Assembly: GCF_006335015.1 (NCBI RefSeq)
Contig: NZ_VDGT01000009.1
Span: 62,001-126,000, forward strand
Origin: Streptomyces sedi
Lineage (GTDB): Bacteria; Actinomycetota; Actinomycetes; Streptomycetales; Streptomycetaceae
Reading direction: 5' to 3'
Length of the DNA: 64,000 nt
A program made the position numbers and the translations under genes. Below the pieces are notes generated by a model that saw only the letters and a list, made by a program, of their open reading frames with translations, was not told where the DNA came from and ran no database searches. Numbering within the stretch: the stretch's first letter is position 1; every line of letters starts with the position of its first letter. Of the stretch, positions 1 to 64,000 are shown piece by piece.

Positions 1-508
1 GGAGGGCGGCCAGGTAGAGGGCGAGGAAGATGTCCTCGACCACGATGATGCCCAGGATGGGCTTGGTCTCCGGGCTGCCGATGCGACCGAGGTCGACCAG
101 GATCTTGGTGACGATCGCCGAGGACGAGATGCCCAGCACACCGGCGAGCACCAGCGCCTCCGAGGTGCCCCAGCCCAGCGCGAAGCCGAACGCGAGGCCG
201 GCGCCCACGTTCAGCACCAGGTAGGTGCAGCCGGCGATCACCATCTTCTTGCCGCCGGTCTTGAGGTCGTCCATGTGGAATTCGAGACCGAGGTAGAACA
301 GCAGCAGCACGAGGCCGAGCGCGGAGAGCATCTCCAGGTCGTGCGGGTCCTCCAGCAGGACGAAGCCGGGGGTGTTGGGGCCGAGCAGTATGCCGGCCAG
401 GATGAAGAGCGGAATCGTGGGCAGGCCTATCCGGCCGCCGAGGCGGGCGAGTATCGCGGCGGCGACGAAGGCGCCACCCATCGCGAGCAGGGTGTCAGCG
501 TGTCCCAT
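1..508 (-). CDS. Cation:proton antiporter (CPA2/KefB-like), N-terminal part, cut by window edge
   Basis: Reading leftward from an ATG at 508, the first 169 residues are almost entirely hydrophobic helices separated by short loops, with stretches such as IPLFILAGILLGPNTPG, LLLFYLGLEFHMDDLK and GILGISSSAIVTKILVDLG-like sequence. The L(L)FxxGLE and SSxAIVTKIL signatures are those of the CPA2 monovalent cation/proton exchanger domain, which swaps Na+ or K+ for protons across the cytoplasmic membrane. The gene is incomplete here, so a C-terminal regulatory domain cannot be judged. It diverges from the exonuclease gene across an AT-rich interval with a palindrome at 658-691. The start is preceded by a G-rich stretch that could serve as a ribosome binding site. 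Substrate ion is not predictable. Confidence 0.85.
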   Translation of the reverse strand, partial: MGHADTLLAMGGAFVAAAILARLGGRIGLPTIPLFILAGILLGPNTPGFVLLEDPHDLEMLSALGLVLLLFYLGLEFHMDDLKTGGKKMVIAGCTYLVLNVGAGLAFGFALGWGTSEALVLAGVLGISSSAIVTKILVDLGRIGSPETKPILGIIVVEDIFLALYLAAL

Positions 509-657
509 CCCGCATCACCCCCGGGGGCGGAGCGAAGCGGAAACGGGCAGGTGAGCGAGGTGAGCGGCGGGACCAGATGGGGTGCCGGGTCGGATGGGCG
601 TCGGCAAGTGAGAGTCTCCTTCTCGGCGTCCGGACGGCTCGGCAAAGTGAGCGTCAA

Positions 658-691
658 GAAATCGTTAATAATTAGCTTACCAAACGATTTC
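658..691. promoter_or_regulatory. Inverted repeat in divergent promoter region (candidate operator)
   Basis: GAAATCGTT at 658-666 is the exact reverse complement of AACGATTTC at 683-691, with a 16-bp AT-rich spacer (TTAATAATTAG core). This is the only AT-rich patch between the divergent antiporter and exonuclease genes, so it probably contains one or both promoters and a dimeric repressor site. The regulator is not identified. Confidence 0.5.
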
Positions 692-734
692 CGGCCCACC
701 AGGGGGCGAGCCGAATTTGTCGGTGGTGTACGGC

Positions 735-1673
735 ATGATCCGTGCTGTGACCACTCGCCTGATGCTGCTCGACACCGCCTCGCTGTACTTCCGCGCCTAC
801 CACGGCGTCCCCGACTCGGTCCGCGCCCCCGACGGCACCCCGGTCAACGCGGTGCGCGGACTGCTGGACTTCATCGCCCGGCTCGTCACCGACCACCGCC
901 CCGACGCCCTGGTGGCCTGCCTGGACGAGGACTGGCGCCCCGCCTGGAGGGTGGAGCTGATCCCGACCTACAAGGCCCACCGCGTCGCCGACGAGGTGCC
1001 CGAGGGGGCCGACGTCGAGGAGGTGCCCGACACCCTCAGCCCCCAGGTGCCGGTGATCCACGAGGTGCTGGACGCCGTCGGCATCCTCCGTGTCGGCGCG
1101 GCCGAACACGAGGCGGACGACGTGATCGGCACGCTCAGCCACCGCGCCGCCGGCCCGGTGGACATCGTCACCGGTGATCGCGACCTCTTCCAGCTGGTCG
1201 ACGACTCCCGGGGGGTGCGTGTTCTCTACCCCGTCCGAGGCATGGGAAATCTGGCGGCCTTCGACGAGGCCGCGCTGCGCGAGAAGTACGGCGTGGACGG
1301 CCCGCGCTACGCGGAGCTGGCGCTGCTGCGCGGCGACCCGAGCGACGGGCTCCCCGGCGTCGCCGGCATCGGCGAGAAGACGGCCGCCAAGCTGCTGGCC
1401 GCCTTCGGGGACCTGGGAGGCGTGCTGGCCGCGCTGGACGACCCCACCTCGGCCCTGACCCCCACCCAGCGTCGCCGGCTGCGCGAGGCCGCCGGCTACC
1501 TGGCCGTGGCGCCCCGCGTGGTCCGGGTGGTCACCGACCTCCCGCTGCCCGAGCGGGACGCGGCCCTCCCGACGGCCCCCGCTGACCCGGAGGCGCTGGA
1601 CGCCCTCGACCGGCGCTGGGGCCTGGGCGGCTCGCTGGCCCGCCTCCTGACGGCCCTGGAGTCCCGCGCCTGA
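735..1673 (+). CDS. 5'-3' exonuclease / flap endonuclease family protein
   Basis: About 312 residues, the size of the stand-alone 5'-3' exonuclease that corresponds to the N-terminal domain of DNA polymerase I. The N-terminus LMLLDTASLYFRAYHGVP matches the family metal-binding strand; the aspartate-rich segment EADDVIGTL is followed by VTGDRDLFQLVDD, which supplies two-metal-site acidic residues; GIGEKTAAKLLAAFGDL is the helix-three-turn-helix DNA-binding motif. Role: removal of 5' flaps and RNA primers in replication and repair. Start is uncertain: ATG 735 or GTG 747 are both plausible, and a more upstream TTG is unlikely because family members begin just before the LMLLDTAS strand. It converges on the helicase gene downstream. 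Confidence 0.88.
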   Translation: MIRAVTTRLMLLDTASLYFRAYHGVPDSVRAPDGTPVNAVRGLLDFIARLVTDHRPDALVACLDEDWRPAWRVELIPTYKAHRVADEVPEGADVEEVPDTLSPQVPVIHEVLDAVGILRVGAAEHEADDVIGTLSHRAAGPVDIVTGDRDLFQLVDDSRGVRVLYPVRGMGNLAAFDEAALREKYGVDGPRYAELALLRGDPSDGLPGVAGIGEKTAAKLLAAFGDLGGVLAALDDPTSALTPTQRRRLREAAGYLAVAPRVVRVVTDLPLPERDAALPTAPADPEALDALDRRWGLGGSLARLLTALESRA

Positions 1674-1707
1674 GCCACTCCCAGAGGGCCACGGGGAACG
1701 GCGCGAG

Positions 1708-1726
1708 CCCCACCGGCCCGGTGGGG
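1708..1726. terminator. Hairpin between convergent genes
   Basis: CCCCACCG pairs perfectly with CGGTGGGG around a 3-base loop. It sits between the stop codons of the convergent exonuclease and helicase genes and could end transcription in both directions. There is no U-tract, as is common in Streptomyces. Confidence 0.5.
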
Positions 1727-1808
1727 GCGCGGGGAACGGCGCGAGCGCCCCCACCCGGGCCGCACACGACGACCCACCGCGACGACACGGGCCGCGGGCT
1801 CCTGCCGG

Positions 1809-4625
1809 CTACCCCAGCGAGCTGTACGCGACCACGCCGCGCAGGAGCTGGTCCACCGCCTGGCGGGCCGCCTTGGCGACGCCGCTGCCGTCGGGCGCGG
1901 CGGCGGAGAGCTGCCCGAGGACGTCGATGACCTGCTTGCACCAGCGGACGAAGTCCCCCGCCGGCATCTCCGCGTCCCGCAGCACCACGTCCAGGCTCTG
2001 ACCCTGCGCCCAGCGGTAGACGGGCCAGGCGAAGCCGAGGTCCGGCTCCCGCTGCCCCACGCCGTTCACGGTGCTGATCCGGTGGCGTTCCTCCAGGGCG
2101 TCCAGCCGGCCCCAGATCCGCACCATCTCGCCCAGCGCCTGCCGGGTCCGCCCGGCGGGAACGTCGGGCGCCGGCGCGTCGTCGGCCGAGCGCGCCTCGT
2201 AGACCAGCGCGGAGACGCAGGCCGCCAGCTCGGCCGGCTCCAGCCCCTCCCACACGCCGTCCCGCAGGCACTCGCTCGCCAGCAGGTCCAACTCCCCGTA
2301 CAGCCGCGCCAGTCGGCGGCCGTGCTCGGTGACCTCGTCGCCCCGCAGGTAGTCCAGCTCGGTCAGCAGCGCGGAGACCTCGTCGAAGGTCCTGGCGATC
2401 GTGTTGGTGCGGCCCGTGATCCGCCGTTCCAGCTGCCGGGTGTCCCGCTTCAGCCGGTGGTAGCGCTCGGCCCAGCGGGCGTGGTCCTCGCGCGACTCGC
2501 AGCCGTGGCAGGGATGCGCCCTGATCTCCCGGCGCAGCCGCGCGATCTCCTGGTCGTCGGCCGCCTCCGCGCGCCCCTTGCGGTGCCGGTGCGGCTCCAC
2601 GTGCCCGGCCTTGGTGCGCAGCGCCGACGCGAGGTCGCGCCGTGACTGCGGGCTGCGCTGGTTGAACGACTTGGGGATGCGCATCCGGCCCAACGGTTCG
2701 ACCGGCACCGGGAAGTCGATCGCGCCCAGCCGCTTCACCTGCCGCTGCACGGTCAGCACCAGCGGGCGCGGCCCGTCGTGCGCGTCGAAGCCGCGGCGCC
2801 CGCCGCTGCGCCCGTCCGGCGTGCCGGGGTCGAGCACCAGCGCGAGCCCGGCGAACTTCCCGGTCGGCACGTGGATGATGTCGCCCGGCCGCAGCTTCTC
2901 CAACGCGTCCGACGCCGCCGCCCTGCGCTGCGCCACGCCCTGCCTGGCCAGCTCGTTCTCCCGCTCCTTGAGCCGCTGTCGCAGTCCCGCGTACTCGCGG
3001 AAGTCCCCCAGGTGGCAGGTCATCGCCTCCCGGTAGCCCTCAAGGCCGCTCTCGTTGCGCTGCACCTGGCGGGAGATGCCCACCACCGAGCGGTCGGCCT
3101 GGAACTGCGCGAACGACGTCTCCAGCAGCTCGCGTGAGCGCCTGCGGCCGAACTGCCCGACCAGGTTGACCGCCATGTTGTACGAGGGCTTGAACGAGGA
3201 GCGCAGCGGATATGTGCGCGCCCCCGCCAGTCCGCCGAGCGCCCCCGGGTCCATCCCGCGCTGCCACAGCACCACCGCGTGGCCCTCGACGTCGATCCCC
3301 CGCCGCCCGGCCCTGCCGGTGAGCTGGGTGTACTCGCCGGGGGTGATGTCGGCGTGCTGCTCGCCGTTCCACTTGACGAGCTTCTCCAGCACCACGGAGC
3401 GCGCCGGCATGTTGATGCCCAGCGCCAGCGTCTCGGTGGCGAAGACGGCCTTGACCAGGCCCTCGACGAACAGCTCCTCGACGATCTCCTTGAACCGGGG
3501 CAGCATCCCCGCGTGGTGGGCCGCGATGCCTCGCTCCAGGCCCTCAAGCCACTCGAAGTAGCGCAGGACGTGCAGATCCTCGTCCGGGATGTCCGCCGTG
3601 CGCCGCTCGACGATCTCCCGCACCCGGGCGCGCGAGGAGGGGTCGTTGAGCCGCAGCCCGGCGGCCAGGCACTGCTGTACGGCCGCCTCACAGCCCGCGC
3701 GGCTGAAGATGAACGTGATCGCCGGCAGCAGCCCGTCCGCGTCCAGCCGGTCGATGACCTCGACGCGGCTGGGCGTGTAGAGCCGGTTCCGCTGGCGCTT
3801 CTCCCGCTCGCGCTCGGCCGCGCGCCGCCGGTCGCGGCCATTGCGGTTGCGTTCCCGCGCGCCCCAGGAGCGGGTGTTCTCCAGTCGCGCCATCCGCACC
3901 AGGTCCGGGTTGACCTCCCGCTTGCTCCCGGACTCCGCGAACAGGTCGTAGAGCCGCCGCCCCGCCAGCACGTGCTGCCACAGCGGCACCGGCCGGTGCT
4001 CGGAGACGATCACCCGGGTGTCCCCGCGCACGGTGTCCAGCCAGTCGCCGAACTCCTCCGCGTTGGAGACCGTGGCCGACAGCGAGACCAGCGACACCGA
4101 CTCGGGGAGGTGGATGATCACCTCTTCCCAGACCGCGCCCCTGAACCGGTCGGAGAGGTAGTGCACCTCGTCCATCACCACATGGCCGAGGTTGGTCAGC
4201 GACGAGGAGTTGGCGTACAGCATGTTCCGCAGCACCTCGGTGGTCATCACGACCACCGGCGCCTCGGAGTTGACGCTGTTGTCCCCGGTCAGCAGGCCGA
4301 CCCTGTCCTCGCCGTAGCGGCGCGCCAGGTCGGCGTACTTCTGGTTGGAGAGGGCCTTGATCGGCGTCGTGTAGAAGCACTTCCGCCCCTGGCTCAGCGC
4401 CAGATGGACGGCGAACTCCCCGACGATCGTCTTGCCCGAGCCGGTGGGCGCCGCGACCAGCACGCCCTGTCCCGCCTCCAGGGCCTGACACGCCTCGATC
4501 TGGAAGTCGTCCAGCGCGAAGTCGTAGAGATCACGGAAGGGGGCGAGAGCGGTCCGCTCGTCCGCGGCCCGACGCCGCGCTTCGGCGTACCGCTCGGCGG
4601 GAGACATGTCGTCGGTCATCGTCAT
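1809..4625 (-). CDS. helY: Ski2-like DEAD/DEAH-box RNA helicase (HelY family)
   Basis: 938-residue superfamily 2 helicase. Walker A APTGSGKT lies at residues 59-66, the DEVH box at about 152-155, motif III LSATVSN near 183, and motif VI QLTGRAGRRGID in the second RecA domain. A long C-terminal extension with rRNA-processing/DSHCT character fits the Ski2/Mtr4 subgroup, which unwinds structured RNA for turnover. It is the last gene of a leftward train pafB-pafC-small membrane protein-tatA-tatC-helY; the tatC stop lies 91 bases upstream of this start. The same order around helY is known in mycobacteria. Two ATG codons two codons apart (4625 and 4619) could both start translation. Confidence 0.92.
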   Translation of the reverse strand: MTMTDDMSPAERYAEARRRAADERTALAPFRDLYDFALDDFQIEACQALEAGQGVLVAAPTGSGKTIVGEFAVHLALSQGRKCFYTTPIKALSNQKYADLARRYGEDRVGLLTGDNSVNSEAPVVVMTTEVLRNMLYANSSSLTNLGHVVMDEVHYLSDRFRGAVWEEVIIHLPESVSLVSLSATVSNAEEFGDWLDTVRGDTRVIVSEHRPVPLWQHVLAGRRLYDLFAESGSKREVNPDLVRMARLENTRSWGARERNRNGRDRRRAAEREREKRQRNRLYTPSRVEVIDRLDADGLLPAITFIFSRAGCEAAVQQCLAAGLRLNDPSSRARVREIVERRTADIPDEDLHVLRYFEWLEGLERGIAAHHAGMLPRFKEIVEELFVEGLVKAVFATETLALGINMPARSVVLEKLVKWNGEQHADITPGEYTQLTGRAGRRGIDVEGHAVVLWQRGMDPGALGGLAGARTYPLRSSFKPSYNMAVNLVGQFGRRRSRELLETSFAQFQADRSVVGISRQVQRNESGLEGYREAMTCHLGDFREYAGLRQRLKERENELARQGVAQRRAAASDALEKLRPGDIIHVPTGKFAGLALVLDPGTPDGRSGGRRGFDAHDGPRPLVLTVQRQVKRLGAIDFPVPVEPLGRMRIPKSFNQRSPQSRRDLASALRTKAGHVEPHRHRKGRAEAADDQEIARLRREIRAHPCHGCESREDHARWAERYHRLKRDTRQLERRITGRTNTIARTFDEVSALLTELDYLRGDEVTEHGRRLARLYGELDLLASECLRDGVWEGLEPAELAACVSALVYEARSADDAPAPDVPAGRTRQALGEMVRIWGRLDALEERHRISTVNGVGQREPDLGFAWPVYRWAQGQSLDVVLRDAEMPAGDFVRWCKQVIDVLGQLSAAAPDGSGVAKAARQAVDQLLRGVVAYSSLG

Positions 4626-4716
4626 CCGAGCCTACCGGCCCGCTCCGGCCCCCTCCGAGGGATTTCCCCGCGCCCCCGGGCAGGCCGCCGTCGGGGGTGC
4701 GGGGGGCGTGCGGGGG

Positions 4717-5625
4717 TCAGGTCGCGTCGTCGTCGTACCCGTTGACCCGCCGGTCGTGGTCGTCGTCCAGCCGCTGGGCCGGGCCCACCGCCTCGGGCGT
4801 CAGGTCCAGGTCGGAGGCCTCGTCGTCGGACAGCCCCGCGTTCGGGTCGCGACGCGCCCGACGGCGGTCGTTGAGCAGGGCGATGCCGCACGCCAGGAAG
4901 TACAGCCCGGTCACCGGGACCTGCAACGCGATCATCGACAGCAGGTCGGTGGGCGTGATGGCCGCGGCGAAGACCGCGATGCCCATCACCATCCAGCGCC
5001 ACCAGCTGATCATCCGTTTGCCGGTGATCACCCCGCCCAGGTTCAACAGGACCAGCAGCAGGGGCAGTTCGAAGGAGATGCCGAACGCGAGGGCCAGCCG
5101 GACGGTGATGTCCAGGACCTCCTCGACGCTCACGAAGTTCTGCGCGTCGTCGGCGCTGAAGCTCAGCATGACGGGGATCGCCCGCGGCAGCAGCCAGTAG
5201 GCGAAGTAGGTGCCCGTGAGGAAGAGCGGTACGCCGACGCCGACCACGGCCCGGCTGTACTTCTTCTCGTGCTTGTGCAGCCCGGGCGCGATGAAGGCCC
5301 AGAACTGGTAGAGCCAGACCGGCGAGGCGACGATGAGCCCGACCAGCAGCGCCACCCGCACATAGGTGCCGAACGGAACCAGCAGTCCGGTCTGCGAGAG
5401 GACGGCGCAGCGCTTGTCCTCGGCCTCGGGGTCGCCTGCGTCGCAGATCGGCACAGGCTCCGTGAGGAAGTCCATGATGTCCTTGGCGAAGAACGCCGCC
5501 ACGACCGCGACGATCACCACCGCGAGCGCGGCCTTCCCCAGCCTGTTGCGCAACTCCCGAAGATGCTCGGTGAGCGGCATCCGCCCCTCGGGGTCCCTGG
5601 GGGGTTTGCGCGCGGTCTTGAGCAC
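4717..5625 (-). CDS. tatC: Sec-independent protein translocase subunit TatC
   Basis: 302 residues, with the diagnostic TatC opening PLTEHLRELRNRL at about residue 16 that helps form the twin-arginine signal-peptide site, then six predicted membrane spans. FGISFELPLLLVLLN and AAITPTDLLSMIALQVP are characteristic TatC helices. With TatA it forms the membrane receptor and pore for folded twin-arginine proteins. The C-terminal tail after the last span is acidic and charged (about residues 245-302), longer than in enterobacterial TatC but usual for Streptomyces. The start is a GTG at 5625 preceded by GAGGA. It follows tatA by 82 bases. Confidence 0.97.
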   Translation of the reverse strand: MLKTARKPPRDPEGRMPLTEHLRELRNRLGKAALAVVIVAVVAAFFAKDIMDFLTEPVPICDAGDPEAEDKRCAVLSQTGLLVPFGTYVRVALLVGLIVASPVWLYQFWAFIAPGLHKHEKKYSRAVVGVGVPLFLTGTYFAYWLLPRAIPVMLSFSADDAQNFVSVEEVLDITVRLALAFGISFELPLLLVLLNLGGVITGKRMISWWRWMVMGIAVFAAAITPTDLLSMIALQVPVTGLYFLACGIALLNDRRRARRDPNAGLSDDEASDLDLTPEAVGPAQRLDDDHDRRVNGYDDDAT

Positions 5626-5707
5626 CCCACGTCCTCATCTCGTCGGGCAGCCGGCATCAGCCCGGCCACCGGCCCTCACTGCCAGGTCAACACCGCACGT
5701 GCGGCCG

Positions 5708-5980
5708 TCAGCCCTGGGCGCTGCCCCGGGGCTCGTCCACGGGGCGCGCCGCCTCGCTCTCGCCGGGGGCGGGCTGGATGACGCGGGGGGCGACGGCGGG
5801 CTCGGCGTCCGCGCCCTCGCCCGGCTTCTTGCCGTCCGACTTCATGGCGGTCGTCTCGCTCTTCATGATCCGCATCGACTTGCCCAGCGCCCTGGCGGTG
5901 TCCGGCAGACGCTTGGAGCCAAAGACCACAACGACGACGAGGGCGACGACGAGAAGGTGCATAGGGGAGATAGCGCCCAT
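5708..5980 (-). CDS. tatA: Sec-independent protein translocase subunit TatA
   Basis: 90 residues: a short N-terminal periplasmic tip, one membrane helix (LLVVALVVVVVFGSKRLP) with the conserved FG hinge, then an amphipathic helix (DTARALGKSMRIMKSE) and an acidic, proline-rich tail. This is the pore-forming Tat subunit. I place the start at ATG 5980 because the frame can be extended upstream only by low-quality, arginine-rich sequence, and an AGAGAGAAG ribosome binding site lies just upstream of this ATG. Located between the small membrane protein gene and tatC. Confidence 0.96.
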   Translation of the reverse strand: MGAISPMHLLVVALVVVVVFGSKRLPDTARALGKSMRIMKSETTAMKSDGKKPGEGADAEPAVAPRVIQPAPGESEAARPVDEPRGSAQG

Positions 5981-6117
5981 GTTGTGTCTTCTCTCTCTTC
6001 GGGTCTCTCTTCGAGATTCGGATCTGATGTCGGCCCTGGGAGGAATACCCTCATCGGCCACACGCTCCGCAATCTTAACGCGGGGGGGTAAACACAAAGC
6101 AATGCTTGGGCGTCGCT

Positions 6118-6357
6118 CTATTCATCCGGTGAACCACGCACGACACCCGGGGTGATCTCCCGCCCGACCTCCCCCGACCTGGCCGCCAGCGGCTCGGCGG
6201 CCCGTTCCAGCTCATCGGCGGCGCGGCCGATCCGCTCCGTTCCCTCGGCGACCGCGTGGGAGAAACGGGCCACCTCGATCCCGACCCGCACGGCGAGTAC
6301 GCCGAGCACGGCGACCCCGGCGAAGGTCAGGAAAACGAGTGCCATCGGCCAGAACAC
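6118..6357 (-). CDS. Small single-span membrane protein, function unknown
   Basis: 79 residues. Residues about 4-24 form one hydrophobic span (ALVFLTFAGVAVLGVLAVRVG), followed by a helical, charged cytoplasmic segment with alternating alanine and acidic/arginine residues that could form a short coiled coil. The start lies 3 bases after the pafC stop, so it is very probably co-translated with pafBC. tatA starts 137 bases further on. I do not recognise a named family; position between pafC and tatA is its best clue. Confidence 0.7.
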   Translation of the reverse strand: MFWPMALVFLTFAGVAVLGVLAVRVGIEVARFSHAVAEGTERIGRAADELERAAEPLAARSGEVGREITPGVVRGSPDE

Positions 6358-6360
6358 GGG

Positions 6361-7329
6361 CTATCCCAACTCCTCGTAGGCGCGCAACGCTTCCCGCGCC
6401 GCCTCGCGGGCGCTGTCGGCCAGCCGCGCGGGCGCGACGATCCGGCCGTCACCGCCGAGGCGCAGCGCGAGCCGGCGCAGCGTGATCGGGTCGGGGGTGC
6501 GCAACGCGATGCGCAGCCCGCCGTCCGGCAGCTCCTCGGCCTCGTCGTGCGCGTAGTACTCGGCGACCCAGCGTCCGCCGGGGCCGACCTCGATGACCAC
6601 CTCGGGGTCGGTGGGCGCCGGCTGCACCAGCCCCTCGCTCAGGTCGCGCGGCTCGATCGGCGGCGGGTCGGCCGGCACGTCCAGCAGCTCGATGCTGGCC
6701 ACCCGGTCCAGCCGGAAGGTGCGCCGGGCCTCCGTGCGGTGGCACCACGCCTCGACATAGGTGTGGCCGACGGCGAAGAGCCGGATCGGGTCGATCTCCC
6801 GGTCGGTCAGCTCGTCCCTGCCGGGCGAGTAGTAGCGGATGCGCAGCCGCCTGCGTTCGGCGATGGCCCTGTCCACCTCGGCGAAGACGCCGCCCTCGGA
6901 CTCGAAGGTGACCGACACCCGGGAGCTGGCCCTGGCGCTCTCCCCGGCCGCCGCCTCCAGCTTGGCGGTCAGCCGCAGCAGCGCGTCCCGGTCCCCGGCG
7001 CGCAGCCCCGGCATCGTGGCCACGGCGCGGGCGGCGACCAGCAGCGCCGTCGCCTCGTCGGCGGCGAGCCGCAGCGGCTGGCCGGTCGTGGAGCCGGTGG
7101 CCTCCGCGTTGTACCACCAGATGTGCTCGCCGTCGGTGTCGATGTCGAGCAGGTCGCCGCCCCGGAAGCTGGTGCCGCACATCGGCAGCACGCTCAGGTC
7201 AGAGATCAGCTCGTCCTCGGTGACGCCGAACGCGCGCGCCACCTCGTCGACCCGGGCGCCCGGGCGCTCCCGCAGATAGGTAACCAGCGACAGCAGTCGC
7301 CTGGTGCGGTCAATGGCGGTGGTCGCCAT
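6361..7329 (-). CDS. pafC: PafC, WYL-domain transcriptional regulator of the DNA-damage response
   Basis: 322 residues. An N-terminal winged-helix segment (TRRLLSLVTYLRERPGARVDEVARAFGV) is followed by a WYL domain around residues 150-230 (RIRYYSPGR... AVGHTYVEAWCHRTEARRTFRLDRV) and a C-terminal WCX-type extension. PafB and PafC act as a heterodimeric activator (PafBC) of most LexA-independent DNA-damage genes in mycobacteria, probably sensing single-stranded nucleic acid through the WYL domains. The start ATG 7329 lies 32 bases after the pafB stop. A longer in-frame extension upstream overlaps pafB and is arginine-rich shadow sequence, so I discard it. Confidence 0.92.
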   Translation of the reverse strand: MATTAIDRTRRLLSLVTYLRERPGARVDEVARAFGVTEDELISDLSVLPMCGTSFRGGDLLDIDTDGEHIWWYNAEATGSTTGQPLRLAADEATALLVAARAVATMPGLRAGDRDALLRLTAKLEAAAGESARASSRVSVTFESEGGVFAEVDRAIAERRRLRIRYYSPGRDELTDREIDPIRLFAVGHTYVEAWCHRTEARRTFRLDRVASIELLDVPADPPPIEPRDLSEGLVQPAPTDPEVVIEVGPGGRWVAEYYAHDEAEELPDGGLRIALRTPDPITLRRLALRLGGDGRIVAPARLADSAREAAREALRAYEELG

Positions 7330-7361
7330 GTCGTCCTCTCCCCCTCCTGCCCTCTCCGGCC

Positions 7362-8315
7362 TCAGCCCGCGGCCACCGCGCGCAACCGCTCCAGCACGTC
7401 GGCGCGCAGCTCCGCCGGCTCCAACACCAGCACGTCGGGACCGAACTCGGCCAGCCAGGCGTCGAGTCCGTGACCGTAGGGGATCTCCAGCTCGTCCCAC
7501 TCCACGCCCCGGCTCAGGAACCGGGTCGCCCTGGCGCGCAGCGGATAGCCCGCGCCGGCGCGCAGCCGGATCCGCGCCTGTGCCGTCGCGTGCTCCCCGG
7601 CGAACGCGGCCACGCCCTCGCGCACCGCGACCTGGTCGGGCACCTCGGCCGTGAACTCGCCGGACCGCGACCTGACCCGGCCCACGATCCGCGAGAGCCG
7701 GAAGACACGCTGCGCGCCCCGCCCCCGGTCGAAGCCGGCCAGGTACCAGTTCCCGTGCCAGCACTCCAGCGCCCAGGGCTCGACCTGCCTGGCCTCGGGG
7801 GTGGCCGCGTTGGACTTGCGGTAGTCGAAGGTGACCACCCGGCGGTCGCGGCAGGCGATCATCAGCGGCTCGAACGCCGCGTCCCCGGCCGGCACACGCG
7901 GCTCCAGGGCGCTGTAGTGGTCCGCTTCCGCCTCGACCATGGGAACGCCGGCGGCGCGCAGCTTCTGGAGGGCGCCGCTGGCCGCGCCGGCCAGCCTCGC
8001 CTGCTGCCAGACGCGGGCGACCAGCCCGAGCGCCGCCGCCTCGGCCGCGTCCAGGGCGACGGGCGGCAGCCGGTTCAGGTCGCGGCGGGCCAGGTAGCCC
8101 ACCTCGCCGTCCAGGCTCTCGACCGTCTCGATCACCATGCCGAGCTCGCGCAGGTCGTCCTTGTCCCGCTCGAAGGTGCGGTTGAACGCGTCCTCGGAGC
8201 TGACCTCGATGTACGCCTCGATGGAGTCGCGCAGCTCGCGCTTGCTCAACGGGCGGGCGGTGTTCAGCAGGCACAGGGCCAGGTTCATCAGCCGCTCGGC
8301 CTTGGCGATGGCCAT
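7362..8315 (-). CDS. pafB: PafB, WYL-domain transcriptional regulator, partner of PafC
   Basis: 317 residues. The N-terminal winged helix-turn-helix (KAERLMNLALCLLNTARPLSKRELRDSI) is followed by a three-helix linker and a WYL domain with the literal motif GNWYLAGFDRGRGAQRVFRLSRI at about residues 192-214. Paired with PafC immediately downstream; together they form the PafBC activator. A strong hairpin at 8425-8459 separates this gene from the FKBP gene upstream, so pafB probably has its own promoter in the 160-base interval. Start ATG 8315 matches family length. Confidence 0.93.
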   Translation of the reverse strand: MAIAKAERLMNLALCLLNTARPLSKRELRDSIEAYIEVSSEDAFNRTFERDKDDLRELGMVIETVESLDGEVGYLARRDLNRLPPVALDAAEAAALGLVARVWQQARLAGAASGALQKLRAAGVPMVEAEADHYSALEPRVPAGDAAFEPLMIACRDRRVVTFDYRKSNAATPEARQVEPWALECWHGNWYLAGFDRGRGAQRVFRLSRIVGRVRSRSGEFTAEVPDQVAVREGVAAFAGEHATAQARIRLRAGAGYPLRARATRFLSRGVEWDELEIPYGHGLDAWLAEFGPDVLVLEPAELRADVLERLRAVAAG

Positions 8316-8424
8316 CGCCCCGCCCCCTTCCGTTGGTCCGTTCCGATGTCCTCGGCGGGTGTCCCCGCCGGACCGGCGTGTGCGTCAACCGGCCCGTGCG
8401 GCAGGGGCGTTCGCCACGGACGCG

Positions 8425-8459
8425 CGTGGGCCCACCCCCGCTGAGGGGATGGGCCCACG
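8425..8459 (-). terminator. Strong hairpin downstream of FKBP gene
   Basis: CGTGGGCCCA at 8425-8434 pairs exactly with TGGGCCCACG at 8450-8459; CCCC and GGGG inside extend the stem. It lies 17 bases past the stop of the leftward FKBP gene and before pafB. Confidence 0.7.
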
Positions 8460-8475
8460 GTACCGCCTGCCTCGA

Positions 8476-8847
8476 TCAGACCGAGACCAGGTCGCAGACG
8501 AAGATCAGCGTCTCGCCCGGCTTGATGCGCCCGCCGGCCCCGGCGTCGCCGTAGGCCAGGTGCGGCGGGATGGTGAGCTGCCGGCGACCGCCGACCCGCA
8601 TCCCCTGCACGCCCCGGTCCCAGCCGGTGATGACCTGACCGGCGCCGAGCTGGAAGACCAGCGGACGGCCGCGGTTCCAGCTGGCGTCGAACTCCTCGCC
8701 GCTGCTGAAGGCCACGCCCACGTAGTGGACGGAGACCTGGGCGCCGGCCTCGGCGACCGGTCCGTCCCCCACCCAGAGGTCCTTGATCTCAAGGTCCGCC
8801 GGCGGCTCGCCACCCGGGAAGTCAACCTCGGGCTTCTCGTTGTTCAC
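8476..8847 (-). CDS. FKBP-type peptidyl-prolyl cis-trans isomerase, cytosolic
   Basis: 123 residues forming a single FKBP12-like domain. Family residues are visible: VSVHYVGVAFSSGEEFDASWNRGRPLVFQLG, GWDRGVQGMRVGGRRQLTIPP, LAYGDAG and LIFVCDLVSV. No signal peptide, so it acts in the cytoplasm to speed proline isomerisation during folding. The start is a GTG (8847) preceded by GGAGTGG. It is followed by its own terminator and preceded by a second FKBP gene encoding a lipoprotein, a pair also seen in other Streptomyces. Confidence 0.94.
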   Translation of the reverse strand: MNNEKPEVDFPGGEPPADLEIKDLWVGDGPVAEAGAQVSVHYVGVAFSSGEEFDASWNRGRPLVFQLGAGQVITGWDRGVQGMRVGGRRQLTIPPHLAYGDAGAGGRIKPGETLIFVCDLVSV

Positions 8848-8922
8848 CGAAAACCACTCCTACGAAGGATTGCTACCTGCGTCGCCTGTTGACGCGAGGG
8901 GCGCCCGAGGCGTTGATCAACC

Positions 8923-9915
8923 TCAGGCCGCACCAATGATGTCGACCACGAAGACCAGCGTCGAACCGGCGGGGATGCCGCCGTTCTCCTGGTCGCCGTA
9001 GGCCATGTCCGGCGGGAGGACCAGCAGGACGCGGTCGCCGACCTTCTTGCCCACCAGGCTCTCGTCCCAGCCGGCGACGACCGAGCCGGTGCCGATCTGG
9101 AAGGCGGAGGCGGACTCGCGCTCCCAGGAGGAGTCGAAGACCTCTCCGTCAGCCCAGGTCACGCCCGTGTACTGGACGACGAGCGCCTGCCCGTCGGCCA
9201 CCTCGGGGCCGTCGCCCTCGACGAGCAGCTGCTCGCGCAGCTCCTCCGGCGGGTCCTCGCCCTCGGGGATGGTGATCTCAGGGCCGCCGTCGCCGATCTC
9301 CACGGCCGGCAGGCCGTCCTCGGAGTCGGCCTGCTCGCCCTCGACCGAACCGGCCGGGTCCACCTGGGCGGAGGCGACGATGTCGAAGACCCAGACGACC
9401 CCGTCGTCCTCGCTCAGCCCGACCTGCTGGGCGGCCGGCCCGAGCAGCTCGCCCGCCTGGCCCTCGACCTGCACGCGGCTGCCGACCTGCTGCCCGATCA
9501 GGGGCTGGGTGACCGCCTGCGGGAGCGAGGACTCGACGTTCGCCTGGGCGATGACCTGCGGCTTCGCCCCGTCCTCGGTCTCCTCGCTGGGCTCGCCCTC
9601 GGTGGTACGCCAGGTGTTGACCAGCTCGGCGCCCTGCTCGACGGTGGTGGCGAGCACGTCCATCCGCAGGTAGTCGCCCTCGGCGATCTCCGCGCCGTCC
9701 CCCTCGGCGAGCACCTCGACCACGGTCTCGTCGGCGACCGCGGCCTCCTCGTCGATCTCGATCTCTGGCTGCTCGCCCGACTTGCCCGAGACGGTCGCCA
9801 CCGGCCCGTCGCCCCCCTTGTCGTCGCCCGATTCGGAACCGCAGGCGGCGGTCAGGAAGAGCGCCGGCACGGCCAGCGCGGCGACGAGGCGGTGCGCTCG
9901 TTGTGTGGGGATCAT
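8923..9915 (-). CDS. FKBP-type prolyl isomerase, secreted lipoprotein
   Basis: 330 residues. The N-terminus has a short charged region, a hydrophobic core and a lipobox (LTAACG, Cys about 25), so the mature protein should be lipid-anchored outside the membrane. A strongly acidic linker follows. Residues about 60-190 resemble a degenerate FKBP-like domain without obvious catalytic residues; the C-terminal domain (about 225-330) is a full FKBP fold: VQYTGVTWADGEVFDSSW, GWDESLVGKKVGDRVLLVLPPDMAYGD, LVFVVDIIG. Likely role is extracytoplasmic folding of exported proteins. It lies downstream of pafA on the same strand. Confidence 0.92.
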   Translation of the reverse strand: MIPTQRAHRLVAALAVPALFLTAACGSESGDDKGGDGPVATVSGKSGEQPEIEIDEEAAVADETVVEVLAEGDGAEIAEGDYLRMDVLATTVEQGAELVNTWRTTEGEPSEETEDGAKPQVIAQANVESSLPQAVTQPLIGQQVGSRVQVEGQAGELLGPAAQQVGLSEDDGVVWVFDIVASAQVDPAGSVEGEQADSEDGLPAVEIGDGGPEITIPEGEDPPEELREQLLVEGDGPEVADGQALVVQYTGVTWADGEVFDSSWERESASAFQIGTGSVVAGWDESLVGKKVGDRVLLVLPPDMAYGDQENGGIPAGSTLVFVVDIIGAA

Positions 9916-9998
9916 GAGTCCAACTCGCGATAGGAACGGCCGGGGCGGGACCCCGCTGGTCCCGCCACCCTACGACCTCGGCCGCCCCGCCGGGACGG

Positions 9999-11360
9999 TC
10001 ACATGCCGGCGATCAGCTTCTCCACCCGCTCGTCCACGGAGCGGAAGGGGTCCTTGCACAGGACGGTCCGCTGGGCCTGGTCGTTCAGCTTCAGATGGAC
10101 CCAGTCCACCGTGAAGTCGCGGCGCTGTTCCTGCGCCCGCCGGATGAAGTCGCCGCGCAGCCTGGCCCTGGTGGTCTGCGGCGGGACCGACTTGCCCTGG
10201 AAGATCTTCAGGTCGTTGCAGATCCGCTGCGCCTGACCCTTGCGCTCCAGCAGGTAGTACAGGCCGCGGCGGCGGTGGATGTCGTGGTAGGCCAGGTCTA
10301 TCTGCGCCACCCTGGGGTGCGACATGGTCAGGTTGTGCTTGGCCCGGTAGCGCTCGATCAGCTGGTACTTCATGACCCAGTCGATCTCGGTGTTGATCTT
10401 GTCGAGCTGCTCGCCGCGGATCGCGTCCAGCGTCCGCCCCCACAGCTCCAGGACGCGCTCGGTGAGCCCGGAGCGCATCCCGCGCCGCTCGCAGAAGTCC
10501 AGCGCCTTGTCGAAGTACTCCTGCTGGATCTCCAGTGCGGACGCCTCCCGGCCGGTGGCCAGGCGGACCTTGCGCTGTCCGGTGATGTCGTGGCTGACCT
10601 CGCGGATGGCGCGGATCGGGTTCTCCAGGGTGAGGTCGCGCATCACCGTGCCCGCCTCGATCATCCGCAGCACCAGATCGGTCGCGCCGACCTTGAGAAG
10701 CATGGTCGTCTCGGACATGTTCGAATCGCCGACGATCACATGCAGTCGTCGGTACCGCTCGGCGTCGGCGTGCGGCTCGTCCCTGGTGTTGATGATCGGC
10801 CGGGAGCGGGTGGTCGCCGAGCTGACCCCCTCCCAGATGTGCTCGGCGCGCTGGCTGACGCAGAAGACCGCGCCCCTGGGCGTCTGGAGCACCTTGCCGG
10901 CGCCGCAGACGAGCTGGCGGGTGACGAGGAACGGGATCAGCACGTCCGCCAGCCGGGAGAACTCCCCGTGCCGGGCGACCAGGTAGTTCTCGTGGCAGCC
11001 GTAGGAGTTGCCGGCGGAGTCCGTGTTGTTCTTGAAGAGATAGACGTCGCCGGCGATGCCCTCCTCGTGCAACCGCCGCTCGGCGTCCACGAGCAGACCC
11101 TCAAGAATGCGCTCGCCCGCCTTGTCGTGGGTGATCAGCTCGGTGACGTTGTCACACTCCGGGGTGGCGTACTCCGGGTGGGAACCGACGTCCAGGTACA
11201 ACCGGGCACCGTTGCGCAGAAAGACGTTGCTGCTACGGCCCCATGACACGACTCGGCGGAAGAGGTACCGCGCCACCTCGTCCGGGGACAGCCGTCGCTG
11301 GCCACGGAACGTACAGGTGACGCCGTACTCGTTCTCCAGCCCGAAAATGCGGCGATCCAT
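9999..11360 (-). CDS. pafA: PafA, Pup--protein ligase
   Basis: 453 residues, glutamine-synthetase-like carboxylate-amine ligase that joins the C-terminal glutamate of Pup to substrate lysines using [12 protein letters not shown] at residues 6-14 carries nucleotide/metal-binding glutamates and [15 protein letters not shown] carries the catalytic aspartate at residue 57. It lacks the extra Dop loop present in the paralogue at 16788-18299, which separates the two functions. The start ATG 11360 has no Shine-Dalgarno; a TAATGT hexamer ends seven bases upstream, suggesting a leaderless transcript even though an MFS gene ends only 9 bases upstream. Separated from prcBA-pup-dop-arc by MFS, LacI and GNAT genes. 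Confidence 0.97.
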
Positions 11361-11369
11361 GAGTGAACA

Positions 11370-12629
11370 TTACGCCTGATGCCCACTTCTGAAACCGGGT
11401 TCGAGCGCGGCGTTTCGATCATTTCGCGATTCCGGGGGCGCTTCGGAAGGGGCCTCGGGAACTGCGAGAACGCGGCGGGTGGCGAGCAGCACCAGCACGG
11501 CGAGGCAGCCGGAGACCCCGGCGACCAGGAAGCCGGCGCCCTCCTCGCCCCACTCGACGGCCGGCCCGGCGACGGCCGTGCCGACGGCCGCGCCGACGCC
11601 GAAGGTGGTCACCAGCCAGGAGAACGCCTCGGTCACCGTGCCGCGCGGCGCGTGCCGGTCGATGACCGCGAACGCGCAGGCCAGCGAGGGGGCGAGGGCG
11701 ACCCCCGCGAGGCCGGCGAACAGCGTCATCAGCGCCACCGAGCCCGGCACCAGTGCCAGCGGCAGATAGCCGGCCGCCAGCACGGAGACCAGCGCCAGCA
11801 GCCGTGGCTCCGGCGCCCCGGCCCACGGCCTGGCGCCGTACCAGAGCCCGCCGACCAGCGCGCCCACGCCGAGCGCGGAGAGCAGATAACTGGCCACCCA
11901 CTCGTCGCCCCTGGCGTCCGCGTAGGCCACGGCGGCGACCGAGATCGCGCCCAGCGCCATGCCCACGCACAGGAAGCAGCCGAGCAGCGCCAGGAGCCCG
12001 CCGGAGCGCAGGGCCCCGAGCCAGTGGGCCTCGCGCTGTTCCCCGCGCCACCGGCGTGAGGGCTCGGAGACCACGACGGTGAGCGCGCCCAGCAGCCCGA
12101 CCGCGTTGATCACCAGCAGCGCCGCCGCCTCGGACCAGACGGCCACGAGAAGCATCACCAGCAGCGGCCCGCCGGCGAACATCACCTCCTGCGCGACGGC
12201 GTCCAACGCGTAGGCCCTGCGCACCCGTTCGGCCGAGCCGAGCACGGTGGACCACAGCGCGCGCAGCGCGCCCTCCAGCGGCGGGGTGGTGAGCCCGGCC
12301 AGCAGCACCAGGGCGGCGGCCACCGGCAACGGCTCGGTGCCGAGCAGCGCGAACGCGACCATCGCCAGCGCGGAGACCAGCGCGGCGGGGAACATCACCC
12401 TCTGCCCCCGCAGGTCGACCAGCCGCCCGAGCAGCGGCTGGCCGACGGCGGTGGCCAGCCCGTGCACGGCGGCCAGGGCGCCGGCGAGGGTGTAGCCGCC
12501 GCCCTCGGCGCGGGTGAAGAGCACGATGGCCAACGGAGCGGTGCCATGCGGGAGTCGGCCGACGAGCGTGCCGCTCAGCAGCCGCAGCACATGGGGGGAA
12601 CGCAGCAGTTCCCCGTAGCCGGCGGTCAT
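11370..12629 (-). CDS. MFS transporter (drug-efflux type)
   Basis: 419 residues with about twelve hydrophobic spans. The segment LGRLVDLRGQRVMFPAAL resembles the MFS motif A loop between spans 2 and 3. Substrate unknown. It diverges from the LacI-family gene at 12751 across 121 bases containing a pair of TACGTA palindromes, so LacI control is likely. It ends 9 bases before pafA on the same strand, so read-through into pafA is possible. Confidence 0.85.
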   Translation of the reverse strand: MTAGYGELLRSPHVLRLLSGTLVGRLPHGTAPLAIVLFTRAEGGGYTLAGALAAVHGLATAVGQPLLGRLVDLRGQRVMFPAALVSALAMVAFALLGTEPLPVAAALVLLAGLTTPPLEGALRALWSTVLGSAERVRRAYALDAVAQEVMFAGGPLLVMLLVAVWSEAAALLVINAVGLLGALTVVVSEPSRRWRGEQREAHWLGALRSGGLLALLGCFLCVGMALGAISVAAVAYADARGDEWVASYLLSALGVGALVGGLWYGARPWAGAPEPRLLALVSVLAAGYLPLALVPGSVALMTLFAGLAGVALAPSLACAFAVIDRHAPRGTVTEAFSWLVTTFGVGAAVGTAVAGPAVEWGEEGAGFLVAGVSGCLAVLVLLATRRVLAVPEAPSEAPPESRNDRNAALEPGFRSGHQA

Positions 12630-12648
12630 GGGGTCACCCTTCGGTAGT

Positions 12649-12678
12649 GTTACGTATAACTGCCCCCGATTCTACGTA
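12649..12678. promoter_or_regulatory. Paired TACGTA palindromes, candidate LacI operator
   Basis: GTTACGTATAAC at 12649-12660 and CTACGTACG at 12672-12680 each carry a TACGTA core; the cores are 22 bp apart, two helical turns. They sit in the divergent MFS/LacI promoter interval, where the adjacent LacI-type repressor could bind cooperatively. Confidence 0.45.
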
Positions 12679-12750
12679 CGATGCTCCGGTCCGCGACAAT
12701 CGATATCCCGCTTTCGACATCCCGCTCTCCTCAACGGCCAGGGAGGCCAA

Positions 12751-13758
12751 GTGCCCGAGGCACGCCCGCCGACCAGTCGCGACGTGGCCCGGCACGCCGG
12801 CGTCTCCCAGGCCACGGTCTCGCTGGTGCTGCGCGACCGCTGGCGCGGCCGGGTCTCCCCCGCCCGCGTCGACGCGGTGCGCGCGGCTGCGCGGGAGTTG
12901 GGCTACCGGCCGAACCAGGCCGCCCGCAGCCTGCGGCTCGGCGGCTCCAGGACCGCGCTGCTGGTGGTGCCGGCGCTGGCCAACGACTTCTTCGGCCGGG
13001 TGCACGCGGGCGCGGCGTCGGTCGCGGCGGAGAACGGGCTCCACCTGGTGCTCTACCCCTCCCCCGGGGGCGTGGGCCCGGCGCCCGACCCGTTCGCCTC
13101 GGCCAGCGCCACGCTGGACGGGGTGCTGGCCTCCTCGATGGCGGCGGAGGCGCTGAGCGCGCTCAGCGGGGCCGGGCTGCCGCTGGTGATGCTCGACAGC
13201 GAGCCGGGGCGCGCGCCGGCCGCCGCCACGGTCAACCCGGACATCGCGGCCGGGACGCGGCTGATCGTCGACCATCTGCGGGAGTGGGGGCACCGGAGGA
13301 TCGCCCATCTCGCGGCGGACGTCGACTCCTGGACCTTCGCCATGCGGGCCGCGACCCTCGCGGAACGGCTGGATATCGACGGTCTCCCGCCGCCTCGCAC
13401 GGAACGGGCCGAGCTGAGCGTCGGCGGCGGACTGCGGGCGGCGGAACGCGCGTTGGCGGCCACCCCGCGCCCCACCGCGCTGTTCTGCGACGACGACCTG
13501 CTGGCGGCGGGGGCGTGCAAGGCGGCGCGGCGGATGGGCCTGCGGGTGCCGGAGGACGTCTCGGTGACCGGCTTCGACGACCTGGCGCTGGCCACCACGG
13601 TCGAGCCGGAGCTGACCACGGTGAGCCTGCCCGCTGAGGAACTGGGCGCTGCCGGGCTGCGCGCGTTGCTCGCGGTGCTCGACGGCCGCGCGCAGCAGGA
13701 CACCGTGCTGCCGGTGCGGCTGGCCGTGCGCGGCACCACGGGGCCGCCCCCCGGCTGA
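12751..13758 (+). CDS. LacI-family transcriptional regulator
   Basis: 335 residues. The N-terminal LacI helix-turn-helix reads TSRDVARHAGVSQATVSLVLRDR with the hinge helix RPNQAARSLRLG; the rest is a periplasmic-binding-protein-like effector domain, with CDDDLLAAGACKAARRMGLRVPEDVSVTGFDDL typical of the family C-terminus. Start is GTG 12751 with GGGAGG four bases upstream; the open frame extends further upstream but only through the promoter interval. Effector unknown. Divergent from the MFS exporter, which is the most likely target together with its own promoter. Confidence 0.92.
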   Translation: MPEARPPTSRDVARHAGVSQATVSLVLRDRWRGRVSPARVDAVRAAARELGYRPNQAARSLRLGGSRTALLVVPALANDFFGRVHAGAASVAAENGLHLVLYPSPGGVGPAPDPFASASATLDGVLASSMAAEALSALSGAGLPLVMLDSEPGRAPAAATVNPDIAAGTRLIVDHLREWGHRRIAHLAADVDSWTFAMRAATLAERLDIDGLPPPRTERAELSVGGGLRAAERALAATPRPTALFCDDDLLAAGACKAARRMGLRVPEDVSVTGFDDLALATTVEPELTTVSLPAEELGAAGLRALLAVLDGRAQQDTVLPVRLAVRGTTGPPPG

Positions 13759-13771
13759 GAACCCGCCGCCC

Positions 13772-14528
13772 TCACAACCGGTGGTGCACCCACCCCCCCC
13801 GGTTCCACGTAGACCGCGTGGTCGTGCGCGACATCGCAGTGCACCGGCACGAGCGCGTCGGGCACCGTGACCGGACCGGTGGCGTCGAACGGCAGCCCGG
13901 TCCAGGAACGCCACTCCGCCAACGTGCCGGGGATGACCATGGCGCGCGGGCAGACTCCGACGATCCGGCCGCCGGCGCGGACATGGACGCGCAGCCACGG
14001 GTCCCGCGGCAGCCCGTCCTCGCGGACGAGCCGCGCGTACTCCTCCACGGGCAGGTCGGGGACGAGGTGCTTGCGGTTCGGCCGCACCGGGGCGACCAGG
14101 TGCGCGAACCCGAGCCGCGCCGCGTTCTCCCGCATCGCGGCCAGCATCCGGCCCGACAGCCCGGTCCCCTGGAGGTGCCGGGCGACGCTGATCTCCAGTG
14201 CCGAGACGAGGTTCGGCCTCCGGCCGAGCTGCCGGTCGCGCGCCGCGCGCCAGATCGCCCCGTCCCAGCCGTCGACGGGGAGTTCGCCGCGCGCCGGATC
14301 GCCCTCCCAGAAGAAGGGGACGGAGAAGCCGCGGGCGACCGCCTGGTCCGGGGCCTCGGCGTCGTAGGCGAGCAGGCCGTGCTCCGGGTGCGCGGTCCTG
14401 ACGTCGCTGAAGTAGAGCGGGCCCATGGGGTCCTCGTCCATGAACGCCGGCCAGGGTTCGCTCTCCGGCGCCGCGAACGAGGACTTCAGCGTGGGTCGTT
14501 GGGCGAGCGTGACGATGCGCAGGTCCAT
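13772..14528 (-). CDS. GNAT-family N-acetyltransferase with an apparent one-base frameshift near its C-terminus
   Basis: Reading from ATG 14528, about 240 residues form a coherent protein with a central GNAT-like stretch (SALEISVARHLQGTGLSGRMLAAMRENAARLGFAHLVAPVRPN) that would bind acetyl-CoA. At 13793-13800 there is a run of eight C on the plus strand. With eight, the frame loses its stop and runs antisense through the LacI gene. With seven, it reads VYVEPGGWVHHRL and stops at 13772, right beside the LacI stop. The second reading gives a natural end, so I annotate that span. The extra base may be a sequencing error, a real mutation or a slippery site. Substrate unknown. Confidence 0.75.
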
Positions 14529-14575
14529 GGCCCGACCGTAGCCAGCGGGACCCGCCCGGGCACCCGGTTTACGGT

Positions 14576-14612
14576 GCCGCCCGTCCCCGGCCGGTCGCCG
14601 GGGACGGGCGGC
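14576..14612 (-). terminator. Perfect 16-bp hairpin after prcA
   Basis: GCCGCCCGTCCCCGGC at 14576-14591 pairs exactly with GCCGGGGACGGGCGGC at 14597-14612 around a 5-base loop, five bases past the prcA stop. It closes the leftward proteasome unit. Confidence 0.8.
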
Positions 14613-14617
14613 GGCCG

Positions 14618-15394
14618 TTACTTCCCGTCGCCCTTGGGGGCCTCGTCGTCGCCCGCCTCGCCGTCCTCAGCGGCCTCGGCCGCCTCGGCGCTGTCGCCGG
14701 CCTCCAGCAGCGCGCTGAGCTGACGCTGCAACACCCGCTTGAACTTGCGCTGTTGGGGCCGCTCGCGGTCCAGCACCGCGACCTCAAGCTGGTCGCTGGT
14801 CAGCTCGCGCTCGGTGCCGCCGCTCTCCCTGCCCAACGAGGCCACGGCCAGCCGCAGCGCCTCGCCCAGGTCCATGTCGTCCCGGTGCCGCTGGCTGAGA
14901 TAGCTGCCGATCTGGTCCGAGTTCCCACCGACGGCGACCGATCCGTGCTCGTCGATGATCGAACCGTCGTGCGGCAGCCGGTAGATCTCGTCCTCGGCCG
15001 GGGTGGCCCCGACCTCGGCGACCAGCAGCTCGACCTCGTACGGCTTCTCCACGGTCGCGGAGAAGATCGTGCCCAGCGTCTGGGCATAGAGGTTGGCCAG
15101 GCCGCGGGCGGTCACGTCCTGCCGGTCGTAGGTGTAGCCACGCAGGTCGGCGTAGCGGGTGCCGCCGATGCGCAGGGACTCGTACTCGTTGTACTTGCCG
15201 GTCGCGGCGAACGCGATCCGGTCGTAGATCTCGCTGACCTTGTGCAGCGCCCGCGAGGGGTTCTCGGCGACGAACACGATGCCGTCGGCGTACTGGAGCA
15301 CCACCAGGCTCCGGCCGCGCGCGATGCCCTTGCGGGCGTACTCGGCGCGGTCGGCCATGGCCTGCTGGGGTGAGACATAGAACGGCGTGGACAC
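14618..15394 (-). CDS. prcA: Proteasome subunit alpha
   Basis: 258 residues. Proteasome alpha fold: N-terminal gate segment [26 protein letters not shown], then [19 protein letters not shown] and [27 protein letters not shown]. Seven copies cap each end of the beta rings and gate the chamber. The C-terminal tail (about residues 225-258) is low-complexity, acidic and alanine-rich, as in other Streptomyces. GTG start at 15394 with AAGGGA upstream. It follows prcB by 66 bases and ends at the strong hairpin at 14576-14612. Confidence 0.97.
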
Positions 15395-15460
15395 CGGGGT
15401 CGTCCCTTCACATCTGGTCGGTCACAGCGGATTGATCGGCACCGCGAGGGCCGAGGGCAC

Positions 15461-16303
15461 TCAGAGGGCGGGCGCCTGGGGTCCGTCGGGCCGCCGGAGG
15501 CGGCCGTCGTGGATGGCCTCGGCAGCCGCGGACACCTCGTCCTCGGTCAGGCGGCGGATGCCGTCCTCGGTGATCACCATGACGATGGGGTAGATCCTGC
15601 GCACCAGGTCGGGGCCGCCGGTCGCCGAGTCGTCGTCGGCGGCGTCGTAGAGCGCCTGGAGCACGACCGTGGCGACCTCGTCCTGCGACAGGTCGTCACG
15701 GTGCAGCTTCTTCAGGGAGCCGCGGGCGAAGACCGATCCGGAGCCGACGGAGGCGAAGCCGGACTCCTCCGTGCGACCGCCGGCCACGTCGTAGGAGAAG
15801 ATCCGGCCGTGCCCGCGGTCGAGGTCGTAGCCGGCGAAGAGCGGGACCACGGCCAGGCCCTGCATGGCCATGCCCAGGTTGCCCCGGATCATCGTGGAGA
15901 GGCGGTTGGCCTTGCCCTCCAGCGAGAGGACCTCGCCCTCGACCTTCTCGAAGTGCTCCAACTCCAGCTGGAAGAGCTTCACCAGCTCGACGGCGATGCC
16001 CGCCGTGCCGGCGATGCCCACAGCGGAGAACTCGTCGGCGGGGAAGACCTTCTGCATGTCCTTGGTGGCGATGACGTTGCCCATGGTGGCGCGGCGGTCG
16101 CCGGCGAGGACCACGCCGTCGGCGAAGCCGGCGGCGACGATGGTGGTGCCGTGCGGCGCCTCGACCGGCCCCTTGATCGGGGGCGTCGCCCCGCCGGGCA
16201 GCCGCTCGGGCGCGTGCTCGGAGAGGAAGTCGAGAAAGGAGGACGACCCCGGCCGCAGGAAGGCCGCCGGGAGTCGCCCCTGATCGTGGGAGTTGGCTGC
16301 CAC
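15461..16303 (-). CDS. prcB: Proteasome subunit beta, catalytic, with propeptide
   Basis: 280-residue precursor. The autocleavage site is [10 protein letters not shown], making Thr53 the N-terminal nucleophile after removal of a 52-residue propeptide. Lys and Asp partners appear in [20 protein letters not shown]. Fourteen copies form the two inner rings of the 20S core, degrading pupylated substrates fed by the ARC ring. Start is GTG 16303 with AAGGAAA close upstream. The pup stop lies 141 bases upstream, and that interval may hold an internal promoter. Confidence 0.97.
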
Positions 16304-16444
16304 AGGTTTCCTTCCAGATAGGCGAAACGGTCCGCTGCTCCGGGCCGACGGAGGGCCGGGCAGAGGCAGCGTACGTCACGGACCCTACCCGTCAGATGGA
16401 CATGATCCACATGACTCGGAAAGCCTCGGCCGGCAGCCCGCGGC

Positions 16445-16663
16445 CTACTGGCCGCCCTTCTGGACGAAGCTGCGCACGAAGTCCTCCGCGTTGGACTCCA
16501 GCACCTCGTCGATCTCGTCCAGGACCGAGTCCACGTCGTCCGTCAGGGCCTCCTGACGCTCCTTGAGATCCTCGGAGACCTCGGCGTCCTGCGCCTGCTC
16601 CTCGGTCTCCTCGCTGGTACGCGACGCCCGCTGCTGGCCGCCGCCGGTGTCCTTGGTCGCCAT
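16445..16663 (-). CDS. pup: Prokaryotic ubiquitin-like protein Pup
   Basis: 72 residues, acidic and glutamate/glutamine-rich, beginning MATKDTGGGQQ and ending FVRSFVQKGGQ. The C-terminal glutamine shows that Dop must first deamidate it to glutamate before PafA can ligate it. The central segment (about residues 21-58) is the coiled-coil-forming region that docks on the ARC/Mpa coiled coils. A GTG nine bases further upstream is a possible start, but the family begins at MATKDT. The dop stop lies 125 bases upstream. Confidence 0.98.
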   Translation of the reverse strand: MATKDTGGGQQRASRTSEETEEQAQDAEVSEDLKERQEALTDDVDSVLDEIDEVLESNAEDFVRSFVQKGGQ

Positions 16664-16787
16664 CTCCCTCACCCCATGCTCAGCTGTGACGTGACATGAA
16701 TCAGACCCTACTCGCCGGGGCTGACATCGGCTTCCCGGAGCGGAGACCTCGGGAATCCGCTGAGATCATTCCCAGATCGGGCACCCC

Positions 16788-18299
16788 TCAGCCGCCGGAC
16801 AGCGCCCTGACCAGATCCTCGGCGGTCTCCGAGCGTTCCAGCAGCCCCTCCACGTGCTCCCTGGTGCCCCGCAGCGGGTCCATGGTGGGCACCCGTTGGA
16901 GCGAGTCGCGGCCCGGCAGGTCGAAGATCACCGAGTCCCAGGAGGCGGCGGCCACGTGCTCCGCGTAACGGTCGAGGCAGCGCCCCCTGAAGTAGGCCCT
17001 GGTGTCCTCCGGCGGCTGCCGGCGGGCCTCGTCCACGGTCGCGTCGTCCAGCAGGGTCCTCATCCGGCCGCGTGCCACCAGCCGGTTGTACAGGCCCTTG
17101 GCCTGGCGGACGTCCGCGTACTGGAGGTCGACCAGATGCAGCCTGGCGTCCTCCCAGCCCACGCCGTCCCGGCGCCGGTAGCCCTCCATCAGCTCGCGCT
17201 TGGCGACCCAGTCCAGCTGGTTGGACAGGCTCATCGGGTCGCTCTCCAGCCGGGTCAGCACGTCCTCCCAGCGGGCCAGCACGTCGGTGGTCTGCGCGTC
17301 GGCGTCCGTGCCCCAGCGCTCCTCGACGTACTTGTGGGCCAGCTCGTAGAACTCCATCTGGAGCTGGACCGCCGTCAGCCGCCGACCGCTGCGCAGCGTC
17401 ACCAGCTCCTTGAGCGACGGGTCGTGGCTGACCCGGTGGAGGGTGCGCACCGGCTGGTCGACGGCGAGGTCGACGGCGATGAAGCCGTCCTCGATCATCG
17501 ATAGCACCAGCGCGGTGGTGCCCAGCTTGAGGTAGGTCGAGATCTCCGAGAGGTTGGCGTCGCCGATGATCACATGGAGCCTGCGATAGCGCTCGGCGTC
17601 GGCGTGCGGCTCGTCCCTGGTGTTGATGAGGGGCCGCTTGAGTGTGGTCTCCAGGCCGACCTCGACCTCGAAGTAGTCGGCGCGCTGGCTGATCTGGAAG
17701 CCGTGCTCGGAGCCGTCCTGCCCCAGCCCCACCCGCCCGGCGCCGCAGACCACCTGGCGGGAGACGAAGAACGGGGTGAGGTGCCGGACGATGTCGGAGA
17801 ACGGGGTCTCCCGCTTCATCAGGTAGTTCTCGTGGGTGCCGTAGGAGGCGCCCTTGTTGTCCGTGTTGTTCTTGTAGAGCAGGATCGGCTGCGCGCCCGG
17901 CACCTCGCCGGCGCGCTCGGCCGCCTCGGCCATGATCCGCTCCCCCGCCTTGTCCCAGCGGACGGCGTCCAGCGGGTTGGTGGTCTCGGGGGCGCTGTAC
18001 TCGGGGTGCGCGTGGTCGACGTAGAGCCGGGCGCCGTTGGTGAGGATGACGTTGGCCAGGCCGATGTCCTCGTCGGTCAGCTGGCTGGCGTCCGCGTTGT
18101 CCCTGGCCAGGTCGAAGCCCCTGGCGTCGCGGAGCGGGTTCTCCTCCTCGAAGTCCCAACGGGCTCTTCTGGCGCGGTGCATCGCCGCCGCGTAGGCGTT
18201 GACGACCTGGGAGGAGCTGAGCATGGCGTTGGCGTTGGGGTGGCCAGGGACGGAGACGCCGTACTCGGTCTCGATGCCCATCACTCGCCGTACGGTCAT
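16788..18299 (-). CDS. dop: Dop, Pup deamidase/depupylase
   Basis: 503 residues, paralogue of Paf[10 protein letters not shown] near residue 7 and [14 protein letters not shown] with catalytic Asp95 mark the glutamine-synthetase-like active site. The insertion [26 protein letters not shown]-like region at about 45-70 is the Dop loop, absent from PafA. It converts the C-terminal Gln of Pup to Glu and removes Pup from substrates. The ATG at 18299 is preceded by AAGGAGG; the frame extends 43 codons upstream but without a better start. A 14-bp hairpin at 18411-18453 separates it from arc, so it likely has its own promoter. Confidence 0.97.
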
Positions 18300-18410
18300 G
18301 CGGCCCTCCTTGCCTCGCGGCGCCCTGCGGCCCCGGTCGCTGGCTAGCAGCCTAGGCGACACGGGGTGCGGTGAGGAGATCACCGCGAGTCCTCGGGCGG
18401 TCCGGATACG

Positions 18411-18453
18411 CGTCCGGCTGCGGGCCACGCCTCGCGTGTCCCGCAGCCGGACG
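18411..18453 (-). terminator. 14-bp stem hairpin after arc
   Basis: CGTCCGGCTGCGGG at 18411-18424 pairs exactly with CCCGCAGCCGGACG at 18440-18453. It lies just past the arc stop and upstream of dop. Confidence 0.75.
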
Positions 18454-18484
18454 TCGTACGCTCGTTTGTCTGCTCTGCCGGGTC

Positions 18485-20251
18485 CTACAGGTACTGGCCC
18501 GTGTTGGCCACCGTGTCGATGGAGCGGCCGGTGTCGCCGCCCTGCTTGCCGGTGACCAGCGTGCGGATGAAGACGATCCGCTCGCCCTTCTTGCCGGAGA
18601 TCCGGGCCCAGTCGTCGGGGTTGGTGGTGTTGGGCAGGTCCTCGTTCTCCTTGAACTCGTCCACACAGGCCGAGATCAGGTGGGAGACGCGGATGCCCTT
18701 CTGCTGGTGGTCGAGGAAGTCCTTGATCGCCATCTTCTTGGCCCGGTCCACGATGTTCTGGATCATGGCGCCGGAGTTGAAGTCCTTGAAGTACAGGACC
18801 TCCTTGTCACCGTTGGCGTAGGTGACCTCCAGGAAGCGGTTCTCCTCGGACTCCGCGTACATCTGCTCCACGACGGTCTGGATCATGCCGTCGATCGCGG
18901 CATCCGCGTTGCCGTGGTGCTCGCCGAGGTCGTCGTCGTGCAGCGGCAGGCGCGGCGTGAGGTACTTGGAGAAGATGTCGCGGGCGGCCTCGGCGTCGGG
19001 GCGCTCGATCTTGATCTTCACGTCGAGGCGTCCCGGGCGCAGGATCGCCGGGTCGATCATGTCCTCGCGGTTGGAGGCGCCGATGACGATGACGTTCTCC
19101 AGGCCCTCCACGCCGTCGATCTCGGAGAGCAGCTGGGGAACGATCGTGTTCTCCACGTCGGAGCTGACGCCGGAGCCACGGGTGCGGAAGAGGGAGTCCA
19201 TCTCGTCGAAGAAGACGATGACGGGCGTGCCCTCGCTCGCCTTCTCCCTGGCCCGCTGGAAGACCAGGCGGATGTGGCGCTCGGTCTCGCCCACGTACTT
19301 GTTGAGCAGCTCGGGGCCCTTGATGTTGAGGAAGAAGCTCTTCCCCGCGGGCTTGCCGGTGACCTCGGCGACCTTCTTGGCGAGGGAGTTGGCGACCGCC
19401 TTGGCGATGAGCGTCTTGCCGCAGCCGGGCGGGCCGTAGAGCAGGACGCCCTTGGGCGGGCGCAGCTCGTGCTCGCGGAACAGGTCGGGGTAGAGGTAGG
19501 GCAGCTCGACCGCGTCCCTGATCAGCTCGATCTGGCCGCCGAGGCCGCCGATCCGGGTGTAGTCGATGTCCGGGACCTCTTCGAGGACCAGCTCCTCGAC
19601 CTCGCTCTTGGGCACCACCTCGAAGACGTAGCCGGAGCGCGGCTCCAGCAGCAGCGCGTCTCCGGCCCTCAGGGTGGAGGCCATCAGCGGCTCGGCGAGC
19701 TTGACCACGCGCTCCTCGTCGGTGTGGCCGACCACGAGGGCGCGCTCGCCGTCCTCCAGGACCTCCTTCAGGGTGACGATGTCCCCCGCGTTCTCGAAGT
19801 CCATCGCCGAGACGATGTTCAGCGCCTCGTTGAGCATGACCTCCTGGCCACGCCGCAGGTCGGCGGCTTCGAGTCCGGGGCTGACATTGACCCTGAGCTT
19901 CCGGCCGCCGGTGAAGATGTCGGCGGTGCCGTCCTCGGTGGCTTCGAGGAAGACGCCGAAGCCGGAGGGCGGCTGGGCGAGCCTGTCTACCTCTTCCTTG
20001 AGCGCGACGATCTGGTCACGGGCCTCCCGAAGAGTGCTTGAGAGCCGCTCGTTCTGCGCCGACACGCCGGCCAGGTTCGTCTGGAGCTCGACGATCCGCT
20101 CTTCGAGAACCCGCGTGTGCCGCGGCGAATCGGCCAGCTTGCGGCGCAGGACGGTGATCTCCTGCTCAAGGTCGGCGATCTGGCGGGTCTGGTCGTCGGA
20201 ACCTCGCCCGGACCGGATGCCGCGGTTGCTGTCGTCGTTCTGGGATACCAC
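18485..20251 (-). CDS. arc: ARC/Mpa proteasome-associated AAA+ ATPase
   Basis: 588 residues. An N-terminal coiled coil (about 24-94) captures Pup; two OB folds follow; the AAA+ domain has Walker A GPPGCGKT at 273-280, Walker B VFFDEMDS and arginine-finger region [14 protein letters not shown]. The C-terminal GQYL tail is the penultimate-tyrosine motif that docks into and opens the PrcA gate. GTG 20251 is chosen because AGGAGGTGAGG lies just upstream of it; a TTG six codons earlier would place that SD inside the coding region. Unfolds pupylated proteins and threads them into PrcBA. Confidence 0.96.
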
Positions 20252-20527
20252 GGTCCTCACCTCCTCCAAGGGGAGCTGGACGCTTCCAGACCCTACCTGG
20301 ACCGGTGCAGTTCGAAACCCCTAGATCACAAAGACGGTCGGGGCGTGTCCGATCTTCACCCTTGCGCACTCCCTCACGCGAGGGGATACCCACCCGACGC
20401 CCTCAGGAAGCGGCCGGTTGTATCGTCGGTGGTGGTCAACAGCCGTCGGGGACAGCTTCTTTTGCTGCCTCGCCCACGAAGATCCGATTCCCATGCCCCA
20501 GGACGGGGCCCGAGGAGCGACAGCCGG

Positions 20528-20854
20528 ATGAGCACGCGGAACGAGACCCCCGCAGGGGCGGCGAGCGACGAGCTGGAGGTCTGGATCGACCAGGACCTGT
20601 GCACCGGGGACGGTATCTGTGCCCAGTACGCGCCCGAGGTGTTCGAGCTGGACATCGACGGGCTCGCCTATGTGAAGCCGCCGACCGAGCCGGGCACGGA
20701 GGCCGAGTTGCTGACGGAGCCGGGGGCCAGGGCGCCCGTTCCGCTGCCGCTGCTGCGCGAGGTGTCGGACTCGGTGAAGGACTGCCCGGGGGCGTGCATC
20801 CATGTGCGTCGCGTCTCGGACGGCGTCGAGGTACTGGGCCCCGACGCCGACTGA
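20528..20854 (+). CDS. Ferredoxin, probably [3Fe-4S]
   Basis: 108 residues. The cluster ligands are CTGDGIC near residue 26 followed by CPGAC near residue 90; the C-x5-C...C-P arrangement with the strand YAPEVFELD fits small actinobacterial ferredoxins of the [3Fe-4S] type that feed electrons to cytochromes P450. A loop of about 20 residues with EPGTEAELLTEPGARAP separates the halves and is longer than usual. ATG 20528 is chosen as start. No P450 gene lies in this window. It diverges from arc across about 270 bases and converges on the secreted-protein gene. Confidence 0.85.
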   Translation: MSTRNETPAGAASDELEVWIDQDLCTGDGICAQYAPEVFELDIDGLAYVKPPTEPGTEAELLTEPGARAPVPLPLLREVSDSVKDCPGACIHVRRVSDGVEVLGPDAD

Positions 20855-20879
20855 GGCGCCCGCCGCTGGTCCTCCGGGA

Positions 20880-21455
20880 TCAGACGCTGTTCGGGGCGCG
20901 CTCGGCGGTGAGTTCGAGGCCGCCGTCGCGCCACTCCCAGCGCACGTCGCGCATCATGTCGGGGCAGCAGCGCGGGATGTCCGTGGAGGAGTAGCCGACC
21001 AGCCGGGCGGAGAAGCCGGTGCCCTCGGCGCGCAGCCGGTCGACGGTCATCTGTTCCGACGGCTCGACCAGGGTGGCCGTGACCTCGGGCGGCGCCTCGC
21101 TGCCCGCGCCGTGGGTGAGCAGGTACATGCCGTTGGGCGGGGTGCCGAGACCGGCGTCGCAGCGGACCACCGCGACCGTCTCGCCCTGGCCGTCGGAGTC
21201 GAGGTCCACCTCCGCCTGGTCAGTGACCAGCACGTCGAACGGGCCGCAGTCCACCGGGTAGTCGGCGATCGTCGCGTCGGGGCCGGCGGTGAGGACGGGC
21301 CCCGAGGTGGCGCCGGCGCCGGTCGGCTGGACGAGGGCCGCGGCGCCGGTGACGGCGGCGACGCCGACGGCGGTGACCAGCCAGTGCCGGGGGCGGGCGT
21401 GGGTGTGCGGGGGGCCTTCGGTGCGCGGGGGGTGGGGCGCTGCCGATTGCTGCAC
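20880..21455 (-). CDS. Putative secreted or membrane-anchored protein, function unknown
   Basis: 191 residues. After a polar, histidine/proline-rich N-terminus there is one hydrophobic segment (HWLVTAVGVAAVTGAAALV, about residues 24-42), consistent with a signal sequence or anchor. The exported part contains DLDSDGQGETVAVVRCDAG, a calcium-loop-like acidic repeat of the kind seen in FG-GAP/VCBS proteins, and four cysteines including a CC pair. GTG 21455 is chosen because CAGGAGAA lies eight bases upstream. Conserved in Streptomyces beside the ferredoxin and trmI genes as far as I recall; no function assigned. Confidence 0.65.
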   Translation of the reverse strand: MQQSAAPHPPRTEGPPHTHARPRHWLVTAVGVAAVTGAAALVQPTGAGATSGPVLTAGPDATIADYPVDCGPFDVLVTDQAEVDLDSDGQGETVAVVRCDAGLGTPPNGMYLLTHGAGSEAPPEVTATLVEPSEQMTVDRLRAEGTGFSARLVGYSSTDIPRCCPDMMRDVRWEWRDGGLELTAERAPNSV

Positions 21456-21711
21456 GCTGGGGTTCTCCTGGGGCGGGAGTGCGGCGTGCCACGTCGCGGG
21501 CCCCTGGTGGGGCGTGCCGTGGCGGGACGGGATGGCCGGCTGACGCGCCGGCAGACCGGCATCGTGCCATATCTCACATCGCCGGGGAACGGCGGGGGGC
21601 GGTTGGTCCCGCACCCCTCACCGTTCCCACCCGTTTCCTCGCCGCTCCCGCCCCTCGTGGTCAAGGGCCGGGCGGGCGGCGGGAGTTCGGGAGGTGGCCT
21701 CGGGAGGGGCC

Positions 21712-22605
21712 TCAGGAGGCGGCTGAACCAGGGCCCGAGTAGTCGGAGCCGTAGGCGCCGGGGGCCGGGCGGCGGCGGCGCAGCGGCGGGGTGACCCCGT
21801 CGGCGAGGCGGCGCGCGGTCAGCAGGAAGCCGGTGTGCCCGATCATCCGGTGGTCCGGACGGACGGCCAGGCCCTCGACGTGCCAGGTGCGGACCATGGT
21901 CTCCCAGGCGGTCGGCTCGTTGAAGCTGCCGTGCTCCCTGAGGGTCTCGACGGTGCGCGCGAGCTGGGTCGTGGTGGCCACGTAGGCGCAGAGGATGCCG
22001 CCGGGGACCAGAGCCTTGGCGACGGGGTCCAGGCACTCCCAGGGAGCGAGCATGTCCAGGATGACCCGGTCGACGTCGGTGTCCGAGAGGTTGTCCTGGA
22101 GGTCGCCGACCGTCAGCTCCCAGGCGGGGTGCGGGCTTCCGAAGTAACGGGTGACGTTCTCCCTGGCGATGTCCGCGAAGTCGGCGCGGCGCTCGTAGGA
22201 GTGCAGCATCCCCTGGTCGCCGATGGCGCGCAGCAGGAACGTGGAGAGCGACCCCGAGCCCACGCCGGCCTCCACCACCCGGGCGCCGGGGAAGATGTCG
22301 GCCATGGCCAGGATCTGCCCCGCGTCCTTCGGGTAGACCACCGCGGCTCCGCGTGGCATGGACAGGACGTAGTCGGGGAGCAGAGGGCGCAGCGCCAGAT
22401 AGGCGACGTTTCCCGTGGTGCGGACCACCGTCCCCTCGGGGGCGCCGATCAGCTCGTCGTGGGGGAAGGCTCCCTTGTGGGTGTGGAAGCTCTTTCCCGC
22501 CTCAAGCGTGAACGTGTAGTGGCGGCCCTTGGGGTCGGTCAGCTGTACCTGGTCCCCGACCTCGAAGGGCCCGCGACGGCGGGCGGCACCGGTCGGTTCG
22601 GACAT
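21712..22605 (-). CDS. trmI: tRNA (adenine-58-N1)-methyltransferase, TrmI
   Basis: 297 residues. N-terminal beta barrel (GDQVQLTDPKGRHYTFTLEAGKSFHTHKG) and class I Rossmann methyltransferase with SAM-binding motif VVEAGVGSGSLSTFLLRAIG near residues 111-130, and DRVILDMLAPWECL with the catalytic region. It methylates A58 in the T-loop of tRNAs as a tetramer. The C-terminus (after about residue 265) is an arginine/proline-rich tail typical of actinobacterial forms. ATG 22605. The site-2 protease gene ends 70 bases upstream on the same strand. Confidence 0.94.
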   Translation of the reverse strand: MSEPTGAARRRGPFEVGDQVQLTDPKGRHYTFTLEAGKSFHTHKGAFPHDELIGAPEGTVVRTTGNVAYLALRPLLPDYVLSMPRGAAVVYPKDAGQILAMADIFPGARVVEAGVGSGSLSTFLLRAIGDQGMLHSYERRADFADIARENVTRYFGSPHPAWELTVGDLQDNLSDTDVDRVILDMLAPWECLDPVAKALVPGGILCAYVATTTQLARTVETLREHGSFNEPTAWETMVRTWHVEGLAVRPDHRMIGHTGFLLTARRLADGVTPPLRRRRPAPGAYGSDYSGPGSAAS

Positions 22606-22674
22606 GGCGGCAAGACTAGTCCAGACGGGGAGCCGGTCCGTAATCGAGGCGTGCGAGGGCCGGTCGCGCGGGCG

Positions 22675-24018
22675 TCAGCTCACGGGGGCGGGCTCGCCCC
22701 GTTCCATGGCGGCGAGGACCCGGTCGACGTCGCGGGCGGAGAGCACGCCGCAGGTCGCGCCGTCCTCGTCGACGACCAGGTACTCGCTGGCCGGGGTGGC
22801 GTCGAGGTGCTCCAGCAGCCGTTCGCCGGCGAGGTCGGCGGGGACACGCATCCCCTCGGTCAGCTCCTCGGCGACGGCGATGACCGGCACCCAGGGCCGG
22901 CGTTCCTCGGCGACGGTGGCGACGGCCGCCTCGCGGACCAGGGCGAGCGGGGTGCCGTCGTCGTCTTCGACCAGCAGGGCGTTGGCGCCGACCTCGTTGG
23001 CCCGGCGCAGCGCCTCGGCCAGAGAGGTCTCGGCGGCGACGGGGACCGCGCGGCGCAGCAGGGAGCGGGCCGTCAGCGCCGGCAGCCCGGCCTCGCGGCG
23101 GGCGATCCGCAGGCTGCGCCCGGCGGAGAGCCAGATGACGGCGGCCAGCACGGCGGCCAGCAGCGCGTCGAGCAGCGGCTGGAGGCCGCCGAACGCGGCG
23201 CGGTCGCCCATCAGCAGATAGGTCGCGGTGGGGAAGCCGACGAGCACCAGCAGCGCCAGCGCCCGGCCGGCCCAGACGGTGATGACGGTGGCCCGCAGTA
23301 TGTCTCCGGTGCGCCACCACAGGGCGGCGCGCAGCATCCGGCCGCCGTCCAGGGGCAGTCCCGGGAGCAGGTTGAACGCGGCGACGATCAGGTTGGAGAT
23401 CATCAGCGCGGCGATCAGCACGCCGGGCACGGTGCCGGGCTCGACGAGAAGCAGCCCGAGCGCGAAGACCCCGCCGAGCAGCAGCGAGAGCAGCGGGCCG
23501 GCGCCGACGACGGCCAGGTCCCTGGCGGGGGTCGCCGAGCGGTCGTCGATCTCGGAGGCTCCGCCGACGAACTGGATCTGCACGCGGTGGACGGGCAGGC
23601 CGAGGCGGAGCGCGACATAGGTGTGGGCCAACTCGTGGACCAGCACGGAGCCGTAGAACGCGACGGCGAAGAAGAGCGCCACCGCGTAGCGGGCGGCGCC
23701 GAGTTCGGGCAGCACCCGGTCGAGCTGGTGGCCGAAGAGCAGGGTGATCAGGGCCGCGACCAGGAACCAGCTGGGGGTCACCAGAACGGGCACGCCCCGC
23801 ACGCGGCCCATCAGCAGCGCGCCGCGGGGGCGGCCGGGGTCGCGGGGCCGGTCCTCCCCGTTCTCCCGGCTCACCGGCGGTCCGTGGGGCGCGCGTTCGG
23901 CCGGGGTGTCGGGGGCGGCGGCGTGCTCCGGGCGTGTCGGTGTCTCCGGGCGCTCCGGCTCTCCGGGCCGCCCCGGCTCGTCCGGCTCGGGTGACCGGTC
24001 GGTCGTGGTCTTCGCCAC
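22675..24018 (-). CDS. Site-2 protease family zinc metalloprotease (M50) with CBS domains
   Basis: 447 residues. A proline/glutamate-rich N-terminus of about 70 residues is followed by six or so membrane spans; VLVHELAHTYVALRLG holds the HExxH zinc motif and NLLPGLPLDGGRMLRA the third ligand, both placed within the membrane as in intramembrane proteases. Residues about 320-440 form two CBS repeats (VPVAAETSLAEALRRANEVGANALLVED... and ASEYLVVDEDGATCGVLSARDVDRVL), which usually bind adenine nucleotides. So cleavage of a membrane substrate may respond to nucleotide. GTG start with GGGGAG upstream. Divergent from the RecB-type nuclease. Confidence 0.92.
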   Translation of the reverse strand: MAKTTTDRSPEPDEPGRPGEPERPETPTRPEHAAAPDTPAERAPHGPPVSRENGEDRPRDPGRPRGALLMGRVRGVPVLVTPSWFLVAALITLLFGHQLDRVLPELGAARYAVALFFAVAFYGSVLVHELAHTYVALRLGLPVHRVQIQFVGGASEIDDRSATPARDLAVVGAGPLLSLLLGGVFALGLLLVEPGTVPGVLIAALMISNLIVAAFNLLPGLPLDGGRMLRAALWWRTGDILRATVITVWAGRALALLVLVGFPTATYLLMGDRAAFGGLQPLLDALLAAVLAAVIWLSAGRSLRIARREAGLPALTARSLLRRAVPVAAETSLAEALRRANEVGANALLVEDDDGTPLALVREAAVATVAEERRPWVPVIAVAEELTEGMRVPADLAGERLLEHLDATPASEYLVVDEDGATCGVLSARDVDRVLAAMERGEPAPVS

Positions 24019-24110
24019 CTGCTCCCCTCGGGCCTCGCGGCCACGCGTGGCCGCCGCGTGGAGACGATGGTATGGGCTGGCTGTCAGTGACGCGCCGTAG
24101 GGTTCGGTGC

Positions 24111-25133
24111 ATGAGTCGCTCCACCGCCGCGCCGCCGCGTTCCCTGTCTCCTTCCCGGGCCGCCGACTTTCAACAGTGCCCGCTGCTCTACCGGTTCCGC
24201 GTCATCGACAAGCTGCCCGAGGAGCCGAGCGAGGCGGCGACGCGGGGCACCGTGGTGCACGCGGTGCTGGAGCGGCTCTTCGACGCGCCGGCGGCGGAGC
24301 GCAGCGTGCCGAGGGCGCGGGCGCTGGTGGGGCCGGAGTGGCGGCGGTTGCTGGCGAAGCGGCCGGAGCTGGCGCGGCTCTTCGGGGCCGGCGGGGGCGC
24401 CGGGGAGGAGCGGGAGCCGGCTGACGCGCCGTCATCCGCGGACGGGGGCGGGGACGACGGGGGCGACGGGGGCGACGGGGGCGAGCTGGACGCCGAGCGG
24501 CTGGCCGCGTTCCTGGCCGAGGCGGAGCGGCTGGTGGAGCGGTGGTTCACGTTGGAGGACCCGACGCGTCTTGAGCCGGCCGAGCGGGAGTTGTGGGTCG
24601 AGACGACGCTGGAGACGGGGCTGCGGCTGCGCGGGGTCATCGACCGGGTGGACGTGGCGCCCGGCGGGGACATCCGGATCGTCGACTACAAGACGGGCAA
24701 GGCGCCCCGGCCGGAGTTCGCCTCGGGGGCGCTCTTCCAGATGAGGTTCTACGCGCTGGTGCTGTGGCGGCTGCGCGGAGTGGTGCCGCGTCGGCTCCAG
24801 TTGGTCTATCTGGGCAGCGGCGAGGTGGTGACGTACGACCCGGACGAGTCGGATCTGCGTGGCGTCGAGCGGAAGGTGCTGGCGCTGTGGGACGCGATCC
24901 AGCGGGCGACGGAGTCGGGCGACTGGCGGCCCCGCCGGGGGAAGCTGTGCTCCTGGTGCGACCACCAGGCGCGCTGCCCGGAGTTCGGCGGCACTCCCCC
25001 GCCGTACCCGTTGGACATCCAGACGGCGCTGCCGCTGCCGGCGCAGCCGTCCGGTGAAGAGCGCGGGGAGGGCGGGGAGTTGGCGCGCGAGGGCGCCCGG
25101 GCGCCGGTGGCGCGGTCGGGTGAGCCAGAATGA
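24111..25133 (+). CDS. RecB-family PD-(D/E)XK exonuclease with predicted Fe-S cluster
   Basis: 340 residues. Motifs: SPSRAADFQQCPLLYRFR at the N-terminus, GTVVHAVLERLF, then LRGVIDRVDVAPGGDIRIVDYKTGKAP giving the catalytic D...DYK nuclease core. Four cysteines are placed as in AddB/Cas4: one near residue 23 and CSWCDHQARC near 280, so a [4Fe-4S] staple is likely. A glycine/aspartate-rich low-complexity linker sits at about 105-125. Role probably DNA end processing; the family is widespread in actinobacteria without defined function. Starts at ATG 24111; the response regulator gene begins 60 bases after its stop. Confidence 0.88.
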   Translation: MSRSTAAPPRSLSPSRAADFQQCPLLYRFRVIDKLPEEPSEAATRGTVVHAVLERLFDAPAAERSVPRARALVGPEWRRLLAKRPELARLFGAGGGAGEEREPADAPSSADGGGDDGGDGGDGGELDAERLAAFLAEAERLVERWFTLEDPTRLEPAERELWVETTLETGLRLRGVIDRVDVAPGGDIRIVDYKTGKAPRPEFASGALFQMRFYALVLWRLRGVVPRRLQLVYLGSGEVVTYDPDESDLRGVERKVLALWDAIQRATESGDWRPRRGKLCSWCDHQARCPEFGGTPPPYPLDIQTALPLPAQPSGEERGEGGELAREGARAPVARSGEPE

Positions 25134-25193
25134 TCGTGGATCTCGGCCGCAGTCCAGCCGGCGCGGCCGTCTCCCCGACCGAAGGGCGCTTCG

Positions 25194-25862
25194 ATGCCGA
25201 TCCGCGTTCTGCTGGTGGACGACCAGCCCCTGCTGCGCACCGGTTTCCGGATGATCCTGGAGGCCGAGCCCGATCTGGCCGTGGTGGGCGAGGCGGGTGA
25301 CGGCGTCCAGGCGCTGGAGCAGGTGCGGGCGCTCCAGCCCGACGTGGTGCTGATGGACATCCGGATGCCGAGGATGGACGGGGTGGAGGCCACCCGGCAG
25401 ATCACCGGGACGGTCAAGGACGGCCCGGTGAAGGTGCTGGTCCTGACCACCTTCGATCTGGACGAGTACGTGGTGGAGGCGCTGCGCGCCGGGTCCAGCG
25501 GCTTTCTGTTGAAGGACGCGCCGGCCGCCGAGCTGGTGCAGGCGATCCGGGTGGTCGCCGGCGGCGAGGCGATGCTGGCGCCGAGTGTCACCCGTCGGCT
25601 GCTGGACATGTACGCCTCCAAGCTGCCCTCGGGCGAGGAGCCGGTCCCCGACGCGCTGGGGACGCTCACCGAGCGGGAGGTGGAGGTGCTGAAGCTGGTG
25701 GCGCGCGGCCTGTCCAACGCGGAGATCGCCGCCGACCTCTTCGTCAGCGAGACGACGGTGAAGACCCACGTCGGCCATGTGCTCACCAAGCTGGAGCTGC
25801 GGGACCGGGTGCAGGCCGCGGTCTTCGCCTACGAGAGCGGGCTGGTGCGCCCCGGCAGTTGA
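25194..25862 (+). CDS. NarL/LuxR-family response regulator
   Basis: 222 residues. Receiver domain with acidic pocket VDDQ (Asp9, Asp10) and phospho-acceptor Asp55 in VLMDIRMPRMDG; switch Thr in VLVLTTFDLDEYV; conserved Lys in LLKDAPAAEL. The C-terminal LuxR helix-turn-helix reads LTEREVEVLKLVARGLSNAEIAADLFVSETTVKTHVGHVLTKL. All phosphorylation residues are intact, but no histidine kinase is adjacent, so it is an orphan. ATG 25194 follows GAAGGGCG. Converges with the solute-binding lipoprotein gene. Confidence 0.93.
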   Translation: MPIRVLLVDDQPLLRTGFRMILEAEPDLAVVGEAGDGVQALEQVRALQPDVVLMDIRMPRMDGVEATRQITGTVKDGPVKVLVLTTFDLDEYVVEALRAGSSGFLLKDAPAAELVQAIRVVAGGEAMLAPSVTRRLLDMYASKLPSGEEPVPDALGTLTEREVEVLKLVARGLSNAEIAADLFVSETTVKTHVGHVLTKLELRDRVQAAVFAYESGLVRPGS

Positions 25863-25887
25863 GCCGGCGGCCGGGCGGGGCCCCGGG

Positions 25888-27480
25888 TCAGGCCTCGGAC
25901 AGCTCCAGCTCCCAGAAGCGGAAGACGGTGGAGGGGTCGAGCGTCCACTGGAGCCCGTTGATCCGTTCGTCGGCGACCGCGTACTGGCGGCCCTGCCAGA
26001 GCGGGATCAGCGGGACCTCGTCGGCGACGATGTCCTGCACCTCCTCGAAGGCGGGCACGGAGTCGGCGCGGGCGGCCTCCTGGCGGGTGGCGGGCAGCAG
26101 CTCGCCGGTGATCCGCTCCGAGGTGTAGCCGTTGGCCAGCACGTTGTCGGCGCCGAAGAACGGGTCGGTGAAGTTCTCCGGGTCGGGGAAGTCGGGGACC
26201 CAGCCCCGGACGAACGCGCCGTACTCGCCGTCGGCGACGCCCTCGGCGAACTCCTCGGCCGGCACGCTCTCCACCGTCGCCTCGAAGAGCCCGCTGTCGT
26301 TGAGCTGGTCCGCCAGGTACTCGAACGCGGCGACGGTGTCCGGGCCGAAGCGGACCGGGGTGGCCCAGAGCGTCAGCTCGACGGGCTCGGTGACGCCGGC
26401 CTCCCGAAGGGTCCGCGCGGCGGCCTCGGGGTCCCCGGTGGCGCCGTACCGGTCGAAGAACGCGGTGTTGTGGCCGGTGATCCCGGCCGGCACCACCGAG
26501 TACAGCGGCTCGGCGGTGCGCTGGTAGACGTCGCGCACCAGCGCCTCGCGGTCGACCAGCTGGGCGATCGCGCGGCGCACCGCCGGGTCGCCGGTGACGG
26601 GGTCGTCGAGGTGGAAGACCAGGTACTGCGCCTCGGCGCTGGTGCCGTCGACGACCTTCAGGTCGCCCGTGCCGCTGCGGTCCTCGGTCTCCAGTCCCGC
26701 GATGTCGCCGGAGGCCAGCCCGCGGTAGGCGACGTCCACGTCGCCGCCGCGCACCGCCTCGCCGAGCGCCTCCTGGTCGCCGTGGAAGAGCCGCATGGTG
26801 ACGCCGGAGTTCTTCGCCTCGGCGGGGCCGTGGTAGTCGTCGTTGACCTCGAAGACCACCTCGTCCTCGCCGTAGCCGGCGAGCGTGTACACGCCCGAGC
26901 CGACGGCCTGGCCGTCGGTGCGCAGCCGGTCGGAAGGGTACTCGCGGTGGTCGACGAGGGAGCCGGCGCCGGAGGCGATCTTCTGCGGGAAGGTGGCGTC
27001 CGGCTCGTTGAGGTGGAAGGTGACGGTCCTGTCGTCCGGGGTCTCGACGCGGTCGATCGTGGAGAGCATCACCGCGGGCCCGTCGGGGTCGTCGATCCGC
27101 AGCGTGCGGTCGAAGGAGAACTTGACGTCCTTCGAGGTCAGCGCGTTGCCGTTGCTGAACGTCAGCCCGTCCCTGAGCGTGCAGGTGTAGCGCTGGCTGG
27201 CCCGGTCGGTGAAGCCGCACTCCTCGGCGGCCTCGGGCTGCGGCTCGGTGCCGCCGGGCGGGAAGCTGAGCAGTGACTGGAAGACGTTGTTGAAGACCAG
27301 CCAGGATCCGGGGTCGTAGCCGGAGGCGGGGTCGACGGAGAGCACCTCGTCGCTCATGCCGACGGTGATGGCCTCACCGTCGCCCGCGCCGTCGTCCTCG
27401 GTCAGTCCACAGCCGGCCAGCAGGGCCACGGCCAGTGAGAGGGCGAGTGTGGGGCGCGCCCTCCCCAAGCGGGTCTTCAC
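25888..27480 (-). CDS. Peptide/nickel-type ABC transporter substrate-binding lipoprotein (orphan)
   Basis: 530 residues, SBP family 5 (DppA/OppA type). Signal peptide with lipobox LLAGCG (Cys about 25). Family sequence is clear: VGMSDEVLSVDPASGYD, RDGLTFSNGNALTSKDVKFSFDR, VRRAIAQLVDREALVRDVYQ, VRGWVPDFPDPENFTDPFFG. It should bind oligopeptides or a similar ligand outside the membrane. No permease or ATPase is adjacent, so it must pair with components encoded elsewhere. GTG 27480. A HAD phosphatase gene lies upstream on the same strand. Confidence 0.92.
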   Translation of the reverse strand: MKTRLGRARPTLALSLAVALLAGCGLTEDDGAGDGEAITVGMSDEVLSVDPASGYDPGSWLVFNNVFQSLLSFPPGGTEPQPEAAEECGFTDRASQRYTCTLRDGLTFSNGNALTSKDVKFSFDRTLRIDDPDGPAVMLSTIDRVETPDDRTVTFHLNEPDATFPQKIASGAGSLVDHREYPSDRLRTDGQAVGSGVYTLAGYGEDEVVFEVNDDYHGPAEAKNSGVTMRLFHGDQEALGEAVRGGDVDVAYRGLASGDIAGLETEDRSGTGDLKVVDGTSAEAQYLVFHLDDPVTGDPAVRRAIAQLVDREALVRDVYQRTAEPLYSVVPAGITGHNTAFFDRYGATGDPEAAARTLREAGVTEPVELTLWATPVRFGPDTVAAFEYLADQLNDSGLFEATVESVPAEEFAEGVADGEYGAFVRGWVPDFPDPENFTDPFFGADNVLANGYTSERITGELLPATRQEAARADSVPAFEEVQDIVADEVPLIPLWQGRQYAVADERINGLQWTLDPSTVFRFWELELSEA

Positions 27481-27577
27481 GGTGTCGGTCCTTCGGTCGC
27501 TTCACGGTCCTCGTCGACGAGCAATCGACCCTAGTTCGGCGCGGAACGCCCACGACACCGCGCACGAGTGAGATGGG

Positions 27578-28327
27578 TCACGCCCTTTTTCCGGCCAGAT
27601 CGTCCTCGGCGCCGGGCTCGGGTGCCTCGGCGGGGCCGCTGACCAGGCCGCGCAGGAACGCGAGGTCGACCGTCTCCAGGGAGTCGACGACGGTCCGGCC
27701 GGCGGCCGGCGGGATCGGAGCGACCGAGGGCACGGCCAGCACCCGGCAGCCGGCGGCCTCGGCCGAGGCGACTCCGGTGGCGGTGTCCTCGACGGCCACG
27801 CAGCGCGCGGGCTCGGCGCCCAGCCGCAGCGCGGCGGTGAGATACGGGTCGGGGTGCGGCTTGGTGCGCGCCAGCTCGTCGCCGGCGACGGTGGTGGCGA
27901 AGAACTCCGTGCCGAGCGAGCGCAGCGTCCGGTCGATGACCTCGCGGTGCGACGCGGAGACCAGGGCGGTGGGCACCCGGTGGGCGGCCAGCTCCGTCAG
28001 CAGCCGGCGGGCGCCCGGCATCAGCGGGACGCCCCGGTCCAGGCGCCGCAGAAACGCCGAGTTGAGCAGGTCGCGCACCTCGTCGAGCGTGATGTCGGCG
28101 CCGGTCACCTCGATCAGATAGCCGGCGGAGCGGGTCATCGGGCCGCCGACGACCACCTCCCGGTGCTCCTCGTCGAGGACGTGGCCCAGCGCGCCGAAGA
28201 CCTCGACCTCGGCGTCCCACCAGAAGTCCTCGGTGTCGACCAGGGTGCCGTCCATGTCCAGCAGCACCGCGCCCGGCAGCGACCCGAGGGGCCGCCGTGC
28301 GTCGAGGGCGGGAGTGGAACTCGTCAT
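27578..28327 (-). CDS. HAD-superfamily hydrolase, beta-phosphoglucomutase-like phosphatase
   Basis: 249 residues. Motif I LLDMDGTLVDTEDFW supplies the nucleophile and acid/base aspartates; ALVSASHRE is motif II; the Lys is in ELARTKPHPDPYL; motif III is CVAVEDTATGVASAEAAG. The alpha-helical cap between motifs I and II is that of subclass IA. Substrate probably a sugar phosphate or similar; not predictable. ATG 28327 has GGAGGTG seven bases upstream; the frame extends upstream without a better start. A hairpin and a MITE-like element separate it from metH. Confidence 0.92.
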   Translation of the reverse strand: MTSSTPALDARRPLGSLPGAVLLDMDGTLVDTEDFWWDAEVEVFGALGHVLDEEHREVVVGGPMTRSAGYLIEVTGADITLDEVRDLLNSAFLRRLDRGVPLMPGARRLLTELAAHRVPTALVSASHREVIDRTLRSLGTEFFATTVAGDELARTKPHPDPYLTAALRLGAEPARCVAVEDTATGVASAEAAGCRVLAVPSVAPIPPAAGRTVVDSLETVDLAFLRGLVSGPAEAPEPGAEDDLAGKRA

Positions 28328-28352
28328 CCGCGTGCACCTCCGTGGGGAGAGA

Positions 28353-28387
28353 ACTGGCCGGCCGCCCGCGAGGGGCAACCGGCCAGT
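28353..28387. terminator. Candidate hairpin upstream of HAD gene
   Basis: ACTGGCCGG at 28353-28361 pairs with CCGGCCAGT at 28379-28387. It could end leftward metH transcription or lie in the HAD leader; the 17-base loop makes it only moderately convincing. Confidence 0.35.
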
Positions 28388-28457
28388 ACCGGACCGATCA
28401 TTCTACGTCGGAGGCGGGAACGGCTCCGAGCCGAACGGCCGACCTCACCCGGTCGGC

Positions 28458-28627
28458 CTAGGCCGTCTCGTTTGGATCTTCGCGGGGGCGCGACGCCAGC
28501 TACGGCACCTCGCTGCGTTGCCGAATCGCGCGAATACGACCAAGTATGAGCTGCGATCCGGTGCCTTGCGATGCACCGCATCTGACGCCGCGCCCTGATC
28601 CACGGAGATCCAAACGAGACGACCTAG
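28458..28627. mobile_element. 170-bp fold-back MITE-like element with CTAG ends
   Basis: The left end CTAGGCCGTCTCGTTTGGAT (28458) and the inverted right end ending at 28627 match over 22 bases with one mismatch. The similarity does not stop there: GCGCGACGCCAG on the left faces GCGCGGCGTCAG (inverted) on the right, and further TCGC...ATCGC blocks continue toward the middle, so almost the entire element can fold into one imperfect hairpin. It has no coding capacity. CTAG at both outer ends may be the duplicated or conserved target. This is the architecture of a non-autonomous miniature inverted-repeat transposable element. No partner transposase lies in the window. Confidence 0.75.
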
Positions 28628-28680
28628 TGACCGGTCGGTGTCGGTCGGCTTTACGGACGAGACGGTCGGAGAACGGGCAC

Positions 28681-32190
<3,510 letters not shown>

Positions 32191-32353
32191 GGGCTTCTCT
32201 CCCAGAGTGCGACGGCTGTCGGCTATGCGCGCGCCAGCGGCGTGCGCACACCAGCAGCCTAACCGGCCGGCGGCGGCTGGGACCTGACCGTTCCGGCAAA
32301 CGGACGGCCTTAAACTCAGTTCTGGCCTGGGGGTATCGACATCCCCCACTCTG

Positions 32354-32370
32354 GTTCGACAATGTCGAAC
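32354..32370. promoter_or_regulatory. GylR operator upstream of gylR (perfect palindrome)
   Basis: GTTCGACAATGTCGAAC is a perfect 8-bp inverted repeat around one base, 40 bases before the gylR start. A diverged copy occurs before glpF at 33254-33270. Autoregulation of gylR and control of the glycerol operon are known in S. coelicolor, so these are very likely GylR sites. Confidence 0.8.
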
Positions 32371-32409
32371 GGTAACTGTTGGCGAGACGGGACGCAGGGA
32401 GGCGGCCTC

Positions 32410-33174
32410 ATGGCTCGGTCCATCCAGTCACTGGAACGCGCGGCGGCGGTGCTGCGACTGCTCGCCGGCGGTGAGCGACGGCTGGGTCTTTCCGACATCG
32501 CCTCGGCCATAGGGCTGGCGAAGGCCACCACCCACGGGCTGCTGCGCACGCTCCAGCAGGAGGGCTTCGTCGAGCAGGACGACGCCTCGGGGAAGTACCA
32601 GCTGGGCGCGGAGCTGCTGCGATTGGGCAACAGCTACCTGGACGTGCACGAGCTGCGGGCCAGGGCGCTGGTGTGGACCGACGACCTGGCCAGGTCGAGC
32701 GGCGAGAGCGCCTATCTGGGCGTGCTGCACAAGGGCGGGGTGCTGATCGTCCACCACGTCTTCCGCCCCGACGACAGCCGCCAGGTGCTGGAGGTGGGCG
32801 CGATGCACCCGCTGCACAGCACCGCGCTGGGCAAGGTGCTGGCCGCGTTCGACCCCGTGGCGCACAACGAGGCGATGGAGTCGGACTTCGCCTCGATCAC
32901 GGCGGCGACCGTGACGGAGCCCGCGGCGTACGACCGCGAGCTGGCGGGGGTGCGGGCGCGCGGCTGGGCGAGCGACGTCGGGGAGACCTGGGAGGGCGTC
33001 GCCTCGGTCGCGGCGCCGATCGTGGACCGGCGCCGGATGCCGGTCGGGGCGGTCGCCGTCACCGGAGCGGAGGAACGGGTGCTGGACGGCTCGGAACCGC
33101 GATCCGCGCTGGTGGCGGCCGTGCGGGACTGCGCGAGGGCCGTGTCGCGAGACCTCGGAGCCGGTCGATTCTAG
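32410..33174 (+). CDS. gylR: GylR, IclR-family repressor of the glycerol operon
   Basis: 254 residues, the same length as S. coelicolor GylR. N-terminal winged helix (SIQSLERAAAVLRLLAGGERRLGLSDIASAIGLAKATTHGLLRTLQQEGFV) and C-terminal IclR effector domain (STALGKVLAAFDP, VASVAAPIVD). It represses itself and glpFKD, being released by glycerol or glycerol-3-phosphate. Start ATG 32410 follows GGGAGG. Upstream lies a perfect palindromic operator; glpF begins 150 bases downstream behind a second copy. Divergent from metH. Confidence 0.95.
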   Translation: MARSIQSLERAAAVLRLLAGGERRLGLSDIASAIGLAKATTHGLLRTLQQEGFVEQDDASGKYQLGAELLRLGNSYLDVHELRARALVWTDDLARSSGESAYLGVLHKGGVLIVHHVFRPDDSRQVLEVGAMHPLHSTALGKVLAAFDPVAHNEAMESDFASITAATVTEPAAYDRELAGVRARGWASDVGETWEGVASVAAPIVDRRRMPVGAVAVTGAEERVLDGSEPRSALVAAVRDCARAVSRDLGAGRF

Positions 33175-33253
33175 GACAATCAGGACACCGGAGAGGGACC
33201 TGACGCGTACCCACTTGACGGAGTCCCCGCCGGGGAGAACACTGCCGTGCGTT

Positions 33254-33270
33254 GGTCGATAATGTCGAAC
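33254..33270 (+). promoter_or_regulatory. Second GylR operator, upstream of glpF
   Basis: GGTCGATAATGTCGAAC matches the gylR palindrome GTTCGACAATGTCGAAC at 14 of 17 positions, with the right arm intact. It lies 55 bases before the glpF start, downstream of a TTGACG hexamer at 33215-33220 that may be the -35 element. Confidence 0.72.
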
Positions 33271-33324
33271 AGTGGACGGATGTCGGCCAGGAATCCCCCT
33301 GGACGAAGGACAAAGGAGTCGCGG

Positions 33325-34140
33325 GTGTCCAGCTCCGATATCTTCTTCGGCGAGGTGCTCGGCACCGCCGTACTGATCCTGCTCGGTGGTGGCGTCGTCG
33401 CCGGCACCGTTCTCAAGAAGTCGAAATCGTTCGAGGCCGGCTGGGTCGTCATCGCCCTCGGCTGGGGCATGGCGGTGCTCACCGGCGCCTATGCCTCCAC
33501 CCAGCTCTCCGGCGCGCACATCAACCCGGCGGTGACCCTCGGCATCGCCATCGACACCGGCGAGTGGGGCGACGTGCCCACCTATGTCGCCGGGCAGATG
33601 CTCGGCGCGATGATCGGCGCCGTGCTGGTCTGGCTGGCCTACTACGGCCACTTCCAGGAGCACCTGCTGGCCCGCGAGGAGGTCAGCGGCTCCGTCACGC
33701 CGGGGCCGAAGGCGTTCGACGAGGGCGCGAAGCGGACCGCCGAGCGCCGCCCCAGCGACCCGAACCAGCCGGGCCCGGTGCTGGGGATCTTCTCCACCGC
33801 CCCCGAGATCCGCAACACCGTCCAGAACCTCGCCACCGAGATCATCGCCACCGCGGTGCTGGTCATCGGCGTGCTGACCATCGGCGTCAACGACGACCTC
33901 GCGCTGTCGGGCACCGGCCCACTGATGGTGGCGCTGATCGTGCTCGGCATCGGCCTCTCGCTCGGCGGCCCCACCGGCTACGCCATCAACCCGGCACGCG
34001 ACCTCGGCCCCCGCATCGTCCACGCGCTGCTCCCCCTGCCCAACAAGGGTGGTTCCGACTGGGGCTACTCCTGGATCCCCGTCGTCGGCCCCCTGATCGG
34101 CGCCGCGATCGGCGCCACGATCTTCAACCTGCTCTTCTGA
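33325..34140 (+). CDS. glpF: Glycerol uptake facilitator (aquaglyceroporin)
   Basis: 271 residues with six spans and both half-helix signatures: [12 protein letters not shown] and [13 protein letters not shown]. The second is the aquaglyceroporin form with Asp after NPAR. It conducts glycerol across the membrane. A loop of roughly 50 residues between the third and fourth spans ([33 protein letters not shown]) is longer than in E. coli. Start GTG 33325 with AAAGGAG eight bases upstream; frame extension upstream would cross the operator. First structural gene of glpF-glpK-glpD. Confidence 0.95.
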
Positions 34141-34221
34141 CCGCGTCTTCGGCGCTTCCCACCACGGAAACGGGTACCCGCGACCGCACGACCGCAACTC
34201 CACGACCAGGAGCCGCACACC

Positions 34222-35766
34222 ATGTCTGACGCTCAGGACCCCGCACTCACCACCGAGTCACGCGAGTACATCGCCGCGATCGACCAGGGCACCACCTCCA
34301 GCCGCTGCATCGTCTTCGACCGCGACGGCCGCATCGTCTCCGTCGAACAGAAGGAGCACGAGCAGATCTTCCCCAAACCGGGCTGGGTGGAACACGACGC
34401 CAAGGAGATCTGGACCAACGTCCAGGAGGTCGTCGCCGGCGCGCTGGCCAAGGCCGAGATCACCAAGGAACACGTCAAGGCGATCGGCATCACCAACCAG
34501 CGCGAGACCACCCTGCTGTGGGACCGCACCACGGGCGAGCCGGTGCACCACGCCATCGTCTGGCAGGACACCCGCACCGACGCGCTCTGCCGCGAACTGG
34601 GGCGCAACGTCGGCCAGGACCGCTTCCGCCGCGAGACCGGGCTGCCGCTGGCCTCCTACTTCGCCGGGCCGAAGATCCGCTGGCTGCTGGACAACGTCGA
34701 GGGGCTGCGCGAGCGCGCCGAGCGCGGCGAGATCCTCTTCGGCACCATGGACTCGTGGGTGATCTGGAACCTCACCGGCGGCACCGAGGGCGGCGTGCAC
34801 GTCACCGACGTCACCAACGCCTCCCGCACCATGCTGATGAACCTGCGCACGCTGCGCTGGGAGGAGCGGATCTGCGCGTCGATCGGCGTGCCGATGGAGC
34901 TGCTCCCGGAGATCCGTTCCTCCTCCGAGGTCTACGGCCACGCCAAGGGCGGCGCGCTGGACGGGGTCCCGGTGGCCTCCGCGCTGGGCGACCAGCAGGC
35001 CGCGCTCTTCGGCCAGACCTGCTTCTCGGTCGGCGAGGCCAAGTCGACCTACGGCACCGGAACGTTCCTGCTGATGAACACCGGCCACGAGGCGATCAAC
35101 TCCTACGCGGGCCTGGTCACGACCGTGGGCTACCGGATCGGCGACCAGCAGCCGGTCTACGCGCTGGAGGGGTCCATCGCGATCACCGGCGCGCTGGTGC
35201 AGTGGATGCGCGACCAGATGGGACTGATCCACAGCGCGGCCGAGATCGAGACGCTGGCCAGCTCCGTGGAGGACAACGGCGGCGCCTACTTCGTCCCCGC
35301 GTTCTCCGGCCTCTTCGCCCCCTACTGGCGCTCCGACGCCCGGGGCGTGATTGCCGGTCTGACCCGCTATGTCACCAAGGCGCACATCGCGCGGGCGGTG
35401 TTGGAGGCCACCGCCTGGCAGACCAGGGAGATCGTCGACGCCATGCACAAGGACTCCGGCGTCGAGCTGACCTCCCTGAAGGTGGACGGCGGCATGACCT
35501 CCAACAACCTGCTCATGCAGAAGATCTCGGACTTCCTGGACGCGCCCGTGGTGCGCCCCATGGTCTCCGAGACCACCTGTCTCGGCGCGGCCTACGCGGC
35601 CGGGCTCGCCGTCGGCTTCTGGTCCAACGTGGAGGACCTGCGGGCCAACTGGCGACGCGCGGCGGAGTGGACGCCCGAGATGGACCCGGCCGAGCGCGAC
35701 CGGGAGTACCAGTTCTGGCTCAAGGCCGTGCAGCGGACCATGGGCTGGCTCGACGAGGAAGGCTGA
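34222..35766 (+). CDS. glpK: Glycerol kinase
   Basis: 514 residues. FGGY kinase: phosphate-binding loop [16 protein letters not shown] at about 17-33, glycerol-binding residues in TNQRETT and WQDTRT, second signature [12 protein letters not shown] and the C-terminal [14 protein letters not shown] adenosine-binding loop. Phosphorylates glycerol to sn-glycerol-3-phosphate. ATG 34222 preceded by AGGAG. Starts 81 bases after glpF and ends 6 bases before glpD, so tightly coupled to glpD. Confidence 0.97.
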
Positions 35767-35772
35767 CATCAG

Positions 35773-37425
35773 ATGAACACCCCGCACCCGACAGCCGAAC
35801 CGGCCGCCGTGACCCGCGCCGAACGGCGCGCCGAGACCCGGCAGCGACTGGGCGAGGCGACCTACGACCTGCTGGTCATCGGGGGCGGCATCCTGGGCAC
35901 CTCGGTGACCTGGCACGCCGCCCAGTCGGGGCTGCGGGTGGCGATGGTGGACGCCGGCGACTTCGCCGGCGCCACCTCGTCCGCGTCCTCCAAGCTGGTG
36001 CACGGCGGTCTGCGGTACCTCCAGACCGGTGCCGTGCGGCTGGTCGCCGAGAACCACCACGAGCGGCGCGTGCTGGCCAAGGACGTCGCCCCGCACCTGG
36101 TCAACCCGTTGACGTTCTATCTCCCCGTCTACGAGGGCGGCCCGCACGGCGCGGCCAAGCTCGGCGCGGGTGTCTTCGCCTACTCGGCGCTCTCCGCCTT
36201 CGGTGACGGGGTCGGCCGGGTGCTCAGCGCGAAGAAGGCGGCGGCCAAGGTGCCGGGGCTGCGCACCGAGGGCCTGAAGGCCGTCGCGGTCTACGGCGAC
36301 CACCAGATGAACGACGCGAGGGTCGCCGTGATGACCGTGCGCGCCGCCGCCGAGTCCGGGGCGACCGTGCTCAACCACGCCGAGGTCACCGGGCTGCGCA
36401 AGAGCGCGGGCCGGGTCACCGGCGCCGAGCTGCGGGACCGGCGGGACGGCTCGGAGTTCGGCGTGAACGCGCGGCTGGTGCTCAACGCCACCGGGCCCTG
36501 GGTCGACCATCTGCGGCGGATGGAGGACCCGGGCGCGGCGCCGAGCGTGCGGCTCTCCAAGGGCGTGCACGTGGTGATGCGGCGGACGGCGCCCTGGCCG
36601 GTCGCGCTGGCGACGCCGGTGGACAAGTACCGCATCACGTTCGCGCTGCCCTGGGAGGACCAGCTGCTGCTGGGCACCACGGACGAGACCTACGAGGGCG
36701 ACCCGGGCGAGGTCGCGGCGACCGAGGCGGACATCGCCCAGATCCTGGACGAGGCCGGCCACTCGGTGCGCGACGAGCAGCTGGACCGGGACCTGATGAC
36801 CTACGCCTTCGCCGGGCTGCGGGTGCTGCCCGGCGGCCCGGGCGGGGTCGCCAAGGCGAAGCGGGAGACGGTGGTCACCGAGGGCGCCGGCGGGATGCTG
36901 TCGGTCGCCGGCGGCAAGTGGACCACCTACCGCCACATCGGGCGGACCGTGCTGCGCAAGCTGGCCAAGCTGCCGGGCGAGCCGCTGGGCAACGAGATGG
37001 AGCCCGTCTCCGACCTGGTGCGCCGGGTGCCGCTGCCGGGTGTCGCCCGCCCCAACGCGGTCGCCCACCGGCTGCTGGCCGACCCCGACCTCGGGGAGCT
37101 GCTCGGCCCCGCGACGGCGGGCCATCTGGCGAGCCACTACGGTTCGCTCGCCTTCGACATCGCCGAACTGGTCCGCAGGGACCCGGCGTTGGGGGAACGG
37201 GTGCATCCGGACAGCCCGGAGATCGTGGCGCAGCTCGTCTACGCCAGGGACCACGAGTGGGCCGAGACCGAGGACGACGTGCTGCGGCGGCGCACCACGT
37301 TGACCATCAGGGGCCTGGACACGCCCGAGGTGCGCGAGCGGGTGGCCGAGGTGCTGGGGCGCGAGGGCGGCGCTCACGCCGAGGGGAGCGCCCCCGCCGA
37401 GGGGGATGCCCCGCCGGCCGCATAG
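35773..37425 (+). CDS. glpD: Aerobic glycerol-3-phosphate dehydrogenase
   Basis: 550 residues. FAD-binding dinucleotide motif LLVIGGGILGTSVTWHAA near residue 36, the GlpD signature SSKLVHGGLRYLQTG, and substrate region GGKWTTYRHIG. Oxidises glycerol-3-phosphate to dihydroxyacetone phosphate, passing electrons to quinone at the membrane. The C-terminal domain (about 400-520) is the helical GlpD cap. The last 20 residues are alanine/glutamate-rich. Last gene of the glycerol operon; an ABC transporter operon starts 76 bases later on the same strand. Confidence 0.96.
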   Translation: MNTPHPTAEPAAVTRAERRAETRQRLGEATYDLLVIGGGILGTSVTWHAAQSGLRVAMVDAGDFAGATSSASSKLVHGGLRYLQTGAVRLVAENHHERRVLAKDVAPHLVNPLTFYLPVYEGGPHGAAKLGAGVFAYSALSAFGDGVGRVLSAKKAAAKVPGLRTEGLKAVAVYGDHQMNDARVAVMTVRAAAESGATVLNHAEVTGLRKSAGRVTGAELRDRRDGSEFGVNARLVLNATGPWVDHLRRMEDPGAAPSVRLSKGVHVVMRRTAPWPVALATPVDKYRITFALPWEDQLLLGTTDETYEGDPGEVAATEADIAQILDEAGHSVRDEQLDRDLMTYAFAGLRVLPGGPGGVAKAKRETVVTEGAGGMLSVAGGKWTTYRHIGRTVLRKLAKLPGEPLGNEMEPVSDLVRRVPLPGVARPNAVAHRLLADPDLGELLGPATAGHLASHYGSLAFDIAELVRRDPALGERVHPDSPEIVAQLVYARDHEWAETEDDVLRRRTTLTIRGLDTPEVRERVAEVLGREGGAHAEGSAPAEGDAPPAA

Positions 37426-37501
37426 ACCATCCGCTCTTCATACCACGTCAATACCGGGGGGAGAGACTGAACCGACTCAGGGCCAGAAGGAGTTGTCGCC
37501 C

Positions 37502-39124
37502 GTGCGGTTCAGTCATCCCTCCCCCGTCCGACGCCGTGCCACCGTTCCCGCCGCGCTGCTCTGCGGCGCGCTGCTGCTCGCCGGCTGCGGCGCCAACGCC
37601 TCGTCCTCTGCCGGCGGCGACGCCGGGGAACCCGTCGAGGGCGGCGAGCTGACCTTCGCCCTCGCCTCGGCGCCCACCTGCGCCGACCCGCAGCAGGTCG
37701 CCACCAACGACTCCCTCTACCCGGCCAGGCAGCTGGTGGACTCGCTGACCGACCAGGACCCGGAGACGGGCGAGATCGTGCCGTGGCTCGCCGAGTCCTG
37801 GGAGGTGAACGAGGACGCCACCGTCTACACGTTCACCCTCCGCGACGACGCGACGTTCAGCGACGGGACGCCCGTCGACGCGGAGGCGCTGCGGCTCAAC
37901 CTGGACGGCATCGCCGCGCTGGGCGCCAGAGCGCCGCTGGGGCACAGCTATCTGACCGGCTACCGCTCGACCGAGGTGCGGGACACGCACACCGCCGAGG
38001 TCGCCTTCGACCGGCCCAACGCCCAGTTCCTCCAGGCCACCACGACGCCCGCGCTCGGCCTGCTCGCGCCCGCCACCCTGGAGCGCTCCCCCGGCGACCG
38101 CTGCACCGAGGTGGTGGGCTCGGGGCCCTTCGTGCTGGAGGAGTACCGCGTCAACAGCTCGGTGACGCAGGTGCGCAGGGAGGACTACGCCTGGGGCTCC
38201 TCGCTCTGGGAGGCGCCGGGCGCGGCCCGGCTGGAGCGGCTGACGTTCGAGGTGATCGCCGAGTCCGGGGTGCGCACCGGCGGGCTCTCCTCGGGGCAGG
38301 TGGACGCGATCGGCGGGGTGGCCCCGCAGGACGAGGCGACGCTGGAGGCGAGCGGGCTGACGCCGCACCGCCGCGCCAACCCGGGGCTGCCGTTCTCGCT
38401 CTTCCCGCAGCTGGAGCGGCCCCTCGTCTCCGATCCGGCGGTGCGGCGGGCCGTCTCGCTGGCGATCGACCGGCAGGAGATCGTGGACACGGTCCTCTCC
38501 CCCTCCTACCGCCCGGCGACCAGCTCCCTCGCCTCGACCACAGATCTCTACGCCGACCACTCCGCACTGCTGACCCACGACCCGGAGACCGCCGCCTCGC
38601 TGCTGGCCGAGGCCGGCTGGCGGGAGGGACCCGACGGCGTGCTGACCAAGGACGGCGAGCCGCTGCGGCTGACCCTCGTGTGGGGCGCCAACTTCGGCCC
38701 CAACCAGCCGGCGTTGGAACTGATCCAGCAGCAGCTGCGCGCGGTCGGCATCGACGTGGTGCTGCGGACGGTCACCGCCGCCGAGTACAACGGCGTCCGG
38801 GAGGAGGGCGACTACGACTACGCCTGGTCCAACACCACCCGCACCGACCCCGACATCCTGCGGGCCGCGTTCTCCGACACGCTGGCGAACTTCTCCCGGG
38901 TGGACGACCCCGCGCTGGAGGAGCTGCTGAACGAGCAGAACGGCACGGTGGATCCCGAGGTCAGGGGCCCGCTGGTGGAGCGGCTCCAGGGCGAGCTGCT
39001 GGAGAAGGGCTATCTGGTCCCCGTCTTCGAGCTGACCACCGTCCTCGGGTACGGCGGCGACGTCCACGAGCTGGACTTCGAGGCCAGCTCGCGGCTCCAG
39101 TTCCACGACACCTGGCACGGCTGA
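37502..39124 (+). CDS. ABC transporter substrate-binding lipoprotein, peptide/nickel (SBP family 5)
   Basis: 540 residues. Signal peptide with lipobox LLLAGCG (Cys about 26), then SBP_bac_5 sequence: PTCADPQQVATNDSLY, TLRDDATFSDGTPVDAEALRLNLDG, VRRAVSLAIDRQEIVDTVLSP, LLAEAGWREGPDGVLTKDGEPL. First gene of a four-gene operon with two permeases and a double ATPase; the next gene begins 11 bases after the stop. GTG 37502 preceded by AAGGAG. Ligand is probably a peptide, opine or metal chelate; the sequence does not decide which. Confidence 0.93.
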   Translation: MRFSHPSPVRRRATVPAALLCGALLLAGCGANASSSAGGDAGEPVEGGELTFALASAPTCADPQQVATNDSLYPARQLVDSLTDQDPETGEIVPWLAESWEVNEDATVYTFTLRDDATFSDGTPVDAEALRLNLDGIAALGARAPLGHSYLTGYRSTEVRDTHTAEVAFDRPNAQFLQATTTPALGLLAPATLERSPGDRCTEVVGSGPFVLEEYRVNSSVTQVRREDYAWGSSLWEAPGAARLERLTFEVIAESGVRTGGLSSGQVDAIGGVAPQDEATLEASGLTPHRRANPGLPFSLFPQLERPLVSDPAVRRAVSLAIDRQEIVDTVLSPSYRPATSSLASTTDLYADHSALLTHDPETAASLLAEAGWREGPDGVLTKDGEPLRLTLVWGANFGPNQPALELIQQQLRAVGIDVVLRTVTAAEYNGVREEGDYDYAWSNTTRTDPDILRAAFSDTLANFSRVDDPALEELLNEQNGTVDPEVRGPLVERLQGELLEKGYLVPVFELTTVLGYGGDVHELDFEASSRLQFHDTWHG

Positions 39125-39135
39125 GCGGCGGGCCG

Positions 39136-40086
39136 ATGGGACGCTATCTGACGCGCCGGCTCCTCCAGGCGGTGCTCGTGCTGTGGGCCGCGTACACCGT
39201 CTCGTTCGCCGTGCTCTACCTGCTGCCCGGCGACGCGGTCGAGATCATGGCCGCCGGCGGCGGGGAGATCACCGAGGTCACCGACGAGCAACTGGACGCG
39301 GTGCGGGCCGAGTACGGGCTGGACGCGCCGCTGGCCGAGCAGTACCTGGACCGGCTGGGCGCGGCGCTCACCGGCGACCTCGGCACCTCGGTGCAGACGG
39401 GGGAACGGGTCACCGCGTTGATCGCCGAACAGCTGCCGGCGACGCTGCGGCTCACGGCCTCGGCTGGCGCCCTGGCGCTGCTGCTCGGCTCCGCCGTGGC
39501 GCTGGCCGGCGCCCACACCAGGCGGCCCTGGCTGCGGCAGACGCTGCTGTCGCTGCCCGCGCTCGGCGCCTCGGCCCCCACGTTCTGGGTGGGGCTGCTC
39601 CTGATCCAACTGGTCTCCTTCCGCTGGGGGCTGCTGCCGGCCATCGGCGACCAGGGCTGGCAAAGCCTGGTGCTGCCGGCGCTCACCCTGGCGCTGCCGA
39701 CCTCCGCGGTGCTGGCGCAGGTCTTCGCCAAGAGCCTGCGCGACGCGTGGGAGGAGCCCTATGTGGCGACCGCCCTGGCCAAGGGCGCGAGCCCGGCCCG
39801 GGTCACGTTCCGGCACGCCGCGCGCAACGCCTCGCTGCCCGCGCTCACGGTCTTCGGCGTGCTGGTGGGCAACCTGCTGGCCGGCTCCGTCGTGGTGGAG
39901 ACCGTCTTCTCCCGCACGGGCGTGGGCCGCGTGACGGCCACCTCGGTCACCGTCCAGGACATCCCCGTGGTGCAGGGGCTGGTGGTGCTGGGCGCGGTCG
40001 CGTTCGTGCTCGCCAACCTGGCGGTGGACCTGGTCTACCCGTTCCTCGACCCGCGGGTGACGACCGGAGGGGCGGTGGCGCGGTGA
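39136..40086 (+). CDS. ABC transporter permease, DppB/OppB type
   Basis: 316 residues with an N-terminal span (RLLQAVLVLWAAYTVSFAVLYLLPGDA), an external loop and five further spans. The EAA loop for contact with the ATPase reads EEPYVATALAKGASPARVTFRHAARNASLPALTVFG. Family signature of the BPD inner-membrane component of dipeptide/nickel importers. Its TGA overlaps the GTG of the next permease, so translation is coupled. Confidence 0.94.
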   Translation: MGRYLTRRLLQAVLVLWAAYTVSFAVLYLLPGDAVEIMAAGGGEITEVTDEQLDAVRAEYGLDAPLAEQYLDRLGAALTGDLGTSVQTGERVTALIAEQLPATLRLTASAGALALLLGSAVALAGAHTRRPWLRQTLLSLPALGASAPTFWVGLLLIQLVSFRWGLLPAIGDQGWQSLVLPALTLALPTSAVLAQVFAKSLRDAWEEPYVATALAKGASPARVTFRHAARNASLPALTVFGVLVGNLLAGSVVVETVFSRTGVGRVTATSVTVQDIPVVQGLVVLGAVAFVLANLAVDLVYPFLDPRVTTGGAVAR

Positions 40087-40946
40087 GTCTCGTGGAACGG
40101 GCGCCCCGCGCGCCCCACCGGGCGGGGAGCGCGCTGCGCGCCGTGGCGCGCGCGCCGGGGCTGCTGCTGTCGGTGGTGGTGCTGGTGCTGGTGGCCGTCG
40201 CCGCCCTCGCACCCTCGCTGCTCACCGGCCAGGACCCGCTGACCGGGGTGCCGGCCGACAAGCTGCTGCCGCCCAGCGCCGAACACCCCTTCGGCACCGA
40301 CCAGTTGGGCCGCGACCTGCTCACGCGCACGGTGCACGGGACCGGTCCCACGCTGCGCGCGGCGCTGCTGGCCGTCGCGGTCGGCCTGATCCCCGGCTCC
40401 CTGCTCGGCCTGCTGGCCGGCGCGCTGGGCGGCGCGGTCGACGACCTGCTGATGCGGTTCGCGGACGTGCTGCTGGCGATCCCCGGTCTGCTGCTGTCGT
40501 TGGCGCTGATCACCGCGTTGGGCTTCGGCACCACCCGGGTGGCCGTCGCGGTGGGGGTGGTGGGCGTGGCCGGCTTCGCCCGGGTGATGCGCGCGCAGGT
40601 GCTGCGCGTGCGGGAGAGCGCGTATGTCGAGGCGGCGCACGCCTCCGGCACCCGCTGGTCGGGCGTGCTGCTGCGCCATGTGCTGCCGGGGGCGTGGGGG
40701 CCGGTCGCGGTCTTCGCCGCCGTGGAGTTCGGCACGGTCGTGCTGGCCATCTCCTCGTTGAGCTTCCTCGGGTACGGGGCGACGCCGCCGCAGCCCGAGT
40801 GGGGCTCGCTGGTCGCCGGCGGGCGCGACTACCTGGCCACCTCCTGGTGGCTGACCACGCTGCCCGGGCTGACCATCGCGCTGACCGTGCTGGCCGCCAA
40901 CCGGGTCGCCCGCGCCCTGGACCACGAAACGAGGGAGGCACCGTGA
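40083..40946 (+). CDS. ABC transporter permease, DppC/OppC type
   Basis: 287 residues. N-terminal span, then the DppC-type EHPFGTDQLGRDLLTRTVHGTGPTLRAAL segment, five further spans, and EAA loop ESAYVEAAHASGTRWSGVLLRHVLPGAWGPV. Partner of the upstream permease. Starts at GTG 40083 inside the stop of its neighbour and its own TGA overlaps the GTG of the ATPase gene by four bases. Confidence 0.94.
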   Translation: MSLVERAPRAPHRAGSALRAVARAPGLLLSVVVLVLVAVAALAPSLLTGQDPLTGVPADKLLPPSAEHPFGTDQLGRDLLTRTVHGTGPTLRAALLAVAVGLIPGSLLGLLAGALGGAVDDLLMRFADVLLAIPGLLLSLALITALGFGTTRVAVAVGVVGVAGFARVMRAQVLRVRESAYVEAAHASGTRWSGVLLRHVLPGAWGPVAVFAAVEFGTVVLAISSLSFLGYGATPPQPEWGSLVAGGRDYLATSWWLTTLPGLTIALTVLAANRVARALDHETREAP

Positions 40947-42730
40947 ACGAGCCGGGCACCGCGCACGAGCCGGGCACCGCGCACGAGCCGGGCACCGCGG
41001 AGACGGAAGGCGCCGCGCGCGCGGAAGGACGGCGCCCCGGGCCGGCCGTGCCGGGCCGCCCGCTGCTCTCGCTCAGCGATCTGCGGGTGAGCTACCGCAC
41101 CCGGCGGGGGGTGGAGGAGGCCGTGCGCGGGGTGAGCCTGGACGTCGCCGCCGGCGAGGTGGTGGCCCTGGTCGGCGAGTCCGGCTCGGGGAAGAGCACC
41201 ACGGGACAGGCGGTGCTGGGGCTGCTCCCCGCCGGCGGGGTGCGGGAGGCGGGCCGGATCGTCTTCGACGGCACGGACCTGACCCGCGTCGACGCCCGCC
41301 GGCTGCGCTCGCTGCGCGGCCGGGAGATCGCCCTCGTCCCCCAGGACCCCACGGTCTCGCTCAACCCGGTGCGGCGCGTCGGCCACCAGGTCGCCGAGGC
41401 GTTGCTGATCCACCGGCTCGCCGACCGGGCGGAGGCCGCGGAACGCGCGGTCGCCCTGCTGGAGCGCGCCGGGGTACCGGAACCCGCCGTGCGCGCCCGG
41501 CAGTTCCCGCACCAGCTCTCCGGCGGGCTGCGCCAGCGGGTGCTGATCGCCGTCGCGCTGGCCGCGGGGCCGCGGCTGCTGATCGCGGACGAGCCGACCA
41601 GCGCGCTGGACGTGACGGTGCAGCGCCAGGTCCTCGACCACCTGGAGACGTTGACCCGCTCCAGCGGCACCGCCGTGCTGCTGATCACCCACGACCTGGG
41701 GGTGGCCGCCGACCGGGCCCGGCGGATCGCGGTGATGTCCGGGGGCGTGATCGTGGAGGCCGGGCCGACGGAACGGGTGCTGGGCGCGCCCCGGCACCCC
41801 TACACCAGGGCGCTGCTGCGGGCGGCGCCCAGCCTGGACGGCGCGCGGGCGGTGCGCGGCGCCGGGCCGCGCGAGCCGGGGCGCCCGCCGCTGGCGCGGG
41901 GCGAGGAGCTGGTCAAGGAGTTCCCCGGGCCGCGCGGCGCGCCCGCGCACCGCGCGGTGGCGGGGGTGAGCCTTCAGGTGCGTGCCGGTGAGACCCTCGC
42001 GCTGGTCGGGGAGTCCGGCTCCGGGAAGTCCACCACGGCCCGGATGCTGGTGCGGCTGACGGACGCCACCTCGGGGCGGGTGTTCTTCGACGGCGAGGAC
42101 ATCACCCGGCTGGGCGGCGCGCGGCTGCGCCGGCTGCGCCGCCGGGTGCAGATCGTGCAGCAGAACCCCTACGCCTCGCTCAACCCCCGTTTCTCCGTGG
42201 CCGAGGTGATCGGCGAGCCGCTGCGGGCGTGCGGGGTCGGCCCCCGGCGGGTGCGCTGGGCGCGCGCCGCCGAGCTGCTGGAGCGGGTCGGGCTGCCCGC
42301 CGGGACGCTGCACCGGCGGCCGGGGGAACTCTCCGGCGGGCAGCGGCAGCGGGTGGCGATCGCCAGGGCGCTGGCGCCGGAACCGGAGCTGGTGGTCTGC
42401 GACGAGCCGGTCTCCGCGCTGGACGTCACCACCCAGGCCCAGATCCTGGAGCTGCTGACCACGCTCCAGGACGAGTTGGGCGTCGGCTACCTCTTCATCT
42501 CGCACGACCTCGCCGTGGTGCGGCGCATCGCCCACCGGGTCGCGGTGATGCGCCGGGGGGAGGTGGTGGAGGAGGGGGACGTCGAACGGATCTTCACCTC
42601 CCCGGGGCACGACTACACCAGGGAGCTGCTCGACGCGATCCCCGGCTCCCGGACGCGGGCCGTCCCGCCCGCCGGCCCGGACGCCGCCCCCGGCGGGCGG
42701 GACGGGCCCTGGGAGGTGACCACGGCCTGA
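40943..42730 (+). CDS. Fused double ABC ATPase (DppD-DppF-like)
   Basis: 595 residues holding two complete nucleotide-binding domains. NBD1: Walker A GESGSGKST at about residue 75, signature LSGGLRQRVLIA, Walker B LLIADEPTSALD. NBD2: Walker A GESGSGKST at about 358, signature LSGGQRQRVAIARAL, Walker B LVVCDEPVSALD. So one polypeptide replaces the usual DppD and DppF pair that powers peptide/nickel import. The N-terminus has an 18-base tandem repeat (40949-40999, two full copies and most of a third) encoding EPGTAH units. GTG start overlaps the upstream stop. Both domains look catalytically intact. Confidence 0.94.
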   Translation: MNEPGTAHEPGTAHEPGTAETEGAARAEGRRPGPAVPGRPLLSLSDLRVSYRTRRGVEEAVRGVSLDVAAGEVVALVGESGSGKSTTGQAVLGLLPAGGVREAGRIVFDGTDLTRVDARRLRSLRGREIALVPQDPTVSLNPVRRVGHQVAEALLIHRLADRAEAAERAVALLERAGVPEPAVRARQFPHQLSGGLRQRVLIAVALAAGPRLLIADEPTSALDVTVQRQVLDHLETLTRSSGTAVLLITHDLGVAADRARRIAVMSGGVIVEAGPTERVLGAPRHPYTRALLRAAPSLDGARAVRGAGPREPGRPPLARGEELVKEFPGPRGAPAHRAVAGVSLQVRAGETLALVGESGSGKSTTARMLVRLTDATSGRVFFDGEDITRLGGARLRRLRRRVQIVQQNPYASLNPRFSVAEVIGEPLRACGVGPRRVRWARAAELLERVGLPAGTLHRRPGELSGGQRQRVAIARALAPEPELVVCDEPVSALDVTTQAQILELLTTLQDELGVGYLFISHDLAVVRRIAHRVAVMRRGEVVEEGDVERIFTSPGHDYTRELLDAIPGSRTRAVPPAGPDAAPGGRDGPWEVTTA

Positions 42731-43173
42731 CATCCGCCGCCCGGTGGACGGCCCGACCCCGGGGGGGGGAACGGCACCTCTCGCGTCAACGCGGCCCCCG
42801 AAATTCCCCTCTCCACGGTGAGGGGGCATCGATTCGTTGACGGCGTTGACAAGGATGCGCGGACCGGAGTAACTGTGCCCTCCCCCACACGCCCCGGGGG
42901 CGCGCGGCGAACGCGCCGGTGAAGCCCACGCACGCCCGGCGCCACCTGTGGGCACGCGACGCCCCACGCGCGCGCGGGCGGACACCGAACGGCGCCGCTC
43001 CGCGTCCGGGCGACTACCCCGTGAGAGTGAACGTCCGGCGACAAGCCTGCCCCGGGCAGGCGTACGAGGACGGCCTGTTGGGCACGGTCACGCCGTAGGC
43101 TGGGGCCGCACGGAAACTTATGGCAGCCGGGGTGGGACTACACCGTTCCGTCCCGGCCGGGAGGAGGCGCTGG
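42731..43173 (+). other. 443-bp intergenic region with hairpins and a candidate promoter
   Basis: No gene seen. CCCCTC (42806-42811) pairs with GAGGGG (42820-42825), a likely terminator for the ABC operon. TTGACA at 42846-42851, 18 bases, then TAACTG at 42870-42875 resembles a vegetative promoter pointing rightward, which would give the PAC2 gene a leader of roughly 290 bases. GCCTGCCCCGGGCAGGC at 43045-43061 is a further near-perfect hairpin within that leader. Confidence 0.5.
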
Positions 43174-44151
43174 GTGATCGAGCTCGACGGAGTTCCCGAG
43201 CTGGTTGACCCGGTCATGGTGGCCGCGTTCGAAGGCTGGAACGATGCTGGTGACGCCGCCTCCGCAGCGGTGGCGCATCTGGAACGTGAGTGGAAGGGCG
43301 AGGTGTTCGCGGCGCTCGACGCCGAGGACTACTACGACTTCCAGGTCAACCGCCCGCACATCTGGCTGGACGGCGGCGTGCGACGCATCACCTGGCCCAC
43401 GACCAGGCTCTCCGTGGTACGGATCGGCTCGGAGGACGGCCCGGTCAGGCGCCGGGACCTGGTCCTGGTCCGGGGGATCGAGCCCAGTATGCGCTGGCGC
43501 TCGTTCTGCAACGAGATCCTGGGCTTCGCCCACGAGTTGGGCGTGGAGATGGTCGTGGTGCTCGGCGCGCTGCTCGGCGACACCCCGCACACCCGCCCCG
43601 TCCCGGTCACCAGCGTGACCTCGGACGAGGACCTGGCCCGCACCCTGGACCTGGAGGAGTCCCGCTACGAGGGCCCCACCGGCATCGTCGGCATCCTCCA
43701 GGAGGCGTGCGGCCACGCCGGCGTCCCCGCCGTGACGCTGTGGGCCGCCGTGCCGCACTACGTGGCGCAACCTCCCAACCCCAAGGCGTCGTTGGCCCTG
43801 CTCCACGCGCTGGAGGACCTGCTCAACCTGGGCATCCCCATGGGCGACCTCGCCGAGGACGCCCGCGCCTGGCAGATCGGGGTCGACCAACTCGCCGCCG
43901 AGGACAGCGAGGTGGCCGAGTACGTGAAGTCCCTTGAGGAGGCCAGGGACACGGCCGAGCTGCCGGAGGCCACCGGCGAGGCCATCGCCAAGGAGTTCGA
44001 ACGCTATCTGCGCCGCAGGGACGGCCAGCCGCCGACCGGCGAGCAGGGCTCCTACCTGCGCGACCCCGGCACCCACCGCCCCCGCAGGCCCCGCCCCCAG
44101 GAGGGCGAGGGCGGCCAGCCCGAAGCGGGCGGCAAGGAGCCCGAGGAGTAG
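43174..44151 (+). CDS. parJ: PAC2-family protein, ParJ-like
   Basis: 325 residues. The PAC2 domain is recognisable from IELDGVPELVDPVMVAAFEGWNDAGDAASAAVAHL through VVLGALLGDTPHTRPVPVTSVTSD and GIVGILQEACGHAGVPAVTLWAAVPHYV. PAC2 proteins are related to proteasome-assembly chaperones. In S. coelicolor the orthologue beside glpD and mshC is ParJ, which binds ParA and limits its polymerisation during sporulation septation; I infer orthology from family and position. GTG 43174 is chosen for its GGGAGGAGG ribosome site. The C-terminal 45 residues are a disordered arginine/proline/glutamate tail. Ends at a strong terminator. Confidence 0.82.
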   Translation: MIELDGVPELVDPVMVAAFEGWNDAGDAASAAVAHLEREWKGEVFAALDAEDYYDFQVNRPHIWLDGGVRRITWPTTRLSVVRIGSEDGPVRRRDLVLVRGIEPSMRWRSFCNEILGFAHELGVEMVVVLGALLGDTPHTRPVPVTSVTSDEDLARTLDLEESRYEGPTGIVGILQEACGHAGVPAVTLWAAVPHYVAQPPNPKASLALLHALEDLLNLGIPMGDLAEDARAWQIGVDQLAAEDSEVAEYVKSLEEARDTAELPEATGEAIAKEFERYLRRRDGQPPTGEQGSYLRDPGTHRPRRPRPQEGEGGQPEAGGKEPEE

Positions 44152-44180
44152 CCGCCGACGGCGGGTCCCTCTCATGCGAC

Positions 44181-44220
44181 GCGCGTCAACTCCCTTTTCG
44201 AGCGGCGGGAGTTGGCGCGC
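44181..44220 (+). terminator. Rho-independent-like terminator after parJ
   Basis: GCGCGTCAACTCCC (44181-44194) pairs with GGGAGTTGGCGCGC (44207-44220), 14 bp with one G-T pair, followed by GTTCCTCTTTT, an unusual U-rich tail for this genome. Confidence 0.85.
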
Positions 44221-44257
44221 GTTCCTCTTTTACCCCGTCGCACGTTCCCGTCGTCCG

Positions 44258-44263
44258 TATACT
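44258..44263 (+). promoter_or_regulatory. TATACT -10 element, probably for a leaderless transcript
   Basis: TATACT, a near-consensus -10 hexamer, ends eight bases before the GTG at 44272. A start of transcription at the usual distance would fall on or next to that GTG, and no Shine-Dalgarno is present. It lies just after the parJ terminator. Confidence 0.6.
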
Positions 44264-44271
44264 GCGTCTCC

Positions 44272-45573
44272 GTGAGCGGAACGCGGTCCGACGACATCTC
44301 GCCTCCCTCACCCCCGGCGGGCGGTGACAGGCTTCCGCACGTCTACCGAGTCACCAAGTACGACCCCGCCGACCGTGACGAGCGGGGCCGCTACACGGGT
44401 GACGCGTCCGCCGAGAGCGACCGGGGACCGGTCGAAGCCGCGTATCTGGAGACCGTCGCCGCCTTCGCCGAGGAGTCAGGCGTGGACCACCTGGCCGTGC
44501 GGGAGCCGGAGTTCGGGAGCTTCCCCGGCGCGGGACCGCTGGCCGGTGTTCTGCCCGGCGGTCTCGCGGCCTTCCACGACGGGGCAACGGTGTCGGTCCG
44601 GACCGGCGTGGCCCTCGTCCGGGCCATGCTCCGCGAGGCCGGGCTGTGGTGCCGTCTTGAGGTGCCGGGAGCGTTCGCCGCGCACGTCGGCTGGGACCAG
44701 TACCTCTATCTCGGCAGTCGCCACCCCTGCACCTCCGCGCTGGCCCGCGCCCGGTCCCTCGGGCTGTTCCCGGAACGGCTGGACGCCTCCCCCTACGACT
44801 TCGTCCCGGACGACCCGGACCAGGTGTCACGTCCCGCGGACGACGACTTCTGGGCGCGTCTGCGCTGGCTGGTGGCCGTTCACGGCACCACGCTGCTGGA
44901 GGAGACCCCCGCCGCCAACACCACCCGGTGGCACCGGCTGACCCGCGACACCGTCGACGCGGTGCGCGCCGGCCTGGCCCCGCGCGCCCGGCTGGCGGTC
45001 TGGACCGACCCGCTCACCGACGTCGAGACGGCCCTGGCCACGCTCTCCGACGACGGCGCGGTGGAGATCCTCCGGGAGGACGACGACGGCCGGATCACCG
45101 GCACCGTCCTCGACGATCCCCGGCCCGAGACGGTGGCCACCCGACTCGCCGGCGCACGGGCCGCGACGGTCCTCCCGCTGGCCCTCGACGGGCGCCGGCC
45201 GCTGTGCACCGCGGTGCTGCCCGACGGCGACGGCGTCCTCCGCGCACGCTGGCAGACGGACGCGACACCGGGCGACCGCGACTGGGCCTTCCTGCGGACC
45301 CTGCGGCGCGGCCAGAGCGTCACCGGCACGGTGACGGACATCGCCAACTTCGGCGTCACGTTCGTGGACATCGGCGGCTTCACCGCGATGATCAACCTTC
45401 CGGAGCTCTCCCGGCGCCCGTTCGCGCACCCGTCCGACGTCGTCCGCGTCGGTCAGGAGATCACGGCGAGGATCCTCGACGTCGACATGGTGCGGGAGCG
45501 GGTCTCGCTGTCGCTCCGACCGCCGCGGGAGGCCCCCGGCCGGGGAGGGCGGAGCACGTCGGGCAGCCGGTGA
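44272..45573 (+). CDS. S1 RNA-binding-domain protein, function unknown
   Basis: 433 residues. The C-terminal ~75 residues are a clear S1/OB RNA-binding domain: GQSVTGTVTDIANFGVTFVDIGGFTAMINLPELS ... VRVGQEITARILDVDMVRERVSLSLRPP. The first ~330 residues have no family I recognise; they include HVYRVTKYDPADRDERGRYTGD at the N-terminus and VDHLAVREPEF, VLPGGLAAFHDGATVSV and a YLYLGSRHPC segment. It may act in translation or RNA handling. Apparently leaderless. It sits between parJ and mshC, which I recall as adjacent in S. coelicolor, so this may be an insertion. It converges with mshC. Confidence 0.75.
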   Translation: MSGTRSDDISPPSPPAGGDRLPHVYRVTKYDPADRDERGRYTGDASAESDRGPVEAAYLETVAAFAEESGVDHLAVREPEFGSFPGAGPLAGVLPGGLAAFHDGATVSVRTGVALVRAMLREAGLWCRLEVPGAFAAHVGWDQYLYLGSRHPCTSALARARSLGLFPERLDASPYDFVPDDPDQVSRPADDDFWARLRWLVAVHGTTLLEETPAANTTRWHRLTRDTVDAVRAGLAPRARLAVWTDPLTDVETALATLSDDGAVEILREDDDGRITGTVLDDPRPETVATRLAGARAATVLPLALDGRRPLCTAVLPDGDGVLRARWQTDATPGDRDWAFLRTLRRGQSVTGTVTDIANFGVTFVDIGGFTAMINLPELSRRPFAHPSDVVRVGQEITARILDVDMVRERVSLSLRPPREAPGRGGRSTSGSR

Positions 45574-45609
45574 GGGGGCCTCACGGGTAGGGCGACCGCC
45601 GAGGCCCCC
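45574..45609. terminator. Hairpin directly after the S1-protein stop
   Basis: GGGGGCCTC (45574-45582) pairs with GAGGCCCCC (45601-45609), 9 bp, immediately after the stop codon. Confidence 0.6.
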
Positions 45610-45752
45610 GGCGTGACACCGCGGCCACGGTCCCGCGCCCGAGCCCCCGTTCCGTGCGTTCGTCCCGCGCCCCCGTGACGGGAAACCCCGGCGCGGGGGC
45701 GCCTCGACGCCCGCACCGCACCGGAGCCCCTCCCGGTCAAGGGCGGCAAGCC

Positions 45753-46982
45753 CTACAGCGCGACGCCCAGCAGCGCGTCCACCGCGCGGCTGACGACGCC
45801 GGGGGCGCCCGGGGCGTCGCCGCCCTCGCGTTCCTGGGTCTCGGCCCAGCGGTCCACGGCGCGCAGCGCCGCGGGGGCGTTCAGGTCCTCGGCCAACGCG
45901 GCGCGGACCTCGGCGACGAGGGCGTCCGGCGACGGCCCCTCGGGGCGCGAGACGGCGTGCCGCCAGCGGGCCAGTCTGGCCTCGGCCTCCGCGAGGACGG
46001 CGTCGGTCCACTCCCAGTCGGCGCGGTAGTGGTGGGCCAGCAGCGCCAGCCGGATCGCCGCCGGGTCGCGGCCCTCCGCGCGCAGCTGGGAGACCAGCAC
46101 CAGGTTGCCCTTGGACTTGGACATCTTCTCGCCCTGGTAGCCGACCATCCCCGCGTGCACATAGCTCTGCGCGTAAGGGTGTTCGCCGGTGAGCACGCGG
46201 GCGTGCGAGGCGCCCATCTCGTGGTGCGGGAAGGCCAGGTCGGAGCCGCCGCCCTGGACGTCGAAGCCCATCCCGAGGTGGTCCAGCGCGATGGCCACAC
46301 ACTCCACGTGCCAGCCGGGCCGGCCCCGGCCGAGGCTGGCACCCTCCCAGGAGGGCTCGCCCTCGCGGGCGGCCCGCCACAGCAGCGGGTCCAGCGGGTT
46401 CTTCTTGCCCGCCCGCTCCGGATCGCCGCCGCGCTCGGCGGACAGCCGCCGCATCTCGTCGGCGTCCAGCCCCGCGACCGAGCCGAAGCGGTCGTCGGAC
46501 GCCACGGAGAAGTAGACGTCGCCGTCCACGTCGTAGGCCGCGCCGCTCTCCCGCAGCCGCTCGATGAGCGGAACGATCCGGGGTATGGCCTCGACCGCGC
46601 CCACATAGTGCTCGGGCGGCAGCATCCGCAGCGCGGTCATGTCCTCGCGGAAGAGCGCGGTCTCCCGTTCCGCCAGCGCGGCCCACGGCTCGCCGGTCGC
46701 CTCGGCCCGCTCCAGCAGCGGGTCGTCGATGTCGGTGACGTTCTGCACGTAGTGGACCTGACGCCCGGAGTCGAGCCAGATCCGCTGCACGAGGTCGAAC
46801 GCGGTGTAGGTGGCCGCGTGACCCATGTGAGTCGCGTCGTAGGGGGTGATGCCGCAGACGTAGAGCCGGGCGACGGGGCCGGGCGACAGCGTGACGGAAC
46901 GCAGGCGCGCGGTGTCGTGGATCGTCAGATCCGGGCTCTGACCGGGCAGAACGGGGACCTTGGAAGCAGGCCAGGCATACAT
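45753..46982 (-). CDS. mshC: Cysteine:1D-myo-inosityl 2-amino-2-deoxy-D-glucopyranoside ligase (mycothiol synthesis)
   Basis: 409 residues, a shortened class I cysteinyl-tRNA-synthetase fold. [19 protein letters not shown] contains the zinc cysteine and HIGH-equivalent [15 protein letters not shown] and FPHHEMG supply other zinc/active-site residues; KMSKSKGN is the KMSKS loop. The anticodon-binding domain of true CysRS is missing, and the family sequence is that of MshC, which joins cysteine to GlcN-Ins using ATP in mycothiol synthesis. ATG 46982. Followed upstream by the kinase-like/DUF3090/phosphatase trio on the same strand, an arrangement also present in mycobacteria. Confidence 0.96.
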
Positions 46983-47087
46983 GTCACCGAGCCTAACCGC
47001 CGCCGCCCGCCCCCCACGAGCGGGCCCGCGCAGGCCGAAGGGCTCCCGCCCCGCGGGCGGAGGCGCCCGGAGCAGCGGCCAGGGCGC

Positions 47088-47936
47088 TCAGACCAGCGGC
47101 CAGGGGATCGCCGGCCACTCACCGCCCGGCAACGGGTGCGTGCCGGACTCCCGCAGCGCGTCGACGCGTTCCCGCAGCGCCGCGCACTCGGCGGCGGTCA
47201 GCAGCCCGGCCAGCCGTTCGGCCAGTTCCCGCCCCTCGGCCAGCTCGGCCCGCAGCCCCTCCAGCGCGGCACGGATCTCCTCCGGCAGCGGCTCGCCGGC
47301 CCAACCCCACAGCAGAGTGCGCAACTTGTTCTCGGTGTGGAAGCTCACCCCGTGGTCGATCGCCTGGATCCGGCCGTCGGGGAGGGGCAGCAGATGGCCG
47401 CCCTTGCGATCCGCGTTGTTGATCACCGCGTCCAACGTCGCCAGCCTGCGCAGCGCCTCGTGGTCGGCGTGGACCAGCAGCGCCGTCCGGCCCTCGGCGA
47501 CCTCGGCGAGGCCGACGGCCTTCCAGCCGGGCCCCGGCTCCTCGCCCTCGACCAAGGCCAGCAGCCCCTCGTCCGGCCCCCGGCCGAAGTCGGGCGCGTC
47601 CGGCGGCGGCCCCACCCACAGCTGGACCATCCCCGTGCCGAACGGGCCCTCGCGCAGCACCGTCGGCGGCACCAGATCCCAGCCGAGCGCGCGGCAGACC
47701 TCGTGGGCCGCGACCTCGCGCTCGGCGAGGGTGCCGTCGGGGAAGTCCCACAGCGGACGCTCCCCCGACACCGGCTTGTAGACGCAGTGCAGGGTGCGGC
47801 CGTCCCGTTCCACGGTGGAGTAGAGCACCGCGTTGGAGGCGTCGGCGATCCGTCCGAGCACCGTCAACTCGCCCTCGGCGAGGATCTCCCCCGTGGTCAC
47901 GTCTGGCTGCGCCGGTATCCGTTCTGCCGCGGGCAT
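47088..47936 (-). CDS. SCO1664-family protein with PI3/PI4-kinase or HipA-like catalytic residues
   Basis: 282 residues, uncharacterised family (TIGR03843 type). Kinase-like features: VYKPVSGERPLWDFPDG with a lysine at about 54 in the ATP-binding strand, AEREVAAHEV helix, catalytic loop INNADRKGGHLL (Asp176, Lys178, His181) and metal-binding AIDHGVSFH (Asp194). These parallel the DRxxxN and DxG motifs of PI3/PI4 kinases and HipA. The sequence looks catalytically competent. Substrate unknown; protein or small-molecule phosphorylation are both possible. ATG 47936 lies 40 bases inside the upstream DUF3090 gene, implying translational coupling; a GTG twelve codons later (47900) would nearly abolish the overlap. 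Confidence 0.85.
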   Translation of the reverse strand: MPAAERIPAQPDVTTGEILAEGELTVLGRIADASNAVLYSTVERDGRTLHCVYKPVSGERPLWDFPDGTLAEREVAAHEVCRALGWDLVPPTVLREGPFGTGMVQLWVGPPPDAPDFGRGPDEGLLALVEGEEPGPGWKAVGLAEVAEGRTALLVHADHEALRRLATLDAVINNADRKGGHLLPLPDGRIQAIDHGVSFHTENKLRTLLWGWAGEPLPEEIRAALEGLRAELAEGRELAERLAGLLTAAECAALRERVDALRESGTHPLPGGEWPAIPWPLV

Positions 47937-48490
47937 ACATGTCCCTCCGGGTCGAGCGGCAGGCTGCACAGCGGGCAGGGCGGCCGGCCGGCGTTGACGA
48001 CTTCCAGCGCCCGCTTCGCGAAGGCGCGTGCCATGGTGCCGCTCAGCCGCACCCGCAGCATGGGCGGTCCGTTCTCGTCGTCCCGCAGCAGCCGCTCCTC
48101 GGCCTCCGCGAACTCCTCCTCGGAGTCCGCCTCCACCTCGACCAGCGCCTGCGCCTCGACGATCATGCGCTCGGCCTCGCCGTCCCAGGCCAGGGCCATG
48201 GTGCCGACCCGGAACTCCTCGTCGACCGGCGAGACCAGCGGCGCGGTGTCGGAGATCTCGGAGGGCGCGACCGCCGGGACCGTCGTGTTGCCGCCCGAGC
48301 GGCGCACCACCTCGTCCAGCAGCTCGTCGATGCGCTCGGCCAACGCCTCGACCTGCGCTTTCTCCAACGCGACACTCGTGGTGCGGCCGGCCGCCGACGC
48401 CTGTAGGAAGAACGTGCGGCGGCCAGGCAACCCGACGGTCCCGGCGACAAAGCGTTCGGGAGGGTCGTAGAGGAAGACCTGACGGGACAC
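47897..48490 (-). CDS. DUF3090 family protein
   Basis: 197 residues, conserved actinobacterial family (TIGR03847 type) of unknown function. The N-terminus SRQVFLYDPPERFVAGTVGLPGRRTFFLQA is the family hallmark; the middle contains LEKAQVEALAERIDELLDEV. The C-terminus PPCPLCSLPLDPEGHVCPRQNGYRR holds three cysteines plus a histidine in a zinc-ribbon-like arrangement. It overlaps the kinase-like gene downstream and follows the histidine phosphatase gene by 90 bases. GTG or ATG choice is settled by the SRQVF start at 48490. Confidence 0.88.
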   Translation of the reverse strand: MSRQVFLYDPPERFVAGTVGLPGRRTFFLQASAAGRTTSVALEKAQVEALAERIDELLDEVVRRSGGNTTVPAVAPSEISDTAPLVSPVDEEFRVGTMALAWDGEAERMIVEAQALVEVEADSEEEFAEAEERLLRDDENGPPMLRVRLSGTMARAFAKRALEVVNAGRPPCPLCSLPLDPEGHVCPRQNGYRRSQT

Positions 48491-48580
48491 GTACTGCTCC
48501 GGGGACTCGATTGCGGGGACAGGTGCACCCTACTGCGCCTGACGATCACCGCGCCCGGGGACCGCCAGGTGGAACGCGGA

Positions 48581-49273
48581 CTACGCCCCGCCGCCGACGG
48601 GGGACCTGGTGGACTCGTCCGTGTCCCTGGCCGCGGCCTCCGTGTGCGGCACGAACTCGCCCAGGTCACCGGTGTCGCCGAAGCGCAGCAGCAGCGGCGG
48701 TTCGCCGTAGCGGATCGCGGTCACCGAGGCGGGGTGCGGCAACAGCCGCTGGAACAGGTCGAGATGCATGCCCAGCGCGTCGGCGACCACCGCCTTGATG
48801 TTGTCACCGTGGGTGCAGGCCAGCCAGACCGCCTCCGGCCCGTGCTCCGCGGCGATCCGCGCGTCCCACTCGCGCACGGCCGCCACCACGCGGTGCTGCA
48901 CGTCCCGCAGCGCCTCGCCCTCGGGGAAGACGACGGCGGACGGCTGGGTGCGGACGGTGCGCATCAGCTCCGTCTCGGCGAGGTCCCTCAGCGGCTCGTT
49001 GGTCCAGCGGCCGTAGTCGCACTCGATCAGTCGCTCGTCGGAGTGGACCGCGACATCCGGGCGCGCCTCGTGCAGCGGCGCGACCGTGCGGGCGCAGCGC
49101 AGCAGCGGGCTGTGCACGACCGCGGCCAGCGGCACCCCGGCCAGCCGGCCCGGCAGCGCCGCCGCCTGCTCCTGACCGTAGGCGTCGAGGTCGACACCGG
49201 GGGTGCGGCCGGCGAGCAGCCCCGAGGAGTTGGCGGTGGTCCGGCCGTGCCGGAGAAGCAGCAGCGTGGGCAT
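48581..49273 (-). CDS. Histidine phosphatase superfamily protein (MSMEG_4193 type)
   Basis: 230 residues. LLLRHGRTTANSSGLLAGRTPG holds the catalytic RHG histidine (about residue 9) and phosphate-pocket arginine; RCARTVAP and IECDYGRWTN follow; the acid residue is in FPEGEAL and the second histidine in ACTHGDNIKAVVADALG. Family TIGR03848 is named as a probable phosphomutase or phosphatase and is found with the DUF3090 and kinase-like families in actinobacteria. Here the three lie together on one strand in the order phosphatase, DUF3090, kinase-like, then mshC. Substrate unknown. Confidence 0.9.
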   Translation of the reverse strand: MPTLLLLRHGRTTANSSGLLAGRTPGVDLDAYGQEQAAALPGRLAGVPLAAVVHSPLLRCARTVAPLHEARPDVAVHSDERLIECDYGRWTNEPLRDLAETELMRTVRTQPSAVVFPEGEALRDVQHRVVAAVREWDARIAAEHGPEAVWLACTHGDNIKAVVADALGMHLDLFQRLLPHPASVTAIRYGEPPLLLRFGDTGDLGEFVPHTEAAARDTDESTRSPVGGGA

Positions 49274-49318
49274 GGCGACCAGGGTAGAGCAGTCGGGGGA
49301 ACGGGCCGGGGGCCGCCC

Positions 49319-49336
49319 GTCCCCCGTGCGGGGGAC
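49319..49336 (-). terminator. Hairpin downstream of the LLM oxidoreductase gene
   Basis: GTCCCCC (49319-49325) pairs with GGGGGAC (49330-49336) around GTGC. It lies between the leftward oxidoreductase gene and the phosphatase gene. Confidence 0.5.
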
Positions 49337-49364
49337 ACCTGTCGCGTGCCACCGGCCGTGCGTC

Positions 49365-49409
49365 CGTCCGGCCCGCGGCTCCCGTACGCCCGTCCGGCCC
49401 GCGGCTCCC
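49365..49409. repeat. 19-base direct repeat, two copies
   Basis: CGTCCGGCCCGCGGCTCCC occurs at 49365-49383 and again at 49391-49409, 26 bases apart, between the phosphatase and oxidoreductase genes. Nothing suggests a function. Confidence 0.6.
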
Positions 49410-49424
49410 TTGTGCCCGGCGCCC

Positions 49425-50474
49425 TCAGGCGAGCCCGGCCCGCTCCAGGGCGGTGACGCCCGCGCGCAGACCGGCGAACCGCTCCTCGCGGCTGAATCCG
49501 GCCGGCGCCAGCGAGAGCGTGGTGGCGCCGGCGTCGGCGAAGGCCCGCATCCGGTCGGCGATCCGCTCGACGGGACCGATCAGCGTGGTCGCGTCGATCA
49601 GCTCGTGCGGCACAGCCGCGGCGGCGCCGTCCCTGTCGCCCGCGAGATAGCGCTCCTGGATGGTGTCGGCGGCCTCTCCGAAGCCCATGCGGTGGGCGAG
49701 CCGGTGGTAGAAGTTCTGCTTGCGGCTGCCCATCCCGCCCACGTAGAGGGCCGTGTACGGACGGAAGTGGTCGGCGAGCGCCGTCAGATCGTCACCGACG
49801 GCCAAGGGAACGGTCGGCACCAGATCGAAACCGTCCATCGTCTGACCGATCTTCTCCCGGCCGGCCCGCAGCGGCGCCAGCGTGGTCTCCTCGGCGTGCT
49901 CGGGCGAGAAGAAGATCACCAGCGCGCCGTCGGCGATCTCGCCGGTCTGCTCCAGGTTCTTCGGGCCGATGGCGGCGATGTACAGCGGGACGCGCTCGCG
50001 GATCGGGTGCACGGTCAGCTTGATCGGCTTGCCGGGTCCTTCGGGCAACGGCAACGTCCAGTGCTCGCCCTGGTGGGTCAGCCGCTCGCGGGACATGGCC
50101 TTGCGGACGATCTCCACGTACTCCCTGGTGCGGGCCAGCGGGCGGTCGAAGCGGACGCCGTACCAGCCCTCGGAGACCTGCGGCCCGGAGACGCCGAGGC
50201 CGAGCCGGAACCGGCCGCCGGAGAGGCTGTCCAGCGTCGCGGCGGTCATCGCCGTCATCGCCGGGGTCCTGGCCGGGATCTGGAGGATCGCCGAACCCAC
50301 GTCGATCCGCTCCGTCTGCGCCGCGACCCAGGACAGCACGGTCGGCACGTCCGAGCCGTACGCCTCCGCGGCCCAGCAGACCGCGTAGCCGAGCCGGTCG
50401 GCCTCCTGGGCGACCGCCAGGTTGTCCGCGTCCATCCCGGCGCCCCAGTAGCCGAGGTTGATTCCGAGCCGCAT
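49425..50474 (-). CDS. LLM-class F420-dependent oxidoreductase
   Basis: 349 residues, luciferase-like TIM barrel. LGINLGYWGAGMDADNLAVAQEADRLGYAVCWAAEAYGSD at the N-terminus, TERIDVGSAILQIPARTPAMTAMTAATLDSLSGGRFRLGLGVSGPQVSEGWYG, and VPLYIAAIGPKNLEQTGEIADGALV are typical of the F420-using branch of the family. Substrate unknown. ATG 50474 preceded by GAAGGGG; the frame extends 13 codons upstream without a better site. Divergent from the aldo/keto reductase. Confidence 0.9.
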   Translation of the reverse strand: MRLGINLGYWGAGMDADNLAVAQEADRLGYAVCWAAEAYGSDVPTVLSWVAAQTERIDVGSAILQIPARTPAMTAMTAATLDSLSGGRFRLGLGVSGPQVSEGWYGVRFDRPLARTREYVEIVRKAMSRERLTHQGEHWTLPLPEGPGKPIKLTVHPIRERVPLYIAAIGPKNLEQTGEIADGALVIFFSPEHAEETTLAPLRAGREKIGQTMDGFDLVPTVPLAVGDDLTALADHFRPYTALYVGGMGSRKQNFYHRLAHRMGFGEAADTIQERYLAGDRDGAAAAVPHELIDATTLIGPVERIADRMRAFADAGATTLSLAPAGFSREERFAGLRAGVTALERAGLA

Positions 50475-50558
50475 GAGATCCCCTTCAACGACGCCTACTC
50501 GCCGGTAACGCACCGGTCACTGGGACTGTAGCGTGCCCCGCAAGTACGCTCAACGGCC

Positions 50559-51545
50559 ATGGATCTCAGGCATCTCGGCCGCACCGGCCTGCGCGTCTCC
50601 CGCCTAGGGCTCGGCACCCTCACCTGGGGCAGCGAGGTCGACGAACGCGGGGCGGCCGGGTTGCTCAAGACGTTCTGGGCGGCCGGCGGCACACTCGTGG
50701 ACACCGCCGACGTCTACGCGGACGGCGAGGCGGAGCGGCTGCTGGGGCGGCTGCTGGACAGCGCGGTGCCGCGCGCGGACCTGGTGATCGCCACCAAGGC
50801 GGGCAGCGTTCCCGACCCGGACCGCAGGTTCGACACCTCGCGCGGGCATCTGCTGGCCGCGCTCGACGCCTCGCTGGCGCGGCTGCGCACCGACCACGTC
50901 GACCTGTGGCAGGTCCACGCCTTCGACCAGGACACCCCGCTGGAGGAGACGCTCCAGGCCGTGGACGTGGCGATCGCCACCGGCCGGGCCCGCTACGCGG
51001 GGGTCTCCAACTTCAGCGGCTGGCAGCTGGCCAAGGCGGCGACCTGGCAGCTCGCGGCCCCCGTCGGGCGGAACCGGCTCTCCAGCACGCAGATGGAGTA
51101 CTCGCTGCTGCAACGCGGCGTGGAGCGCGAGGTGTTGCCGGCCGCGCTGGACCTGGGGCTGGGGCTGCTGCCGTCCTCGCCGCTGGGGCGCGGGGTGCTC
51201 ACCGGCAAGTACCGGGAGGGGGCCAGGCCGGCGGACTCGCGGGGCGCCTCGGACATGCTGTCGGGCTTCGTGGCGCCCTATCTGGAGGAGCCGGCCGGCC
51301 GGATCGTGGACGCGGTCGCCATAGCCGCCGACGGCCTCGCGGTGACCCCGGGGCAGGTGGCGCTGGCCTGGGTGCGGGACCGGCCGGGGGTGGCGTCGCC
51401 GCTGCTGGGGGCGCGCACGGTGCGCCAGTTGGAGGAGGCGTTGTCAGTGGAGGCCCTTAGTCTTCCCGATGAGATCCGCCGGGCGCTGGACGACGTGTCG
51501 GCCCCGGTGCACCACTACCCCGACCAGGACTGGAGTTCGCTGTGA
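50559..51545 (+). CDS. Aldo/keto reductase family protein
   Basis: 328 residues. (beta/alpha)8 AKR: LGLGTLTWGSEVDE, the catalytic Asp-Tyr pair in DTADVYADGEAERLLG, Lys in VIATKAG, and His in DLWQVHAFD; NADPH-binding residues near LGARTVRQLEEAL. NADPH-dependent reduction of carbonyls, substrate unknown. The GTG of the following RecD2-like gene overlaps its stop codon, so the two are co-translated. No clear Shine-Dalgarno; a TACGCT hexamer ends eight bases before the ATG, so it may be leaderless. Confidence 0.92.
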   Translation: MDLRHLGRTGLRVSRLGLGTLTWGSEVDERGAAGLLKTFWAAGGTLVDTADVYADGEAERLLGRLLDSAVPRADLVIATKAGSVPDPDRRFDTSRGHLLAALDASLARLRTDHVDLWQVHAFDQDTPLEETLQAVDVAIATGRARYAGVSNFSGWQLAKAATWQLAAPVGRNRLSSTQMEYSLLQRGVEREVLPAALDLGLGLLPSSPLGRGVLTGKYREGARPADSRGASDMLSGFVAPYLEEPAGRIVDAVAIAADGLAVTPGQVALAWVRDRPGVASPLLGARTVRQLEEALSVEALSLPDEIRRALDDVSAPVHHYPDQDWSSL

Positions 51546-53443
51546 CCTCCGAGCACGCCACCCCCGCCGCCGATCCCGCGGCGGAGCTGCGGGCCGCCGT
51601 GCGGGCGGTGGAGAGCGGTGAGCGCTCCGCCGCCTCCTTCTACCACCGCCCCGAGCCGCCGCGGGCGCCGGCGCCGCCGCCGGAGCGGCGCGGGCCGGCG
51701 GGGCGGGCGGCGGTCCCGGTGCCGGACGGGCTGCCGGGGCTGCTGGCCGCGGGGGGCGCGCCGGAGGCGCTGGCGCCCCGGGTCGCCGCCGCGCTCGGGG
51801 AGGACGCGGAGGCGGAGCTGCGCGCCGACCCGTGGCGGCTGCTGGCGACGCCGGGCGTCGCGCCGGGCCAGGCCGACGAGTTCGCCAGGGCGCTGCTGGG
51901 CGACGAGGCGGGTCCCGCGGACGAGCGGCGCGGGCAGGCGTTGATCGGCTGGCTGCTGGAGCGCGCGGCGCTGGCCGGGCACACGGCGCTGGAGCCGGGC
52001 CGGCTGGCCTCCGGGCTCGCCGAGCACGCGGTGCCCGAGCCGGAGGAGGCCGTCAGGGCGGCCATCGAGGAGGGCGCGGTGCTGGTCTTCCAGGACCGGG
52101 GCGCCCCGGCGGACGCGCCGGCGGCCGAGGGCGAGGAGCCCGAGGTGCGGCTGCTGGTCGGCCTGGAGCGCTACGCGATGGCCGAGGAGGGCCTGGCCGA
52201 CGGGCTCGGGCGGCTGCGCGGCACCTTCGCCGCGCCCGGCGGCGAGGCCGCCGAGGGCTGGGCGGCAGCCGCCGCCGAGGCGCCGAGCCCCTCGGCCGCC
52301 GAGCTGATCCGCGCGGCCGGCGAGGCCGCCGTGGTGACGCACACGGGCGGCGAGGCGTCCAGGGCGGAGCCGCTGGCGCTGGCGCTGGCCGCCGCGCGGC
52401 TGGGGCTGCGGGCCGCCGTGGCGGCCCACCAGCCGGACGGGCGGCGGCGGTTGGCGTCCGCGCTGGGCGGCGAGGCGCCGGTGGCGGCGGTGACGGTGTC
52501 CGGGCTGCTGGACGGCCACGAGGGGCCCGAGCGGGACGGCGAGGGCCGGTTCCCGTGGGACCTGCTGGTGGTGGTCGACGCGGAGCGGCTGGCCGCGGAG
52601 CCCGCGGCGGCGCTGGTGGAGTCGCTGCCGGACGGCGCCAGGCTGGTGCTCAGCGGCGACCCGCTGCTGCTGGGCTCGGCGGGGCCGGGTCAGGTGCTGG
52701 CCGATGTGCTGGCCTCCGGCCGTTTCCCCAAGGTCGTCTCCCGGACCCCGGACCCCGGGCCCGTCGGGGAGCTGGTCTCCGGGATCGGCGTCGGCGAGCT
52801 GGCGAGCGTCGAGGCGCCGGACCGGGAGGTGGTGATCGTCCCGGTCGCCGACCCGGGCGAGGCGGTCCACCGCACGGTCCAGCTGGTGACGGAGTCCATC
52901 CCGCGCGCCTTCGCGCTGGGCGTCGAGCAGGTGCAGGTGATCGTCCCCGGGCACGGCGGCCCCGCCGGCACCCGGGCGCTGAACGCGGCACTCAAGGCTC
53001 GGTTGAACGCGGGCCCCGGCGCGTTCGGCGGCTTCGACCCGGGCGACCGGGCGGCCCACTCCCCCGCCCCCGGCCAGCTGCGGCTGGTGCGGGTGGTGGA
53101 GGCCGACGAGCGCGGGCTGTGGGTCGAGGACGAGGACGGCAGGTTCGTGGTGCCCAGGGAGCGGGTGGCCGAGACGCTGCGCCACGGCTGGGCGGTCACG
53201 GCGCACCAGGCGGCCGGCGCGCGTTGGCCCGCCGTCGTCGCCGTGCTGCCGGGGGACGCGGCGGGCGCGCTGGACCGCCGCTGGGTGTACACGGCGTTCG
53301 GCCGCGCCGCGCGCCATCTCTCCGTGGTGCAGGGATGCGGGCCGGCGTTGGAGCGCGCGGTCGCCGCTCCCCCGGCGGGCGAGCGCGAGACGCGGCTGCG
53401 CGCGCTGGTGCGCGAGCAGCCGCAGGCGCCGCCGGCGGGCTGA
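51542..53443 (+). CDS. RecD2-like protein with helix-hairpin-helix region and degenerate helicase motifs
   Basis: 633 residues. Residues about 60-120 resemble the RecD2 helix-hairpin-helix (DPWRLLATPGVAPGQADEFARALLG). The ATPase part keeps the outline of SF1B RecD but not its catalytic residues: motif I is replaced by VVTHTGGEASRAE (about 264-276, no GKT), motif II by VVVDAER (no DE). Motif III survives as LSGDPLLLGSAGPGQVLADVLAS (370-392). Motif V is altered to TAHQAAGARWPAVVAVLP and motif VI to YTAFGRAARHLSV. So it probably cannot hydrolyse ATP and may be a structural or DNA-binding protein. Very alanine/glycine-rich. Translation is coupled to the upstream reductase. Confidence 0.78.
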   Translation: MTSEHATPAADPAAELRAAVRAVESGERSAASFYHRPEPPRAPAPPPERRGPAGRAAVPVPDGLPGLLAAGGAPEALAPRVAAALGEDAEAELRADPWRLLATPGVAPGQADEFARALLGDEAGPADERRGQALIGWLLERAALAGHTALEPGRLASGLAEHAVPEPEEAVRAAIEEGAVLVFQDRGAPADAPAAEGEEPEVRLLVGLERYAMAEEGLADGLGRLRGTFAAPGGEAAEGWAAAAAEAPSPSAAELIRAAGEAAVVTHTGGEASRAEPLALALAAARLGLRAAVAAHQPDGRRRLASALGGEAPVAAVTVSGLLDGHEGPERDGEGRFPWDLLVVVDAERLAAEPAAALVESLPDGARLVLSGDPLLLGSAGPGQVLADVLASGRFPKVVSRTPDPGPVGELVSGIGVGELASVEAPDREVVIVPVADPGEAVHRTVQLVTESIPRAFALGVEQVQVIVPGHGGPAGTRALNAALKARLNAGPGAFGGFDPGDRAAHSPAPGQLRLVRVVEADERGLWVEDEDGRFVVPRERVAETLRHGWAVTAHQAAGARWPAVVAVLPGDAAGALDRRWVYTAFGRAARHLSVVQGCGPALERAVAAPPAGERETRLRALVREQPQAPPAG

Positions 53444-53444
53444 G

Positions 53445-54128
53445 TCAGCCGCCCAGCCAGCGCGGTACCTCGTCGACCGCGTCCAGCGCCTCGTCGTCGA
53501 ACGCGTCGCTGATGTCGAAGCGGCAGATGACGCGTTCGGCGTCGACGGCGTCGAAGGGGGCGGCCAGCCACTCCCCCGGCTCGGCCGGCTCCTCCTGGGC
53601 GGTCACCCAGAGCGTCGCGTCGCCCTCGGTGAGGCCGAACTCCTCGTGGCGGGAGGCGATCTCGTCGGGGTCGAACTCCCCGAAGAGCACGCTGAGCGCC
53701 GTCTTGACGCTGCGGCCGGCGGCGGGTTCGGCCGGGGCTCCCTCGTTCTCCACGCCCTCGGCGTCGAGTTCGGCGATCCGCTCGGCCTGGCCGAGCAACT
53801 GCCCCGGCTCGGAGACCAGGTAGTCCCGCCGCATGAAGACGCTGACCACCTCGGGGTCCTCGGGGCCGTCATAGGCGGCACCGTCGGAGGCCGGCACCTC
53901 GAAGGGCGTGACCTCGTCGTAGACCTCGTACAGCAGCTCGTCGTACACCTCGCCCGCGGCTGCCATCTCGTTGAACGCGGCGAAGACCTCGGCGTCGGCC
54001 GCCTCGACCTCCGCGTCGGTGGCCGCCGTGCGTCGTTCGATGGCGGCCAGATGCCGGTCGAGCGCTCGCTTGAGCGCCTCCGAGGCGGCACGGACTTCGG
54101 CAGCCGTGGGCTGCGCAGCATCAGACAT
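53445..54128 (-). CDS. Conserved acidic protein, function unknown
   Basis: 227 residues, strongly acidic throughout, no signal peptide or membrane span. The N-terminal 60 residues (AAEVRAASEALKRALDRHLAAIERRTAATDAEVEAADAEVFAAFNEM) are predicted helical and may form a coiled coil. Later stretches include YDELLYEVYDEVTPFEVP and VSVFMRRDYLVSEPGQLL. I recall a conserved Streptomyces family here but no function. ATG 54128 is chosen; the open frame upstream crosses the divergent promoter. It starts 47 bases from the divergent DUF5703 gene, and its stop abuts the RecD2-like stop. Confidence 0.72.
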   Translation of the reverse strand: MSDAAQPTAAEVRAASEALKRALDRHLAAIERRTAATDAEVEAADAEVFAAFNEMAAAGEVYDELLYEVYDEVTPFEVPASDGAAYDGPEDPEVVSVFMRRDYLVSEPGQLLGQAERIAELDAEGVENEGAPAEPAAGRSVKTALSVLFGEFDPDEIASRHEEFGLTEGDATLWVTAQEEPAEPGEWLAAPFDAVDAERVICRFDISDAFDDEALDAVDEVPRWLGG

Positions 54129-54175
54129 GGTGCAGACGGTATCGGCATCCAGGGCTTGGCCGCACAATAGATTCG

Positions 54176-54364
54176 ATGCCGGAATACGAGTTTCGCGATG
54201 TGTATGTGCCACGTGGGGTCTCGCGAGCCGCCACGACCCGTCTGCTGACCGAGCACGCCGAGTACGGACACTGGGAGTTGGCCAAGCTCCGCCTCTACCC
54301 GGACGGGAGCCGCCAGGTGCGGCTGAAACGACGGATCATCCGCCAGCTGCGCCCCACCTGGTGA
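54176..54364 (+). CDS. DUF5703 family small protein
   Basis: 62 residues, basic, complete: MPEYEFRDVYVPRGVSR at the start and LKRRIIRQLRPTW at the end. Conserved across Streptomyces as DUF5703, no known function; the pattern of alternating charged and aromatic residues suggests a small beta-rich fold. No Shine-Dalgarno; a CACAAT hexamer ends seven bases before the ATG, so it may be leaderless. Followed by a strong terminator shared with the chaplin gene. Confidence 0.85.
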   Translation: MPEYEFRDVYVPRGVSRAATTRLLTEHAEYGHWELAKLRLYPDGSRQVRLKRRIIRQLRPTW

Positions 54365-54421
54365 CGTCGTGGCCGCCCGGTCGGGGCGGCGACGGCCGCG
54401 AAGAACACCCCCGGACATGAC

Positions 54422-54453
54422 GAACGAGTGGGTCCGCCGGGACCCACTCGTTC
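54422..54453. terminator. Perfect 14-bp hairpin between convergent genes
   Basis: GAACGAGTGGGTCC (54422-54435) pairs exactly with GGACCCACTCGTTC (54440-54453) around GCCG. It can serve both the DUF5703 and the long chaplin gene. Confidence 0.8.
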
Positions 54454-54482
54454 AGGTGGCGTGCGCCCGTGGGCGCGAGGGC

Positions 54483-55157
54483 TCAGCCCTGCTGGGCCGT
54501 CCGCGTCCTGCGGTAGAGCAGGGTGCCGCCGAGCACCAGGCCCGCGCCGACCGGCACGGCGGCCATCAGCGCGAAGTTGCCGCCGGTCGCGGCGAGTTGG
54601 GTCTCGACCGGGGTGTCCTCCTCGACCGGGGTGGTCTCGGAGACCAGCTCCGGGGACGGGCCTTCCGGCTCGGACTCCGGCTCCGGCTCCTCAGCCGGGG
54701 TCTTCGGCTCCTCGGGCTCCTGCTCCGGGTGGGGCGCCCGCTCCTGCGGGGCCGCCCCGTTGACGCAGTCGTTGCCGGAGGCCGGGTTCCCGATGCCGAC
54801 CACGTCGACGCTGTTGCCGCAGGCGTTGACCGGCACCTCGATGGGCGCCTGGATGTTGTTGCCCGAGATCACGCCCGGCGAGTTGCTGGCGCCGCCGCTG
54901 GCGTGCGCGCCGCCGCCCTCGTTGACGCAGGTGTTGCCGAACGCCGGGTTGAGAAGCCCGACGACGTTGATCGTGTTCCCGCAGACGTTGACCGGCACGT
55001 GGACCGGGGCCTGCACGGAGTTCCCGGAGACGACCCCCGGTGAGTTGGCCGCGCCGCCCTCCGCTTCGGAGTCGGCGAACGCGATACCGCCGGTCGCTGC
55101 CAGCACGCCGCCGGCGGCGAAGACGGTGAGCAGGCCGTTTCGCGTGACCTGTCGCAT
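54483..55157 (-). CDS. chpC: Long chaplin with two chaplin domains and a sortase signal (ChpC-like)
   Basis: 224 residues. Signal peptide (to about residue 28, ...GGIAFADS), then two chaplin domains: SPGVVSGNSVQAPVHVPVNVCGNTINVVGLLNPAFGN and SPGVISGNNIQAPIEVPVNACGNSVDVVGIGNPASGN, each with the paired cysteines. A proline/glutamate-rich wall-spanning stretch follows, then LAATG, a hydrophobic span and RRTRT: a sortase-E-type anchor. It should be wall-attached and help form the hydrophobic amyloid layer on aerial hyphae. Lies next to the short chaplin, as chpC-chpH do in S. coelicolor. Confidence 0.95.
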   Translation of the reverse strand: MRQVTRNGLLTVFAAGGVLAATGGIAFADSEAEGGAANSPGVVSGNSVQAPVHVPVNVCGNTINVVGLLNPAFGNTCVNEGGGAHASGGASNSPGVISGNNIQAPIEVPVNACGNSVDVVGIGNPASGNDCVNGAAPQERAPHPEQEPEEPKTPAEEPEPESEPEGPSPELVSETTPVEEDTPVETQLAATGGNFALMAAVPVGAGLVLGGTLLYRRTRTAQQG

Positions 55158-55232
55158 GGTTGTTTCCCCTGACTTGCTTGGGATGGCCGCGGGGTGGGGG
55201 GTGAGGGCACCCGCGCCCGACGTAGCGCCTGG

Positions 55233-55268
55233 GCGGCCCCGGCGCGCGCGATGGCGCTCCGGGGCCGC
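55233..55268 (-). terminator. Hairpin after the short chaplin gene
   Basis: GCGGCCCCGG (55233-55242) pairs with CCGGGGCCGC (55259-55268). It lies downstream of the chpH-like stop on the leftward strand. Confidence 0.6.
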
Positions 55269-55302
55269 CGGCTCAAGCCCTCGGTGAGATGGGGGACGGG
55301 CT

Positions 55303-55536
55303 TCAGGCGTTGATGCAGGTGTTGCCGAACGTGGGGTTCAGCAGGCCCACGACGTCCACGGTGTTCCCGCACAGGTTGATCGGGAGGTGGATCGGCACCT
55401 GGATGTTGTTGCCCGAGATCACGCCGGGGGAGGCGACAGCGGCACCGGCGGCACCCGAGTCCGCGACCGCGAGCCCGGCACCGGCCAGCGCCAGGCCGCT
55501 GGCGGCTGCCGCAGTGGCGACGACCTTCTTGATCAT
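55303..55536 (-). CDS. chpH: Short chaplin (ChpH-like)
   Basis: 77 residues: signal peptide MIKKVVATAAAASGLALAGAGLAVA followed by one chaplin domain (SPGVISGNNIQVPIHLPINLCGNTVDVVGLLNPTFGNTCINA) with two cysteines that form the family disulfide. Secreted, surface-active, assembles into amyloid fibrils on aerial hyphae and spores. ATG 55536 has GGAGG six bases upstream; further upstream the frame is not signal-like. Probably developmentally controlled, as chpH is in S. coelicolor; I could not identify a specific sigma-factor site. Confidence 0.96.
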   Translation of the reverse strand: MIKKVVATAAAASGLALAGAGLAVADSGAAGAAVASPGVISGNNIQVPIHLPINLCGNTVDVVGLLNPTFGNTCINA

Positions 55537-55681
55537 TACTTCCTCCTCATTGACAACGCGGACCCCAGCCGGGGACTGCACCTGTTGCAACGAGAAGGTC
55601 AAAACAAGGGCACGAAACCCCGTCGGCATTCACCTGACCTGAGGAATCCCGCACGTCCGAACGATTTTGGACCCCCCTCGT

Positions 55682-57043
55682 TCAGCACTGGTCCAGGAAA
55701 CGGTCGAGCACCCGTACGCCGAACTGGAGCCCGTCAACCGGCACCCGCTCGTCCACACCGTGGAACATCCCGGCGAAGTCCAGCTCCGGCGGCAGCTTCA
55801 GCGGCGCGAAGCCGAACGAGCGGATGCCCAGATCGTCGAACGACTTCGCGTCCGTGCCGCCCGACAGCATGTACGGGACCGCCCGCGCGATCGGGTCCTC
55901 CGCGACCAGCGCCGTCTGCATCGCGTCGACCAGCGCCCCGTCGAAGGTGGTCTCCAGCGCCTTGTCGCTGTGGATGTCCTCCCGCCGCACGCGGGGGCCC
56001 AGCACGCGGTCCAGGTCGGCGAGGAACTCCTCCTCGAACCCCGGCAGGAACCGCCCGTCCACCGCGGCCGTCGCCTGGCCGGGGATCACGTTCACCTTGT
56101 AGCCGGCGTCGAGCTGGGTGGGGGCCGCGGTGTTCTGGAGCGTGGCGCCGATGATCTTGGCGATGCCGCCGAGCTTGGCGAGCGTCTCGTCCATGTTCTC
56201 CGGGTCGAGCGGGGTGCCGAGCGCGTCGGACAGCTCGTCGAGGAAGGAACGCACCGTCTTGGTCACCCGCACCGGGAACCGGTGCCGCCCCAGCCGGCCC
56301 ACCGCCTCGCACAGCTCGGTGATGGCGTTGTCGTCGTTGGTCATCGACCCGTGGCCGGCCGTCCCGTCGACGGTCAGCCGCATCCAGTGCATCCCCTTCT
56401 GGGCCGTCTCCACCAGATAGAGCCGCAGCTTCTCGTTGACGGTGAACGAGAAGCCGCCCACCTCGCTGATCGCCTCGGTGACGCCCTCGAACAACTCCGG
56501 GTGGTGATCGACCAGATGACGCGCGCCGTAGACGCCGCCGGCCTCCTCGTCGGCGAGGAACGCCACCACCACGTCCCTCGGCGGCTTCCGCCCCGAGCGC
56601 AGCCGCTCGCGCACGACGGCCAGCGTCATCGCGTCCATGTCCTTCATGTCGACCGCGCCGCGCCCCCAGACGCAGCCGTCGGCGATCTCGCCGGAGAACG
56701 GGTCGTGCGTCCAGTCGTCGGCGTTGGCCGGCACCACGTCGGTGTGGCCGTGGATCAACAGCGCCGGCCGGGACGGGTCCTCGCCGGCGATCCGGGCCAC
56801 GGTGGAGGCGCGGCCCGGGTGGGACTCGAAGATCCGCGGTTCGAGGCCGACCTCGGCGAGCTTCTCGGCCACGTACTCGGCGGCTACCCGCTCCCCCGGG
56901 CCCGAATGGTCGCCGTAGTTGCTGGTGTCGATCCGGATCAGCTCGCGGCAGAGGTCGACGACCTCCTCCTCGGCACGGCCGAGGCCACCGTCCGCCACGC
57001 TCTCCCGGGCGGCGCCGCCCTGGCCGGGGCTGCTTGCGCTCAC
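55682..57043 (-). CDS. M20/M28-type zinc peptidase (ArgE/DapE family)
   Basis: 453 residues. Metal ligands: LLIHGHTDVVPANADDWTHDPF (His and Asp), WGRGAVDMKDMDAM (bridging Asp), AFLADEEAGG (Glu-Glu pair) and the C-terminal His in MFHGVDERVP. The dimerisation lid domain lies at about 190-320. Likely a di-zinc carboxypeptidase or deacylase acting on peptides or N-acyl amino acids. GTG 57043 with GGAGGAGG upstream. Divergent from tRNA-Leu. Confidence 0.93.
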   Translation of the reverse strand: MSASSPGQGGAARESVADGGLGRAEEEVVDLCRELIRIDTSNYGDHSGPGERVAAEYVAEKLAEVGLEPRIFESHPGRASTVARIAGEDPSRPALLIHGHTDVVPANADDWTHDPFSGEIADGCVWGRGAVDMKDMDAMTLAVVRERLRSGRKPPRDVVVAFLADEEAGGVYGARHLVDHHPELFEGVTEAISEVGGFSFTVNEKLRLYLVETAQKGMHWMRLTVDGTAGHGSMTNDDNAITELCEAVGRLGRHRFPVRVTKTVRSFLDELSDALGTPLDPENMDETLAKLGGIAKIIGATLQNTAAPTQLDAGYKVNVIPGQATAAVDGRFLPGFEEEFLADLDRVLGPRVRREDIHSDKALETTFDGALVDAMQTALVAEDPIARAVPYMLSGGTDAKSFDDLGIRSFGFAPLKLPPELDFAGMFHGVDERVPVDGLQFGVRVLDRFLDQC

Positions 57044-57218
57044 AACTGCCTCCTCCTGCGGTACGTCCCCTCATCCTCCCCCCGACCGGCCCCGTCCCCA
57101 AGGCCGTGGGCCGCTCACCCCTCGCGGGGCGGGCTCGGGGGCCGGCGCGTCATCGGGGCCCTGACCTTTGCTATGGTTTCCCTCGTCGGCGCGGCCCACG
57201 AGGTCGCGCGTTCACCTC

Positions 57219-57306
57219 GTCCGGGTGGCGGAATGGCAGACGCGCTAGCTTGAGGTGCTAGTGCCCGTTTAAGGGCGTGGGGGTTCAAGTCCCCCCTCGG
57301 ACACCA
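57219..57306 (+). tRNA. tRNA-Leu (anticodon GAG), CCA encoded
   Basis: The acceptor arms GTCCGGG and CTCGGAC pair (one G-T). The anticodon stem CTAGC/GCTAG encloses loop TTGAGGT, giving anticodon GAG. A long class II variable arm (GTGCCCG...CGGGCGT-like) and a T-arm GGGGGTTCAAGTCCCCC follow. Discriminator A and CCA are encoded at 57303-57306. These are the features of leucine tRNA reading CUC/CUU. Confidence 0.97.
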
Positions 57307-57810
57307 CATCTTCCCAGGGCTGACCTGCGGGTTCTCTGCGGTCAGGGGCTCTCGGAGGCCCCATGTGGCCAGCCGCGTGGCCAACGCGGGTGATCGTTTT
57401 CGCTCAGGTCGTGATCGCGGCCAGTCCGGTCCGGGCGACGCTGGAGCCCACCCACTTCTTCACCAGGTCGACCCGACGGTAGCGGCACGCGCGCATTCTG
57501 TAACCCCGACTGCGGTGGCGGGCGTTCGCCGCCGCCTCGACGGGGCTCTCCCCGGCGTCCAGGCCATTGCTGTCTTGTGGCGCGGGGACCGTAGAGGCGG
57601 GTCCCCTCCCGTGCGCCAGCGGGTCGTCGCCTTGTCGGGCCGCCGAGAGCCTCGCCCCGCCACATCGAGGAGGGGCGAGTCGTTCGACCGGGAGTCGCGG
57701 ATCCGTCGTTCAGCAGCCCGGGCACGTTGTCCGTTCTCGCTTCGCGCCCCGTCCGGTCGTCCGCTCGAACGTCCGAGTTCGTGGATGAGGCTGAGGAACG
57801 GGGAGAGAGG
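57307..57810. other. 504-bp interval after tRNA-Leu, no convincing gene
   Basis: No intact gene seen. On the minus strand a frame closing at 57404-57406 stays open for over 200 bases with GC-rich third positions and ends ...YRRVDLVKKWVGSSVART..., but lacks a clear start or recognisable family; it may be a relic. Sequence composition is patchier than in the neighbouring genes. No second copy of the tRNA 3' end was seen. Confidence 0.4.
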
Positions 57811-58032
57811 TCAGTCGGTTTCCCATACGACTTCCCAACCGGATTCTCGGAAGAACTCCTCGACGGATGGAAGATCCTCGACCCAGTAATCGCCAGCGTC
57901 CGTGCGGAATGCGCGATCCCGGCCGACGAAAACGTAGAAGGCCGTTGGGTCCCCCGGCATCCGCTCCACCTTCACATAGCTTCCCAGATCCCGGCCCGCG
58001 ACGATGCGGCCCACGATCCCGATGCGCGGCAC
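57811..58032 (-). CDS. Small acidic orphan protein downstream of TetR
   Basis: 73 residues from GTG 58032, with GGGAG seven bases upstream. Sequence features: VPRIGIVGRIVAGRDLG, SYVKVERMPGD, TAFYVFVGRDRAF, DYWVEDLPSVEEFFRES, ending GWEVVWETD. It is aromatic- and acid-rich, cytosolic, and resembles in composition small immunity or antidote proteins, but I do not recognise a family and no partner toxin is visible. It lies 32 bases after the TetR stop on the same strand. The frame continues upstream only as arginine-rich shadow of TetR. Confidence 0.6.
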   Translation of the reverse strand: MPRIGIVGRIVAGRDLGSYVKVERMPGDPTAFYVFVGRDRAFRTDAGDYWVEDLPSVEEFFRESGWEVVWETD

Positions 58033-58064
58033 GTGGCGACTCCCGAAGTCGTGGATGGTCCGGC

Positions 58065-58754
58065 TCAGGGGCCGGTCGGCGGGGGCCGTAGCCAGGGTGT
58101 CGCGCTCGGGGGTGTCGCGGGCGTGGGCCGCTCTCCCCGTCCCGGGCGGCCCGGCTCGCCGAGCCCCGTTCCGACCCCGCGCAGCACCGCGCTCAGCAGA
58201 TCCGGATAGGAGCGGGTCTCCTCCGTGTCCAGCCAGTGCCGCAGCGCCGCACGGATCGCGCCGACGGCGACAGAGGCGGCCAGACCGGGAAACAGGTCCA
58301 CGCGCGGATCGGTGCCGGTGCGGGCCGCGATGACCTCCGCGAGCGAACTCTCGATGCCGGCATAGGCCTTGAGCTGCTCGGCCTCCAGCGAGGGGGTGTC
58401 CCTGATCAGCCGGGCGCCCATCTTCCACTGCTCCGAGTCGTCGGGCCGCACATGCTGGATCGCCGCCTCAGCGATCGCGTCCCACAGCGGCAGCTCCGGC
58501 GGCTGGGAGGCGACCGCGTCACACAGTCCGGTCGCGCGCGCGAGCACGAGGCTGACGATCGCCTCCTGCTTGCTGGAGAAGTAGTTGTTGAACGTCCGAG
58601 GCGAGACGCCGACCGCGGCGGCGATGTCCTCCACGAGGACGCTCTCCAGCCCGCGCGCAGCGGCCAACCGCAGCGCGGCCTCACTCAACGCCCGCCGGGT
58701 GGCGAGCTTCTTCCGCCCGCGCAGACCCAGTTCCCCGCCCGGATGATGGCCCAT
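58065..58754 (-). CDS. TetR-family transcriptional regulator
   Basis: 229 residues. N-terminal TetR helix-turn-helix: RKKLATRRALSEAALRLAAARGLESVLVEDIAAAVGVSPRTFNNYFSSKQEAIVSLVLAR. The ligand domain contains VRPDDSEQWKMGARLIRDTPSLEAEQLKAYAGIE and a C-terminal helix with LRHWLDTEETRSYPDLL, resembling the AcrR/MftR-like actinobacterial branch. ATG 58754 with GGTGAGGG upstream. Three 11-base iterons lie 184 bases upstream. The nearby quinone-oxidoreductase-like gene, on the same strand and upstream, is a plausible target. Confidence 0.9.
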   Translation of the reverse strand: MGHHPGGELGLRGRKKLATRRALSEAALRLAAARGLESVLVEDIAAAVGVSPRTFNNYFSSKQEAIVSLVLARATGLCDAVASQPPELPLWDAIAEAAIQHVRPDDSEQWKMGARLIRDTPSLEAEQLKAYAGIESSLAEVIAARTGTDPRVDLFPGLAASVAVGAIRAALRHWLDTEETRSYPDLLSAVLRGVGTGLGEPGRPGRGERPTPATPPSATPWLRPPPTGP

Positions 58755-58937
58755 GCCCTCACCGTAGCGATCTCCGCGTGCGCCACGCGACTTCGCCCGT
58801 TCGCTGCCCCGGGCTGCCGATGAGCCTGACCGCGCCCAGGTGCCACGGAACGGAGGGAGAAGCGCGGGCCAGGCGTGCCCCCGCCCCGTTCCGGGGGTTG
58901 CCGCGCGAGGGCGCGCCGGCGATCGTCGAGACCCGGC

Positions 58938-58969
58938 GCGACCGACGTGCGACCGACGTGCGACCAACG
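58938..58969. repeat. Three 11-base direct repeats upstream of TetR
   Basis: GCGACCGACGT at 58938-58948, an identical copy at 58949-58959, and GCGACCAACG at 58960-58969. The 11-base period places the copies on one DNA face, as in regulator iterons. They lie between the TetR start and the stop of the oxidoreductase gene. Confidence 0.55.
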
Positions 58970-59005
58970 GGGCCGCTCCCCCGGTGGCGGCGCCCCTCGG
59001 AAGGG

Positions 59006-59977
59006 TCAGCTCTCGACGTCGCCCACGACCTGGATGACACGCTTGCCCCGGCTGTGGCCGCTCTCCACCGCGCGGTGCGCCTCGGCGATCCGCTCCAGCG
59101 GGTAGACGTTCTCGACGACGGGTCGCAGGTCGCCGGTCTCGACCAACTTCGCTAGTTCGACGAGGAGTTCCTTCTTGGGCCTGGCGCGCGCCAGCCGGAC
59201 GCGGGGGCCGGGGAGCAGCAGGGAGAGCATCGCGTAGCCCATGCCCTTGGCGGCGAGGGTGACGATCCGTCCGCCGGGCCGGAGCCGGGAGCGGTAGGCG
59301 CCGAGGTGGGCGCCGTGGAGGTCGACGACGGCGTGAAACGTGTCGGACCGTTCCAGGGCGACGAGCCTGGCGTAGTCGTAGGTCTCCTTGGCGCCCAGGT
59401 CGGAACAGAAGGCGAGGTTGTCGCCGCTGCTGACGGTGGCGACCTCGACGCCCTTGGCGTGGGCGATCTGGATGAGCGCGCTGCCGATGCCCCCGGCGGC
59501 GCCCACGATCAGCAGCCGCTGCCCGCGCTGGACGTTGGCCGCGTCGAGGGCCACCAGGGCGGTGAGCCCGACGGTGGGCAGCGCGGCGGCGTTGACCAGG
59601 TCGAGGCCCGAGGGCACGGACGCGACGAGCGACTCCCTGACGGTGATGTACTCGGCGGTGTTGGCCGCGCCGAGGGCGAAGGTGGTGCCCCAGACGCGGC
59701 TGCCGACCAGCCCGTCGTCGGCCTTGGGGCCCGCGGCGACGACCTCGCCCGCGAAGTCCTGGCCGATGCCCTTGGGTGGGCGCAGGCCGCTCATGGGTCG
59801 CATCTTGCCGGCGCGCACCTGGGCCTCGACGGGGTTGACGCTGGAGGCGTGCACCTTCACCAGCACCTGCCCCGGTCCGGGCTTGGGCATGGGGACGTGG
59901 GCGACCTTCAACACCTCGGGCGGACCGTAGCGGTCGTAACGCACGGCGCGCATCGTTGCGTTCGGCATCTCGTTCAT
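59006..59977 (-). CDS. Zinc-binding dehydrogenase / quinone oxidoreductase family (MDR)
   Basis: 323 residues. MDR N-terminal domain: MRAVRYDRYGPPEVLKVAHVPMPKPGPGQVLVKVHASSVNPVEAQVRAGK; Rossmann domain with LLIVGAAGGIGSALIQIAHAKGVEVATVSS. The structural zinc cysteines are absent, so it belongs to the zinc-free quinone-reductase-like branch, using NADPH to reduce quinones or enones. ATG 59977 has AGGTGAGAG upstream. The frame extends upstream through five 12-base repeats that carry further in-frame ATGs, so a longer form is possible. Confidence 0.9.
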   Translation of the reverse strand: MNEMPNATMRAVRYDRYGPPEVLKVAHVPMPKPGPGQVLVKVHASSVNPVEAQVRAGKMRPMSGLRPPKGIGQDFAGEVVAAGPKADDGLVGSRVWGTTFALGAANTAEYITVRESLVASVPSGLDLVNAAALPTVGLTALVALDAANVQRGQRLLIVGAAGGIGSALIQIAHAKGVEVATVSSGDNLAFCSDLGAKETYDYARLVALERSDTFHAVVDLHGAHLGAYRSRLRPGGRIVTLAAKGMGYAMLSLLLPGPRVRLARARPKKELLVELAKLVETGDLRPVVENVYPLERIAEAHRAVESGHSRGKRVIQVVGDVES

Positions 59978-59990
59978 CGCGCTCTCACCT

Positions 59991-60050
59991 CTCGGGGGCA
60001 CATCTCGGGGCACCTCTCGGGACATCTCTCGGGACATCTCTCGGGGCACC
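59991..60050 (-). repeat. Five tandem 12-13-base repeats in the leader of the oxidoreductase gene
   Basis: Units starting CTCGGG at 59991, 60004, 60016, 60028 and 60040, consensus CTCGGGACATCT on the plus strand. On the coding strand each unit can read as four codons (RE-M/V-S/P) in frame with the gene, several with ATG. Position is 14-74 bases before the annotated start. Confidence 0.7.
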
Positions 60051-60205
60051 GACCGTCCGGTGCCGATGTCCGTGGCCGTGCGTCATGGCCGTGCGCCATG
60101 GCAGCGCGAGGCGCCATGGGGAGTTCACGGGGATCTCGCGCCCCTCCTTGTCGGGCCCTGCGGGGGACGCCCGGTCCAGTTGGTGGGAGGGTCCAGCCTA
60201 AGCAC

Positions 60206-60240
60206 AAATTGCTTGCCCCGCAATTTTGCGTGGCGCGCAA
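60206..60240. promoter_or_regulatory. Nested TTGC/GCAA palindromes in an AT-rich patch
   Basis: AAATTGC (60206-60212) pairs with GCAATTT (60220-60226), and TTGCG (60226-60230) pairs with CGCAA (60236-60240). This is the only AT-rich stretch in a 585-base gap between the oxidoreductase and DUF5988 genes; it probably contains a promoter and operators. The rest of the gap (59978-60562) shows no gene, only the 12-base repeats and GC-rich sequence. Confidence 0.5.
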
Positions 60241-60562
60241 TAACTGTCCACAGGTAGATGGCGGGCGACCCAAGCGGGTTACGAGCGGGTGGAGTTGACG
60301 GGGCGTTCGGGGCGAGAGGCGAGGCCGACTGCGCGTCAGGCCCTGAGGCGCGCAATCGGAACGGCCCGGTCCGTCCTCGTCCATGGCACCCAGACCGCCC
60401 CGGCGGCTGACGCGCCGGGGGACGTCGACACGGTCGGCGGTCCGGGCGGAGCGCGGGCCGTCCGGCGGGGCCGGCGGCACGTCGTAGCGCCCCCGGCCCC
60501 GCCGGTTCAGTAACCCTTTAGCGCGAGTGGCGACCATACCTTTCGAGAGGAGTGGTGGTGCG

Positions 60563-60772
60563 ATGTCCCAACGTCCCAACGTCATCCTGCGAGGGGGACC
60601 GAGTGTCCCCGACACCGAGCGGGTCCTTTATGTGCCGGATCCCACCCAGCGGTTGAAGATATTTCGCGGTCACCGGTACGAGCATTTCGAGCCGACTCCC
60701 GAGACGGCGCTCCACGCGGGGCGGAAGCTGTTGGTGTTCACGTGGAGCGGCTGCACCTATGTCGCGGAGTAG
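60563..60772 (+). CDS. DUF5988 family small protein
   Basis: 69 residues. The core KIFRGHRYEHFEPTPET and the end VFTWSGCTYVAE are the family hallmark. Found in many streptomycetes, often near natural-product or regulatory genes; function unknown. No signal peptide. ATG 60563 is preceded by GAGAGGAG. It converges with the amino-acid-binding lipoprotein gene, whose stop is 42 bases away. Confidence 0.85.
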   Translation: MSQRPNVILRGGPSVPDTERVLYVPDPTQRLKIFRGHRYEHFEPTPETALHAGRKLLVFTWSGCTYVAE

Positions 60773-60813
60773 GCGCACACCCGTCGTGTGTGCCGGGCCG
60801 GGTGCCCGTCGGA

Positions 60814-61812
60814 TCAGTCGGTCGGGGGCAGTCCCGGCGGGTTGATCTCGGAGGTCTCGACCGCCTCGTCGGACAGGCCCCAGCGGTCCAGGACCTCGCC
60901 GTGGGAGCCGTTCTCGATCGTCTCGTTCAGTGCGGCGTGCAGCGCCTCGATGAGGCCGTTGTCGCGCTGGGTGGTGGCGGCGATCTCTCCCTGGAGGCCG
61001 CTGCCGGCACCGGAGAACGAGCCGATGACCTTCGACTCACCAGTGGTCCGCGAGTGGTAAACAGCGCTCGGGTTGGGGCCGAGGTACGCGTCCAGACGGC
61101 CGGATGAGAGGGCGAGGTAGTAGTCCGTGGAGTTCTGGAAGTAGCGGATGTCGGTGGGCTCCAGCCCGGCAGCCTCGTTCTGCTCGCTCCAACTGACCAG
61201 GATGGCCTCCTGGTTGGTGCCGGAGCTCACGCCGATACTGCGCCCGGCGACGTCCTCGGGGCCCTCCACAGTCCAGTCGGCGTCGGCCCGTGCCTCGAAC
61301 GCGATGTTGTCCAGTCGGTAGGTCGCGAAGTCGTACTTCTCCTTGCGTTCCTCGGTGACGGTGATGTTGGAGAAGCCCACGTCGTAACGGCCGCTGTCCA
61401 GGCCGACGAAGATGTTGGCCCAGTCGGCCACGTGGTACCTGACCTCCAGGTCCAACACGTCAGCGACGATCGAGGCGATGTCCGTCTCCACCCCGATCAC
61501 CGTCTCGTCGTCGGTGGCGTAGAACATCAACGGGGGCACCGTCCCTGCCGAGCTGATCACCTCCAGGGTGCCCCGCTCCCTGATCTCCTCGGGGACCAGC
61601 GCCGCGATGTCGGGCACGGCCTCGGTGGTGATCCGGTCCTGCTCGGGGCTGAGGTTGACCTCCTGCCCCTCCTGTCCCCCGGTCGCGTCCTCGGCGGACG
61701 CCGGCTCGGTGCCACCGTCCTCGGGGTCCGCGCACCCGGCCAGGGTGAGGCCGAGGGCCGCGAGGGCGGCGACGCCCCATGCTCGGGGCGTGCGCGTCAG
61801 GTGGGAACGCAT
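60814..61812 (-). CDS. Amino-acid ABC transporter substrate-binding lipoprotein (SBP family 3)
   Basis: 332 residues. Signal peptide with lipobox LTLAGCA (Cys about 27). SBP_bac_3 sequence: GTLEVISSAGTVPPLMFYATDDETVIGVETDIASIVADVLDLEVRYHVADWANIFVGLDSGRYDVGFSNITVTEERKEKYDF and GRSIGVSSGTNQEAIL. Binds a polar or charged amino acid or similar. Last gene of permease-ATPase-SBP; ATG 61812. A string of 15-base repeats fills the gap to the ATPase gene. Confidence 0.93.
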   Translation of the reverse strand: MRSHLTRTPRAWGVAALAALGLTLAGCADPEDGGTEPASAEDATGGQEGQEVNLSPEQDRITTEAVPDIAALVPEEIRERGTLEVISSAGTVPPLMFYATDDETVIGVETDIASIVADVLDLEVRYHVADWANIFVGLDSGRYDVGFSNITVTEERKEKYDFATYRLDNIAFEARADADWTVEGPEDVAGRSIGVSSGTNQEAILVSWSEQNEAAGLEPTDIRYFQNSTDYYLALSSGRLDAYLGPNPSAVYHSRTTGESKVIGSFSGAGSGLQGEIAATTQRDNGLIEALHAALNETIENGSHGEVLDRWGLSDEAVETSEINPPGLPPTD

Positions 61813-61847
61813 GTGTCTCTCCTCGTGAGGGGGAACGGTGTGGTGGT

Positions 61848-61907
61848 GCGGAACGGGATGCCGGGGAACGGGATGCTGGGGAACGGGGTGGTGGGGAACG
61901 AGGTCAC
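61848..61907. repeat. Four tandem 15-base repeats between ATPase and SBP genes
   Basis: Units at 61848, 61863, 61878 and 61893, consensus GGGGAACGGGATGCT. They occupy the space between the ATPase stop (61926) and the SBP start (61812) and would lie in the polycistronic transcript just upstream of the SBP ribosome binding site. Confidence 0.7.
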
Positions 61908-61925
61908 GGGGCGCCGCGCGACCGC

Positions 61926-62699
61926 TCAGCGGACCTGGGCGAGGAAGGCGCGGGTGCGGGGGTGGTCGGGGCGGTCCAACACCTCGGCGGGCGGGCCCTG
62001 TTCGACGACGTGGCCCCGATCCATGAAGACCACGGTGTCGGCGATCTCGCGGGCGAAGCCGACCTCGTGGGTGACGACGATCATGGTGGTGCCGCCGAGT
62101 GCCAGGTCACGGATCGTGGTCAGCACCTCGCCCACCAGCTCGGGGTCGAGCGCCGAGGTCGGTTCGTCGAAGAGCAGCACCCGAGGCGAGAGACCGAGGG
62201 CGCGGGCGATGGCGACGCGCTGCTGCTGGCCGCCGGAGAGCTGGCGCGGGTAGGCGTCGAGCCGGTCGCCGAGCCCGACGCGGGCGAGCAGCGCGGCGGC
62301 CTCCCGCCGGGCCTCGGCGCGGGGGCGGCGCAGCGCGCCGACGGGGGCCTCGGCGACGTTCTCGACCGCCGTGAGGTGGGGGAAGAGGTGGAAGTTCTGG
62401 AAGACGAAGCCGATGCGGGCGCGCTGCCGCAGCACGGCGCGCTCCTTGAGCTCGTGGAGCCGGTCGCCCACGCGCCGGTAGCCCATCAACTCGCCGTCGA
62501 CGCGGACGATTCCGGCGTCCGGCCGCTCCAGGTGGTTGATGGTGCGCAGCAACGTGGACTTGCCGGACCCGGAGGGGCCGAGGATCGTGGCCACCTCGCC
62601 GGCGTGGACGTCGAGGTCGACGCCGTGCAGCACCTCTACGTCGCCGAAGCTCTTGCGGACCCCGCGTACCTCGACCATGGGCCTACGGCCGCCGCTCAT
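61926..62699 (-). CDS. Amino-acid ABC transporter ATP-binding protein (GlnQ/HisP type)
   Basis: 257 residues. Walker A GPSGSGKST near residue 41, Q-loop FVFQNFHLFPHLTAVENV, signature LSGGQQQRVAIARAL, Walker B VLLFDEPTSALDPE, H-loop VVTHEVGFAREIAD. Energises import through the adjacent permease. ATG 62699 overlaps the permease stop by four bases, so translation is coupled. Confidence 0.95.
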   Translation of the reverse strand: MSGGRRPMVEVRGVRKSFGDVEVLHGVDLDVHAGEVATILGPSGSGKSTLLRTINHLERPDAGIVRVDGELMGYRRVGDRLHELKERAVLRQRARIGFVFQNFHLFPHLTAVENVAEAPVGALRRPRAEARREAAALLARVGLGDRLDAYPRQLSGGQQQRVAIARALGLSPRVLLFDEPTSALDPELVGEVLTTIRDLALGGTTMIVVTHEVGFAREIADTVVFMDRGHVVEQGPPAEVLDRPDHPRTRAFLAQVR

Positions 62700-63826
62700 C
62701 GCGCCTCGCCCTTCCTCGGTCCGCGCACGTCGGTCGCGGTGGTGTCGGTCGCGGTGGCGTGGGTCGCGGTGGCGTGGGTCGCAGTGGCGTCCGTTCGCGC
62801 CGTGTCCGTGAGTGGTTCCGGTGGTAGACCAGGTGGTACCGGCGACTGGTGAAGTGCGCGGGCGGACGACCGGCTCTGGGCCAACCCGCGCAGCCGCGTG
62901 CGCAGTTGGTCGAGCGGGCCGGGCTCCGGCTGACGCTCGGCGCCCCTGGCGAAGCGGCGTTCCACGGAGTGCTGGACGACGGTCAGCACGGTGGTCAGCA
63001 CGATGTACCAGACGGTGGCGACCATCAGCAGCGGCACCACCCGCCCGTTGCGGCCGTAGATCACCTGCACCTGGTAGAACAGCTCGCCCAACGCCATCAC
63101 CGAGACGATCGAGGTGCCCTTGAAGAGGCTGATGATCTCGTTGGCCGCGTTGGGCAGGATGCCGCGCATGGCCTGCGGAAGCACGATGCGACGCAACTGC
63201 CGCAGCTTCGGCAGACCCAGCGCGGCGGCGGCCTCCCGTTGGCCGGAGTCGACCGAGATGATGCCGCCGCGCACGATCTCGGCGGCGTACGCGGCCTGGT
63301 GAAGTGCCAGGCCGATCACGGCGGCGGTGATCGGCCCGACCAGGTGCATGGTCTCGAACGTCCAGAACACCGGGCCGAACGGAATGCCGAAGCCCAGTTC
63401 CTGGTAGAGGTAGGCCAGGTTGAACCAGAACAGCAGCTGCACGATCAGCGGGATCGAGCGGAAGGCCCAGATGTAGGCCCACGCGACGGCTCGTGGCACG
63501 GGGCTGCTGGAGAGCCGCATCATGGCCAGCAGCACGCCGAGCGTGAAGCCCAACGCCGTTCCGTAGAAGGTCAGTTGGAGGGTCAGCCAGACCGCCTTGA
63601 GCACGCTCTCGGCCAACAGGTAGTCGAAGAAGGTCGGCCAGTCCCAGCCCGGGTTGGTCGCCAGCCCATGCAGGAACTGCGCCACCAGCACCAGCACGAC
63701 GCCCCCGGCGAGCCAGCGGCCGTAGTAGCGGGCGGGAACCACCGTGAGGCCGCGCAGCTCATCGGGGTCGTCGTCCGCGGGGGCGTGTCGGGCGGGTACG
63801 GGGGCGGCGGGCGGTGCGCTGCTCAC
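62696..63826 (-). CDS. Amino-acid ABC transporter permease (HisM/GlnP type)
   Basis: 376 residues. Five or so spans in the HisMQ fold; AYIWAFRSIPLIVQLLFWFNLAYLYQELG and EAA loop SGQREAAAALGLPKLRQLRRIVLPQAMRGILPNAANEIISLFKGTS identify it. The N-terminus (about 30 residues) and a long C-terminal tail (about 85 residues) are cytoplasmic and unusual in length; the tail includes four 15-base repeats (62732-62791) encoding THATA units. Single permease gene, so it probably acts as a homodimer. Confidence 0.94.
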   Translation of the reverse strand: MSSAPPAAPVPARHAPADDDPDELRGLTVVPARYYGRWLAGGVVLVLVAQFLHGLATNPGWDWPTFFDYLLAESVLKAVWLTLQLTFYGTALGFTLGVLLAMMRLSSSPVPRAVAWAYIWAFRSIPLIVQLLFWFNLAYLYQELGFGIPFGPVFWTFETMHLVGPITAAVIGLALHQAAYAAEIVRGGIISVDSGQREAAAALGLPKLRQLRRIVLPQAMRGILPNAANEIISLFKGTSIVSVMALGELFYQVQVIYGRNGRVVPLLMVATVWYIVLTTVLTVVQHSVERRFARGAERQPEPGPLDQLRTRLRGLAQSRSSARALHQSPVPPGLPPEPLTDTARTDATATHATATHATATDTTATDVRGPRKGEAR

Positions 63827-63895
63827 GGGGGCCTCCGGTCGGGCTGTAGGGGGAAGGGGGCGGAAGGGCTGCGGGGATGCGGAGTGGTGGGGGGC

Positions 63896-64000
63896 TCAGC
63901 GCGGTGGGGCGGCTGGGGCGGCTGGGGCGAGATGCTTCTCGAAGGGCAGCAGGTGGAGGGCGTCGGGGGCGGCTGTCACGTCGAAGAGCGGCGTGTAGCC
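63896..64000 (-). CDS. C-terminal end of a protein of unknown function, cut by window edge
   Basis: 34 residues in frame from the right edge: GYTPLFDVTAAPDALHLLPFE then KHLAPAAPAAPPR and stop. It lies 69 bases upstream of the permease gene on the same strand and is probably part of the same operon. Operons of this layout often begin with a flavin-dependent monooxygenase or an acyl-transferase, but too little is visible to assign a family. Confidence 0.5.
   Translation of the reverse strand, partial: GYTPLFDVTAAPDALHLLPFEKHLAPAAPAAPPR

Follow-up and report, generated by a model that had tools for sequence, protein, structure and literature searches.

What is known about the closest relatives of this locus? 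Three protein families, TIGR03843, TIGR03847 and TIGR03848, carry names without known function; the families and their link to mshC are already in print, and they are said to occur in Chloroflexota too. In the open-licence literature no functional study or assay of a member of the first two was found. For the third, we take Rv2135c of Mycobacterium tuberculosis to be an orthologue, going by the locus order Rv2133c–Rv2135c. An actinobacterial signature protein has been linked to mshC since 2013, with a role in mycothiol suggested (PMC4255298). Rv2135c is described in PMC3866925 as a tetrameric acid phosphatase whose activity on small phosphates is weak, with Km values of about 8–14 mM, and which shows some activity on fructose-6-phosphate, PEP and glycerol-1-phosphate.

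The window analysed here is a stretch of 64,000 nucleotides from Streptomyces sedi. As the initial annotation had reported, it holds three minus-strand open reading frames, here called P, D and K, followed by mshC (table 1). The family names proposed for them are borne out by NCBIfam: K scores 342.8 bits with TIGR03843 (cut-off 172.4), D 252.4 bits with TIGR03847 (cut-off 117.25) and P 275.4 bits with TIGR03848 (cut-off 203.85), all well above the cut-offs, and order and neighbourhood are like those described. D also reaches 225.2 bits against Pfam DUF3090 (PF11290; 27 bits required; E 5.9e-67), and the product of the neighbouring gene is MshC by TIGR03447, at 656.3 bits (cut-off 485.1). To the family names we add evidence from fold, residues, distribution and pair movement. 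The residue numbers Lys54, Asp176 and Asp194 previously given for K, and its overlap of 40 bases with D, are correct for translation of K from the ATG at 47936; from the upstream GTG the same residues become K65, D187 and D205, the numbering used below, and the overlap grows to 73 bases.

Table 1. Positions in the window of the genes of the trio, the adjoining mshC and selected motifs, with the basis of each assignment.
Feature	Position	Strand	Basis
P, histidine-phosphatase family, TIGR03848 (MSMEG_4193 family)	48581..49273	-	profile scores; R8-H9-G10, R59, E84 and H155 intact
D, DUF3090 / TIGR03847	47897..48490	-	profile scores; predicted PUR-alpha-like two-part alpha+beta fold and C-terminal Cys/His motif
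K, TIGR03843 (SCO1664 family) kinase, GTG start 47969 or ATG 47936	47088..47969	-	predicted PI4-kinase/FAM20/HipA-like fold
mshC, mycothiol cysteine ligase, 105 bases downstream of K	45753..46982	-	neighbour gene; judged outside the system
C-x2-C-x8-H-x-C of D (C172, C175, H184, C186)	47933..47977	-	alignment
K65 codon, putative ATP-binding lysine of K	47775..47777	-	alignment; role by analogy with kinase fold
D187 codon, putative catalytic aspartate of K in NNADRKxGH	47409..47411	-	alignment; role by analogy
D205 codon, putative metal-binding aspartate of K in IDHG (DFG-like)	47355..47357	-	alignment; role by analogy

Is K a kinase? K65 and E85 are found in 60 of 60 aligned K proteins, and D187 and D205 in each of the 59 rows that reach those columns, the sixtieth being cut; gaps in this alignment come from loci of the L085–L087 type, which contig edges end. 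K thus shows the marks of the PI3/PI4-kinase superfamily: the kinase fold, as predicted, and the Lys, DRxxx and DxG elements. The folds of K and D are predictions, made from shallow alignments (A2 and A3) that hold the window and related loci only, 55 and 54 of 80, and 74 of those 80 loci carry the name Streptomyces. The best match of the K model (pLDDT 80.8, pTM 0.81) is the type II PI4-kinase PI4KII-beta, at Z 13.1 over 218 residues with an rmsd of 4.6, and the eight top rows are all type II PI4-kinases (Z 12.3–13.1); FAM20 reaches Z 12.0, and CtkA, HipT and HipA lie at Z 6.7–9.8. This ranking by Z comes from a second aligner and not from Foldseek, which yielded a single match at E ≤ 0.001 (CtkA, TM-score 0.32) and listed no type II PI4-kinase in its best 50 matches. 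As for the ATP pocket on which the initial annotation had made the kinase assignment depend, the PI4-kinase structures to which the model aligns include ones that hold ADP and ATP. At the level of sequence, Pfam PI3_PI4_kinase (PF00454) is matched at E ≤ 0.1 by 20 of 21 K proteins, that of the window included (best E 3.3e-7), with the window protein at 13.9 bits, below the gathering score of 27.1; HipA_2 is matched by five of the 21 and Fam20C by one, weakly (E 0.035). The best sequence match in the PDB is FAM20A (E 0.0023). K is acidic, with a median pI of 4.88 over 78 proteins, and no strongly hydrophobic stretch was found in the one K protein scanned.

Each of the three described groups resembles K in part. 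The type II PI4-kinases are its closest structural match, and a profile alignment spans their catalytic loop; however, K has DRKxGH where they have DRGNDN, that is, His in place of Asn, it is acidic, and a lipid activity of K is a prediction. With the FAM20 secretory kinases K shares likeness of fold and the FAM20A sequence match, but it is encoded in a bacterial operon, and a single one of the 21 K proteins matches the Fam20C domain, weakly. The kinase fold is common to HipA, HipT and CtkA as well, whereas K is paired with a phosphatase and a DUF3090 protein and occurs in the great majority of the genomes of an entire class. A toxin–antitoxin unit of the HipA type was rejected: in the window K is flanked by DUF3090 and mshC, neither of them HipB-like, and the distribution is class-wide. 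The kinase-like character claimed for K is upheld by the predicted fold together with the invariant residue set, and K looks like a soluble ATP-dependent kinase of a PI4K-II/FAM20/HipA-like branch.

The motifs RHG and THGDN previously noted in P are intact, and R8, H9, R59, E84 and H155 are present in 60 of 60 aligned proteins. By these catalytic residues P belongs to branch 1 of the histidine phosphatase superfamily (PF00300, E 3.9e-41). Its relatives of known function act on small molecules, as alpha-ribazole and phosphoserine phosphatases. Rv2135c carries RHA where the window protein carries RHG. Since the mycobacterial enzyme acts so weakly on small phosphates (PMC3866925), a different natural substrate of P is favoured.

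For D, the cysteines of the reported C-x2-C...C motif stand, while its histidine had been missed: the full motif is C-x2-C-x8-H-x-C, and C172, C175, H184 and C186 are found in every row that has those columns. The top five rows for the D model are PUR-alpha entries (Z 9.2–9.6 over 109–114 residues; human PURA Z 9.6), and Whirly proteins come next at Z 5.0–5.4. Foldseek gave nothing at E ≤ 0.001 (best E 0.1), and the PUR family is absent from the Pfam matches of 28 D members, all strongly acidic (pI 4.2–5.2). The PUR-alpha-like fold predicted for D is best called suggestive. Might D act together with K? Five otherwise invariant residues, G23, R25, E43, K44 and R169, are altered only in two genomes without K, and because they differ only where K is missing (n = 2), D is plausibly a partner of K.

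How firmly do the three genes hold together? K and D occur in an identical set of 60 of 129 genomes across the phylum, and 138 of 148 genomes of the class hold both while seven hold neither, figures that are inflated by vertical inheritance. The expected co-occurrence of the trio thus held, with a few exceptions. The gene order P–D–K, with all three on the same strand, is kept in 58 of 59 neighbourhoods (a script found 55, and search coordinates gave three more), the lone exception being a second copy without D. Such a D-less P–K pair occurs in genome G358 and as the second copy in genome G008, and these two cluster with each other, apart from the other Actinomycetes copies, with support of 98/92 in the K tree and 94/83 in the P tree; the trees cover the 60 clustered loci with both K and P, the loci L080, L173 and L186, with one of the two, being left out. 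These trees suggest that P and K, without D, moved together, and it is these two genes that seem to make up the portable core of the trio. Neither K nor D, nor a P match at E ≤ 1e-40, was found in five of six Corynebacterium-like and four of four f75 genomes. P and K are retained or lost jointly in the six Corynebacterium-like genomes, and a P–K pair without D exists there; genome G198 has P and D without K, and genome G269 has D alone. It follows that none of the three is strictly tied to the others. K was found in two of 72,556 plasmid records and one of 50,697 phage records. One of the plasmid records has dapA, mshC and metH beside the trio, and the other, of 11.85 Mb, is unannotated at that place; both look chromosomal, and a mobile or defence element was rejected.

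Beyond the trio, no neighbour is common to most of the 59 neighbourhoods. The widest other clusters occur in 17, 12 and 12 of them; 20 cluster representatives were annotated. The largest is unannotated, and its representative sits at the ABC-transporter ATPase reading frame of the window; acetyl-CoA-synthetase-like and luciferase-like proteins (one representative annotated for the latter) account for 12 each and a fumarase-type lyase for seven. In the window, an F420-type luciferase-like gene lies upstream of P. A requirement for coenzyme F420 was considered and rejected: cofD is present in 56 of 60 trio genomes, two partial matches counted, but was not found above 30 bits in G008, G070, G010 and G064 (100, 98, 94 and 62% complete), and it exceeds the cut-off in 17 genomes without the trio.

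What, then, might the trio act on? The place beside mshC suggests a part in mycothiol biosynthesis or its control, as proposed in print (PMC4255298), and the initial annotation had named mycothiol or inositol chemistry as a possible tie. Full-score MshC is found in just 11 of the 60 trio genomes, and in 10 of these 11 its gene sits no more than 1 kb from K; in G008 mshC is on another contig, and in G269 and G198, D still adjoins mshC after the loss of K. Eleven further trio genomes have a weaker match (391–426 bits), on another contig in five and more than 100 kb off in six, and 38 have no MshC match above 345 bits, although a few of those matches are cut by contig ends (e.g. G123). Because full-score MshC is so rare and adjoins K nearly wherever it occurs, the mycothiol link is one of local synteny. 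As the trio is kept in many species without a recognisable adjoining mycothiol gene, its job is probably independent of mycothiol. We have rejected mycothiol as the core function, and the proposal, already weakened, is left with a very slight chance. Another reading turns to inositol lipids. On this view bacteria would have in K a kinase for phosphoinositides (or for lipids with an inositol headgroup), and P or another enzyme would remove the phosphate. In its favour are the nearest folds, the alignable catalytic loop, the PI3_PI4_kinase matches and the distribution of two enzymes: an inositol-phosphate synthase is present in 58 of the 60 trio genomes and in 36 of the 69 without the trio, and a phosphatidylinositol-phosphate-synthase-like match of at least 80 bits in all 60 and in 32 of the 69. 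Both are common also without the trio, however, and common ancestry alone could yield the correlation; G006 and G063 have the trio and no detected inositol-phosphate synthase, and a phosphatidylinositol-phosphate-synthase match exceeds the family cut-off in 12 of 129 genomes only. K is also acidic and, where scanned, free of strongly hydrophobic stretches, and plant type II PI4K-like proteins with protein substrates are known. Morita 2010 reportedly described phosphatidylinositol 3-phosphate (PI3P) in mycobacteria, which such a kinase would explain. That work is among the references of PMC5563000, and PMC6176652 mentions the mycobacterial lipid, writing PIP3. We consider a lipid kinase distinctly unlikely. 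More doubtful still is its fullest form, in which TIGR03843 would be the missing actinobacterial phosphatidylinositol kinase, a relative of the type II PI4-kinases, with TIGR03848 reversing its action and DUF3090 recruiting, so as to explain stress-induced mycobacterial PI3P. If true, phosphatidylinositol-bearing bacteria would have a eukaryotic-style lipid-phosphate signal.

Two further readings turn on P and on D. The substrate of K and P may be a small phosphometabolite of the cytosol; the two enzymes would then serve in salvage, damage repair or regulation, and D would be a binding subunit. The known relatives of P and the range of small phosphates that Rv2135c accepts speak for this; but its activity on them is low and the Km values are high (PMC3866925), and apart from the trio no gene is common to most of the neighbourhoods. 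We regard this reading as unlikely, if with some real chance. Alternatively D, through its PUR-alpha- and Whirly-like model, could be a nucleic-acid binder that directs the module to RNA, DNA or a translation-linked target. The silence of Foldseek and Pfam and the strong acidity of D argue against this, and we think it highly improbable.

We propose instead, with about even confidence, that P, D and K form a self-contained module that reversibly phosphorylates a single acceptor. This acceptor is probably a protein, and D would be the partner of K. K would add phosphate to the acceptor, using ATP, and P would strip it off; D, a small acidic protein of PUR-like predicted fold with a Cys/His metal-site motif, would partner K and perhaps present or recognise the acceptor. 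The gene order, the intact catalytic residues, the folds (as predictions), the co-retention, the movement of the P–K pair in the gene trees and the distribution independent of mshC are direct results. That K and P share a single acceptor, and that D serves as partner or adaptor, we infer from them; a protein as the likeliest acceptor is suggested mainly by analogy with the fold relatives FAM20C and HipA and by the weak small-molecule activity of P.

The question thus shifts from mycothiol to the P–K pair. If the acceptor is phosphatidylinositol, the pair would mean phosphoinositide signalling in bacteria; if it is a protein, a whole class would possess a regulatory switch separate from the Pkn kinases known so far.

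The three leftward genes that the initial annotation placed beside mshC, the gene of the mycothiol cysteine ligase, are present and intact in the window. They encode P, a histidine phosphatase of the MSMEG_4193 family, D, a DUF3090 protein, and K, a kinase-like protein of the SCO1664 family. P and D lie 90 bases apart; the overlap between K and D is 40 or 73 bases, according to which K start is used. We number K from the GTG at 47969; the Lys54, Asp176 and Asp194 pointed out initially agree with an ATG start at 47936. This copy of the trio is typical; Streptomyces appears in 74 of 80 titles among the best 80 relatives listed. One neighbour is, judged by its place, of ParJ type, and ParJ is described as acting on ParA filaments (PMC4255298).

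Genes of the trio and its surroundings in the window
Feature	Position	Strand	Remarks
PAC2-family gene	43120-44151	+	ParJ/SCO1662 type by place
S1-domain gene	44212-45573	+	between PAC2 gene and mshC; 453 residues, single C-terminal S1 RNA-binding domain, large unassigned N-terminal part
mshC	45753-46982	-	after K; 105-base gap to K
K (TIGR03843)	47088-47969	-	TIGR family match, intact
D (DUF3090, TIGR03847)	47897-48490	-	TIGR family match, intact
P (TIGR03848)	48581-49273	-	TIGR family match, intact
RecD2-like helicase relative	51542-53443	+	HHH_RecD2, AAA_30 and UvrD_C_2 matches modest (27.9-34.9 bits); possibly a diverged helicase
Chaplin-type gene	54483-55157	-	two ChpA-C (chaplin) stretches (PF03777), C-terminal LAATG and hydrophobic tail; product appears like a cell-wall-anchored long chaplin

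Is K a kinase? All of 21 diverse K proteins share Y64-K65-P66, E85, D180, N184-N185, D187-R188-K189, H192, D205, G207, L216-R217-T218 and W221. When the set is widened to 60, K65 and E85 are kept in 60/60, and D187, H192, D205, R217, T218 and W221 in all 59 rows with the column; N184 becomes D in six. The Pfam family PI3_PI4_kinase is matched by 20 of the 21 at E ≤ 0.1 (best 3.3e-7) and HipA_2 by five; the window K by itself falls below the PI3_PI4_kinase cut-off. Against the PDB, the K profile found FAM20A (E 0.0023) and PI4K type II beta (E 0.037). The K model (pLDDT 80.8, pTM 0.81) aligned best to PI4K-II (Z 12.3-13.1), followed by FAM20 (10.5-12.0), CtkA (9.2-9.8), HipT and other bacterial kinases (8.0-8.8) and HipA (6.7-7.7). 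Foldseek alone put CtkA first (E 2.9e-4, TM-score 0.32), with type II PI4-kinase not among the 50 matches listed. The aligned PI4K-II entries include some with ADP and ATP, so the case named initially as refuting, a model of the kinase-like protein lacking an ATP pocket, did not arise.

In P, residues R8, H9, R59, E84 and H155 are kept in 60/60. Position three of the RH(G/A) motif carries glycine in 37 proteins and alanine in 23, which makes the RHA form seen in mycobacteria a common one. The closest solved sequence is phosphoserine phosphatase 1 (E 1.1e-11). Rv2135c is reported as an acid phosphatase without mutase activity, with Km values around 8-14 mM for those substrates that it hydrolyses (PMC3866925).

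K occurs in 60 of 129 genomes sampled across the phylum (57 above cut-off), and exactly these 60 also carry D (55 above cut-off); P-family matches occur in 121 (50 above cut-off), the superfamily being broad. Of 148 genomes of the class, 138 carry K and D, seven neither, two K without D (G135, G140) and one D without K (G198); in the family of G038, D is found in 103/111. The window and 58 loci gave 59 neighbourhoods, in 55 of which the order P-D-K on one strand was recovered by script; search coordinates showed it in three more (L039, L075, L080). The sole exception is L057, a second copy in G008, without D. Two further records match K: a relative on MT835969.1:2124-2915, labelled Bacteriophage sp. 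from human faeces (46.7% identity, 94% cover), which may be true phage or host DNA under a wrong label, and NZ_LR134462.1 (33.5 kb), named Tsukamurella plasmid 20, which carries dapA, mshC and metH together with the trio and looks like a chromosome fragment.

Because Fisher tests of co-occurrence ignore shared ancestry, we place weight on the exceptions. Five of six genomes (2.2-2.9 Mb) of one genus lack K, D and a P match at E ≤ 1e-40; the sixth, G358, has P and K adjacent and no D. The C. glutamicum control, with K and P above cut-off and no D match, behaves like G358, from which we infer that the genus is Corynebacterium. All three genes are absent, at the same limit for P, from 4/4 genomes of family f75. 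In trees of 60 rows (three loci omitted), L057 and the G358 locus, L183, pair for K (98/92), beside family f26 (94/89), and for P (94/83). A 100/99 branch of the P tree splits nine rows (L057, L183, five of f26, L063, L035) from the other 51, among them the usual Actinomycetes copies. The simplest reading of these trees is that a P-K pair was transferred without D.

What happens to D when K is missing? G198 keeps P and D; G269 keeps D, without K or a P match at E ≤ 1e-40; both D genes adjoin mshC. In an alignment of 70 D proteins, these are the only two to differ at G23, R25, E43, K44 or R169: that of G269 at the first four of these sites, that of G198 at E43 and R169. This is at most suggestive of D serving K, with two cases, one of them (G269) having a generally divergent D. 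In family f59, seven of ten K-bearing genomes have D only elsewhere, P still lying <1 kb from K; D directly adjoins a member of one gene cluster at 9/9 D loci read in this family (L174-L182, e.g. L180:7673-9460), the one member scanned being a ferrochelatase (PF00762).

D has the motif C-x2-C-x8-H-x-C, already noted in PMC9425974, in every row with the columns (70 rows), and is acidic (pI 4.2-5.2, 28 members). The top five structural rows for its model (pLDDT 86.2, pTM 0.78) are PUR-alpha at Z 9.2-9.6, above the 7-8 typical of models without a match; Foldseek and Pfam lend this likeness no support, and a PUR-like fold is suggestive. Rv2134c we take, by its name, to be DUF3090. Its BCG counterpart (-1.42, p<0.001) is among mutants altered in sub-inhibitory rifampicin response (PMC11329110), and a ClpC1 interactome lists MSMEG_4192 (PMC10433963); what these sources present of the screen and the interactome gives DUF3090 no function.

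Is the trio tied to mycothiol, as first suggested? SCO1664 is stated to be invariably closely linked to mshC (PMC4255298); in our sample this holds within the class, with an exception, and fails outside it. Full-score MshC occurs in 11/129 genomes, every one trio-bearing (11/60), with mshC <1 kb from K in ten. Eleven more trio genomes have matches of 391-426 bits, on another contig (five) or >100 kb away (six). The remaining 38 have none >345 bits, a range in which ordinary cysteinyl-tRNA synthetases score (the window genome's second match has 264.5 bits); as a few matches are cut by contig ends (e.g. G123), a handful of the 38 may hold an MshC-like gene. The distribution of the trio is independent of mshC, and a tie to mycothiol finds no support here.

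Kinases of related fold phosphorylate lipids, sugars or proteins, so the acceptor of K is not readable from its fold. Most likely it is a protein. A small molecule as acceptor for K and P is a live alternative, and so is a phosphoinositide. Inositol-phosphate synthase is found in 58/60 trio genomes vs 36/69 others, and a PI-phosphate-synthase-like match of at least 80 bits in 60/60 vs 32/69, only 12/129 genomes having such a match above the family cut-off; on these gene distributions, a lipid role is possible.

The trio is catalogued in families but unexplained. In the reading that we favour, K and P would act as a phosphorylation switch with D as the partner of K; we judge its chances evenly balanced. 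To the families already known, our analysis adds the fold placement, the independence from mshC, the movement of the P-K pair and the changes in D where K is gone.
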